Source: a virus
Length of the DNA stretch: 37,060 nucleotides
Strand: one strand, 5' to 3'
IMG/VR virus record: IMGVR_UViG_3300046004_000552
Span: 1-37,060 of that record
Part shown: piece after piece, positions 1 to 37,060 of the stretch
Layout: each line of letters begins with the position of its first letter
How positions within the stretch are numbered: position 1 is the stretch's first letter
Position numbers and translations under genes: made by a program
Notes under the pieces: model-generated
What the model saw: the letters and a program-made list of their open reading frames with translations, nothing else
What the model was told of the DNA's origin: nothing
Database searches by the model: none

Positions 1-112
1 CTGGGCTGACGCTGACGGATTACAAATCGCTGAAATGCTACCTAAATGGCGTTTCGCTTTCGTCAACGACAAACTCCATTCGGTTTGATGGGCAACAATG
101 CTGCGAAAGTAA
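1..112. repeat. Terminal direct repeat, left copy (circular genome overlap)
   Basis: The first 112 bases are identical to the last 112 bases (36949-37060). The repeat lies inside the tail fibre gene and reading continues in the same frame across the joint. This is what a circular assembly cut at an arbitrary point looks like, rather than a physical phage end placed between genes. The unique genome length is therefore 36,948 bp. Confidence 0.95.
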
Positions 113-329
113 TTCCACTGATGCAGCGAGGCGCGCTTATGGCGTTCTAGAACTTGATTTGGCGTCTGGCATTTGGGGATCAATGGTCGGCGTTGGCCTT
201 AGCCCTAACGGCAGTGGATCTGCCTACGGCGGTCTAAGCGGATACAGCACCGCTACCACGACAATTACATTCACAACGTCGGGCGGGAACTTCGACGCAG
301 GCTCTATCGCTGTCTATGGGGTGAAGTAA
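1..329 (+). CDS. Tail fibre/appendage protein, C-terminal part (continues from 36396)
   Basis: This is the 3' part of the gene that starts at 36396. Joining 36396-36948 to 1-329 gives one open frame of 882 nt, 293 residues, ending in TAA at 327-329. The part here is rich in Gly, Ser and Thr and beta-prone, as expected for a receptor-facing C-terminal domain, and contains a CC pair (QQCCESN). The stop overlaps the next start by one base (TAATG), so translation is probably coupled to the hub gene. The role as fibre or spike is inferred from repeats in the N-terminal half and from position; the receptor is unknown. It is partial only because the circle was cut here. Confidence 0.8.
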   Translation, partial: GLTLTDYKSLKCYLNGVSLSSTTNSIRFDGQQCCESNSTDAARRAYGVLELDLASGIWGSMVGVGLSPNGSGSAYGGLSGYSTATTTITFTTSGGNFDAGSIAVYGVK

Positions 330-1804
330 TGCCGCTTATGCCGCTGACGTTGCCGCCTGGTGTGTATCGGAACGGCACGGATTACCAATCCGCAGGGCGC
401 TGGCGTGATGCGTCCTTGGTTCGCTGGACTGATGGCACGATGCAGCCTGTAGGCGGCTGGACAACGCGCGTTACGGTGACGAATAAGGCTGTGCGCGGGG
501 CTATCACATGGCGCGATCTGGGCGGTGATCGATACATAGCGGCGGGGACGTATGAGAAACTGTTTGCCATTAGCGCAAGCGGAACGGTGACCGATATCAC
601 GCCGGCGGGGTTCACGACTGGCAGTCTGAGTGCAGCGCAAAACCTTGGCTTTGGCGGTGGGTTCTTCGGGTCTGGCACATTCGGAACGCCACGGCCTGAC
701 ACCGGATCGTATGGCGAGGCTACAACTTGGAGCATGGATAACTGGGGGGAATACCTTGTCGCCTGCTCTAACGATGACGGCAAGCTGTATGAGTGGCAAC
801 TGAACGTTGCAAGCGATGCGGCGGCTATCTCCGGCGCGCCGACTGGCAACCTTGGCCTTGTTGTCACTGAGGAACGGTTTTTGTTTGCGCTTGGCGCAGG
901 TGGGAACCCGCGCAAGGTGCAATGGTCGGATCGTGAGGACAACACCACTTGGACGCCGCTTGCTACGAATGAGGCTGGCGATATCGAGTTGCAGACATCA
1001 GGCCAGATCATGCAGGGCATTCGCGCACGGGGCCAAACGCTGATCCTGACCGATCTGGACGCGCATACAGCAACCTATCAAGGACCGCCGTTTGTCTATG
1101 GCTTTGAGCGCGTAGGGTCAGCCTGCGGGGCTATCAGCAGGCACAGCGCGGTATCTGTTGACGCTGGCGTGTTCTGGATGGGTCCGCGCGGGTTCTATCG
1201 CTATTCAGGCGGGGCTGTGCAGGAACTTCAGTGCGACGTGCTGGATTATGTTTTCAGCAACCTGAATTCCGCGCAGAAGTCCAAGGTTTACGGCGTGGCA
1301 AATAGCCAATTCTCAGAGATCTGGTGGTTCTATCCGCAGGCTGATGGCACGGAGTGCAGCGACTATGTGTCGTTTAACCTGAAGGAAGGTCACTGGAATA
1401 TCGGCACGATTGACCGGACATGCGGCGTTGATAAGGGCGTGTTTTCAGCGCCGATCTGGTTTGATGCGTCGGGCATTTCCTACAACCATGAGACGGCGAA
1501 CAATCGCGGATCGGCTGATGTGTTTGCTGAAAGCGGGCCGATTGCATTGGGTGCTGGCGATCAGGTCATGGCAGCGACTTCGCTTATCCCTGATGAAAAG
1601 ACGCAAGGCGAAGTGACTGCGACGTTCAAAACGCGGTTCCATCCGAATGATGCAGAGCGGTCATACGGGCCTTATACGATGGCAAACCCGACTGATGTGC
1701 GGTTTACGGGGCGGCAGGTTGCAATGCGTGTGACCGGTGCTGCGAATACATCTTGGCGGGTTGGCATCCCGCGCCTTGATGTCAAAGCAGGGGGCTTGCG
1801 GTGA
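329..1804 (+). CDS. P22 gp10-like tail hub / packaged-DNA stabilisation protein
   Basis: A 491-residue virion protein. It opens with the PPGVYRNGTDYQSAGRW-type start found in many podovirus structural proteins, followed by a long beta-rich chain with repeated W and G blocks (SLVRWTDG, KVQWSDREDNTTW, ISRHSAVSVDAGVFWMG) suggesting a propeller-like fold. In P22, gp10 closes the portal channel after packaging and holds the needle and spikes. That role is inferred here from the protein's character and its place beside the adaptor-like and fibre genes. The start ATG overlaps the fibre stop (TAATG) and the end overlaps the next GTG start (GTGA). Annotation as a generic structural protein would also be fair. 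Confidence 0.7.
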   Translation: MPLMPLTLPPGVYRNGTDYQSAGRWRDASLVRWTDGTMQPVGGWTTRVTVTNKAVRGAITWRDLGGDRYIAAGTYEKLFAISASGTVTDITPAGFTTGSLSAAQNLGFGGGFFGSGTFGTPRPDTGSYGEATTWSMDNWGEYLVACSNDDGKLYEWQLNVASDAAAISGAPTGNLGLVVTEERFLFALGAGGNPRKVQWSDREDNTTWTPLATNEAGDIELQTSGQIMQGIRARGQTLILTDLDAHTATYQGPPFVYGFERVGSACGAISRHSAVSVDAGVFWMGPRGFYRYSGGAVQELQCDVLDYVFSNLNSAQKSKVYGVANSQFSEIWWFYPQADGTECSDYVSFNLKEGHWNIGTIDRTCGVDKGVFSAPIWFDASGISYNHETANNRGSADVFAESGPIALGAGDQVMAATSLIPDEKTQGEVTATFKTRFHPNDAERSYGPYTMANPTDVRFTGRQVAMRVTGAANTSWRVGIPRLDVKAGGLR

Positions 1805-2454
1805 AGCTGGGCGTTCCAATCGTCGGGGCTGATGTTGCGTCATGGGCAAACGACATGCGCCGTTGGCTTGGCCGCACATGGGATATGCTATCGTTCAAGG
1901 ATGCGAGCGCGCAGGCAACGCAGGATGGGATCATCATGTGGGATACGGCTGGTTATCCAGTTGTGTCAAAGGACGGATCATGGCGGCAGATCGTGCTTGC
2001 CGATGGCTATGCGGCATTCGGGCAGGATGCTGATATCACGGCGGCGCTTGCTGATACCGCGTATGCAATCGCATGGGATGCGCCGCCATTGTCTGATGGT
2101 GTGACGCTGGCAGGATCGCCCACAACGCGCGTTACGTTCACCGAGGCGGGAAAGTTTATGCTTTCCTTCACCGCGCAGATTTACAGCACGTCAGCTAGCA
2201 CGGTGAATTTCAGGTTCTGGCCCAAGGTGAATGGAACAAATATCAGCGGGTCAACTATGGTTTGCGCTCTGCACAGTAATGGATCAACGCTGGTAGTTAG
2301 CCGCACGTCAATCTTTGAATTTGCGGCTGGTGATTATCTTGAAGCAATGTGGGCAACTGATAGCACAAGTGGATCATTGAAGGCGTTTGCTTCCACGGCA
2401 TATGCGCCCGCATCGCCGTCGGTTACTTTGTCCGTTATGAGGGTTCGGCAGTGA
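1801..2454 (+). CDS. Tail-associated protein with C-terminal C1q/TNF-like jelly roll
   Basis: 217 residues, starting at a GTG that overlaps the previous stop (GTGA). The N-terminal ~75 residues are an attachment-type region (GADVASWANDMRRWLG). From about residue 110 there is a compact beta-sandwich pattern: TFTEAGKFMLSFTAQIYS, then a NFRFWPKVNG strand, FEFAAGDYLEAMW and a terminal VTLSVMRVRQ strand. This order of strands is typical of trimeric C1q/TNF-like domains at the tips of phage fibres. A receptor-binding or fibre-tip role is inferred. It is translationally linked to the hub gene upstream and the GNAT-like gene downstream. Confidence 0.6.
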   Translation: MKLGVPIVGADVASWANDMRRWLGRTWDMLSFKDASAQATQDGIIMWDTAGYPVVSKDGSWRQIVLADGYAAFGQDADITAALADTAYAIAWDAPPLSDGVTLAGSPTTRVTFTEAGKFMLSFTAQIYSTSASTVNFRFWPKVNGTNISGSTMVCALHSNGSTLVVSRTSIFEFAAGDYLEAMWATDSTSGSLKAFASTAYAPASPSVTLSVMRVRQ

Positions 2455-2840
2455 ACATCATCGACGCCAATCGCAAGCACATTGAAGCCGCGCTGGAATA
2501 TAGCGGCGGGTCGCATGTGTTCGAGGACGTGCGTGATGGTGTTCTATCTGGACGAATGCAAATATGGCCGGGGCGCGCTAGCGTTGCAATTACTGAAATA
2601 ATCGAGTATCCTTGCAAAAAGGTCTTGCATGTCTTTTTGGCAGGCGGGGAAATGGCTGAACTGATCGACATGATCGACAGCGCGGCTATCTGGGGGGACG
2701 CACAAGGTTGCACTTCCATTACAATGTCAGGGCGGCGCGGTTGGGAGCGGGTCTTGGGAAATCATGGCTTCAAGCCTGTGATGATCGTAATGGAAAGGGC
2801 TATCGATGGCGGGCGGCGGCAAGGGCGGATCAACGACTAA
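2451..2840 (+). CDS. GNAT-like virion-region protein
   Basis: 129 residues, GTG start overlapping the previous stop (GTGA). The pattern of a short N-terminal helix (RKHIEAALEYSG), a central beta hairpin (VAITEIIEYP, KVLHVFLAGG) and a C-terminal SITMSGRRGWERVLGNHGFK segment matches the small GNAT-fold proteins often found among podovirus tail genes. The C-terminal GRxGW...GF signature resembles the last strands of acetyltransferases. I cannot see a clear acetyl-CoA loop, so enzymatic activity is doubtful; a structural role is equally likely. The last 35 nt overlap the start of the next gene. Confidence 0.5.
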   Translation: MNIIDANRKHIEAALEYSGGSHVFEDVRDGVLSGRMQIWPGRASVAITEIIEYPCKKVLHVFLAGGEMAELIDMIDSAAIWGDAQGCTSITMSGRRGWERVLGNHGFKPVMIVMERAIDGGRRQGRIND

Positions 2841-3471
2841 CAAGGTGACGGTTCCGGCTTGGCTGGAAACCGCCGCGCAGGGGAACCTAGCGCGGGCTAA
2901 TCAGGTATCACAGATCGGCTACACGCCCTACTATGGGGCTGATGTTGCCGCGATGACGCCAACGCAAATCGCTTCCATGCAAAACACTGGACAGGCTGCA
3001 AGCGCATTTGGCCTTGGGTCTGCCGATCCAATGGCTGGCATGCCGCAATCACAGACATTTGCAGGTGGGGTGCAGGGCTATTCTTCCGCGCCGATGTATC
3101 AACAGTCGGTTGATCAGTTTGCCGCGCAGAACCCAGGCCAAGCTGCGGCGATGGCGAATATGTTTATCAACCCGCAATCTTGGCAAGCGCCTGCCGCTGT
3201 CGTTACAGATCCAGCAACGGGTGCGCCATTGCCGAAACATGAGCGCGGGTCTTCGCAGCAAGGGCGTATGCAGGATTATGCTGGAGTTGCGCCAAGTCAG
3301 GCTGGGGCAACTATGGGCGGATATACTGGGCTGAGTGATATGATCAATGGTGGGGGTCCGGGGGCATCCGGCGCAACATTCCAAGGCGGCGGGCTGTTGT
3401 CAGGTGCTGGAAATCTTGTAACGCGGCCCGCTGGTCAAGGTGGGTCTAGCGGCATGGGCGGGGGTAAATAA
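2806..3471 (+). CDS. Gly/Gln-rich virion-associated protein
   Basis: 221 residues, low in hydrophobic residues and rich in Gly, Ala, Gln and Met. It opens MAGGGKGGSTT and ends in a glycine-rich tail (GQGGSSGMGGGK). Proteins of this composition are encoded between tail-hub and ejection genes in many podoviruses and are usually seen as minor virion proteins. No catalytic motif is visible. The start at 2806 lies inside the previous gene (35-nt overlap in a different frame). The stop is two bases before the next ATG. The specific role is unknown. Confidence 0.6.
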   Translation: MAGGGKGGSTTNKVTVPAWLETAAQGNLARANQVSQIGYTPYYGADVAAMTPTQIASMQNTGQAASAFGLGSADPMAGMPQSQTFAGGVQGYSSAPMYQQSVDQFAAQNPGQAAAMANMFINPQSWQAPAAVVTDPATGAPLPKHERGSSQQGRMQDYAGVAPSQAGATMGGYTGLSDMINGGGPGASGATFQGGGLLSGAGNLVTRPAGQGGSSGMGGGK

Positions 3472-3472
3472 T

Positions 3473-4093
3473 ATGGCAGGTTCCGGCAATCCTTCGCAGG
3501 TGCAGCAGCCGTCTAACGTCTATGGGCAGGCGGCGCAGCAATATAGCCAAGCAGCGGCTGGCCCGAATATCGGCCAGTTTATGAACCCATACACGCAAGA
3601 CGTGATCGGTCGCACAGGCATGGATATGGCGCGGCAGGCGGCGATGCAGCAAAACACGCTCGGAGCGCAGGCTGGGGCTGCTGGTGCGTTTGGCGGATCG
3701 CGCCACGGCGTAGCGGAAGGCACAATGCTGGGCGACTATGGCCGTGCGTTTGGCGACATTGCAGCGCAGCAGCGGCAGCAGGGCTTTAACACCGCGCTAG
3801 GGGCCGCGCAAAACCAACAGGGCATCCAATCCAATCTTGCAAACCAAGGCTTCAACTTTGGTCAGCAGATCGGGCAGACGCAAATGCAGCAAGGCACTGG
3901 GCAACAGGCTATGATGCAATCGCTGATCGACGCGGCTAAAGGCCAGTATGCGGGATATACGGGCGCGCCGATGCAATCATTGACGGCACCGCTTGCAGCA
4001 TTGGGTGCTGCGAACATGGGCCAATCCACCACGACGGAAAGCAAAAAGCCGGGGCTGTTTAACTACATGAGCCTGTTGCTTGGGGGGCTGTGA
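3473..4093 (+). CDS. Gln/Ala-rich virion protein
   Basis: 206 residues from the ATG at 3473, which follows the previous TAA by one base. A longer reading from 3440 would run deep into the upstream gene and is less likely. The chain is strongly enriched in Gln, Ala and Gly (QQRQQGFNTALGAAQNQQG) and probably forms long helices, with a hydrophobic end (FNYMSLLLGGL). It resembles the paired Gln-rich proteins found upstream of podovirus ejection proteins. An internal or tail-tube role is inferred only from composition and place. Its TGA overlaps the next ATG (TGATG). Confidence 0.6.
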   Translation: MAGSGNPSQVQQPSNVYGQAAQQYSQAAAGPNIGQFMNPYTQDVIGRTGMDMARQAAMQQNTLGAQAGAAGAFGGSRHGVAEGTMLGDYGRAFGDIAAQQRQQGFNTALGAAQNQQGIQSNLANQGFNFGQQIGQTQMQQGTGQQAMMQSLIDAAKGQYAGYTGAPMQSLTAPLAALGAANMGQSTTTESKKPGLFNYMSLLLGGL

Positions 4094-4731
4094 TGCAGGA
4101 ACAAATCATCGCGGGGCTTGTTGCGCGGGGAATGCCTGAACACATTGCGCGCGGCTTTGCGATGAACTTCGCAGATGAAAGTGCGTTTAATCCTACGGCG
4201 GTCGGTGACAACGGCAACGCCTATGGCTTGGCGCAATGGAACGGGCCGCGCAAGGCTGCGCTTGAGGCTTTTGCGGCGAACACGGGCAGATCTGCGGCTG
4301 ATCCGAATGTGCAGCTTGATTATCTGATGACCGAGTTGCAGGGGCCGGAGGCTGGCGCATGGGGCAAGATTGCGGCTGCACCTGATGCGAATTCCGCAGC
4401 AGCGGCTGTGCTGAATTACTTTGAGCGTCCCGCCGAGGCGCACCGTGCGCGCCGTGAGGCTGATTATCTTGGCGGCACTAGATCCGCACTGCCTTCGACA
4501 TACGCACCGCAACAGACGCCAGCCGGATTGCTGACTACGCCAATGGCGCAGCCTGATCCGATGCAAGGCCTGTCACCGCTGGAGCGCATGCTCGCGGCTG
4601 GTGGGTTTGCACAGGACGCCAAAGCGGCACCGATTGCGAATATCTGGAATGCACTGTCAGGCAAGCGTGGGCCTGTTACCGCGCAAGGTCAATCCGGCCT
4701 TAGTGGGCTTTTGAAAATGCTGGGGGCTTAA
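4093..4731 (+). CDS. Tail-tip lysozyme domain virion protein
   Basis: 212 residues. The N-terminal ~110 residues match the phage tail-tip lysozyme family (Phage_lysozyme2): FADESAFNPTAVGDNGNAYG followed by LAQWNGPRK. The glutamate at about residue 29 is the expected catalytic acid. Such enzymes open the peptidoglycan locally during DNA entry. The C-terminal half is a Pro/Gln-rich linker plus a short helix (LSPLERMLAAGG), suggesting the enzyme is one domain of a virion protein. ATG at 4093 is preferred over the GTG one codon upstream because it forms the TGATG overlap seen elsewhere. One AGA arginine codon is used here. Confidence 0.8.
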   Translation: MQEQIIAGLVARGMPEHIARGFAMNFADESAFNPTAVGDNGNAYGLAQWNGPRKAALEAFAANTGRSAADPNVQLDYLMTELQGPEAGAWGKIAAAPDANSAAAAVLNYFERPAEAHRARREADYLGGTRSALPSTYAPQQTPAGLLTTPMAQPDPMQGLSPLERMLAAGGFAQDAKAAPIANIWNALSGKRGPVTAQGQSGLSGLLKMLGA

Positions 4732-6048
4732 ATGGCTGGTAAGAAAAACTCTGTTACTTTGTCAGGCGCACCCCAAGGACAGTTTTTCGGCGGAAGAAGC
4801 GTTGAAACATTCCCTACGCCTCCGCAACAGAAAACAAGCCAAAACACAAACCCGATTACGATGGATGAACTGCTGCGGGCCTTCGGTCGGCCTATGGCAC
4901 CCGTGCAGAACGTGCAGGCCGCGCCTGTGGGCCTTCTGGCATCGCCGCAGGCACCGCAAATGCCGCAACAAGCGCCACAGCAAGAGCCTGCCAAGCGTGG
5001 CGGGCTGTTTGGGTTCCTTGCCGATCCTGATGCCCGTGCGCGCCTTGCAATTGCGCTTGAAGGCATGACGATGAACCCTAACCAAGCCTACATGCAGTCG
5101 CTGCAAGAAGGCGTTAAGACGCGGAAGGAAACCAAGTCGGCAACTGAGGCTAAGAACAAGACGGCTGCATGGCTGCGGTCGCAGGGGCGCGAAGATTTGG
5201 CGGCTGCGATTGAGGCTGGCGTTATGTCTGGATCGGATGCGGCTAGCTTGGCTATGACGCCCGCGCAGGCTAATGTTCCGGCTGGCGTTGCCGAGTTGAA
5301 ATGGCGCGCAGAACAAGCCGGGTTGACGCCGGGGACGCCGGAATATCAGGCTTTTATCATGGGCGGCGGCAAAGGCCCGCTTGTGGACTTCACTGGGGCC
5401 AATATCGGCGGCGCAAGTGAAGTTGGCACCATCCCGCAAGGGTATGAATTGTTCGTTGATCCTGCCACAGGCGCGCGGTCTATGCGGCCAATTCCCGGCG
5501 GTCCTGAGGATACGTCCAAGCAAACGCAAAGGCAGGCTGGCGCGGCTGAAATCGCTGGCGGCACGATCATCTCGGCAGCACAACGCGCACGGGAAGCGGC
5601 ACAAGGAACTGCCGCTACCGGCCTTACTGGCGCTGCGCTTAGCTACATCCCAACGTCTCAAGCTGCTGAGGTATATCGGCAGGTTGATGTTTTGAAGTCG
5701 CAGGCTAAGGTTGAAAACCTCACTGCCATGCGGGCTGCATCACCCACCGGCGGCGCGCTTGGTTCTGTGACCGAAAAAGAAGCAGAAATGCTTGCGGCAA
5801 AGTCTGGTGCGCTTGACCCGAAAAGCCCGAATTTCATGCGTGATCTTGACGATTACGAATTGACGCTGCTGCAAACGATCCACGGGCCGGAAGCTGGCAA
5901 GGCAATCTTTGATCAGTCGCGGAACGGTGCGCCAATCTCGTCTGTCGGTGTCTCGCCTATGCAGATCAATAGCGATGCAGAATATGACGCGCTACCATCT
6001 GGGGCTGAATTTGTCGGGCCTGATGGTCTTAAGCGGAGGAAACCTTAA
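4732..6048 (+). CDS. Internal virion / DNA ejection protein 1
   Basis: 438 residues starting immediately after the previous TAA. The N-terminal ~110 residues are a Pro/Gln-rich tail (PQAPQMPQQAPQQEPAKRGG); the rest is largely helical. The C-terminal part carries the SVTEKEAEMLAAKSGALDP block followed by LDDYELTLLQTIHG, a signature seen in many podovirus ejection-type proteins. In P22, three such proteins leave the capsid with the DNA and build a channel across the cell envelope. The assignment rests on this block and on its place between the lysozyme protein and the larger ejection protein. A low-similarity structural protein is the alternative. Confidence 0.6.
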   Translation: MAGKKNSVTLSGAPQGQFFGGRSVETFPTPPQQKTSQNTNPITMDELLRAFGRPMAPVQNVQAAPVGLLASPQAPQMPQQAPQQEPAKRGGLFGFLADPDARARLAIALEGMTMNPNQAYMQSLQEGVKTRKETKSATEAKNKTAAWLRSQGREDLAAAIEAGVMSGSDAASLAMTPAQANVPAGVAELKWRAEQAGLTPGTPEYQAFIMGGGKGPLVDFTGANIGGASEVGTIPQGYELFVDPATGARSMRPIPGGPEDTSKQTQRQAGAAEIAGGTIISAAQRAREAAQGTAATGLTGAALSYIPTSQAAEVYRQVDVLKSQAKVENLTAMRAASPTGGALGSVTEKEAEMLAAKSGALDPKSPNFMRDLDDYELTLLQTIHGPEAGKAIFDQSRNGAPISSVGVSPMQINSDAEYDALPSGAEFVGPDGLKRRKP

Positions 6049-8222
6049 TGGGTTGGGCTGATGCACCTGTCGTAAACGGCGGGGAAAAGTGGAAATCTGC
6101 GCCTGTAAGCGAAGATATTGTTGCGTCATATGCTGATGGTGGGCGAGTAATTCGCAGCCAAGAAGGCAAGCTGTCGTTTGTTAGCCCGTCATATTCAACA
6201 AATGATCCTGCAATCATCGCAAAGATCATGGAGACGCAAAAACCGCAAGAAGCGGTAAAGGCAAAAACCCGCGAAGATATCATTGCACAAAATCCAATCG
6301 CGGCGCGCGCAACCAAGTTTGTTGAGGGCGTTCCGTTCCTTGGGTCTTACGTTGATGAGTTAATTGGAGCGGCTGCTGGGCCTGAGGCAGCGGCTGGCGT
6401 TCGGGCGCTATCAGGGGCAATGCAAGAGCAAAAGCCGTGGCAATCGACTGGCCTTGGGCTTCTTGGCGGCATCACTGGGACTGCGGCAACCGTGGCGGCA
6501 ACTCCTGCAAAAGTGCTGTCTGCAATCGCAGGCCCAACAGGTATGCGCACCCTTCCGGCCATTGGCCGTGGGCTGATTGCTGGCGCGGCTGGTGGCGCTG
6601 TAGAAGGCGGCATCTATGGCGCTGGCACCGGCACAGATGCGGCATCGCGGGCGGCTAACGCTGGCACAGGGGCAGCGGTTGGCGGGCTTCTTGGTGGCGC
6701 ACTTGGGGGCGCAATGCCGTTGATTGCCAAGGGCGCAGAGAACGTCGCAGGATACTTCCGCCGCAGCGATGTTGATCAGATCGCCAAAGAGTTCGGCATT
6801 TCCAAACAGGCGGCAACCGTTATTCGCAACACGTTTGACCAAGGCGGCGACTTCCAAGCCGCGCGGGATGCGGTCTTGCGGGCTGGCGATGAAGGTATGG
6901 TCGCAGATGCTGGATTTGCCGCACAGGCTCTGCTTGATGCGTCCGCATCTACTGGCGGTCAGGCTGGCACAATTGCCCGCAATGAGATTGAGGGGCGCAT
7001 GGTTCGCACCAATGCGGCGCTTGAAAGCAACCTTGATACGGCATTGGGGCCAGCCCCGCTTGGGCCTAAGACTGCCGTTGCAGATATTGCCAAGCGCACA
7101 GCGCCTGCCCGTGATCTGGCCTACACCACGGCATACAGCACACCGATTGACTACTCATCGCAGCAAGGGCGGCAGATTGAGGAAGTAATCGGGCGCATCG
7201 CGCCGGATGATCTAATCTCAGGCATCACCGAGGCCAACAAGGAAATGCTTGCGCGGGGTGAAGTAAATCAGCAGATCATGGCTGTGCTTGGGCCAGATGG
7301 TAAGGTTGAATTCTTGCGCGAAATGCCAAACGTGCGGCAGCTTGACGAAATCAAGAAGGCATTACAGCGCATTGCCTATTCGCGGGCGAACACGGATGAT
7401 TTTGGGCGACTCACCGGCACAGGGCAGCGGTATTCTGACCTTGCGCGGCAATTGAAAGACGCCACAGCAAGCGCAGTGCCGGACTACGCGTCTGCCGTAT
7501 CCATCGGCGGCGATAAGCTGGCAGAAGAACGCGCGTTTGGCTTGGGGCGTGATCTGCTTAATCCGAAAACTGAGATTGAGGATATCGGCCTTGAACTTGG
7601 GAAAAACCCTTCGCAAGCGCAACTGTCTGCGGCTAAGTCTGGCCTTCGCAGCTATATCGACAAGGTGATGGGCGATGTTCGCGCCGTTGCATCTGATCCG
7701 AACATTGACGCCCGCGAAGTGATGAAGGCGGTTGGTGATCTAAGCAGCGCAAACGCTCGCACAAAGATCAGGCTGTTGATGGGCAAAGAAGCCGATGCAC
7801 TGCTAAAGCAAATTGACCAAGCCGCACAAAGCGCGACTGTTCGCGCGGCAATGGCCACCAATTCCAAGACGGCTATTCGCGGCAACGTGAAGTCTGACGT
7901 TGCTGCGCTGACTGAGCCTGGCATCATCGGAAGCGCCATGCAGGGCGAACCTGTCAACACGTCAAAAGCCCTCATTCAGGCTATCACAGGGCAAACAAAA
8001 GAATATACTGTCGCGCAGCAGCAGAAAATCTTTGCAGACATTGCTAAGGCATTAACGCAAAAGAAAAGCAAGTCTGCTTTGGCGGCATTGGACTATATCC
8101 AGAAGGCTGTCGCTGGTCAGCCGATGACGGCGGCGCAGAATGAATTTGTCGCGCAGCAAATCGCGGCGACTGGTCTACTTGGCGGCATCCCCGCTTCACA
8201 AGAAATGTTTGGGGCTAGGTAA
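6048..8222 (+). CDS. Internal virion / DNA ejection protein 2
   Basis: 724 residues, start overlapping the previous stop (TAATG). Residues about 135-225 are an extended Gly/Ala segment with glycine-zipper spacing (RGLIAGAAGGAVEGGIYGAG, then GGLLGGALGGAMP), the kind of sequence that can insert into a membrane. A long helical region follows, with a repeated charged-Ala pattern to the C-terminus. Large internal proteins of this design are ejected by podoviruses and help form the trans-envelope conduit. The stop overlaps the portal start (TAATG), so ejection proteins and portal are translated as a linked unit. No peptidoglycan hydrolase motif is seen here; that activity sits in the gene at 4093. 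Confidence 0.65.
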   Translation: MGWADAPVVNGGEKWKSAPVSEDIVASYADGGRVIRSQEGKLSFVSPSYSTNDPAIIAKIMETQKPQEAVKAKTREDIIAQNPIAARATKFVEGVPFLGSYVDELIGAAAGPEAAAGVRALSGAMQEQKPWQSTGLGLLGGITGTAATVAATPAKVLSAIAGPTGMRTLPAIGRGLIAGAAGGAVEGGIYGAGTGTDAASRAANAGTGAAVGGLLGGALGGAMPLIAKGAENVAGYFRRSDVDQIAKEFGISKQAATVIRNTFDQGGDFQAARDAVLRAGDEGMVADAGFAAQALLDASASTGGQAGTIARNEIEGRMVRTNAALESNLDTALGPAPLGPKTAVADIAKRTAPARDLAYTTAYSTPIDYSSQQGRQIEEVIGRIAPDDLISGITEANKEMLARGEVNQQIMAVLGPDGKVEFLREMPNVRQLDEIKKALQRIAYSRANTDDFGRLTGTGQRYSDLARQLKDATASAVPDYASAVSIGGDKLAEERAFGLGRDLLNPKTEIEDIGLELGKNPSQAQLSAAKSGLRSYIDKVMGDVRAVASDPNIDAREVMKAVGDLSSANARTKIRLLMGKEADALLKQIDQAAQSATVRAAMATNSKTAIRGNVKSDVAALTEPGIIGSAMQGEPVNTSKALIQAITGQTKEYTVAQQQKIFADIAKALTQKKSKSALAALDYIQKAVAGQPMTAAQNEFVAQQIAATGLLGGIPASQEMFGAR

Positions 8223-10303
8223 TGAAACCGACAAAGCTGACAAAAGACCAAATCCAAAACACGCTCACCACGGCAATCAAGGAAGCTGTGGACTTCGTGG
8301 AAAGCGAAATCGCGCCAGATCGGATCAAGGCCCAGCGCTATGTTGACGGAAAGGTCGATCTGAGCCACGAAGAGGGGCGGTCAAAGATTGTCGCCACTAA
8401 GTGCCGCGATACACTGCGGGCAGTCAAGCCGTCCCTGATGCGGGTGTTCTTGCAGGCTGACAAGCCTGTGGAGTTCATTCCGCGCAGTCCACAAGCTGCG
8501 ATTGAGGCGGATCAGAAAACAAACTACGCGCAGTATGTGTTTGAAAAGAACGGCGGCTTTATGCTGCTGTCTGATGCAATTGACGACGCGCTAAAGAAAA
8601 AGGTCGGCATCCTAAAGGTGTATCACCAAGAGGAAACCGACGCCGAGATTGACGAATACACAGGGTTGACTGAAGATCAGGTGGCGCTGATTAAAATGGA
8701 CCCAGAAGTTGAGGTGATCGAGGAAGAGATTGAGGTTGAGGCCGTCATTGACCCCACTGGCGTTGTAATTCAGCCCCCAATTTATGAGATGAAAGTGTCC
8801 CGCACGTCGCGGCGCGGTGAAATCAAGATTGATACGGTCGCGCCGGAAGACTTCTTTGTTGATCGGTCAGCCAAGTCGATTAAGGATTGCTACGTTTGCG
8901 GCCATAGCACAGAAGCCCGCGTTGGGGATCTGGTTGCGATGGGGTTTGACTTCTCGGAGGTCTACGATCTGTCAGGCGTCAATGATAGCGGCGTGTACGG
9001 TGAAGAAAACCTGCAACGCAACGGGTGGGATGACGCATCGGACCAAGATGCAAATGATCCATCTATGCGGAAGGTGCAATTCACAGAAGCTTATATGCGG
9101 ATGGATATTGAAGGCATCGGCGTTCCGAAGCTATATAAATTCCTGTGCGCTGGTCAGAAATACACCGTCCTCGACTATGAACTGGCGGACGTGAACCCGT
9201 TTGCTGTGTTCGAGGTTGATCCTGAGGCGCATACGTTCTTCGGTCGGTCTCTGGTGGAAATCATCATTGAGGATCAGGACGCCAGCACGTCGCTCTTGCG
9301 CGGGATGCTGGACAATCTTGCGATGCTGAATAACCCGCGTCTGGTGGTCGGGCCTGGCGTCAACATGGAAGATGTGCTGAACAACGAGATCGGCGCGATC
9401 ATCCGCACAAAGGACATTGGGCAACTGCGCGAAATCACCATCGGCGGGGCTGCAACGGCTATTCTGCCCGCGATGATGTATTACGATGAAGCAATTCGCG
9501 GCAAGACTGGCGTATCTGGGGCTGGCATGGGCCTTGATGCGGATGTTCTGCAATCTCAGACCGCGCAGGGTGTCAACGCCGCTGTGCAGGCCGCTAATCA
9601 AGTGTCAGAGCTTATCGCGAGGCACTTGGCCGAAGGCGGGATGAAGCAGCTATTCCAGATCATCGCGCAACTGGCACGGCAGAACCCTAACCCTGAAGAA
9701 ATGATGCGGGTGAATGGTCAATTCATGCCTGTTGATCCGAGGTCTTGGACTTCAGCAATTGATATGTCTGTGAACGTGGGCCTTGGCACTGGCAAGCACG
9801 AAGAAAAGGCCATGGTCCTGCGCGAAACCCTGCAAACGCAGATGGGCATCTGGCAATCATATGGCCCGCAAAATGGAATTGTAACGATGACGCACATTCG
9901 CCAGACCTTGGCGGATATCCTGCGGCATAGCGGCATGTATAACGCTGATCGGTATTACGCGCCGATGAATGCCGAAACGGAACAACAGTTGATGGCGCAG
10001 GCAGCGCAAGCCGCACAAGGGCAGCAGCCGCAGGGCGATCCGAATGCAGCATTCTTGCAGGCAGAGCAGATGAAAACATCGGCCCGCGTTCAAGCTGACA
10101 TGGCTAAAACTGCACTTGACGCGAAGCGACTGCAAATGGATGACGACCGCGAGCGGGATAAAATGGCGCAGGACTTGGCGATTAAGGTCGCGGAAATCTT
10201 GGCAAAAACAGGCATTCAATTGAATACTCAAAGCCTGAAGGCAGAGCAAGCAATGCCGCGACCAATGCAGCCGCAAATTGGTGGGATGATGCCAAATGTC
10301 TGA
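8222..10303 (+). CDS. Portal protein, P22-like
   Basis: 693 residues, a normal length for a P22-type portal. The family pattern is clear: an N-terminal helical region (RYVDGKVDLSHEEGRSKIVA) and RDTLRAVKPSLMRVF, then PEDFFVDRSAKSIKDC in the wing. The region with SLVEIIIEDQDASTSLLRGM and LDNLAMLNNPRLVV follows, and the C-terminus is a long Gln/Ala-rich helix (residues ~590-690), as expected for a barrel. Twelve copies would form the ring at the unique vertex through which DNA is packed and ejected. Start overlaps the previous stop; the end overlaps the next small gene by 8 nt. The position after the ejection genes rather than after terL is unusual. Confidence 0.85.
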   Translation: MKPTKLTKDQIQNTLTTAIKEAVDFVESEIAPDRIKAQRYVDGKVDLSHEEGRSKIVATKCRDTLRAVKPSLMRVFLQADKPVEFIPRSPQAAIEADQKTNYAQYVFEKNGGFMLLSDAIDDALKKKVGILKVYHQEETDAEIDEYTGLTEDQVALIKMDPEVEVIEEEIEVEAVIDPTGVVIQPPIYEMKVSRTSRRGEIKIDTVAPEDFFVDRSAKSIKDCYVCGHSTEARVGDLVAMGFDFSEVYDLSGVNDSGVYGEENLQRNGWDDASDQDANDPSMRKVQFTEAYMRMDIEGIGVPKLYKFLCAGQKYTVLDYELADVNPFAVFEVDPEAHTFFGRSLVEIIIEDQDASTSLLRGMLDNLAMLNNPRLVVGPGVNMEDVLNNEIGAIIRTKDIGQLREITIGGAATAILPAMMYYDEAIRGKTGVSGAGMGLDADVLQSQTAQGVNAAVQAANQVSELIARHLAEGGMKQLFQIIAQLARQNPNPEEMMRVNGQFMPVDPRSWTSAIDMSVNVGLGTGKHEEKAMVLRETLQTQMGIWQSYGPQNGIVTMTHIRQTLADILRHSGMYNADRYYAPMNAETEQQLMAQAAQAAQGQQPQGDPNAAFLQAEQMKTSARVQADMAKTALDAKRLQMDDDRERDKMAQDLAIKVAEILAKTGIQLNTQSLKAEQAMPRPMQPQIGGMMPNV

Positions 10304-10547
10304 GATCAAACGCAAAGCAATGGAGGCGCGGGCGCTAATGGCTGACCGCGCTTTTCAGGATGTCATAGCTGAAATCAAGGCTGATGCGGTGGCATTGTTT
10401 TTGCGTTCCAAATGTAGTATTGAGGACATGCAGGCTGCACATGATCGTGTGCAGGCAACAGAAACCTTTCTCGACGCGTTGCGGGCGCGAATTGACGCCG
10501 AAACGATAGAGGATAAAAAGAAGGCTCAGGACCGCCATGGCGACTGA
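10296..10547 (+). CDS. Small helical protein between portal and scaffold
   Basis: 83 residues, highly charged and predicted almost wholly helical (MSEIKRKAMEARALMADRAF, then ADAVALFLRSKCSIEDMQ). It overlaps the portal gene by 8 nt and the scaffold gene by 11 nt, so it belongs to the head-assembly unit. Small genes at this place are common in related podoviruses but have no agreed function; a chaperone or assembly-factor role is only a guess. No domain is recognised. Confidence 0.65.
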   Translation: MSEIKRKAMEARALMADRAFQDVIAEIKADAVALFLRSKCSIEDMQAAHDRVQATETFLDALRARIDAETIEDKKKAQDRHGD

Positions 10548-11475
10548 CGAAACGATGGAAGCTGCTGTTGAAAAAATGTTCGCGCCGATTGTGGCAGAGC
10601 AGGATGATGACGTTCTTGAGGAAGTCCAAGACGACGCAGTTGAAGCCGAAACCGCTGATGATGACGTGGCGGAAGAAGAAACGTCAATCGAAGACGAGGA
10701 TGAAGACACAGAAGACGCCGATCCTGAGCCAGCCTCTAAATTCACCGTCAAAGTTGACGGCACGGAAGTTGAGGTTTCGCTTGATGATCTAAAGCGGTCC
10801 TATTCTGGGCAGGCTTACATCCAGAAGGGTATGCAGGAAGCTGCGGAGGCCAAAAAGCAGGCAACCACTCTTTATGAAACCCTTCAAAAGCAGCAGTCGG
10901 AATTCCTTAGCGTTGTGCAACAAGTGCAGCAACAAGGCTTCCAACGTCCACCCCAAGAGCCTGATATGGCGATGATGGATAGTGACCCCATCGGATACAT
11001 GCAGGCAGAGGCACGATATCGCAAAGAAATGAGCGCTTTCGTGCAGCAGCAACAGCAATTGCAGCAGGTGCAAGCGCAACAGTCCCAACTCCAAGAGCGG
11101 GCTATGCAGGAATATCTGAAAGAGCAATTGAACGTCTTGCAGTCGAAAATTCCAGAATTCTCTGACGCCAAAAAAGCAGGGGAATTGCGGGCGAAACTGA
11201 TCAAGACGGGGGCGGAAGCATATGGCTTTTCTGAGGCTGAATTGGGCGGCATCACTGATGCGCGTCATGTTCAGGTTCTACATGACGCCGCAAAATGGCG
11301 TGAGCTTCAAGCGAGTAAGGCCGTGGCGAAAAAGCCGCATGAGGCACCTCGCAGCGTGAAGCCCGCAGGAAAGCGGCCTGAGCCAATGCAATTGACTACT
11401 GCAAGAAAGCTGGACCAAGCGCGTAAGTCGGGGAAGCCAGAGGCTTTCATCGATCTTATGTTCAAACGCAATTGA
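10537..11475 (+). CDS. Capsid scaffold protein
   Basis: 312 residues with the layout of a podovirus scaffold. A very acidic N-terminal third (about residues 20-65, almost all D and E) is followed by a short conserved KFTVKVDGTEVEVSLDDL block at about 68-85. Then comes a long Gln-rich coiled coil (QQQQLQQVQAQQSQLQ) and a basic C-terminal tail (KKPHEAPRSVKPAGKRPEP) ending in FIDLMFKRN, the usual coat-binding end. It lies directly before the major capsid gene, as expected. It would template procapsid assembly and leave before or during DNA packaging. No protease gene was recognised nearby. Confidence 0.8.
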   Translation: MATDETMEAAVEKMFAPIVAEQDDDVLEEVQDDAVEAETADDDVAEEETSIEDEDEDTEDADPEPASKFTVKVDGTEVEVSLDDLKRSYSGQAYIQKGMQEAAEAKKQATTLYETLQKQQSEFLSVVQQVQQQGFQRPPQEPDMAMMDSDPIGYMQAEARYRKEMSAFVQQQQQLQQVQAQQSQLQERAMQEYLKEQLNVLQSKIPEFSDAKKAGELRAKLIKTGAEAYGFSEAELGGITDARHVQVLHDAAKWRELQASKAVAKKPHEAPRSVKPAGKRPEPMQLTTARKLDQARKSGKPEAFIDLMFKRN

Positions 11476-11488
11476 ATAGGAGCCGATC

Positions 11489-12445
11489 ATGGCGCAACCG
11501 ACCAATACCATCGACAGCTACGATATCCGTGGCATTCGTGAAGACCTTGAGGATGTCATCTATGACATTTCCCCCGAGGAAACCCCGTTTTACACTGCCT
11601 GCGGAAAGGCAACCGCTTCGGCAACCTACCACGAATGGCAGACCGACGCCCTGCGCGCATCGGCTACCAACGCGCACATTGAAGGCGACGACACCGTTGC
11701 TGAAACGCGCACCGCAACTGTGCGTCTGGGCAACTACACCCAGATCTTCAAAAATGCGGTGAACATTCCTGGCACTGACTCTGGCTTGAAAAAGGCAGGC
11801 CGTGGCCGCGAAATGGCGTTCCAAGTGCTGAAGGTTGCCAAAGAGCAAAAGCTCGACATCGAAAAAGCACTGTTTGCAAACCAAGCCCGGTCGGCTGGTT
11901 CCAGCGTTGCTGCCCGATATCTGGCTGGTGCGCCTGCATGGCTCTACACCAATACCAACTTCCAGAGCGGTTCCAGCGGTGCGGACCCGACTGGCGACGG
12001 CACCAATGCGCGGACTGACGACGGCACCCCGACTGCGTTCTCGCAAACCAAGTTCGACGCGACGATGACTGACATTTGGCGTTCCGGCGGAAAGCCTGAC
12101 ACGGTTTACCTGTCGGCATTTCAAATGAACGTCGCGCAGGGGTTCACTGGTAACAATAACCAGAACTCTGTGATCGATGCTGCAAAAAACAAGGTCGTAA
12201 AATACATGTCGATCTATGTTACCGCATATGGCACGATTGAATTCAAGCCGACGCGTGAAAACCGTTCGCGTGATGTGTTCATTCTTCAGTCCGATATGTG
12301 GGCCGTCGGTGTTCTTCGGGCTACGCGCAACGAAGAGCTGGCGAAGACTGGCGACAATGAAAAGCGCCAAGTCATCACCGAATTGACGCTGATCTCGAAG
12401 AATGAAAAAGCTTCGGGCGCGATCTACGATAATACAACTTCGTGA
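11489..12445 (+). CDS. Major capsid protein (DUF5309 / SU10-type, HK97 fold)
   Basis: 318 residues. The N-terminal part (DISPEETPFYTACGKATA, then EWQTDALRA) and the E-loop-like block (TRTATVRLGNYTQIFKNAV) are typical of the DUF5309/SU10 major capsid family. The C-terminal part includes DTVYLSAFQMNVAQGF and FILQSDMWAVGVLRA. The start has a good ribosome-binding site (AGGAG eight bases upstream of ATG). Scaffold precedes it and a strong hairpin terminator follows directly, which would raise the relative yield of capsid mRNA 3' ends. Codon use is noticeably biased to C/G-ending codons compared with neighbours, consistent with high expression. Confidence 0.88.
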   Translation: MAQPTNTIDSYDIRGIREDLEDVIYDISPEETPFYTACGKATASATYHEWQTDALRASATNAHIEGDDTVAETRTATVRLGNYTQIFKNAVNIPGTDSGLKKAGRGREMAFQVLKVAKEQKLDIEKALFANQARSAGSSVAARYLAGAPAWLYTNTNFQSGSSGADPTGDGTNARTDDGTPTAFSQTKFDATMTDIWRSGGKPDTVYLSAFQMNVAQGFTGNNNQNSVIDAAKNKVVKYMSIYVTAYGTIEFKPTRENRSRDVFILQSDMWAVGVLRATRNEELAKTGDNEKRQVITELTLISKNEKASGAIYDNTTS

Positions 12446-12452
12446 CTTTGAG

Positions 12453-12475
12453 CGGGCGGAATAATCCGCCCGTTT
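12453..12475 (+). terminator. Hairpin terminator after the major capsid gene
   Basis: A perfect 8-bp stem CGGGCGGA / TCCGCCCG with loop ATAA, followed by TTT. It begins 7 bases after the capsid stop codon. The short U-run suggests a partial terminator, allowing some read-through into the decoration genes. Confidence 0.75.
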
Positions 12476-12501
12476 AACCTTCCCAATAAAAGGAGGCTTC
12501 C

Positions 12502-12942
12502 ATGCCCTCTCAATATTTTGACACCTACGGGATCGTTACGGTCACGGCTTCGACTGTTACGATCACCGCCGATGGCTATGTAGGCCAGCGGATCATCATG
12601 AACCGCGCGGCTGGTATTACCGCAACGCTTCCGGCTGCTACTGGATCTGGCAACCGATACGAGTTCATCGGTCTGGTAGACGCATCTGGTTCGCAAATCG
12701 TCAAGGTCGCAAACTCGACTGATGTGATGATGGGCTGGGCCGCGCTTGGCAACGACACTGCCGCATCGTCCAACTTCTATACGGCGGACACTTCGGACAC
12801 CATCACCTTGGACGGTTCCACCAAGGGCGGTTACAAGGGCTGGCGCATTGTCTGTGATGACGTGGCCAGCGGCTTCTGGGCCGTAACTGTGGCGTCTGAG
12901 GCTTCCGGCACTGAGGCCACCCCGTTCTCTGCGACGGTATAA
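12502..12942 (+). CDS. Putative capsid decoration protein
   Basis: 146 residues, beta-rich, with many Thr, Ser, Gly and Ala and few charges (TVTASTVTITADGYVGQRI, ATLPAATGSGNRYEFIG). A very strong ribosome-binding site (AAAGGAGG) precedes the ATG, which signals high output. The position directly after the major capsid gene, between two hairpins, is where head decoration or head-fibre proteins usually sit. The assignment rests on place and composition; I cannot name a family with certainty. Confidence 0.55.
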   Translation: MPSQYFDTYGIVTVTASTVTITADGYVGQRIIMNRAAGITATLPAATGSGNRYEFIGLVDASGSQIVKVANSTDVMMGWAALGNDTAASSNFYTADTSDTITLDGSTKGGYKGWRIVCDDVASGFWAVTVASEASGTEATPFSATV

Positions 12943-12949
12943 CCAAATC

Positions 12950-12972
12950 AGGCGGGGTTAATAGCCCCGCCT
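12950..12972 (+). terminator. Hairpin after decoration gene (weak terminator)
   Basis: An 8-bp perfect stem AGGCGGGG / CCCCGCCT with loop TTAATAG starts 8 bases after the stop at 12942. There is no U-run, so it may act as an mRNA-stabilising 3' hairpin or a partial terminator rather than a strong stop. Confidence 0.5.
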
Positions 12973-12988
12973 AGCCAATGAGGTTTGC

Positions 12989-13312
12989 ATGATCCTGGTA
13001 ACTATCACCGCTGATGCGGGCGACTATCTGGCAGGCGACACGATGACGCTGGGTGACGCGCAAAAGATCAAAAAACAGCACGGGGCTTTTGACTATGAAA
13101 CTGCGCGAGGAAATGCAGGTAGATGGCGATCACTTGGTGATCAAGCAGACCCACGACTTCAACCCAGTGCTGGAGAGAGCGAGCCAGTTGCGCGAGATCG
13201 GGGCGGCGAAGTTCGGGGAGAGCCGACTGGTGGGAGTAATCCCGATGAAGCTGTGGGCCGAGTGGGCCAAGAAGTGGGGCGTAAGCGCGGGCGACCACGC
13301 CGCAATGCGTGA
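12989..13312 (+). CDS. Small ORF of unknown function overlapping the next gene
   Basis: 107 residues. Only the first ~35 (MILVTITADAGDYLAGDTM, then TLGDAQKIKKQHGAF) look like ordinary protein. The ATG has a GAGG ribosome-binding site. From 13095 onward the frame overlaps a better-supported gene in another frame for 218 nt, and there it reads as a Gly/Arg/Glu-rich sequence ending KRGRPRRNA. That ending resembles the tails of some small phage head proteins, so a true overlap is possible. A frameshift or a much shorter real product is also possible. Function unknown. Confidence 0.35.
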   Translation: MILVTITADAGDYLAGDTMTLGDAQKIKKQHGAFDYETARGNAGRWRSLGDQADPRLQPSAGESEPVARDRGGEVRGEPTGGSNPDEAVGRVGQEVGRKRGRPRRNA

Positions 13313-13379
13313 TGTTGTGGCGCGTGAAATGAACAATTCAGACAACGCGCACTTCCGCGTTTGGCAGGGGAAATACTGA
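13095..13379 (+). CDS. Conserved phage protein of unknown function
   Basis: 94 residues from the ATG at 13095. It has the recurrent phage pattern of an N-terminal VIKQTHDFNPVLERASQLRE block, then VGVIPMKLWAEWAKKWGV and a C-terminal DNAHFRVWQGKY. Proteins of this type are widespread in structural regions of phages of alpha- and gammaproteobacteria but lack an agreed function; head-tail completion is sometimes suggested. The frame is open upstream to 13053, but the matching part starts at 13095. It overlaps the previous ORF out of frame and ends one base before the next ATG. Confidence 0.75.
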   Translation: MKLREEMQVDGDHLVIKQTHDFNPVLERASQLREIGAAKFGESRLVGVIPMKLWAEWAKKWGVSAGDHAAMRDVVAREMNNSDNAHFRVWQGKY

Positions 13380-13380
13380 A

Positions 13381-13722
13381 ATGGCACTTACTATTCAACG
13401 ACTGCCAGCGCGTCACCGCACGATTGTAACGTGGGCGGCTGAAACCACGGCGGCAAACTCCAGCATCAAGCCGTATGAGCCTGAAACGTCAATGGCGGTT
13501 TCATCAATTCAGGTTGCAGGGACGTTTGGCAGTGCTACCGTCACATTTCTTGGCTCCAATGATGGGACGACATACACGGCAATCAAAGACAACCTCGGCA
13601 ACGCGATCAGCGTAACGGCTGCGGGGCAATTCGAGCTTTCCACCGCCTATCGGTATTTCAAGCCAAGCATCAGCGGCGGAACGGGCGACAGTCTGAACGT
13701 GTATTTGCTGCACTGGGGCTGA
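13381..13722 (+). CDS. Putative beta-sandwich decoration protein
   Basis: 113 residues with an Ig-like or jelly-roll strand pattern: SSIQVAGTFGSATVTFLGS, NDGTTYTAIKDN, FELSTAYRYFKPSISGG and a terminal LNVYLLHWG. The sequence is short, soluble and without signal or membrane segments. It lies between the decoration gene and the head-spike-like gene, so a capsid-surface or head-fibre-base role is inferred. It is followed by the next ATG after one base. Confidence 0.55.
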   Translation: MALTIQRLPARHRTIVTWAAETTAANSSIKPYEPETSMAVSSIQVAGTFGSATVTFLGSNDGTTYTAIKDNLGNAISVTAAGQFELSTAYRYFKPSISGGTGDSLNVYLLHWG

Positions 13723-13723
13723 T

Positions 13724-14821
13724 ATGGATCATGCAGCAATTCGGCGCAGGCGGCGGGCGTGTGGGTTTGTTCCGTCAGCTATGTTCTCAGACGGCAGCAA
13801 CGGCCTGCTGTGGGACTACTCCGCGACGACGGGCCTCTACTCCGACAACCTCGGCACAACGCCGCTAACCGCGCCTGACACGGGCGTAGGGTTGGTAGCG
13901 GATCGGTCGCGGGTGCGGTCGCCTGTCACGGCATACGGTGGCGCGCAAGCGTCGCAATCGTTCAAGCCGAAGTGGGGCAGAGCGCCTGTGTCGCGGCGGA
14001 ATTTGCTGACGTATACGCAGCAGTTTGACAATGCGAGTTGGGTGAAGACTTCTGGCTCTGGGGGGGCAAGCCCAACAGTTACGGCTAACAATGCTATTGC
14101 CCCAGATGGAACGATGTCCGCCGATTTAGTTGTTTTTTCGGCTGTTTCGGGTGTGGGTTTTTCTATCATCAATCAGCTTGTTGGCACATCCCTTCCATCT
14201 GTTATCTTGAAAGGCTCCACTTGGATTAAAGCGGCAACATCTGGTGATGTCGGGAAGACGATCTACGCTTACAATTCAGGCGTAACCAATCTTAAAGCGC
14301 ACGTTCTTACTTCCGATTACCAACGCATTGATACAACAGGTGTATTAGCGAATACTACCTATCAGTTGATTTTTGGCTCAGTCGGCGCATCACTCGGCGG
14401 TTCTGACCAGTCTTCTTTTGGCGTTCACATTTGGGGCGCACAACTCGAACTCGGCTCCACCGCCACCGCCTACCAAGCCGTCGCCTCCACCTACGACATG
14501 ACCGAAGCGGGGGTGTCGTCATACGGCTATATCCGCCCTGACCGCACCGACGATGTGCTGTCCACGGTGCTGACGCTGGCGCAGACGGGCGATGTAGCGG
14601 TGTTCGGGCGCACTGGGTCCAAGATTGAGAGCGGACTGATTTATGGCGCAGGGGCGACGTTCAGCCTTGGCGCTACCACGGTCACGGGCATGTCGGCGGG
14701 TGTTCTCGCTGCGGTCGGTGATGTCGTTGGGGTGTTGGCTATCGGGCGGGCGCTGACTACGGCGGAAAAGGCTTCGACATTGGCATATTTTCAGGCGCGC
14801 GGCGCGGGGGCATGGCTATGA
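13724..14821 (+). CDS. Head spike/fibre-like protein with carbohydrate-binding-type domain
   Basis: 365 residues. After a basic N-terminus (RRRRRACGF) comes a central segment that starts RRNLLTYTQQFDNASWVK and continues through GSTWIKAATSGDVGKTIY to GVHIWGAQLELGSTATAYQ. This is the pattern of the phage head-spike-fibre / carbohydrate-binding beta-sandwich domain found in virion surface proteins. The C-terminus (GVLAIGRALTTAEKASTLAY) resembles the end of a LamG-like domain. It probably projects from the capsid and binds glycans. The codons in 14040-14400 appear more AT-rich than the flanks, which may mark exchange of the binding domain. Confidence 0.6.
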   Translation: MDHAAIRRRRRACGFVPSAMFSDGSNGLLWDYSATTGLYSDNLGTTPLTAPDTGVGLVADRSRVRSPVTAYGGAQASQSFKPKWGRAPVSRRNLLTYTQQFDNASWVKTSGSGGASPTVTANNAIAPDGTMSADLVVFSAVSGVGFSIINQLVGTSLPSVILKGSTWIKAATSGDVGKTIYAYNSGVTNLKAHVLTSDYQRIDTTGVLANTTYQLIFGSVGASLGGSDQSSFGVHIWGAQLELGSTATAYQAVASTYDMTEAGVSSYGYIRPDRTDDVLSTVLTLAQTGDVAVFGRTGSKIESGLIYGAGATFSLGATTVTGMSAGVLAAVGDVVGVLAIGRALTTAEKASTLAYFQARGAGAWL

Positions 14822-15138
14822 CAATCTCAGCTTTCCTGATCATCCCCGCCGCATATAAACTCGCCGCAAACGCTGTCGGGCTGGCAATGGGCTGGGGACC
14901 GAACAACTATGACGGTGTGGCGCTGTCAGCCGATGGTGGCGCTACGGTGACGCACTGGGCGTGCCGCACGGATGTTGATCAGGTGTTTCTCGACCTGCTG
15001 GCAAACCCGCCTGCGATTGACGGTGTGGATGCGGTGCTAGCCGCGCTGGATGTGAACCTGTCGGAAACGCTGTGGGGCATCGATCATGCAACGGCGGTGA
15101 TGGCTGACAAGGGATTGGTGAGGGTTGGCGATGCGTGA
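14812..15138 (+). CDS. Small protein of unknown function
   Basis: 108 residues, starting inside the end of the previous gene (10-nt overlap; a second ATG lies two codons in). It begins with a hydrophobic stretch (ISAFLIIPAAYKLAANAVG) and then has a soluble acidic part (VDQVFLDLLANPPAIDGVDA). It has the look of a virion or accessory protein linked to the spike-like gene. No family is recognised. Its end overlaps the next gene by 8 nt. Confidence 0.55.
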   Translation: MAMTISAFLIIPAAYKLAANAVGLAMGWGPNNYDGVALSADGGATVTHWACRTDVDQVFLDLLANPPAIDGVDAVLAALDVNLSETLWGIDHATAVMADKGLVRVGDA

Positions 15139-15346
15139 CAAACTCCTCCACTTTGCCGCTGGCGCTATCATCGCAGCACCGATCACATGGATTGGCTATC
15201 CGATCAACGCCGTAATTGTCGCGGGTCTGGCAGGCATCGCTAAGGAATACATCGATCGGGCCACGGGCAACGGAACGCCTGAGCTGGCTGACTTTATCGC
15301 AACCGTCATGGGTGCTGCCGTGGTGGCTGCGCTGATGGCACATTGA
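15131..15346 (+). CDS. Small two-helix membrane protein, lysis region
   Basis: 71 residues from ATG 15131 (a TTG at 15125 gives two more residues but lacks better support). Two hydrophobic helices are visible, LLHFAAGAIIAAPITWIG plus VIVAGLAGIAKEYIDR, and LADFIATVMGAAVVAALM at the end. The KLLHFAAG...AGLAGIAKE pattern is common in small phage membrane proteins next to endolysins. It may be a holin-like or accessory lysis protein; which of several small membrane proteins here is the true holin cannot be settled from sequence alone. Confidence 0.6.
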   Translation: MRDKLLHFAAGAIIAAPITWIGYPINAVIVAGLAGIAKEYIDRATGNGTPELADFIATVMGAAVVAALMAH

Positions 15347-15356
15347 GGATACCGAC

Positions 15357-15641
15357 ATGGTTAAAACGACAGACGACGAACACCAACTGATTGCCACGAT
15401 GCAGCGCGACGTTGCCGATATGAAGGCGCTGATGCGGCGGATGCGGACATGCGCGCTTGACCTGATGAAGATCAACACAGACGCAGGCCGTCTTGAGCAG
15501 GCGAATGATGCGATGATCTGGGCTGGCGCAATTATGGAGGCCCACGGCAAACTCATTCAGGCGCATGGCGCGGCATCGCATGCGCTCATTCGCGGGTTCG
15601 ACAACGGCGGCGAGATTGTCGCAATGGGGCCGGGTCGGTGA
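15357..15641 (+). CDS. Small helical protein of unknown function
   Basis: 94 residues, strongly helical and charged (HQLIATMQRDVADMKALMRR, then GRLEQANDAMIWAGAIMEAH) with no membrane segment. A GAGGAT ribosome-binding site precedes ATG. The stop overlaps the next GTG (GTGA). It is embedded in the run of small genes leading to the endolysin. Function unknown. Confidence 0.55.
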   Translation: MVKTTDDEHQLIATMQRDVADMKALMRRMRTCALDLMKINTDAGRLEQANDAMIWAGAIMEAHGKLIQAHGAASHALIRGFDNGGEIVAMGPGR

Positions 15642-16132
15642 GCGATCTACAGATCATCTACGCGCTATGGCTTGCCGGGGTGTTTATCGCATTCCGGCCA
15701 GTTTTTGCAATGTGGGTGGTGCTGGCAAACATGCTGGCAATGCTGGCAATTTGCGGCCTGATGGATATTGGGGTTCTTATCAGATCCGATGCTACGCTGT
15801 TTATCATGCTGGTCGATCTGGTTTCAGGCGTGGTTCTGGCCCTGCGCGGCGGTGTATCGCGGGCGCTGGCATGGGGCTACGCTGCAACTGTATGCCTGTA
15901 TAGCCTAAATATCATTCTGGCGGTTTCCTTAGATACAACTTTTGCGCTAGTATACGTCATATGCTTTGCTCAATTAGGGGTGCTGACGATTGGATCAGGC
16001 GGTGATAATGGTTATCGCAATCGCCGTAGATTTGGCGCTTCTGCTGTTTCTGGTTCAATATCGCACCGAAACGATGGCTTGGCTGGTGTCAGCGTGGCGT
16101 TGGTTTCTCGCGGCGATGGGGTGGCAGAATGA
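15638..16132 (+). CDS. Multi-pass membrane protein, lysis region
   Basis: 164 residues, GTG start overlapping the previous stop. Residues ~5-118 contain four or five hydrophobic helices (IIYALWLAGVFIAF, MWVVLANMLAMLAICGLMDI, TLFIMLVDLVSGVVLAL, AATVCLYSLNIILAVSL). The last ~45 residues turn polar and repetitive (NRRRFGASAVSGSISHRN), which coincides exactly with a well-formed 42-residue membrane ORF in another frame. So the C-terminal part may be of little functional importance or reflect a frameshift. Role unknown; possible lysis accessory. Confidence 0.55.
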   Translation: MSDLQIIYALWLAGVFIAFRPVFAMWVVLANMLAMLAICGLMDIGVLIRSDATLFIMLVDLVSGVVLALRGGVSRALAWGYAATVCLYSLNIILAVSLDTTFALVYVICFAQLGVLTIGSGGDNGYRNRRRFGASAVSGSISHRNDGLAGVSVALVSRGDGVAE

Positions 16133-16136
16133 CTGA
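16008..16136 (+). CDS. Possible 42-residue membrane protein nested in the preceding gene
   Basis: An ATG at 16008 opens a 42-codon frame encoding MVIAIAVDLALLLFLVQYR and then a Trp-rich amphipathic end (SAWRWFLAAMGWQND). It lies out of frame with the gene at 15638 and overlaps the next gene by 8 nt. GTG 16002 and TTG 15990 are alternative starts. The sharp change of the outer frame from membrane-like to polar at exactly this point favours coding here. Products like this are found among holins and antiholins, but this is inference. Confidence 0.4.
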   Translation: MVIAIAVDLALLLFLVQYRTETMAWLVSAWRWFLAAMGWQND

Positions 16137-16329
16137 CGATGAGCGCGCGCGCATTGCAGCGGATGCCAGATCAGAGGCGAACCTTGAGAACAGGTTGAAA
16201 AACCTAGAGGGCGAGTTGGGCAAAATGCAGGCTGTAATCACATGGGGCGTCAGAACGATTTGGGCAGCGGCGGGATATCTCGCCCTGCAACTGTGGGATT
16301 TCATCAGTTCCGGCGGTGCGCTGAAATGA
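16129..16329 (+). CDS. Small membrane-anchored protein (holin/antiholin-like)
   Basis: 66 residues, ATG overlapping the previous stop (ATGA). A charged coiled-coil N-terminus (RSEANLENRLKNLEGELGKM) is followed by one hydrophobic helix near residues 35-56 (VITWGVRTIWAAAGYLALQL) and a short polar tail. This layout is common among single-span phage lysis accessory proteins (hemolysin XhlA-like). It is coupled to the tiny gene downstream and shortly precedes the endolysin. Confidence 0.55.
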   Translation: MTDDERARIAADARSEANLENRLKNLEGELGKMQAVITWGVRTIWAAAGYLALQLWDFISSGGALK

Positions 16330-16430
16330 CAAAGCTGGCCGCATCTATATTCATCGCCTTGGCCGCTGCAAATGCAATCACGGGGGTATTCGGGCATCTG
16401 CCGCCCCCGCAACATGAGGTGGGCAAATGA
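16326..16430 (+). CDS. 34-residue membrane or exported peptide
   Basis: ATG at 16326 overlaps the previous stop (ATGA) and its own TGA overlaps the endolysin start (ATGA), so it fits the coupled gene chain exactly. The peptide is MTKLAASIFIALAAANAI followed by a short polar Pro-rich end (HLPPPQHEVGK): an N-terminal hydrophobic segment like a signal sequence with no lipobox Cys. Function unknown; a lysis-related exported peptide is plausible. Confidence 0.5.
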   Translation: MTKLAASIFIALAAANAITGVFGHLPPPQHEVGK

Positions 16431-17185
16431 ACGCAGAGTTCTGGGCGATAGTGCGGAAATTGTTCGGCGGCGAACTATCGCAAAGGCAGGTTGATGGGAT
16501 CGAGGCTATCCTTGCCGCATCTTCCGGCCTTCCGATCTCGCACCGCGCGTATATGCTAGCCACGGCGCGCCATGAGACTGCCGACACAATGCAGCCGATC
16601 ACAGAATATGGCGGGCGCAAGTATTTCGACAAATACGACACTGGCAAGCTGGCAAAGGCGCTGGGCAATACGCCGGACAAAGACGGCGACGGCTATCTAT
16701 ATCGCGGGCGCGGGTTTGTGCAGATCACGGGGCGCGCGAATTACGCCAAGGCTGGTGACAAGCTGGGGCTGGATCTGATTTCAAATCCTGACGCGGCACT
16801 AAATCCAACTGTCGCGGCGCGCATCCTGGTTCGCGGGTGTTCTGAAGGATGGTTTACTGGCAAGAAGTTGTCAGACTACATCCCCAGCGGCAAGGCTGAT
16901 GCCTATCATCAAGCCCGCCGCGTGGTGAACGGAACAGATCTGGCGGAATTGATCGCCAGTTATGCCAAGGTGTTTGAAAATGCTTTGGCGGCAGGATCAG
17001 GCGATAAACTGTCGCCAACGCAGGTTGATGTTAGCAAACCGCCGAAAATCGAACATGACGCGCCGGTCATGTTAACGAAACCGACTGTGAAAGAAACAGC
17101 GCCAAAAATTTCACAGGAAAAGCCGTCGATCTTGGCGCAGATCATCGCGGCAATCTTGGCAATCCTGAAAGGAGCCAAACGATGA
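16427..17185 (+). CDS. Endolysin, glycoside hydrolase family 19-like
   Basis: 252 residues. The N-terminal ~185 residues match phage chitinase-class (GH19) endolysins: AYMLATARHETADTMQPITE with the two glutamates at about residues 50 and 60 as expected catalytic acids, then YLYRGRGFVQITGRANY at about 90-106, the strongest family signature. It would cleave the peptidoglycan sugar backbone at lysis. The C-terminal ~60 residues are a Pro/Lys linker and a terminal hydrophobic helix (ILAQIIAAILAILKGAKR). This could tether or help membrane passage and is not part of the core fold. The end overlaps the holin start (ATGA). Confidence 0.85.
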   Translation: MNAEFWAIVRKLFGGELSQRQVDGIEAILAASSGLPISHRAYMLATARHETADTMQPITEYGGRKYFDKYDTGKLAKALGNTPDKDGDGYLYRGRGFVQITGRANYAKAGDKLGLDLISNPDAALNPTVAARILVRGCSEGWFTGKKLSDYIPSGKADAYHQARRVVNGTDLAELIASYAKVFENALAAGSGDKLSPTQVDVSKPPKIEHDAPVMLTKPTVKETAPKISQEKPSILAQIIAAILAILKGAKR

Positions 17186-17364
17186 ACCCAGTCTATATCC
17201 GCCTTGCGCTGTATTTCGTCGCGCCGATCTTGGGGACGCTTCCGGGCGTGGCCTATGATGCAGCCGCGCAGGTGATTATGATCAACCTCGAAACCGCCGC
17301 TGTGGGGCTTGCTGGTTCGGCACTGTTTACCGGCGCTGTGTTTGCCAAGTGGGGGAAGAAGTGA
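17182..17364 (+). CDS. Putative holin, two-helix
   Basis: 60 residues with two hydrophobic helices: IRLALYFVAPILGTLPGV (about 6-23) and an Ala/Gly-rich one, AAVGLAGSALFTGAVFA (about 39-55), ending in a basic WGKK tail. The length, two spans and charged C-terminus fit a small class II holin, and the gene directly follows the endolysin with a 4-nt overlap (ATGA). Holins pierce the inner membrane to release the endolysin. It is the best holin candidate in the block. Confidence 0.65.
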   Translation: MNPVYIRLALYFVAPILGTLPGVAYDAAAQVIMINLETAAVGLAGSALFTGAVFAKWGKK

Positions 17365-17438
17365 TGATGCCAATTTTGGACTGGCGCTTTGTTCTGTTGC
17401 TGCACCGTATTGGCGTCGGGTTGAAGCGAAAGCGGTGA
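17364..17438 (+). CDS. Possible 24-residue peptide after the holin
   Basis: ATG at 17364 overlaps the holin stop (TGATG) and the TGA at 17436-17438 overlaps a GTG start. The product MMPILDWRFVLLLHRIGVG ends in basic residues. Support is only the perfect coupling at both ends. It may simply be a translational bridge or not be made at all. Confidence 0.25.
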   Translation: MMPILDWRFVLLLHRIGVGLKRKR

Positions 17439-17587
17439 TTGGCGGCCCGTTAGCCTATCCAGATTGGAACCTAGACAATGACCCAGATGCGCCCGCTACG
17501 CAGTTACACCGGATTTGCTATACCGCCACGGGCCAACGGACGGGTTGCGCGAAACATGCCACAGATAACGAGGTGACGCAATGCTGA
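17435..17587 (+). CDS. Possible small Cys-containing protein before the spanins
   Basis: GTG at 17435 (GTGA overlap with the preceding micro-ORF) opens a 50-residue frame (start GGPLAYPDWNLDNDPDAPA, end HATDNEVTQC) that overlaps the spanin start by 7 nt. The same frame is open upstream to 17309. A competing ATG frame at 17478-17576 encodes a basic 32-residue peptide. I cannot decide which, if any, is used. Confidence 0.3.
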   Translation: MIGGPLAYPDWNLDNDPDAPATQLHRICYTATGQRTGCAKHATDNEVTQC

Positions 17588-17826
17588 CGCTAATCCTATC
17601 ACCACTACGCAAGGCCGCTGGATGGGCGCTGGCGGGCCTTCTGGCGTTCTTGGCTGTCTGGGGGATGGCAAAGCGCCAAGCACGGCAGGAAACGGCGCTA
17701 CAGGCGGCGGAGCACATTGCAAAGGCTGAGATCAAACGCGGAAGGATTGAAGATGAAATTGACGAAGACACTGATCTTGTGCGCCGCGCCCATGCTTCTG
17801 GCGTCGTGCGCCACACCGAACACTGA
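17581..17826 (+). CDS. Inner-membrane spanin (Rz-like)
   Basis: 81 residues: one N-terminal transmembrane helix (about 11-29, AAGWALAGLLAFLAVWGMA) followed by a charged helical periplasmic domain (ARQETALQAAEHIAKAE, then EIKRGRIEDEIDEDTDLV). This is the design of an Rz-type i-spanin. The lipoprotein gene at 17753 starts inside it in another frame, the classic nested Rz/Rz1 arrangement. Together they would fuse inner and outer membranes as the last step of lysis in a Gram-negative host. Confidence 0.75.
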   Translation: MLTLILSPLRKAAGWALAGLLAFLAVWGMAKRQARQETALQAAEHIAKAEIKRGRIEDEIDEDTDLVRRAHASGVVRHTEH

Positions 17827-17956
17827 TGGATGCGCGGGGTGGCGTCCTGTTCGTGCATCGGCTGAGACGGTGGATTACTTGGCCGCGCACGACCCGATCA
17901 CGCTCAAGGCGATGATCGCGCATCAGGAGTTTGGACAGGCGCATGGGTGCTGGTGA
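17753..17956 (+). CDS. Outer-membrane spanin lipoprotein (Rz1-like)
   Basis: 67 residues from ATG 17753, 74 nt inside the i-spanin gene in another frame. A signal sequence with lipobox (LILCAAPMLLASC, lipidated Cys 19) is followed by a short mature part with GWRPVRASAETVDYLAAHDP and EFGQAHGCW. This GWRP...GCW pattern is common in phage lysis proteins of alphaproteobacteria. A GAAGGA-type ribosome-binding site lies upstream of ATG. The last codon and stop lie within the 3' end of an antisense tRNA gene (17951-18027), so the two transcripts are complementary there. Confidence 0.75.
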   Translation: MKLTKTLILCAAPMLLASCATPNTDGCAGWRPVRASAETVDYLAAHDPITLKAMIAHQEFGQAHGCW

Positions 17957-18027
17957 GCGCGGAAGGATTCGAACCCTCAACCTATCGAGTAGAAATCGAC
18001 TGATCTATCCAGTTGATCTACGCGCTC
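17951..18027 (-). tRNA. tRNA-Arg (anticodon TCT)
   Basis: Read on the minus strand this folds as a full cloverleaf. The acceptor stem is GAGCGCG / CGCGCTC (7 of 7 pairs). D-stem GATC/GATC carries a GG-containing loop. Anticodon stem GTCGA / TCGAT has loop TTTCTAC (anticodon TCT, reads AGA). The variable loop is 5 nt and the T-stem GAGGG / CCTTC (one G-T pair) has loop TTCGAAT. Discriminator A and CCA are encoded. It is the last element of the leftward small-gene operon. AGA codons are used by the phage, for instance in the terminase small subunit and lysozyme genes, and AGA tRNAs are usually scarce in GC-rich alphaproteobacteria. Confidence 0.93.
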
Positions 18028-18038
18028 ACATCCGTGGT

Positions 18039-18134
18039 TTAACTAAATATAATCAAACCAAGCATAAGCGAAACCAAAAGCACAGCGCCGATCACAACTC
18101 CAAGCGCAACAATCGCCATGAAATCATATTGCAT
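18039..18134 (-). CDS. 31-residue single-span membrane peptide
   Basis: ATG at 18134 overlaps the stop of the upstream gene (ATGA). The product begins MQYDFMAIVALGVVIG and is followed by a continuous hydrophobic run (VLLVSLMLGLIIFS) to the C-terminus, a single transmembrane helix with no soluble domain. Codons are normal for the operon and coupling is exact. It sits 11 nt before the tRNA. Function unknown; tiny membrane proteins of this kind often modulate host membrane proteins or lysis timing, but nothing here proves that. Confidence 0.6.
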   Translation of the reverse strand: MQYDFMAIVALGVVIGAVLLVSLMLGLIIFS

Positions 18135-18406
18135 CAATTCAACTCCCCTTGCGGAACCATCATCCAATTAGTCCCCGTTGCCACAATGCAAGCCTGTATT
18201 TCACCCGTGACTGGCGGAACGACTACCATCGTCCAGCCGCCGGACGGTGACACATAAACCTCCATCATTCCGCCACGGTCCTCCATTGCGCGGATCATCT
18301 GAGCCTCGCCATAGTTATCGGCCAGTAGCGCAATCAGATCGGTGCGCGGATAGCAGTCTGATGCGCTGGCATGCGTGGCGATGAGGGATAGGATGATGCT
18401 TTTCAT
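18134..18406 (-). CDS. Small exported protein of unknown function
   Basis: 90 residues. The first ~16 (MKSIILSLIATHASAS) look like a short signal sequence with an Ala-x-Ala-type site. The mature part has two Cys (DCYPRTDLIALLADNYGEAQ, and ACIVATG) and a beta-type middle (MMEVYVSPSGGWTMVVVPP). The pattern of a helical start followed by GG-MMEVYVSP-GGW recurs in small periplasmic proteins of phages of this host group. It is coupled on both sides by 4-nt or 1-nt overlaps. Function unknown. Confidence 0.65.
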   Translation of the reverse strand: MKSIILSLIATHASASDCYPRTDLIALLADNYGEAQMIRAMEDRGGMMEVYVSPSGGWTMVVVPPVTGEIQACIVATGTNWMMVPQGELN

Positions 18407-19062
18407 AGGTCAAAGCCTTCCTGTTGCGGCGCGGGTTTCGGCGGTGCGATGAATAGATCAGGCTGGCGATAGGCTTGCTCGACACGGCGGCAGGCAATGT
18501 CAAAATATTCATGGTCCAGTTCGATGCCGATGCCTTTGCGGCCTATCTTGGCGCAGGCTACGAGGGTAGTGCCGCTGCCCATGAATGGGTCCAAGATAGT
18601 TTCTGCATTGGGCATGAAGCCGAGGCACCATTCCATGAGGGCGATGGGCTTTTGCGTTGGGTGGACCTTCCCGCCATCCATATTCATTGGGCGCATCACA
18701 AACCTACGCGCCACCATATCCAGATTTGACCACGCTAACTCTACGTCTGCAAAGTCGCGCCCTGCATTGTCTTTATCCCAAACAAAAAACGCTCTGGTCG
18801 GTGGAAGGTCAAAGTAATTTCCACCCCAAATTATTGCTGGAATGTCCATCGCCACGACAGGAGCAATGTTTGCTGGCGCTGCGTCCCAAGACTTCCCACC
18901 CAAACCACGGCTTACAGCCAAGCGATTGCTTTTTGTGATGCCAATCCCATACGGCGGGTCCGTCACCACTGCATCAACCCGCCCGATCAGCGGCATCACC
19001 TCAAGGCAATCCCCCAAGATCATCCTGCAATCACCGATCCGTTCTTCCTTCACGATGCCCAT
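18403..19062 (-). CDS. DNA adenine (N6) methyltransferase, beta class
   Basis: 219 residues. Catalytic motif IV DPPY is at about 35-38 in VDAVVTDPPYGIGIT. The AdoMet-binding block with the FxGxG-type motif (ETILDPFMGSGTTLVACAKI) is at about 155-172, after the HPTQKP motif. This order (DPPY first, DPFMGSGTT last) defines the beta group to which CcrM belongs. The short length suggests a solitary methyltransferase without a large target-recognition insert. No restriction enzyme partner is nearby, so protection against host restriction or regulation of phage DNA is likely. The target sequence cannot be read from the protein. It overlaps neighbours by 4 and 13 nt. Confidence 0.87.
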   Translation of the reverse strand: MGIVKEERIGDCRMILGDCLEVMPLIGRVDAVVTDPPYGIGITKSNRLAVSRGLGGKSWDAAPANIAPVVAMDIPAIIWGGNYFDLPPTRAFFVWDKDNAGRDFADVELAWSNLDMVARRFVMRPMNMDGGKVHPTQKPIALMEWCLGFMPNAETILDPFMGSGTTLVACAKIGRKGIGIELDHEYFDIACRRVEQAYRQPDLFIAPPKPAPQQEGFDL

Positions 19063-19289
19063 TTACGAAACGCCTCCCGAATGAGGAAAGCGCGCGCAAA
19101 CGACAGCACGAAAAACATGCAGGTAATGCCAATGGATTGCCCTGCGCTCGGTGTAAGCCCCCACATAGGCAATAGCATGAACGTCGCTGCCCAAGACACC
19201 AGAAGGCCAACAGCCGCGTTGATAAGTGCCTCCAGCGCGCTACTACCTTGCCCCACGTTGTTCTCCGTTGTATGATTGATGTCAGTCAA
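19050..19289 (-). CDS. Small membrane protein, DUF7220-like
   Basis: 79 residues from a TTG start at 19289, chosen because GGGAG lies eight bases upstream and family resemblance begins there. Longer frames to 19526 would run through a promoter-like region and hairpin. Two hydrophobic helices are visible: LINAAVGLLVSWAATFMLLP and SIGITCMFFVLSFARAFLI, with the family-like PxxGLxxSAGxS turn between and a basic IREAFRKW end. Such proteins are common in phages of Proteobacteria and have no known function. It is the first gene after a predicted promoter and overlaps the methyltransferase gene by 13 nt. Confidence 0.65.
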   Translation of the reverse strand: MTDINHTTENNVGQGSSALEALINAAVGLLVSWAATFMLLPMWGLTPSAGQSIGITCMFFVLSFARAFLIREAFRKWAS

Positions 19290-19319
19290 GGCGCAATCTC
19301 CCTGCGTTATGATTAGGAC

Positions 19320-19349
19320 GCGGGGGCGTTCGGTCAGGTCCGCCCCCGC
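19320..19349 (-). terminator. Strong GC hairpin in the leader of the methyltransferase genes
   Basis: A perfect 9-bp stem GCGGGGGCG / CGCCCCCGC with a 12-nt loop. It lies between the gene ending at 19396 and the TTG start at 19289. There is no U-run on the minus strand. It sits directly downstream of a predicted leftward promoter, so it would be the 5' end hairpin of that transcript. Terminator of the upstream operon, attenuator or 5' stabiliser are all possible. Confidence 0.5.
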
Positions 19350-19357
19350 TTTCCGAC

Positions 19358-19386
19358 AGTATGTCATGTTGCGTAACGCATAGCAA
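19358..19386 (-). promoter_or_regulatory. Predicted leftward promoter with palindromic operator-like spacer
   Basis: On the minus strand: TTGCTA (-35, four of six), a 17-base spacer, and CATACT (-10, four of six). Inside the spacer is the perfect palindrome TGCGTTACGCA (plus strand 19370-19380), placed where a repressor would block the polymerase. It would drive the DUF7220-like and methyltransferase genes independently of the upstream operon. Confidence 0.4.
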
Positions 19387-19395
19387 TAGCGTCTG

Positions 19396-19728
19396 TCACG
19401 GCGTTTCCCCCGCAGCCAAAGCGCGCAGGATCGCCAGCAGCCACGCGCGGGCGGGGGCATCCACCATTTCAACCTCATGCCTGACGCATCCATCCCACTT
19501 TGGCACATCAGAATAGAGCCAAACACGCGCTCCCCACGGCCCTACGCCATATCCATGCCCCGGCAGCACCGCCTCATGCAGCGCCATCGCGGCGTCTAGT
19601 GAGCCGTGGTAGGATTTCCATGCTGATTTGGGCGCTGATATATTTTCCATCAGCCCTTTTTCCACAAAATCAGCGGGCGTCGCCGTACCCGCCTCCACCT
19701 TTTCGGCCAGCCGTGTGAGGGCGCTCAT
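19396..19728 (-). CDS. Phage ABA-sandwich-like small protein
   Basis: 110 residues. The pattern LTRLAEKVEAGTATPADF then SLDAAMALHEAVLPG, aromatic strands WGARVWLYS and C-terminal PARAWLLAILRALAAG is like the phage ABA sandwich family. Its members have an N-terminal helix, a sheet, and a final helix listing ARALxAAxLRAL. These are soluble accessory proteins of early regions without known function. The ATG overlaps the upstream stop by 4 nt. A run of about 106 nt with a promoter and hairpin separates it from the next leftward gene. Confidence 0.6.
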   Translation of the reverse strand: MSALTRLAEKVEAGTATPADFVEKGLMENISAPKSAWKSYHGSLDAAMALHEAVLPGHGYGVGPWGARVWLYSDVPKWDGCVRHEVEMVDAPARAWLLAILRALAAGETP

Positions 19729-20231
19729 GCGGCACCTCCTTTCGCGGAGGCAATGGCGGCGCGCAATTCCAGATACCTGCGGCCAAAATCTGGACTATGA
19801 ACATCATCAAAGTTGCACTCGACCACGATGCCCTCTGCCATTTTAACAGCCGCATCCACCAGCGCCGCGATCTGCGCGTCACGGGGGTCGGGCTGTGCGG
19901 CGATGGCGGCGAGGATGCGGGCGGCGATTTGGTCGAGGTCATTTTCTGACCCGTTGGCGTTCTCGATCTTAATGGTCACATCGTTGACCATACGCGGCTC
20001 GCCCTTGCGCCAACCATCTTGTTTCAGGGAATAAATCAGCACACCGTATGCGCTATCTTCCCGATGCCATTGCTGGCATCTATCCGCGTTGGTGACAGGA
20101 TCGGCGGGCTGGCTGGCGGCAACGGCGGGGATGGCGGCGATCTCATCACCGATAACCTCTCCCGCTGCGCCGTGGCTCTCGCAGATTTCCATCGCATCAC
20201 CGCGCCGGATCAGATCGTTATCGTTGGTCAT
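19725..20231 (-). CDS. Early-region protein of unknown function
   Basis: 168 residues from ATG 20231, chosen because GGAG lies nearby upstream and the ATG overlaps the previous stop. The N-terminus NDNDLIRRGDAMEICES resembles a short element seen in several phage early proteins (LIRRGDALxA). The middle contains WRKGEPRMVNDVTIKIENAN and the C-terminus is Ala-rich helical (RRYLELRAAIASAKGGAA). It may be modular: an N-terminal xRRGDA motif, a linker and a C-terminal helical part. Function unknown. Confidence 0.65.
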   Translation of the reverse strand: MTNDNDLIRRGDAMEICESHGAAGEVIGDEIAAIPAVAASQPADPVTNADRCQQWHREDSAYGVLIYSLKQDGWRKGEPRMVNDVTIKIENANGSENDLDQIAARILAAIAAQPDPRDAQIAALVDAAVKMAEGIVVECNFDDVHSPDFGRRYLELRAAIASAKGGAA

Positions 20232-20395
20232 TTGTGCGGCTCCTGAATTGTGGGGGTAAAGGGCGACCGCGACCATTCGCAATCAGCCACGTCGTTTTTT
20301 GCTTGGCAGTCGCCCTCGAAAACCTGAAAACCAACCAACACCACAACCACGGTGGCAATTACGCCGGTCCAAAAGGCCTGCACTTCGTAGTTCAT
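20228..20395 (-). CDS. 55-residue single-span membrane protein
   Basis: ATG at 20395 overlaps the upstream stop (TGATG) and its TGA overlaps the next ATG (ATGA). The product has one N-terminal hydrophobic helix (about 8-26, FWTGVIATVVVVLVGFQVF) and a short polar domain with two Cys (EGDCQAKNDVADCEWSR). The topology suggests a periplasmic tail with a possible disulphide. Too short for automatic ORF thresholds but strongly supported by exact coupling and normal codons. Function unknown. Confidence 0.6.
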   Translation of the reverse strand: MNYEVQAFWTGVIATVVVVLVGFQVFEGDCQAKNDVADCEWSRSPFTPTIQEPHK

Positions 20396-20691
20396 CACAC
20401 CCAACCTTTCTCAATCTCGTCAACCACGGCGCGGGCGGCATCACAATCGGATATTAACACCGTCACAAACGCGTGGTGCGGCAGGGCGCTTCGACTTTCG
20501 TCTGCAAACACTCGCATCGCCTCCACAGCCTTCGCCAGTTGCGCCTTGGTGGCGTCGTGCAGGTCGGCGCGGACAATGCGGAACCCATTGTTGCTCAATT
20601 TTTCAACCGCAGCATGGGCTGCGCTGTATGTCAGGTCGCCATGCTTGTATAGAAACTGCACGGCGTCATTGCGGTTGTCCGGCGCGGTCAT
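20395..20691 (-). CDS. Small soluble protein of unknown function
   Basis: 98 residues, helical: NRNDAVQFLYKHGDLTYSAA, then DLHDATKAQLAKAVEAMRVF and DCDAARAVVDEIEKGWV. It is part of the chain of leftward genes with 1-4 nt overlaps, starting inside the stop of the gene at 20688. No catalytic motif, membrane segment or DNA-binding fold is evident. Probable early host-interaction protein by context only. Confidence 0.6.
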   Translation of the reverse strand: MTAPDNRNDAVQFLYKHGDLTYSAAHAAVEKLSNNGFRIVRADLHDATKAQLAKAVEAMRVFADESRSALPHHAFVTVLISDCDAARAVVDEIEKGWV

Positions 20692-21002
20692 GCTTTGGCT
20701 CCTTTGATTGCGGCGAGGATTTCATTCACTGTCATATGGGTATGGCTATACCGCTGCATGTATTCCGCCGCCTCACGCATCGCATCCGCCCGCACAGCGT
20801 CCAGCGCGGCGGATTGGTCAGGGGTGGCGAGGGCGCGGATGGCGTCACGGATTTTAGATATGTCACTCGTGTTGTGCGCGGTTTCGTAAGCAATCGCCGC
20901 CGCCCGCTCAATCACCGCAGCAGTTTCGGCGCGGGATTGGGTCAGGGCGAGTTCGAGGGCTTCGATGCGGTGCTTACGCCACCCGAGTATATCACCTGTC
21001 AT
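20688..21002 (-). CDS. Small coiled-coil protein of unknown function
   Basis: 104 residues from ATG 21002 (a TTG one codon upstream is less likely, since the ATG forms a TGATG overlap with the previous stop). It is mostly helical with heptad-like spacing (RIEALELALTQSRAETAAVI, then DAVRADAMREAAEYMQR) and a short C-terminal VNEILAAIKGAKA. It may dimerise. No family recognised. Confidence 0.6.
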   Translation of the reverse strand: MTGDILGWRKHRIEALELALTQSRAETAAVIERAAAIAYETAHNTSDISKIRDAIRALATPDQSAALDAVRADAMREAAEYMQRYSHTHMTVNEILAAIKGAKA

Positions 21003-21289
21003 CAATTCGCCCCCATGATTTTATAATGCCGATCAAACACGCGCTGGGCGGTCAACTTTGCCGCCTCATCGCCGCCGATCAAAAACCGCTCGAACGCCCA
21101 GATTATCAGAGACGTTGCCACAATAACGGCCACCACCATCCAAAACACGGTGCGGAATTCATTGCCATCATCGGTTTCTCTGATGAGGTCAAAGCGGTTA
21201 TCGCGGCTGGGCAGGTCTTGACCGAATCGCGCGTGGGCGTCTTGCAGTGCCTGGCCTAGTGCCTTGTGTGTGTCTGGATGGCAGGTCAT
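21002..21289 (-). CDS. Single-span membrane protein of unknown function
   Basis: 95 residues. The first ~45 are soluble and charged (ALGQALQDAHARFGQDLPSR), then comes one transmembrane helix at about 48-67 (VFWMVVAVIVATSLIIWAF) and a short basic tail with a helix (KLTAQRVFDRHYKIMG). Overlaps of 4 nt and 1 nt link it to its neighbours. It is one of four membrane proteins in this leftward operon. Function unknown. Confidence 0.6.
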   Translation of the reverse strand: MTCHPDTHKALGQALQDAHARFGQDLPSRDNRFDLIRETDDGNEFRTVFWMVVAVIVATSLIIWAFERFLIGGDEAAKLTAQRVFDRHYKIMGAN

Positions 21290-21531
21290 GCGATCACCTG
21301 CGGCGCTTCAATCTGGCGAACGGATGCGACAAACTTCGCAACATTCCGGCGCGCAGCCTCAGCAACGATGTGCTGCACCAGATCCAACACGCGATGGATT
21401 TCATCGTCGGTCAAAACAGTTTCGACTGTCGCCGTCTCGCTGGACAGTTTCACCGTGCAGACCATGGGGTTATTCACCCCAGCAGCTTGCCAGCTATTCT
21501 TTGGGGCAATTTTGAGTTCTGTGAGTTTCAT
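21286..21531 (-). CDS. Small soluble protein of unknown function
   Basis: 81 residues with a beta-type N-terminal half (MKLTELKIAPKNSWQAAGVN, CTVKLSSETATVETVL) and a helical C-terminal half (DEIHRVLDLVQHIVAEAARR). A GGAGG-type site lies upstream of the ATG, so it is probably well translated. ATGA overlaps on both ends. No family recognised. Confidence 0.6.
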   Translation of the reverse strand: MKLTELKIAPKNSWQAAGVNNPMVCTVKLSSETATVETVLTDDEIHRVLDLVQHIVAEAARRNVAKFVASVRQIEAPQVIA

Positions 21532-21725
21532 TCTGTGGCCTCCTGTGCCAATGTTTCAACTGCTACCATGCTATATCCAGCAGCAGCAACGGCGGCGCGC
21601 AGATCGTCGATAATCATGCGTTCTAGAATTTCGCGGTTTGCCTGATTAGCCCAGATCCAAGCTGCGGCGCTGGTAGAGGCGGTTCCGGCATACGATTGGA
21701 TGATGCCGATTTCCGATGGTGTCAT
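21528..21725 (-). CDS. Small helical protein of unknown function
   Basis: 65 residues, MTPSEIGIIQSYAGTASTSA, then AWIWANQANREILERMIIDD and AAVAAAGYSMVAVETLAQEA. Probably a compact helical bundle. ATG overlaps the stop of the gene at 21722 (ATGA). No recognised domain and no membrane segment. Confidence 0.55.
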   Translation of the reverse strand: MTPSEIGIIQSYAGTASTSAAAWIWANQANREILERMIIDDLRAAVAAAGYSMVAVETLAQEATE

Positions 21726-21967
21726 TCTCTGTCCTCCCTCATGCGTTCATATTTTGCATCGGCGGCTTCGTCGGCTTCGTCCTGCAATGCTTGGCCCCAG
21801 CCATCAGCCTGCCACCAGTCATTTGCTGCATCCAATGCGCGGGATTCAATATCGTCTGGAATCCCGCTTTCACCGTCAAAGTCAACATTTCCGTCATCGT
21901 CTGCGGTGAAATCAACCTCGGCTTCCGATCCGTCAGGCAGATCAACCGTGCGCGTAAAGTAAAACAT
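21722..21967 (-). CDS. First gene of the leftward operon; acidic protein of unknown function
   Basis: 81 residues from ATG 21967, chosen over the long upstream frame because GGGAG lies seven bases before it. It is acidic: VDLPDGSEAEVDFTADDDGN, DFDGESGIPDDIESRALDAA, then an aromatic-rich NDWWQADGWGQALQDEADEA. The high negative charge and first place after the divergent promoter resemble DNA-mimic or host-takeover proteins, but this is only a suggestion from charge. Confidence 0.6.
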   Translation of the reverse strand: MFYFTRTVDLPDGSEAEVDFTADDDGNVDFDGESGIPDDIESRALDAANDWWQADGWGQALQDEADEAADAKYERMREDRE

Positions 21968-22092
21968 ATCATTTCTCCCAGCCGATGCGTTCGGCCATGC
22001 GCTCACATTGCTATATATTCTGCATAGCGTCAATGGCGAAAATTCACAAAACGCATATTGACGCCGCGCCGCCAAATGTGCATTGTGCAGAT
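21968..22092. promoter_or_regulatory. Divergent early promoter/operator region
   Basis: Separates the leftward small-gene operon from the rightward Cro-like gene. An 8-bp inverted repeat, GCGTCAAT (22027-22034) and ATTGACGC (22057-22064), has its arms 30 bp apart centre to centre. Each arm contains a TTGACG box pointing outward, so they can be back-to-back -35 elements. The -10 boxes at 17-base spacing are weak (CATTGT rightward at 22081-22086, CAATGT leftward at 22005-22010). If the rightward one is used, the transcript would start at or near the ATG at 22093, a leaderless message. Confidence 0.5.
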
Positions 22093-22305
22093 ATGGAACA
22101 CATCAAACACATCTGGCCCAGAATGTCCGATCTCGCATCTGATCTTGGTCTGCCATATCAGACCGTGGCGGCTTGGAAACGGCGCAATCGCATTCCAGCC
22201 GAAAACGATGGCGCGATTATCGACGCCGCCGCGCGCAGAAATGCAGTGCTGACGTATGAGCAGCTCGCCAAGGCAAGGCCTGGCCGCGTTACCAATCGGC
22301 GGTGA
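22093..22305 (+). CDS. Cro/repressor-like helix-turn-helix protein
   Basis: 70 residues from ATG 22093. A helix-turn-helix is visible at about 11-35: RMSDLASDLGLPYQTVAAWK followed by RRNRIPAEND, and the C-terminal TYEQLAKARPG fits small YdaS/carph-isopro-type repressors. There is no dimerisation or peptidase domain, so it is Cro-like rather than a full CI. Earlier in-frame starts (22033, 21985) would add non-matching residues and cover the operator. It probably binds the inverted repeat upstream of itself and sets the balance of the two early directions. Confidence 0.7.
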   Translation: MEHIKHIWPRMSDLASDLGLPYQTVAAWKRRNRIPAENDGAIIDAAARRNAVLTYEQLAKARPGRVTNRR

Positions 22306-22355
22306 TTTCTCCCCACTGCCATGCTGCGTGTTTGCCTCCACGCGCGCAGCCAACT

Positions 22356-22390
22356 CCCCTGCGGTTCCCTCAGCCGCAGGGGCTTTTATT
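22356..22390 (+). terminator. Rho-independent terminator after the Cro-like gene
   Basis: A perfect 9-bp stem CCCCTGCGG / CCGCAGGGG with a 9-nt loop, followed by CTTTTATTT. It ends only 12 bases before the methyltransferase ATG at 22403, so it acts as a terminator or attenuator between the two genes; no separate promoter for the second gene is obvious. Confidence 0.85.
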
Positions 22391-22402
22391 TGGATCATCG
22401 CC

Positions 22403-22996
22403 ATGAAAATCCTGATCGCCTGCGAATATTCTGGCCGTGTGCGCGAGGCTTTCCGCGCCAAAGGGCATGACGCTTGGTCCTGTGATCTGATTGAGAGCGA
22501 GGACGCCAGCCATTACCACATTGTCGGTGATGCGCTGGACGTGGCGCGCGACGGTTGGGATATGATGATCGGGCATCCGCCATGCACCTACCTGTCTAAT
22601 AGCGGCGTCCGCCACCTTTCTACCGATCCGACGCGGTGGGCCAAGATGGAAGCTGGCGCGGCGTTTTTTCGCGCGCTGTGGGATTTGCCGATAGATCGAG
22701 TGTGCCTTGAGAACCCAGTAATGCACGGCCACGCGCGCGACTTGATCGGCGGATTGCGCCCGTTCCAGATCGTTCAGCCGTGGATGTTCGGCCACATGGA
22801 AACCAAAGCGACAGGGTTATACCTGCGCGGGCTGATGCCATTGCGCCCAACAACAGACCTCAAGGCCGTGACGATGGCGCTTCCTGCCAATGTGCGCCAG
22901 CGGCTGCACTATCTCCCACCCGGCCCTGATCGCTGGAAAGAGCGTTCCCGCACATATCAGGGCATTGCCAACGCGATGGCAGATCAGTGGGGATAA
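22403..22996 (+). CDS. DNA cytosine methyltransferase-like protein
   Basis: 197 residues from ATG 22403. It has a Rossmann-type start (MKILIACEYSGRVREAFRAK) with a following acidic residue in WSCDLIESE, and the catalytic PPC motif at about 59-61 in WDMMIGHPPCTYLSNSG. An ENP motif (VCLENPVMHG) is at about 103-105. These are motifs I, IV and VI of C5-cytosine methyltransferases. The protein is much shorter than typical Dcm enzymes and lacks an evident target-recognition domain and QxRxR motif. It belongs to the short phage family often annotated this way, whose activity is uncertain. No cognate nuclease is adjacent. It may counter restriction. Confidence 0.7.
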   Translation: MKILIACEYSGRVREAFRAKGHDAWSCDLIESEDASHYHIVGDALDVARDGWDMMIGHPPCTYLSNSGVRHLSTDPTRWAKMEAGAAFFRALWDLPIDRVCLENPVMHGHARDLIGGLRPFQIVQPWMFGHMETKATGLYLRGLMPLRPTTDLKAVTMALPANVRQRLHYLPPGPDRWKERSRTYQGIANAMADQWG

Positions 22997-23131
22997 TCTT
23001 CTGGCACTCCGCCACACCGCCACGCGACGGCATCGCGCAACGATGAAAGGCCAATACCAGGGCGCTAGTAGGTGCCAGACTGACAGCCCCCGGCGCTAAC
23101 CAAATGCGCTACATTTCAGACCGTCGGGGGC
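22997..23131. other. Convergent intergenic region with inverted repeat and tRNA-Asp-like segment
   Basis: Lies between the end of the rightward methyltransferase-like gene and the end of the leftward VRR-NUC gene. GCCCCCG (23086-23092) and CGGGGGC (23125-23131) form a 7-bp stem spanning the nuclease stop codon. Inside it, read leftward, is a D-arm-like GCGC-ATTTGGTTA-GCGC and then a CTGTCAG loop (a perfect tRNA-Asp anticodon loop), but the stem is poor and there is no T-arm. Possibly a decayed tRNA or a terminator-like structure; no U-run is seen. Confidence 0.35.
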
Positions 23132-23463
23132 AACCTTTCCAATATCTGCCGCGACGCATCAGCAGCACCATATCCGACAATCACACGTTGCCCGATGCTT
23201 TCGAGATAGCGGATCATCTCTTTTTGCTCAGGCGACAATCTGCCGCCTTTTGTGCGCTTCATCTCGATCCACAGACCCCATTCAGGCACATGCAGATCGG
23301 GCATCCCGCTGACAACCCCTTCTGCCTTTAGCTTCTTCGCCGTGCTGATTGCTCGATGTTCTCCATTTGGAATAGCATAGATCAGAACGCGTGGCCACTT
23401 GGCGCGAAACCAAGTGACCAGCCCAGTTTGTTCGTCGTGTTCAGAAGCTAATGTCATCGCCAT
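23116..23463 (-). CDS. VRR-NUC domain nuclease
   Basis: 115 residues from ATG 23463 (ATG 23457 is equally possible), starting inside the end of the helicase gene. The VRR-NUC fold is clear: WFRAKWPRVLIYAIPNGEHR, then EGVVSGMPDLHVPEWGLW with the metal-binding PD, and IEMKRTKGGRLSPEQKEMI with the ExK catalytic pair, ending in GQRVIVGYGAADA. Phage members are stand-alone PD-(D/E)XK nucleases, some acting on Holliday junctions or flaps. Pairing with an SF2 helicase upstream is a common phage arrangement, suggesting the two act together in recombination or replication-fork processing. Confidence 0.85.
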   Translation of the reverse strand: MAMTLASEHDEQTGLVTWFRAKWPRVLIYAIPNGEHRAISTAKKLKAEGVVSGMPDLHVPEWGLWIEMKRTKGGRLSPEQKEMIRYLESIGQRVIVGYGAADASRQILERLPPTV

Positions 23464-25075
23464 CAAATCCTGCAAAAACTTGAATTTTCTCTGGGTCTTT
23501 TGGCTTGTAATCAAGCTGCACGATCTGATGAAATTTTCCGTCTGGCTTGACCTTGATCCGGCTTGGCTTCGCCCACCATTGGCATTCCTGCATTGCTTCT
23601 TCGGTTGTGCGCGCCCCGCTGAATAACGCCGCTCTGCGCGCCTCATAGCGGCTTGCCGCGTATCCCCCATGATCTGGGCATAGCCACTCGCTGACACGCT
23701 GATTTAGCCCGCAATGATAAGTCACGCGGATGCTGTCCGGCTTTCCTTCTTTGACCCACTTTTGATAGGTCACATCCTGCACATCCCACCATTCCGGCAC
23801 AACCTGACTTGATAACATTGCGCCATCATAAGCGCGCGTTCCGTGGTTTGCCTCCGGCGGCGGAAACTGATGTCCGCAATCTGGGCAAACTCGGATGGCT
23901 GCATGGCATATCATCTGGCAGCTTGGGCATTCCTTGCTTGGCGCATCACCGCCTGAGCCAGCGCCCTTGATCGTCGGCTTGACCGCATCGATAAACCCAT
24001 GCCGCGCGACGTTCTCTCCGTAGTCAAGCACAAGGCAATTGTCCTTGCCTGCGCTGTTGCGTGTGCCGCGACCCACCATCTGGACATATAGGCCAGTTGA
24101 CGCCGTAGCCCTGACAAGCGCCACCAGATCAACGGCAGGCACGTTAAACCCAGTAGTTAGCACGTTCACGTTCAGCAAGCACCGCAGCCGCCCAGCCTTG
24201 AAGTCATTGATCTTGCGATCACGGTCTTTGGTATCATCAGCACCAGTCACAACGGCGCAGTTAATGCCGTGGCCTTCAAATTCATCCTTCAACATATCGG
24301 CATGTTTCACACCGCTGGCAAAGATCAGCCAGCATTTGCGCTCGGCACCAAGGCTCACAATCTCGGCAACCGTGGCCTTGACCAACTCAGGATCACTGGC
24401 GGCTGTGGCAAGTTCGCTTTCGATAAACTCCCCGCCGCGCATATGAACATTCGTCAGGTCAATCTTGCGCGCCCCGCCTTTGCTGATGACTGGCGCAAGG
24501 TGGCCCTTATCCATCAGCATTGACACTTGAATGTCATAGGCAATCCCGTCGAAAATTGCACCTTCACCCTTGTGCAAATACCCGCTATCAAGACGATATG
24601 GCGTTGCAGTCAGCCCGACAATCTTAACAAGCGGATTGCATTGCTTCAGATCGGCAATGAATTTCCCGTAGCGCGTTGTCGTCTTTTTTGGCAGCATGTG
24701 CGCTTCGTCGATTAGCACCAGATCAGGGGGCGGGATCATCGCAGGCGCTTTTTCCCAAACAGACTGAATGCCTGCAAATGTAATCTGCTTATCCAGACGC
24801 TTTTGGCCGATGCTGGCGGAATAAAACCCAAATTCTGCCTGCGGATATAGATCAAGCAATTCCTTGGCGTTCTGCTCAAGCAATTCCTTGACGTGGCTCA
24901 GGATCATAATCCGCGTTCCTGGATACTCGCACGCATCTTTCACAAGGCTTGCGATAATAAGGCTTTTCCCCGCCCCAGTCGGGGCAACAATCAAAGGATT
25001 ATCGCCGCGCTTGTCTGCCCAATAGCTATATAGACCATCAATCGCGGCGGTCTGGTAGTCGCGGAGTTGGATCAT
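23441..25075 (-). CDS. SF2 DEAH-box helicase with C-terminal zinc finger
   Basis: 544 residues. RecA-like domain 1 has Walker A APTGAGKS (31-38), DEAH (123-126) and GLTATPYR (154-161). Domain 2 has NVLTTGFNVPAVD (about 304-316) and motif VI QMVGRGTR (332-339). A four-cysteine zinc-finger-type element follows (CPSCQMIC, then CPDCGHQF, about 383-403), and the C-terminal ~140 residues contain an accessory domain with YHCGLNQRVSEWLCPDHGG. This matches phage UvsW/SSL2-like helicases that remodel branched DNA. The end overlaps the nuclease start and the beginning overlaps the DUF3310 stop by 4 nt. Confidence 0.88.
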   Translation of the reverse strand: MIQLRDYQTAAIDGLYSYWADKRGDNPLIVAPTGAGKSLIIASLVKDACEYPGTRIMILSHVKELLEQNAKELLDLYPQAEFGFYSASIGQKRLDKQITFAGIQSVWEKAPAMIPPPDLVLIDEAHMLPKKTTTRYGKFIADLKQCNPLVKIVGLTATPYRLDSGYLHKGEGAIFDGIAYDIQVSMLMDKGHLAPVISKGGARKIDLTNVHMRGGEFIESELATAASDPELVKATVAEIVSLGAERKCWLIFASGVKHADMLKDEFEGHGINCAVVTGADDTKDRDRKINDFKAGRLRCLLNVNVLTTGFNVPAVDLVALVRATASTGLYVQMVGRGTRNSAGKDNCLVLDYGENVARHGFIDAVKPTIKGAGSGGDAPSKECPSCQMICHAAIRVCPDCGHQFPPPEANHGTRAYDGAMLSSQVVPEWWDVQDVTYQKWVKEGKPDSIRVTYHCGLNQRVSEWLCPDHGGYAASRYEARRAALFSGARTTEEAMQECQWWAKPSRIKVKPDGKFHQIVQLDYKPKDPEKIQVFAGFDGDDISF

Positions 25076-25275
25076 TTTTTAAGCCGCTCAATCTCGATTT
25101 CTATGTATCGTTTGGCCTTTTCAAGGTCTTGGATTGCATCACCCTTAAGGCCAGCCCGCCATATATACTTGACTGCATTGCCAAGACAAAAATTCATGTG
25201 CATCGTCACGTCGATACACTCAATGCCAGACGGGTGGGATTTGTAGTGATCTGGGTGGTTAACCGCATCACTCAA
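25072..25275 (-). CDS. DUF3310 protein (T7 gp1.7 nucleotide-kinase-like)
   Basis: 67 residues with the whole DUF3310 signature: VNHPDHYKSHPSGIECIDV, then NFCLGNAVKYIWRAGLKG and DLEKAKRYIEIEI. The domain is the core of T7 gp1.7, a nucleotide kinase acting on dTMP and dGMP, and occurs as a stand-alone small protein in many phages. Nucleotide-metabolism activity of this short form is likely but not proven. ATG and stop overlap neighbours by 4 nt. Confidence 0.85.
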   Translation of the reverse strand: MSDAVNHPDHYKSHPSGIECIDVTMHMNFCLGNAVKYIWRAGLKGDAIQDLEKAKRYIEIEIERLKK

Positions 25276-26210
25276 AACGGAACCTCATTGTTTTTCAGGT
25301 CTTGGCTGTTTTTGTGGTTGCGAATCACCTCACCGTCTGCCGTGACATACTCAATCCAATCATCGCCAGCGTCATTGATCTGCCACGGCATAGCGTGAGG
25401 ATTGAATAGATGGTCATCACACGCAAACAGTTCTGACTTCACACGGCAAGACCATGTTCCATCTTTTTCCGGTGTCACATTTGCACAGGTGCGGCAATTC
25501 ACCTCTGGCAGCCTGTCCTCATGGCAAATGCCGCGATACTCGCAAAAGCGGCACAGAAAGAATGACGGGTCATCATTCATTTTCGCAGGCGGCGCTTCGG
25601 CAAAGATGATCTGCCCAGCCTTTGCAACAAGCGCCATTCCTTCCGCTGGATCTGCTTTGATCCGTTCCATGTAAATCTCATCGGTGTTCTTGTTCACGGC
25701 AGTAAACGCGCAGCGATCAAGGCCAGCCAAGTGCATCCCGACTTGGCATTGCGCCCAATAGATCGGCTTTGACTTCTGGACGCCTTTCTTTTCGCAATCG
25801 CGGAAGTTCTTTTCCGACATGGTTTTGAATTCGAGCGTGTGCGGCTGGCCGCTTTCCTCAAATCCTTTCCCAACACCATCGAGGCTCAAGGAAAAATGCC
25901 CTCCGTGAGCGGTGTAGCTGATTTGCCGTCCTGTCTCAGGATCACGATCCCAAACCGTCACACCAATGGCGCGTAGGTTCTCTACGATGCGGCTTTCCTC
26001 GCGGTCGCCAGTCTCAAACAACCGCAACACGCGCCCGTCGAATGACGGTGATGCCATATGGCGGAATTGATACCACAAAGCGCGGCTGCACTCATTTCCG
26101 ATTTGGCTTCCTCCCAAATGTGGCCGATGCGCGCTTTTGCGTTTTGCTTTGTAATGTTCGTAAATCTTCCGCACTGTCGGCGGCATGATGTGATTTGTCA
26201 GGTCCATCAT
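25272..26210 (-). CDS. Cas4/RecB-like PD-(D/E)XK exonuclease with Fe-S cysteines
   Basis: 312 residues. Nuclease motifs are visible: GGHFSLSLDGVGKG with metal-binding Asp ~111, TLEFKT with Glu ~127 and Lys ~129, and the downstream YWAQCQVGMHLAG helix with Gln ~154. The arrangement of one Cys before the core (ECSRALWYQFR, ~41) and a C-terminal CRFCEYRGIC triplet (~220, 223, 229) is that of the 4Fe-4S cluster of Cas4 and AddB enzymes. A second Cys group (CRTCANV, SCRVK, FACDDH) follows. It probably resects DNA ends for recombination with the Sak4-like protein. There is no CRISPR array or other cas gene, so it is not a CRISPR adaptation gene. Confidence 0.82.
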   Translation of the reverse strand: MMDLTNHIMPPTVRKIYEHYKAKRKSAHRPHLGGSQIGNECSRALWYQFRHMASPSFDGRVLRLFETGDREESRIVENLRAIGVTVWDRDPETGRQISYTAHGGHFSLSLDGVGKGFEESGQPHTLEFKTMSEKNFRDCEKKGVQKSKPIYWAQCQVGMHLAGLDRCAFTAVNKNTDEIYMERIKADPAEGMALVAKAGQIIFAEAPPAKMNDDPSFFLCRFCEYRGICHEDRLPEVNCRTCANVTPEKDGTWSCRVKSELFACDDHLFNPHAMPWQINDAGDDWIEYVTADGEVIRNHKNSQDLKNNEVPF

Positions 26211-26404
26211 TCAACCTCACCACGAGGATAATCAACGTTGAACGTAACGCCGTTCAACAGGCCGCTTACGGATACTTTGTAGCTTGTAATGCTTCCAATG
26301 CCTGTGCGTCCTGATGCGCGCTGATACAGGAATGATGCATTTGCATCAGGCCCATGCAAATCATGGATTGCGTCGATTATTGCCTTAAGCTCGCAAATTT
26401 TCAT
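26207..26404 (-). CDS. Small protein of unknown function
   Basis: 65 residues: a helical start (MKICELKAIIDAIHDLHGPD) and a beta end (SITSYKVSVSGLLNGVTF, NVDYPRG). It overlaps the nuclease gene start by 4 nt and is separated from the DUF669 gene by a hairpin terminator. No family recognised; context suggests a role with the nuclease. Confidence 0.55.
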   Translation of the reverse strand: MKICELKAIIDAIHDLHGPDANASFLYQRASGRTGIGSITSYKVSVSGLLNGVTFNVDYPRGEVE

Positions 26405-26423
26405 GTTTTACTCCATCCATTTG

Positions 26424-26449
26424 CAAAATGGGGCGATCACTCGCCCCAT
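26424..26449 (-). terminator. Rho-independent terminator after the DUF669 gene
   Basis: On the minus strand, a perfect 9-bp stem ATGGGGCGA / TCGCCCCAT with a 4-nt loop, then TTT. It lies 12 bases after the stop at 26461 and before the next leftward gene. It would divide the operon into a strongly expressed recombination part and a weaker nuclease/helicase part. Confidence 0.7.
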
Positions 26450-26460
26450 CAAAAAACAGA

Positions 26461-26925
26461 TCAGCGCTTCCAAGGCGGAGTTGACGACTTCGCCGCACCT
26501 TGCTCTTGCGCCCCGCCAGAAGCTGCAGGCTTACCAACAGCCTCATAGCCCTTCACCTCGTTTGAGGCGGAATACTGACCATCGGCAGGTTTGACCGCGA
26601 CCTTGACCATCAGCGGCTTGTCAACAAGGTCTGCTGGTGTGCGCGGTGTCATCACCCCGACAGCGTGGCAGATCGCAGACAGAGTGCGATAGGCAATCTC
26701 GCTGGCTGTCTGGTTCGGATTGTTCAGGTTCAACCGATCAATCAGCTTCTTGCCTTGCTGCGGTCCCTCAATAACCTGCAATTCGAGTTGCAGATAGCTG
26801 CCAGTCTGGGCCTTTGTGGGCTTTTCAACCCATGCCGAAACAACAGCTTTATACCATCCAGCCGGTAGCGGCTCATATGCCACATTCGGATCGACGGTAT
26901 TCGCATTAAATCCTGATAGGTCCAT
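26461..26925 (-). CDS. DUF669 protein (putative ssDNA-binding recombination partner)
   Basis: 154 residues from ATG 26925, preceded by AGGAG. The DUF669 pattern is clear: NTVDPNVAYEPLPAGWYKAV, then YLQLELQVIEGPQQGKKLID and RLNLNNPNQTASEIAYRTLS. The C-terminus is a low-complexity Gly/Ala/Gln linker ending in SSTPPWKR, like the tails of single-strand-binding proteins. DUF669 genes nearly always accompany Sak4-type ATPases, as here, and are thought to act as phage single-strand-binding proteins. The partnership is inferred from this gene pairing. Confidence 0.82.
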   Translation of the reverse strand: MDLSGFNANTVDPNVAYEPLPAGWYKAVVSAWVEKPTKAQTGSYLQLELQVIEGPQQGKKLIDRLNLNNPNQTASEIAYRTLSAICHAVGVMTPRTPADLVDKPLMVKVAVKPADGQYSASNEVKGYEAVGKPAASGGAQEQGAAKSSTPPWKR

Positions 26926-26935
26926 TTTGTTCTCC

Positions 26936-27691
26936 TTACTTCGCTGCGAATTGATAGAATGGGTTGCCGCCGTCAAAGGTAAACGGCAACGGCTCCGAGA
27001 TGCCGAAACGGTTCTTGCTGACGTTTGACGCCACGGGGAAACAGATGATCTCTCGCTCTCCCGTTGACTTGGCCTGCACCTTGTCGCCCTTCGTCACTGT
27101 GAACGTCTTGAGGCGGATAAACCCGACCAAATCGACGTTATCGGTGTAGTGCGGCAATGCCTTCTTGTGCATCCGCACCGTGTAGCGGCTGAATTCATCC
27201 ATGTCAGGCGAAGGGACTTTCTCCACATCAGCGTGACCGATGAACACCACATTCATGCCTTTCTCATAGGCAAGCGCGCCGATCCATTCTCGGATCATGC
27301 GGTGCTTTTCAGAAGCGACAATGTATGCCTTTCCGAACCCACCAGCCGCCTCGACGATGGTTTTCGCCTTCGGGTCAGCCGCCACAACTTCGCGCTCGAT
27401 CATGTCGGCAAGCTGCGTGATGCTGTCCAGAACGACCGTCTTGTAATCATGCGGCTGCGTTGCCAGCGCCTCGATTGCATCAAGCACATCCTGCACCGAT
27501 GCCGCCAGCGGAAACAGCGCAACATCATCGTTGCCTTGCAGGCTGGTGGTGCCATCCTCGGTGCGGATGAATACTGGCTTTGGAAACATTGCCGCCAAGG
27601 TGGTCTTGCCCAGTCCTGCCTCTGAAAAGATAGTCAAAATCATTGGCCGCTCTCGGCTTGGTTTTGACAGCATCTTTAGGTTAATAGCCAT
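26936..27691 (-). CDS. Sak4-like ATPase (single-strand annealing/recombinase, AAA_24)
   Basis: 251 residues. Walker A is in TIFSEAGLGKTTLAAMFPKP (about 20-39) and Walker B in YKTVVLDSITQLADMIERE (Asp ~89). Later come GMNVVFIGHADVEKVPSPDM and a C-terminal KNRFGISEPLPFTFDGGNPF, all matching the phage AAA_24/Sak4 family, a shortened RecA-like core. Sak4 proteins promote single-strand annealing with help from a phage single-strand-binding protein. Adjacent DUF669 and a Cas4-like exonuclease make a complete recombination set. The start lies 11 nt inside the end of the homing endonuclease gene. Confidence 0.85.
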   Translation of the reverse strand: MAINLKMLSKPSRERPMILTIFSEAGLGKTTLAAMFPKPVFIRTEDGTTSLQGNDDVALFPLAASVQDVLDAIEALATQPHDYKTVVLDSITQLADMIEREVVAADPKAKTIVEAAGGFGKAYIVASEKHRMIREWIGALAYEKGMNVVFIGHADVEKVPSPDMDEFSRYTVRMHKKALPHYTDNVDLVGFIRLKTFTVTKGDKVQAKSTGEREIICFPVASNVSKNRFGISEPLPFTFDGGNPFYQFAAK

Positions 27692-28382
27692 TTGACTTCA
27701 TCTCCTCTTTTATGGCTTCAAGTTCCAGATTGTATGCCGCACTTGCGGCTTCAGCGGTTTCATGCAGGCCGAGATATCTTGATGCCCCGCCTACGGTTAT
27801 TTGAGCGCACCATTTTTTTGCCGATTTGTGCCAGTAAACGCCGGGATACCCACTTTTATTTGTGGATTTCGGCTTTCCCATCACTCCTACAGCAAGCAAT
27901 TTCTTGTGTGCATCCGTCTTGAGTTTACCTAGTAGCCCATTTCCATTTGGGCTAGAACGATGCGATACTGACATTTTCGCGCGCGTTTCTTCGCTAAGCT
28001 GCCTGCCAGATATTGCCTCGCTTAGCTTTCTCCTATGGTCGTCGCTTTTTTTTCTGCCTTTTTGAGCTGTTGATATGCGCGCCTTTATTTCATCTGAATG
28101 ACGATATCCGGCAGATGTGCCGCCAGCCCCACCTTTTGCGATGTTGCATAGGTTAAAAAACTGCGAAAGCTGACTTATAAGAGCCTTTTCAACTTCAAAG
28201 GCCTCATCTTGGTTGTCGTGATGCGAAACAATCTCAACAGACATTCCATGGCGCTTTGCAACTTCTGTCCACTTACTATTGCGTCCAGACCAAGACCAAG
28301 CTCTGCGACGTGTTCCTTTACCTACATAAAACGGAACTCCATCGTCCTTTGTCTTGTGAACGTATATGTAAAACTTAGGCAT
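27681..28382 (-). CDS. GIY-YIG homing endonuclease with NUMOD3 repeats and AP2 domain
   Basis: 233 residues in three parts. The GIY-YIG nuclease (about 1-85) has FYIYVHKTKDDGVPFYVGKG and the catalytic Arg/Glu region (EAFEVEKALISQLSQF). NUMOD3-type DNA-binding repeats (about 90-150) include GYRHSDEIKARISTAQKGRK and RQLSEETRAKMS. The AP2 domain (about 172-222) has SGYPGVYWHKSAKKWCAQIT and RYLGLHETAEAASAAYN. The gene looks more AT-rich than its neighbours and sits between two genes of the recombination operon, as free-standing homing genes do. Its stop overlaps the Sak4-like start by 11 nt, so the insertion did not break that gene. Confidence 0.9.
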   Translation of the reverse strand: MPKFYIYVHKTKDDGVPFYVGKGTRRRAWSWSGRNSKWTEVAKRHGMSVEIVSHHDNQDEAFEVEKALISQLSQFFNLCNIAKGGAGGTSAGYRHSDEIKARISTAQKGRKKSDDHRRKLSEAISGRQLSEETRAKMSVSHRSSPNGNGLLGKLKTDAHKKLLAVGVMGKPKSTNKSGYPGVYWHKSAKKWCAQITVGGASRYLGLHETAEAASAAYNLELEAIKEEMKSNGY

Positions 28383-28392
28383 TAAATTCCCC

Positions 28393-28433
28393 AGCTACAT
28401 TGCAAAGCTACATCACAAAACTACATCACAAAA
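28393..28433. repeat. Three tandem 13-14-nt repeats before the homing endonuclease
   Basis: Three direct, slightly varied copies: AGCTACATTGCAA (28393-28405), AGCTACATCACAAA (28406-28419) and ACTACATCACAAAA (28420-28433). They fill most of the 60-nt gap between the homing endonuclease start and the next gene upstream, so they lie in the leader of the homing gene. They may be a binding site or a scar of the insertion. Confidence 0.75.
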
Positions 28434-28442
28434 GATGCAGCG

Positions 28443-28826
28443 TCAAGGTTGCTCCTCCACTTTCACGCCGATTTTCCCCGGCTTGGTTTCGAAAGCCGAC
28501 GCAATCCGTTTCCAGATTTGCGGCTCGTTGTCTTGCAGCCACTTCATGCCAGCCGCATCAGCTTCGATCTTGGTTTTGATCGGGACCAGCGCATCAGGGC
28601 ATTTGCCCTTCACCTTTTCCCACGCATCAAGGTCAAGTTTCCGCGTCACTGGCTGCGTGAGCGTCACCTTGTATCCGTCAATTTTGTGGGTTTTGCTGCC
28701 TTCTGTCGGCACATCAAGAGCGGCGGAAAGCTGTTCCTCTATCCTGATCCGTTCTGCGTTTGCCTTGTCTTCCGCTTGCTTGGCAATACGCCAATCACGG
28801 GCCAAAGCTGACAGGTTGTCAGTCAT
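28443..28826 (-). CDS. DUF7173-like phage protein
   Basis: 127 residues from ATG 28826, chosen for the GGAG six bases upstream. The first ~45 residues are helical (WRIAKQAEDKANAERIRIEE). Then come KIDGYKVTLTQPVTRKLDLD, MKWLQDNEPQIWKRIASAFE and a C-terminal ETKPGKIGVKVEEQP. This order is seen in small phage proteins next to Sak4/RecT-type recombination genes, annotated DUF7173. It lacks nuclease or ATPase motifs; a host-nuclease inhibitor or accessory role is a guess. It is the first gene of the second leftward operon. Confidence 0.65.
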   Translation of the reverse strand: MTDNLSALARDWRIAKQAEDKANAERIRIEEQLSAALDVPTEGSKTHKIDGYKVTLTQPVTRKLDLDAWEKVKGKCPDALVPIKTKIEADAAGMKWLQDNEPQIWKRIASAFETKPGKIGVKVEEQP

Positions 28827-28916
28827 AGCATTCTCCATTTTCAAACCACAACGTCTTGACACTAAGCGGCACCGCGTGCGACTGTCAAGCGACAAAATAC
28901 ATCGTAGGGGCGTCAT
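28827..28916. promoter_or_regulatory. Divergent promoter/operator region, recombination versus replication genes
   Basis: Between the leftward DUF7173 gene and the rightward HTH gene. A 7-bp inverted repeat, CTTGACA (28855-28861) and TGTCAAG (28883-28889), contains two consensus TTGACA boxes that face each other, so two promoters would overlap. The leftward one has TAGTGT at 18-base spacing; the rightward -10 is poor. Binding of a dimer to the two arms would affect both directions. Confidence 0.5.
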
Positions 28917-29096
28917 ATGCTAACAATTGAGGAACTAAAGGCCGCTCTAGCTGATCGGCGGCTTGACATTGTGTCAGAAGCTACGGGGGTGCATCGGTCC
29001 ACCATTGCTCGCATCAGGGACGGACAGCAGCAGAACCCGACATACTACATCATGCGGAAACTGTCTGACTATCTGACAGGGAAAACACTGGGATGA
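28917..29096 (+). CDS. Small helix-turn-helix regulator
   Basis: 59 residues from ATG 28917: IEELKAALADRRLDIVSEAT, then GVHRSTIARIRDGQQQNPTY and MRKLSDYLTG. The HTH of the Cro/XRE type is clear (about residues 15-40: VSEATGVHRSTIARI). The final 'YYIMRKLSDYL' helix is typical of single-domain XRE proteins. The ATGA overlap with the primase gene means it is co-translated with it, and it probably binds the facing TTGACA repeat just upstream. Confidence 0.75.
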   Translation: MLTIEELKAALADRRLDIVSEATGVHRSTIARIRDGQQQNPTYYIMRKLSDYLTGKTLG

Positions 29097-31405
29097 AAAC
29101 ATCAGCAGAGATTGCGCGGGCGTATGTTGAACGCATGGGGTGGAGCCTTGTCACAATTCCAGCCGGATCAAAAGCACCAACGTCCTTCGGCTGGCAACAG
29201 CCGGAAAAGGCCATAAGCACAGGCGACGATGCCGAGCGTTACTGGACTGTGAACCCGACGCACAACATGGGCCTGCTGCACGCAGCATCTGGCACTGTGG
29301 CGCTGGACATTGATAGTGTCGAAAACACGCGGATCATATTTTCCACGCTAGGGATTGACTATGATGCGATCATGTCAGGTGTGCCACGCATTGTCGGGCG
29401 TCCAAACCGTGGCAAGGCGTTGTTCAAGGTTCCGGCTGGCATGACGCTGGCAACGCACAAAATCAGTTGGCCGACGCAAGCAGATCCGCGCAAGACAGAA
29501 GTCGTTTTTGAGTTGCGCGCCGGGGCTGTGCAGGATGTTCTGCCGCCGTCGATACATCCAGATACTGGCAACCCATATACATGGGCAGGGGCTAGCGTGT
29601 GGGATGGTCTGCCTGACATTCCGGCACCGCTGCTGACGATCTGGACCGAGTGGGATAGGTTCCGCCCGCAACTGATGGATGCCTGCCCGTGGAAACCGCA
29701 ACGCGAGTTTCAACCGCCGCGCAAGATAAGGCCGCAATCTGAAAAAGGATCTGTGATCGAGGCATTCAATGCCGCGCATGATATGGATCAACTATTGCAG
29801 CGGTTTGGATACAAGCCAACCGCGCGGCAGAGATACCTAAGCCCCAACAGCACAAGCGGACTTGCAGGCGTGGTGCTGTTTGACGATGGTAAGGCCTATA
29901 GTCACCATGCCAGTGATCCGTTTGACGGCGCGCATACATTCGATGCGTTTGATCTGTGGTGCCAATATGAACACATGGGCGACGTGACAAAGGCGGTCAA
30001 AGACGCGGCCTTGTTGCTCAAGATCGATAACGAGCCGGATCACGCATACGACGCCGAGGCGATAAACCACGGCGCAAAGGTGGCTGCATCATGGCGTAAA
30101 CCGTCCGTATCTGAAACCGAAGTGCCTGGCGTTCCTGATCACCTGCTTTCAATTCCCGGCGTGTTGCAGGATGCGGTGAATTTTTACGCCACAACCGCAC
30201 CCAAGCCGCAGCCGCAGTTCGCCGTGCAGGCTGCGCTTGCGTTTGGGTCTGTCGTCATGGGTCGGCGGTGGGTGACAGATCAGCGCAATTTCTCTGGCCT
30301 GTATTTTGTCAATGTCGGCGTCTCGGCTGCCGGCAAGGAGCATTCAAAGACCGTGCTGGAAAAATTGCTTGAGGCGTCTGGGCTGGAAAGCCTTATCGGC
30401 CCGAGCGGATACACGAGCGCCAGCGGGGTGTTTTCTGCATTGGTGCAGCAGCCATGCCATTTGACCATCATCGACGAGCTTGGCCGCGTTTTGCAGACAG
30501 CCAGTGCGGCTGGAAACCATCACAAGGTAGATGCACAGACGATCCTGATGGAAGTATTCGGGCGGCAGGATAGCACCCTGCGCCCGCAGGGATATTCCAA
30601 GATGGGCATGACCAAAAAGCAGGCTGACGAGTTTGACAAGGTGGTTAGATCTCCGAGCCTGACGCTGATGTCAATGACAACGCCAAGCACTCTCTACGGC
30701 CAGCTATCCAGCGCATACGTCAAGGATGGATTTCTTGGGCGCTTTGTCATTGTGGAAAGCCCAATCGGGCGGCAAGAGGGCAGGCCGATCAAGGTGCTGC
30801 CGCCAAGCCCGCGACTGATCTCATGGGCGCAGGAATGCGCGGCTGCGCAGGACGGCAATGGCGGCTTGCCGGGTGATGGAAACCACGAGTTTCCGCCCGC
30901 GCCTGTCGTGGTTCCGTTTGCGCCTGAGTGTGACGCGATCCTGCGCGACTTTGACCGCGAGATGTTGCGGTCGATGGATGAGGTCGAGCGGTTCGGCATG
31001 GAGGCAATGTTTGGCCGCACGAAAGAGGTGGCGCAGCGGTTGGCTCTTATTGTGGCTCGCAGCGCCAATGAGAGCGCCGTTAGTGGGCCTTCGCTTCTTT
31101 GGGCAGTGGACTACGCCCGCCACTACGCAAAGGCCACTGTAGCGGCCCTACGGCGGTCAATGAGTGACGGACCATTTGAGGCTGCGTGCAAGGCTGTTCT
31201 TGCTGAGATCGGAAACGGCGGGTTGAAAGGTCGCACGATGGCGGAACTGTCCGATCTGGTTTCCGCCTTCCGCAACTTGGAGCCACGCAAGCGGGGCGAG
31301 GTGCTGGATACTCTGGCATCCGATCACGGGGTTATGAGCCGAAACATGAACGAGGGACAGAAGGGACGCCCCCGCATCGCATGGTATCTGCCGCCGCAGG
31401 ATTAA
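29093..31405 (+). CDS. Primase-polymerase / DUF3987 helicase-like replication protein
   Basis: 770 residues. The N-terminal ~185 are a bifunctional primase-polymerase domain: VTIPAGSKAPTSFGWQQPEK, catalytic VALDIDS (Asp 72 and 74) and VLPPSIHPDTGNPYTW (His ~155). A linker and a middle domain (SGLAGVVLFDDGKAYSHHAS, FDAFDLW) follow. From ~350 comes a DUF3987-type ATPase with P-loop NVGVSAAGKEHSKT (~407-420), then LTIIDELGRVLQTA (Walker B) and LMSMTTPSTLYGQL. It would prime and unwind the origin in one chain. Start ATGA overlaps the HTH gene. A candidate origin lies immediately downstream. Confidence 0.85.
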   Translation: MKTSAEIARAYVERMGWSLVTIPAGSKAPTSFGWQQPEKAISTGDDAERYWTVNPTHNMGLLHAASGTVALDIDSVENTRIIFSTLGIDYDAIMSGVPRIVGRPNRGKALFKVPAGMTLATHKISWPTQADPRKTEVVFELRAGAVQDVLPPSIHPDTGNPYTWAGASVWDGLPDIPAPLLTIWTEWDRFRPQLMDACPWKPQREFQPPRKIRPQSEKGSVIEAFNAAHDMDQLLQRFGYKPTARQRYLSPNSTSGLAGVVLFDDGKAYSHHASDPFDGAHTFDAFDLWCQYEHMGDVTKAVKDAALLLKIDNEPDHAYDAEAINHGAKVAASWRKPSVSETEVPGVPDHLLSIPGVLQDAVNFYATTAPKPQPQFAVQAALAFGSVVMGRRWVTDQRNFSGLYFVNVGVSAAGKEHSKTVLEKLLEASGLESLIGPSGYTSASGVFSALVQQPCHLTIIDELGRVLQTASAAGNHHKVDAQTILMEVFGRQDSTLRPQGYSKMGMTKKQADEFDKVVRSPSLTLMSMTTPSTLYGQLSSAYVKDGFLGRFVIVESPIGRQEGRPIKVLPPSPRLISWAQECAAAQDGNGGLPGDGNHEFPPAPVVVPFAPECDAILRDFDREMLRSMDEVERFGMEAMFGRTKEVAQRLALIVARSANESAVSGPSLLWAVDYARHYAKATVAALRRSMSDGPFEAACKAVLAEIGNGGLKGRTMAELSDLVSAFRNLEPRKRGEVLDTLASDHGVMSRNMNEGQKGRPRIAWYLPPQD

Positions 31406-31489
31406 TCCGGCATTTATCCCCATTTATCGGAAACTGAAGCCGGAAAAATGCAGGCCCGAAAAGTGCAGCAAAGACAGGGTGTTAGGTAT

Positions 31490-31528
31490 GTATATATATA
31501 GGGGGTGGGATTTATCCTATATATATAC
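31490..31528. repeat. 13-bp AT-rich perfect inverted repeat
   Basis: GTATATATATAGG (31490-31502) and CCTATATATATAC (31516-31528) are exact reverse complements separated by 13 nt. The alternating TA stretches would melt or extrude easily, as in DNA-unwinding elements. The loop contains an inverted copy of the GGATAAAT repeat. Confidence 0.85.
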
Positions 31529-31538
31529 TACTACCTCT

Positions 31539-31561
31539 CCCCACCCATCCCCCCCACCCCC
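31539..31561 (-). other. G-quadruplex motif on the minus strand
   Basis: The plus strand reads CCCC-A-CCC-AT-CCCCCCC-A-CCCCC, so the minus strand has four guanine runs of 5, 7, 3 and 4 with loops of 1, 2 and 1 nt. Short loops like these give very stable quadruplexes. It lies directly beside the AT hairpin. Confidence 0.7.
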
Positions 31562-31593
31562 TCGAGAGGCCACTACCATCTCTTAGTAACGCC

Positions 31594-31620
31594 GGATAAA
31601 TGGGATAAATGGGATAAATG
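31594..31620 (+). repeat. Three perfect tandem iterons GGATAAATG
   Basis: GGATAAATG occurs at 31594-31602, 31603-31611 and 31612-31620 without any gap. Further copies nearby: GGATAAATC at 31665-31673, inverted GGATAAATG at 31411-31419 and inverted GGATAAATC at 31509-31517, plus a degenerate inverted copy at 31421-31429. Tandem 9-mers with outlying copies in both orientations resemble iteron arrays bound by replication initiators. Confidence 0.85.
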
Positions 31621-31702
31621 CTTTTTTAGTTTGTTTTCAACAGCTTAAGCAAAATCATAAATCTGGATAAATCATGGAATAATGTTTTGACGAAAATCCC
31701 CC

Positions 31703-31731
31703 TTGCTAGTCATTTTGCATAGTGCTAGTGT
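31703..31731 (+). promoter_or_regulatory. Predicted rightward early promoter
   Basis: TTGCTA, a 17-base spacer and TAGTGT, giving a transcript start near 31738 and a leader of about 36 nt to the ATG at 31774. The same TTGCTA box is used in the predicted promoter at 19358-19386, and TAGTGT in the leftward one near 28860. Confidence 0.4.
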
Positions 31732-31773
31732 TTGTGTATGGAAACGAGCAAACGCTCACACGGGAGACCTGAC

Positions 31774-32154
31774 ATGGACCTGACCAAAATCGACAAACCC
31801 TTCGGGGAACTGGACCGAGACACCAAGATTGCGCTGTTTGCCGCGTGGGTGGATGGGGCGCAGATTGAATACGATTGGGGTGCCGTCCCAACGCTTTCAA
31901 CTGGCTTTCAGGTGAATTACACCTATCGCGTAGCCCCCACCAAGCCCATCATCGACTGGTCGCACGTCGCTCCGCAGTTCAAGTGGATGGCGACTGATGC
32001 CGATGGTGAGACTTGGCTTTACAATGATCAGCCTGAAATTTTTGGGAAAATATGGGTATACAACGGATCGCATTGTTTTGAGGTAGACGCCTTCGCATCA
32101 TTCCGCCCAGGAACCTGCGGCTGGAAAGACAGCCTTGTGCGGAGGCCGGAATGA
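31774..32154 (+). CDS. Early protein of unknown function
   Basis: 126 residues from ATG 31774, chosen because GGGAG lies seven bases upstream; earlier in-frame starts (31738, 31732) fall at the predicted transcript start. The chain opens MDLTKIDKPFGELDRDTKIA, continues LFAAWVDGAQIEYDWGAVPT and then IDWSHVAPQFKWMATDADGE. The WSHVAPxFKWMAxDxxG block recurs in early phage proteins of Rhodobacterales and relatives, with unknown function. Soluble, aromatic-rich. First gene of the operon running to 34091. Confidence 0.65.
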   Translation: MDLTKIDKPFGELDRDTKIALFAAWVDGAQIEYDWGAVPTLSTGFQVNYTYRVAPTKPIIDWSHVAPQFKWMATDADGETWLYNDQPEIFGKIWVYNGSHCFEVDAFASFRPGTCGWKDSLVRRPE

Positions 32155-32579
32155 ACGCCCAAACCAAATTCGACATTCCATCGGCAGCATTGATCGCCAA
32201 GCCCTTCGCAGTCGACTACGGCAGGCTGACAGACCAAGCCCGCGCACGGTTTGACAGCGAAACGCTGCAATCCATCATCGCAGAGCGCATGATAAAATCC
32301 GCCCGCAAAGAAGGCAATTTTGGCGGATCGCCGCAATCGATCATCGACCTGCAATATCCGAAAAACGATCAACCAGACCCCGCAAAACCCACGGTTGGAA
32401 TGCGCGTCATGGATTGCATGGGCGACGATTGGGAAAGCGCAAAATCAATCATGGAAAAAGTCGGCGGACGGCGGACTACCATGCGCGATGCGCTGCGGGT
32501 GCTGATCGATCAGGAAAAGCTGGAATACCGCGCAAGCCGTGGATCGATCGGCGCAATGTATCGCAAGGCCCAGCCATGA
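32151..32579 (+). CDS. Early protein, winged-helix-like, unknown function
   Basis: 142 residues, ATG overlapping the previous stop (ATGA). The C-terminal half (SAKSIMEKVGGRRTTMRDAL, then RVLIDQEKLEYRASRGSIG) looks like a winged helix with a helix-turn-helix followed by a basic wing. The N-terminal half is helical (FDSETLQSIIAERMIKSARK). It may be a DNA-binding early regulator. Coupled on both sides. Confidence 0.5.
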   Translation: MNAQTKFDIPSAALIAKPFAVDYGRLTDQARARFDSETLQSIIAERMIKSARKEGNFGGSPQSIIDLQYPKNDQPDPAKPTVGMRVMDCMGDDWESAKSIMEKVGGRRTTMRDALRVLIDQEKLEYRASRGSIGAMYRKAQP

Positions 32580-33088
32580 ACGCTCAAACCGACAAGCGCG
32601 AATTTCTGCGCGAACTGATCCTGAGCGGGCTTCACACGCGGGCCGCATCAGAAGCGGCTGGAACGTCATACATCGCCGCCCGCAAGGTTTACGAGGAACT
32701 GTCTAGGGCTGGGCAGGTGTCGTTTTACACGGGCCGACCGTCCAAACTGACCCAGGATCAGCAGGATCAAGTTTTCGACATGCTGGAGGCCGGAAAAACC
32801 CGCGCCCAGATCGCAAAACATTTTGAGGTCAGCGCAACGACAATCTGCACTCTCGCCAAACGCATGCGAGACGGCGGAAGGCCAATTCCAAAGCGCAAGA
32901 TCTTGGCACCCGTGTTTATGTTCTACCGCGTCGGGCTTGAACTCGGCAAAATGAGCAGCGCATTTGACGGGCTGACATCGGATCAAATCATGATGATCGT
33001 CAAAGAAATCCCCGCCGGATGCACCGTGGCAGACTGGCTGCGTGGCGTGGTCCGCGATGTGGTCGATGAAATGGAGGACGGCAAATGA
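32576..33088 (+). CDS. Helix-turn-helix early regulator
   Basis: 170 residues from ATG 32576 (ATGA overlap). There is an N-terminal helical segment (FLRELILSGLHTRAASEAAG, then TSYIAARKVYEELSRAGQV) and a second DNA-binding helix-turn-helix near 75-100: LEAGKTRAQIAKHFEVSATT followed by ICTLAKRMRD. The second has the resolvase/Sigma-70-type pattern 'TRAQIAKHFEVSATTI'. It probably has two DNA-binding units. The C-terminal part (DQIMMIVKEIPAGCTVADWL) is helical. Transcription or replication control is inferred. Confidence 0.6.
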   Translation: MNAQTDKREFLRELILSGLHTRAASEAAGTSYIAARKVYEELSRAGQVSFYTGRPSKLTQDQQDQVFDMLEAGKTRAQIAKHFEVSATTICTLAKRMRDGGRPIPKRKILAPVFMFYRVGLELGKMSSAFDGLTSDQIMMIVKEIPAGCTVADWLRGVVRDVVDEMEDGK

Positions 33089-33372
33089 CCGAGCCAAACA
33101 GCAAGCGCGATATCTACATGCAGCACAGCAACGCTGGCCTGACATGCAAGCAAGCCGCCGCCGCGATGGGCATTCAAGAGGCTACCGTCAGAACCTACGC
33201 GCGGATCAACAAGATCCCATTCGCTGGGCTGGTGTTCGTCAACCCTGTCATGAGGCCAGCCAAACAGCCGCGCCAAGGGGTCGTAACGTGGGAACGGCGG
33301 GAACCATTCGGCCACGTCAACCGTGTGTCTCTGGTGGCTGTACCCGGCGTTCAGATCGGGGGTGTGTTGTGA
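33085..33372 (+). CDS. Small helix-turn-helix protein
   Basis: 95 residues, ATG overlapping the previous stop. HTH at about 17-45: NAGLTCKQAAAAMGIQEATV then RTYARINKIPFAG, the pattern 'KQAAAAMGI..ATVRTYARINKI'. The C-terminal half is beta-rich and basic (RQGVVTWERREPFGHVN). A DNA-binding protein with a small wing-like C-terminus is likely. Target unknown. Confidence 0.6.
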   Translation: MTEPNSKRDIYMQHSNAGLTCKQAAAAMGIQEATVRTYARINKIPFAGLVFVNPVMRPAKQPRQGVVTWERREPFGHVNRVSLVAVPGVQIGGVL

Positions 33373-33581
33373 ACATGCGCCTATACAATGCAGACCAAGT
33401 TGAAGGCATGAGAGAAGATCTCGCACGGCGCGGGATGGAACTTAGCCGAGCAACCGCTGAAAACATACGCATGTCAAAAACAATTGCATCATTGACGGAT
33501 GTTGCTGAGAAATATCGCGCGCGAAAAATGTATGATGTCGCAGATGATATTCGCAACGCAATTAAGGACGCCAATCTATGA
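33369..33581 (+). CDS. Small coiled-coil protein
   Basis: 70 residues from GTG 33369, which overlaps the previous stop (GTGA); an ATG two codons in (33375) is the alternative. It is nearly all helical with heptad spacing: ADQVEGMREDLARRGMELSR, then ATAENIRMSKTIASLTDVAE. It probably dimerises. It uses AGA codons. No family recognised. Confidence 0.55.
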   Translation: MNMRLYNADQVEGMREDLARRGMELSRATAENIRMSKTIASLTDVAEKYRARKMYDVADDIRNAIKDANL

Positions 33582-33844
33582 ACCTATCACCAGCATCTGA
33601 AACCATGGCATATCGCATTTGGGGCTACTGCAATCCACTAGGATGGGGGCAGACCTGTGCAGACGTGGCGCAGGCGCTTGACGTATCATCGCAGCGGGTG
33701 GCATCGATCATGCGCGCGAAAAACTGGCATGATCGGTTTGTGCAAAAAGACCGCTTCAGTAATGACATCTCGCCGGTGGCCTTGGCTGATGACATCGGGC
33801 ATGCTATGATCCAATCTCGCTACGCAATGATTGCGGATGAATGA
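33578..33844 (+). CDS. Small helix-turn-helix protein
   Basis: 88 residues, ATGA overlap with the previous stop. The region RIWGYCNPLGWGQTCADVAQ followed by ALDVSSQRVASIMRAKNWHD has a helix-turn-helix of the 'ADVAQALDVSSQRVASIM' kind at about 27-47. The rest is short and polar. It is the fourth likely DNA-binding protein in this operon. Confidence 0.55.
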   Translation: MNLSPASETMAYRIWGYCNPLGWGQTCADVAQALDVSSQRVASIMRAKNWHDRFVQKDRFSNDISPVALADDIGHAMIQSRYAMIADE

Positions 33845-33887
33845 AATCCCCGCGCATGGGTTATGCGTATCAAACGGAGACTTGACC

Positions 33888-34091
33888 ATGAAATATACCA
33901 TCGCACTTGCAGCAATCCTCGCCGCATCTACCGCATACGCAGACGCGCCCGCTGGTGCCGCATCGCTGCCCTGCAACATCGACGCATGGACGCCGATTAT
34001 GTCCACCGATGGCGCAACCGTCCTATACTGGAACAACGCAACCTGTGTGAAACCTGAGCGCGATCTGCCCGACGAACCGAAAAGCGAATGA
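33888..34091 (+). CDS. Small exported protein
   Basis: 67 residues from ATG 33888 with AACGGAGA upstream. The N-terminus is a signal sequence (MKYTIALAAILAASTAYADA, cleavage after AYA predicted). The mature part is short with two Cys (SLPCNIDAWTPIM and NNATCVKPERDL), which may form a disulphide in the periplasm. It is the last gene before a strong terminator. Function unknown; exported early proteins may alter the cell envelope or exclude other phages. Confidence 0.6.
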   Translation: MKYTIALAAILAASTAYADAPAGAASLPCNIDAWTPIMSTDGATVLYWNNATCVKPERDLPDEPKSE

Positions 34092-34098
34092 CATCATC

Positions 34099-34124
34099 GG
34101 GGCGGTGTAATAGCCGCCCCTTTT
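34099..34124 (+). terminator. Rho-independent terminator ending the early rightward operon
   Basis: A perfect 7-bp stem GGGGCGG / CCGCCCC with an 8-nt loop followed by TTTT. It lies seven bases after the stop at 34091 and separates the early operon from the terminase genes, so the late genes need their own promoter between here and 34173. Confidence 0.85.
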
Positions 34125-34172
34125 GCCATACTTAGCCATTGTGGTAAGTTTTCCACAAATCAGGAAAACAGA

Positions 34173-34496
34173 ATGCCAAAGGGAAATCCAAACCCTTCAC
34201 CAAAGACTAGGTTTCAAAAAGGCCAATCCGGCAATCCGGGCGGGCTAACTTCTGATGCAAGATCGATGTCACTTGCCAACGCAGAGGCTGCAATTCGCAT
34301 CAGAAACCGCGTTTTGCGCGCGGCAGAGGCCAAGCTGAACGAGTGCAGCACAGATGAGGTGCTAGATCAATTCGTGGAGGCCGCCATGCTGAAGCTGCTG
34401 ACCGACAGCGAGACGCGCGGACTTGGCGCGCCTGCACAGCCGATCACGGGGCCGAACAACGGCGCGCTTGTCATCAAATGGCAGGCGGATGACTGA
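34173..34496 (+). CDS. DUF5681 protein, putative small terminase subunit
   Basis: 107 residues with AGGA upstream. The N-terminal KGNPNPSPKTRFQKGQSGNP then GGLTSDARS is the DUF5681 signature (KGQSGNPxG), found in proteins encoded just before large terminases. The remainder is helical (EAAIRIRNRVLRAAEAKLNE) and short. A role in recognising phage DNA for packaging is inferred from this place; it lacks a clear helix-turn-helix. The last 8 nt overlap the terL start. One of its arginines uses AGA, matching the phage tRNA. Confidence 0.75.
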   Translation: MPKGNPNPSPKTRFQKGQSGNPGGLTSDARSMSLANAEAAIRIRNRVLRAAEAKLNECSTDEVLDQFVEAAMLKLLTDSETRGLGAPAQPITGPNNGALVIKWQADD

Positions 34497-35751
34497 GGTC
34501 ATCATCCCGTATGCGCCGCGCAAAGCGCTTATGCCGTATCACAACCGCAAGGAGCGATTTGCCTGCCTTGTGGCGCATCGGCGCTTTGGCAAAACCGTGG
34601 GCGCAATCAATGACCTGATCCGCGATTGCATCACAATTCCACGCGAAGCCGTGCGCGCGGCTTATATCGCGCCGTTCTACTCACAGGCCAAGGCTGTTGC
34701 GTGGGACTACTGCAAGCACTTCACCGCACCTATCCCCGGCATCAGGTTTAACGAGAGCGAACTGCGGGTGGACTTCCCCAATGGCGCGCGGCTGCGGCTG
34801 TTTGGTGCTGATAACTATGACGCGATGCGCGGGCTTTATTTTGACGCGGTCGTCTTGGACGAGCCTGCGGACTTCCCCGCAAATGCGTGGCCCACGGTGA
34901 TCCGCCCAGCCTTGGCAGATAGGCAGGGGCGCGCTACATTCATTGGAACGCCGAAGGGCAAGAATGACTTCTGGGAAGTCTACGACAAGGCAACGCGAGA
35001 CCCTGAGTGGTTTACCCTGATGCTGCGCGCATCTGAGACGGGAATTCTGCCGCAAACGGAACTTATCGATGCGCTAAAGACCATCGGGCCAGATCGATAT
35101 GACCAAGAGTTCGAATGCAGCTTTGAGGCTGCTATCATCGGCGCGTATTACTCCAAGGAAATGCGCCAACTGACAGAGGCTAAGCGCATCCGGCCTATTC
35201 CATACGATCCAGGCATTGGCGTTGTGACCGCGTGGGATTTGGGTATGTCTGACACCACGTCAATCATTTTCGCGCAGTTTGTCGCACAGGAAATCCGCAT
35301 CATCGATCACATTGAAGAAAACGGGTTTGGTCTGACACACTATGCCAAGCTTCTAGCCGACAAGGGCTATCACTATGTGCAGCACATCCTGCCGCATGAT
35401 GCGCGGGTGCGTGAGTTGGGAACTGGCGTAAGCCGCGTGGAGACGCTGCAAAACCTTGGGCTTCAGAATATCACGATCTGCCCTAATATCCCAATCGAGG
35501 ATGGTATTCAGGCGGTGCGGCAGGGTCTTGCGCGTGTGTGGCTGGATGAAACCAAATGCGCTAGGCTGATTGAGGGATTGCGGCAATATCAGCGCGATTG
35601 GGATGACAAGATGAAGGTGTGGCGCGGCAGGCCACGGCATGACTGGGCCAGCCATACAGCCGACGCTGCTAGGTATCTGTTTGTCGGGCATCAGCCCGTG
35701 ACGGAAGAGTGGGGTAAGCCATTGCGTCGCAATTTGCGCGGGCTGGCTTGA
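34489..35751 (+). CDS. terL: Terminase large subunit
   Basis: 420 residues from ATG 34489, which overlaps the small-subunit stop; the longer frame from 34423 has no family match in its first 22 residues. ATPase: Walker A AHRRFGKT (29-36), Walker B VVLDEPADF (121-129), coupling FIGTPKG (151-157). RNase H-like nuclease: VVTAWDLGMSDTTSIIF with Asp ~250, LPHDARVREL with Asp ~304, and HTADAARYL with Asp ~392. All expected residues are present. It drives DNA into the portal and cuts the concatemer. It matches the short terminase type of podoviruses. Confidence 0.92.
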   Translation: MTEVIIPYAPRKALMPYHNRKERFACLVAHRRFGKTVGAINDLIRDCITIPREAVRAAYIAPFYSQAKAVAWDYCKHFTAPIPGIRFNESELRVDFPNGARLRLFGADNYDAMRGLYFDAVVLDEPADFPANAWPTVIRPALADRQGRATFIGTPKGKNDFWEVYDKATRDPEWFTLMLRASETGILPQTELIDALKTIGPDRYDQEFECSFEAAIIGAYYSKEMRQLTEAKRIRPIPYDPGIGVVTAWDLGMSDTTSIIFAQFVAQEIRIIDHIEENGFGLTHYAKLLADKGYHYVQHILPHDARVRELGTGVSRVETLQNLGLQNITICPNIPIEDGIQAVRQGLARVWLDETKCARLIEGLRQYQRDWDDKMKVWRGRPRHDWASHTADAARYLFVGHQPVTEEWGKPLRRNLRGLA

Positions 35752-35784
35752 TGTGCTATAAGGCACAAAACGAGGGGCGCATGA

Positions 35785-36396
35785 ATGACCATCACAACCT
35801 ACGCCACACTGAAAAGCGCAGTCGCTGATTTTCTTGACCGTCAGGATTTGACCAGCGCTATCCCGACGTTCATCGCCTTTGCGGAAAGCGCGCACCGCCG
35901 TGACATTCGGGACTATCGGATGATTACACGGGCGGCTCTGACGCTAAATACGCAGTTTGAGGCGCTGCCGTCTGACTGGCTGGAAACGATCCGCATCACG
36001 ATTGAGGCTAACCCAGTGCGTGAGTTGCAACAGGCATCGCTGTCTGATTTGGCGTTCCGCCGCACTGGCAACGTGGATACCACTGGTGCGCCTGAACTGT
36101 TCGCTCATGTCGGGACGGATATTGAGCTATGGCCAACGCCCAATGACAGCTACACGGCAAGTATCACCTACTACGCCAAGCCGCCGGCACTGAGCGCGGA
36201 TGGCGACACGAATTGGCTTCTGTCCGCCGCGCCTGATGCGTATCTGTATGGCGCGCTGATGCACTCTGCGCCATATCTCAAGGATGACGCGCGGGTTGCG
36301 CTGTGGGCTGGATTGTATCAGCAAGCAGTGCAAGGATTGGCGCAGGAAAGTGAACAATCGCGGTGGGGTTCGCCGCTTCGGATGAGGGTGCGATAA
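35785..36396 (+). CDS. Head-tail adaptor-like protein
   Basis: 203 residues with GAGGGG upstream. The start [20 protein letters not shown], then [20 protein letters not shown] and later [20 protein letters not shown] and [20 protein letters not shown], matches a widespread podovirus family called phage adaptor or connector protein (P22 gp4-like place). The conserved 'AESxxxRDIRxYRM' helix and 'YYAKPPALS' strand are diagnostic. It would bind the portal ring and extend it to the tail hub. Its stop overlaps the tail fibre start (TAATG). Confidence 0.75.
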
Positions 36397-37060
36397 TGGC
36401 TGATACAACAACTTCACCTTTTGGCCTGACACTTATTGAGGTCGGGGCATCCGAGGCTACTTGGGGGACTAAGATCAATGCGAACACGACCGCAATTGAC
36501 AACCTGCTAGATGGGACGACTGCGATTTATCCCAACCTTTCCGAAGGTCTGTGGAAGGTTGGCGGCGTTGCCGTCACGTCAACTGCGGCGGAATTGAACA
36601 TTCTGGACGGGGTGACTGCCACGGCTGCGGAATTGAACATCCTTGACGGCGCAACGCTGACCGTCACCGAGTTGAACTATGTCGATGGCGTGACTTCTGC
36701 GATCCAGACGCAACTGGACGCGAAGCAGGCATCGGACGCGACCCTGACCGCGCTGGCGGCATACAACACCGCAGGGCTGTTGACGCAGACGGCAGCGGAT
36801 ACGTTCACTGGCCGCACCATCACGGCGGGTACTGGCATCAGCGTAACCAATGGCGATGGCGTGGCGGGAAACCCTACCATCAGCGCGACTGGCGGGGTTA
36901 CGTTGCTGGGAACCATCACGACGACGAGCGGGGCAACGCAATCGCTGTCTGGGCTGACGCTGACGGATTACAAATCGCTGAAATGCTACCTAAATGGCGT
37001 TTCGCTTTCGTCAACGACAAACTCCATTCGGTTTGATGGGCAACAATGCTGCGAAAGTAA
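36396..37060 (+). CDS. Tail fibre/appendage protein, N-terminal part (continues at 1-329)
   Basis: ATG at 36396 overlaps the previous stop. The frame stays open through the end and, after removing the 112-nt duplicate, to TAA at 327-329: 293 residues. The N-terminus ([20 protein letters not shown], then [15 protein letters not shown]) is a common attachment-type domain of phage fibres. It is followed by three 13-residue repeats with AELNILDG and a helical linker ([20 protein letters not shown]), then a beta-rich end. The organisation suggests a short trimeric fibre linked to the tail hub. The receptor is unknown. Confidence 0.8.
36573..36689 (+). repeat. Three 39-nt coding repeats in the tail fibre gene
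   Basis: Residues 60-98 are three units of 13: [26 protein letters not shown] and [13 protein letters not shown]. The (T)AELNILDG unit is a well-known element of phage tail fibre shafts and is prone to change in copy number. Confidence 0.9.
36949..37060. repeat. Terminal direct repeat, right copy
   Basis: Identical to bases 1-112; see the left copy. It lies inside the tail fibre coding sequence and is the redundant end of a circular contig. Confidence 0.95.

Follow-up and report, generated by a model that had tools for sequence, protein, structure and literature searches.

The window analysed here, a 37,060-bp virus record with a 112-bp terminal repeat, encodes an SU10-like portal, a capsid and an adaptor protein among its structural genes, together with a replication and recombination module that comprises a RadD-like helicase, a VRR nuclease, a Cas4-like exonuclease, a homologue of DUF669-annotated genes, a Sak4-like ATPase, DUF7173, a 59-aa helix-turn-helix (HTH) protein and a primase-polymerase (prim-pol). 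Phages related to it infect Roseobacter, and one relative sits in a Rhodobacteraceae MAG. The Sak4-like and DUF7173 genes are separated by a NUMOD3/AP2-type ORF resembling homing endonucleases (27681-28382, minus strand), which is missing from two close relatives, G001 and G002, and is thus probably a recent insertion. A tRNA-Arg (tct) gene lies at 17951-18027 (minus strand), where the plus- and minus-strand gene blocks meet.

The 59-aa HTH gene (28917-29096, plus strand) is of the Cro/C1 type (HTH_3, E 2.5e-4, below the curated cut-off) and overlaps the start of the prim-pol gene (29093-31405, plus strand). It is preceded by a palindrome, CTGACAGGTTGTCAG (28808-28822), a possible operator of the HTH protein. 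The prim-pol matched PF09250 Prim-Pol (E 6.4e-20) and, in PHROG, DNA primases (best E 7.3e-76); PF09250 was its sole match in Pfam, where neither a helicase nor a Toprim/DnaG-like primase domain was matched. Downstream of the primase-polymerase part lies a helicase-like ATPase region, whose P-loop reads GKEH rather than GK[S/T], with G414-K415-E416-H417 invariant in 30 aligned prim-pols. Given this non-canonical P-loop and a structure model that is poor at full length and assigns low confidence to the helicase region, the unwinding activity of the protein is uncertain. The C-terminal part (residues 600-770) was modelled with good confidence by AF2, with a mean pLDDT of 86 and a helix-helix-helix-strand-strand order, and residues 694-770 (31172-31402, plus strand) are predicted to form a winged helix. 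Foldseek returned weak matches for this C-terminal domain, including Orc1-DNA and winged-helix regulators, and a search of solved structures by sequence gave no match.

The prim-pol gene stops at 31405 and its downstream neighbour begins at about 31775. The 369-bp gap between them (31406-31774) is non-coding and contains GGATAAATG eight times, in both orientations: four copies are exact and the other four have a single mismatch. Two minus-strand copies stand at the left, an exact one at 31411-31419 and CGATAAATG at 31421-31429, followed by the iteron-like GGAAAAATG (31442-31450, plus strand) and by GGATAAATC at 31509-31517 (minus strand). At the right, three perfect GGATAAATG iterons run head-to-tail with 9-bp spacing (31594-31620, plus strand), and beyond them lie a partial copy, ATAAATC (31657-31663, plus strand), and one more plus-strand iteron, GGATAAATC (31665-31673). 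Across 2000 dinucleotide shuffles of the gap, the maximum was one exact site and three sites with up to one mismatch to GGATAAATG, and when every 350-bp window of the genome was scanned de novo, this cluster ranked first. The preliminary description had called the repeats far beyond chance in both orientations and unrelated to coding, and both statements are borne out here, all eight 9-mers being confined to 263 bp of the gap; its placement of the array at 31594-31673 captured repeats that are indeed there, but the array begins further left, at 31411.

The gap contains additional elements. A TA-rich inverted repeat with 13-bp perfect arms, GTATATATATAGG and CCTATATATATAC, spans 31490-31528, holds the GGATAAATC iteron at 31509-31517 in its loop and is a candidate unwinding element; elements similar to it occur in the relatives L113 and L005, and a TA-rich stretch separates opposed iteron blocks both in the window and in relatives. 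G-run and C-run inverted arms, AGGGGGTGGG (31500-31509) and CCCACCCCCT (31553-31562), overlap this region, and some form of the C-rich stretch is likewise found in relatives. DNA hairpin energies compared with shuffles showed no consistent advantage (z-scores from +1.6 to -3.9, and -0.04 for the window), and so with mixed z-scores we dropped the hairpin as a general feature of these gaps. The sole Rfam match, mir-4703 on the TA palindrome, was set aside as chance (27 bits against a gathering score of 88 bits). GC skew tracked gene direction, with a local minimum at 28,903 that corresponds to a strand switch 2.5 kb from the array, and lends the origin reading no support.

Comparison with G001 and G002, whose prim-pols are 98-99% identical to that of the window, showed that the array is almost unchanged in both, so that the repeats are not lost from close relatives keeping the same primase, the outcome which the preliminary description had named as counting against it. 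Among the three phages, the iterons were identical at 77 of 78 bases and the TA arms at 25 of 26, compared to 164 of 231 bases in the rest of the gap (Fisher P 7e-9 for iterons versus other bases) and only 59% of prim-pol third codon positions. Judged from these alignments, the array is under purifying selection. The prim-pol and recombination genes of G002 (IMGVR_UViG_3300021247_000261) share 80-99% protein identity with the window, and this genome yielded no homologue of the portal, capsid and terminase genes that the window carries; the two phages thus have a replication module in common with unrelated structural genes, a case of whole-module exchange between phages.

Outside these three genomes the exact 9-mer array was not present. 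Instead, in relatives at 56-70% prim-pol identity, an array arranged in the same way lies downstream of the gene but uses a different sequence, which we term a dialect: GCCATAAAT, GCAATAAAT, GCATAAAT, CGGTAAAT, TGCCAATAA or ATGCCAAAA. By de novo scan we assigned TTTATGGCA to G006 and G007, TGCAATAAA to the phages CRP-901 and CRP-902 and to G005, and CCGCATAAA to L113; CGGTAAAT belongs to L005, TGCCAATAA to L034 and L045, and ATGCCAAAA to L029. Scoring a cluster as at least three exact NNNTAAAT words, we detected clusters downstream of prim-pol at 38 of the 48 loci whose downstream flank is 1.5 kb or longer (four of the 38 scored on the low-complexity word TTTTAAAT), compared to none of 59 upstream and none of 78 within the gene. 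The upstream flank served as background control, since reversed sequence is not clean: tandem arrays read backwards also yield repeats. Five of the ten cluster-negative loci (L034, L045, L029, L044 and L069) have variant or imperfect arrays. L030, L035, L041 and L091 stop short of the array position of their nearest relatives, and in L006 the gene order differs and the contig begins within prim-pol. This comparison strongly favours the earlier proposal, in which an iteron-type origin belongs with the prim-pol gene, diverged relatives having equivalent arrays in the same place.

The arrays share a recurring geometry, identical in both clades, in which a block of three copies 9 bp apart is accompanied by one copy about 53 bp away, then by a C-run or G-run, then by a TA/AAT-rich stretch that often holds one iteron, and finally by opposed iterons. 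Compared to its relatives, the window carries the whole unit inverted relative to prim-pol, and the distance from prim-pol to the array reaches 4 kb in some relatives. In the Pseudomonas phages LPPA56 (L136) and KT1 (L137) only the N-terminal half of prim-pol is recognisably related; arrays lie directly 3' of the gene in both (7729-8007 and 7679-7966, respectively), with iterons of unrelated sequence (GTTGGGTAT, TGGTTAGGG) at 9-11-bp spacing. The Loktanella phage pCB2051-A (L133) has long inverted repeats with arms of about 29 bp and no iterons after its prim-pol (6926-7438), resembling the pRN1/BIP-1 stem-loop. An exact 20-mer found in the viral contigs L084 and L086-L088 was rejected, as none of them is among the prim-pol relatives and, from the ORFs listed for L086-L088, the matches there look like chance.

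What reads the iterons, and for what purpose, can be narrowed by asking which neighbours change with them. The preliminary description had left the binder as either one of the HTH proteins or the prim-pol. In the window a new gene block begins shortly after the array, several HTH genes lie in the neighbourhood, and phage operator regions also contain short repeats in both orientations, so that the array might be an operator cluster through which a regulator controls transcription of the flanking genes, with replication starting elsewhere. Nevertheless, the array stays near prim-pol while neighbouring genes vary among phages; the HTH gene at 32576-33088 and the CI-like gene at 21985-22305 are not in G001 or G002, which retain the array, and the HTH gene at 33085-33372 is missing from all phages with other dialects. 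Moreover, a look for sigma-70-like promoters at 31300-31900 gave none, and the TA-rich and G/C-run elements that separate the opposed blocks suit an origin better, which together make an operator cluster unlikely. We regard a packaging, partition or recombination site as very improbable: elsewhere, repeat arrays do mark pac sites and centromeres, but G002 retains the array without the window's structural genes, which places it with the replication module and makes packaging unlikely, and among those window proteins that were scanned none matched a partition family.

A subtler alternative keeps the array as an origin and assigns its binding to the Cro-type HTH protein encoded at 28917-29096, which would then recruit the prim-pol. 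Its gene overlaps the prim-pol start, and a positional homologue lies upstream of prim-pol in nearly all relatives; yet its core is the same in CRP-901, which has iterons of the CAA type, and in L058, which has the CCA type, it is nearly identical in L034 (TGCCAATAA) and L037 (CCA), and the palindrome-like CTGACAGGTTGTCAG preceding its own gene is unlike the iterons. An HTH reader is therefore quite improbable, and the 59-aa protein is probably a regulator of the prim-pol operon. With the nearby HTH proteins missing from relatives and the upstream one constant across dialects, the prim-pol is left as the probable reader, and so the earlier choice now leans towards the prim-pol C-terminal winged helix over the HTH proteins; the same layout beside prim-pol despite a changing repeat sequence points the same way. 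Within the prim-pol alignment, 11 columns distinguish phages with CAA iterons from those with CCA iterons, and seven of them fall within the winged helix (hypergeometric P 1.6e-4). These columns are suggestive only, because the CAA-to-CCA switch is a single event on the tree and because C-terminal divergence, tested more generally against iteron change, showed no consistent excess; with that test unclear, the proposed coevolution of reader and iteron rests on one clade switch and the L034/L037 pair.

Taken together, we infer that 31411-31673 is likely to be the replication origin of a tailed phage, bound by the C-terminal winged helix of the prim-pol. According to this model, the prim-pol, whose gene lies immediately upstream, would bind the GGATAAATG iterons through its winged helix, and binding on the two opposed iteron blocks would assemble its ATPase region across the intervening TA-rich stretch. 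This stretch would then melt, allowing the N-terminal primase-polymerase to prime synthesis, while the role of the 59-aa HTH protein would probably be limited to regulation of the operon. More tentatively, and with doubt prevailing, the phages concerned may form a widespread group of marine and alphaproteobacterial phages with a common origin, whose dialect (GGATAAAT, CCATAAAT, CAATAAAT, CCAATAA, CCAAAA, GCATAAAT and CGGTAAAT) diversifies along with the prim-pol winged helix and so creates replication-compatibility groups. If true, co-infecting phages or satellites would fire their own origins only.

Most phages that are represented solely by metagenome sequences have, to our knowledge, no identified origin. 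The signature described here, in which a prim-pol gene is followed by a 9-bp tandem iteron block, a C/G-run, a TA stretch and finally opposed iterons, allows a candidate origin to be placed in dozens of phages and also names a candidate initiator and a candidate reading domain. Because the dialects form a natural series, each with its matching protein, the specificity code is open to direct testing. The signature further connects prim-pol proteins, whose proposed origin had been an iteron-free stem-loop (PMC4234260), with initiation in the manner of P4 and SaPI. A search of the open literature, with subscription journals outside its coverage, found no published description of such an origin type; the arrays of prim-pol phages, with their diversified iteron dialects, would, if they function as origins, constitute a new form within the known iteron-origin kind.

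Among known systems, SaPI Rep and SCCmec Cch2 were found experimentally to use their C-terminal domains to bind iterons that immediately follow the genes encoding them, SaPI5 Rep combining primase and helicase domains in one protein (PMC7581432). The window shares with them a non-coding, above-chance iteron array directly after the gene of the putative initiator and a TA-rich stretch beside the iterons, and its predicted winged helix is a candidate for a C-terminal iteron reader of the same sort. It differs in the Prim-Pol (PF09250) N-terminus and unusual P-loop of its protein, in being carried by tailed phages and in its 9-mer family, which has an ATAAAT core and not the AAGTG reported for the Cch2 iteron (PMC7581432). 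The alpha protein of P4 similarly unites primase, helicase and C-terminal winged helix and binds short origin repeats (PMC4234260), although its primase is of the Toprim type and that of the window of the archaeo-eukaryotic prim-pol type. By analogy with these three proteins, the window's prim-pol probably binds its iterons, opens the TA-rich stretch and primes. D5/DUF3987-like helicases differ in having the canonical Walker A motif GK[S/T], where the prim-pol has GKEH. In gene order, the window resembles pRN1 and phage BIP-1/BPP-1, where a small DNA-binding protein gene is followed by a prim-pol with a C-terminal winged helix. In pRN1 (orf56/orf904) a repressor and prim-pol operon has its origin 3' of the gene; that origin is a large, iteron-free stem-loop, and ORF904 was found to show no specific binding (PMC4234260). 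In the window, by contrast, it is the iterons that are conserved, whereas hairpins fold weakly. The Roseobacter phages CRP-901 and CRP-902 (OQ401623 and OQ401624, with no origin annotated in the stretches examined) share a 57% identical prim-pol, the same upstream HTH gene, the same gene set and an iteron array downstream of prim-pol, and differ from the window in their dialect, TGCAATAAA, and in the opposite orientation of the unit relative to prim-pol.
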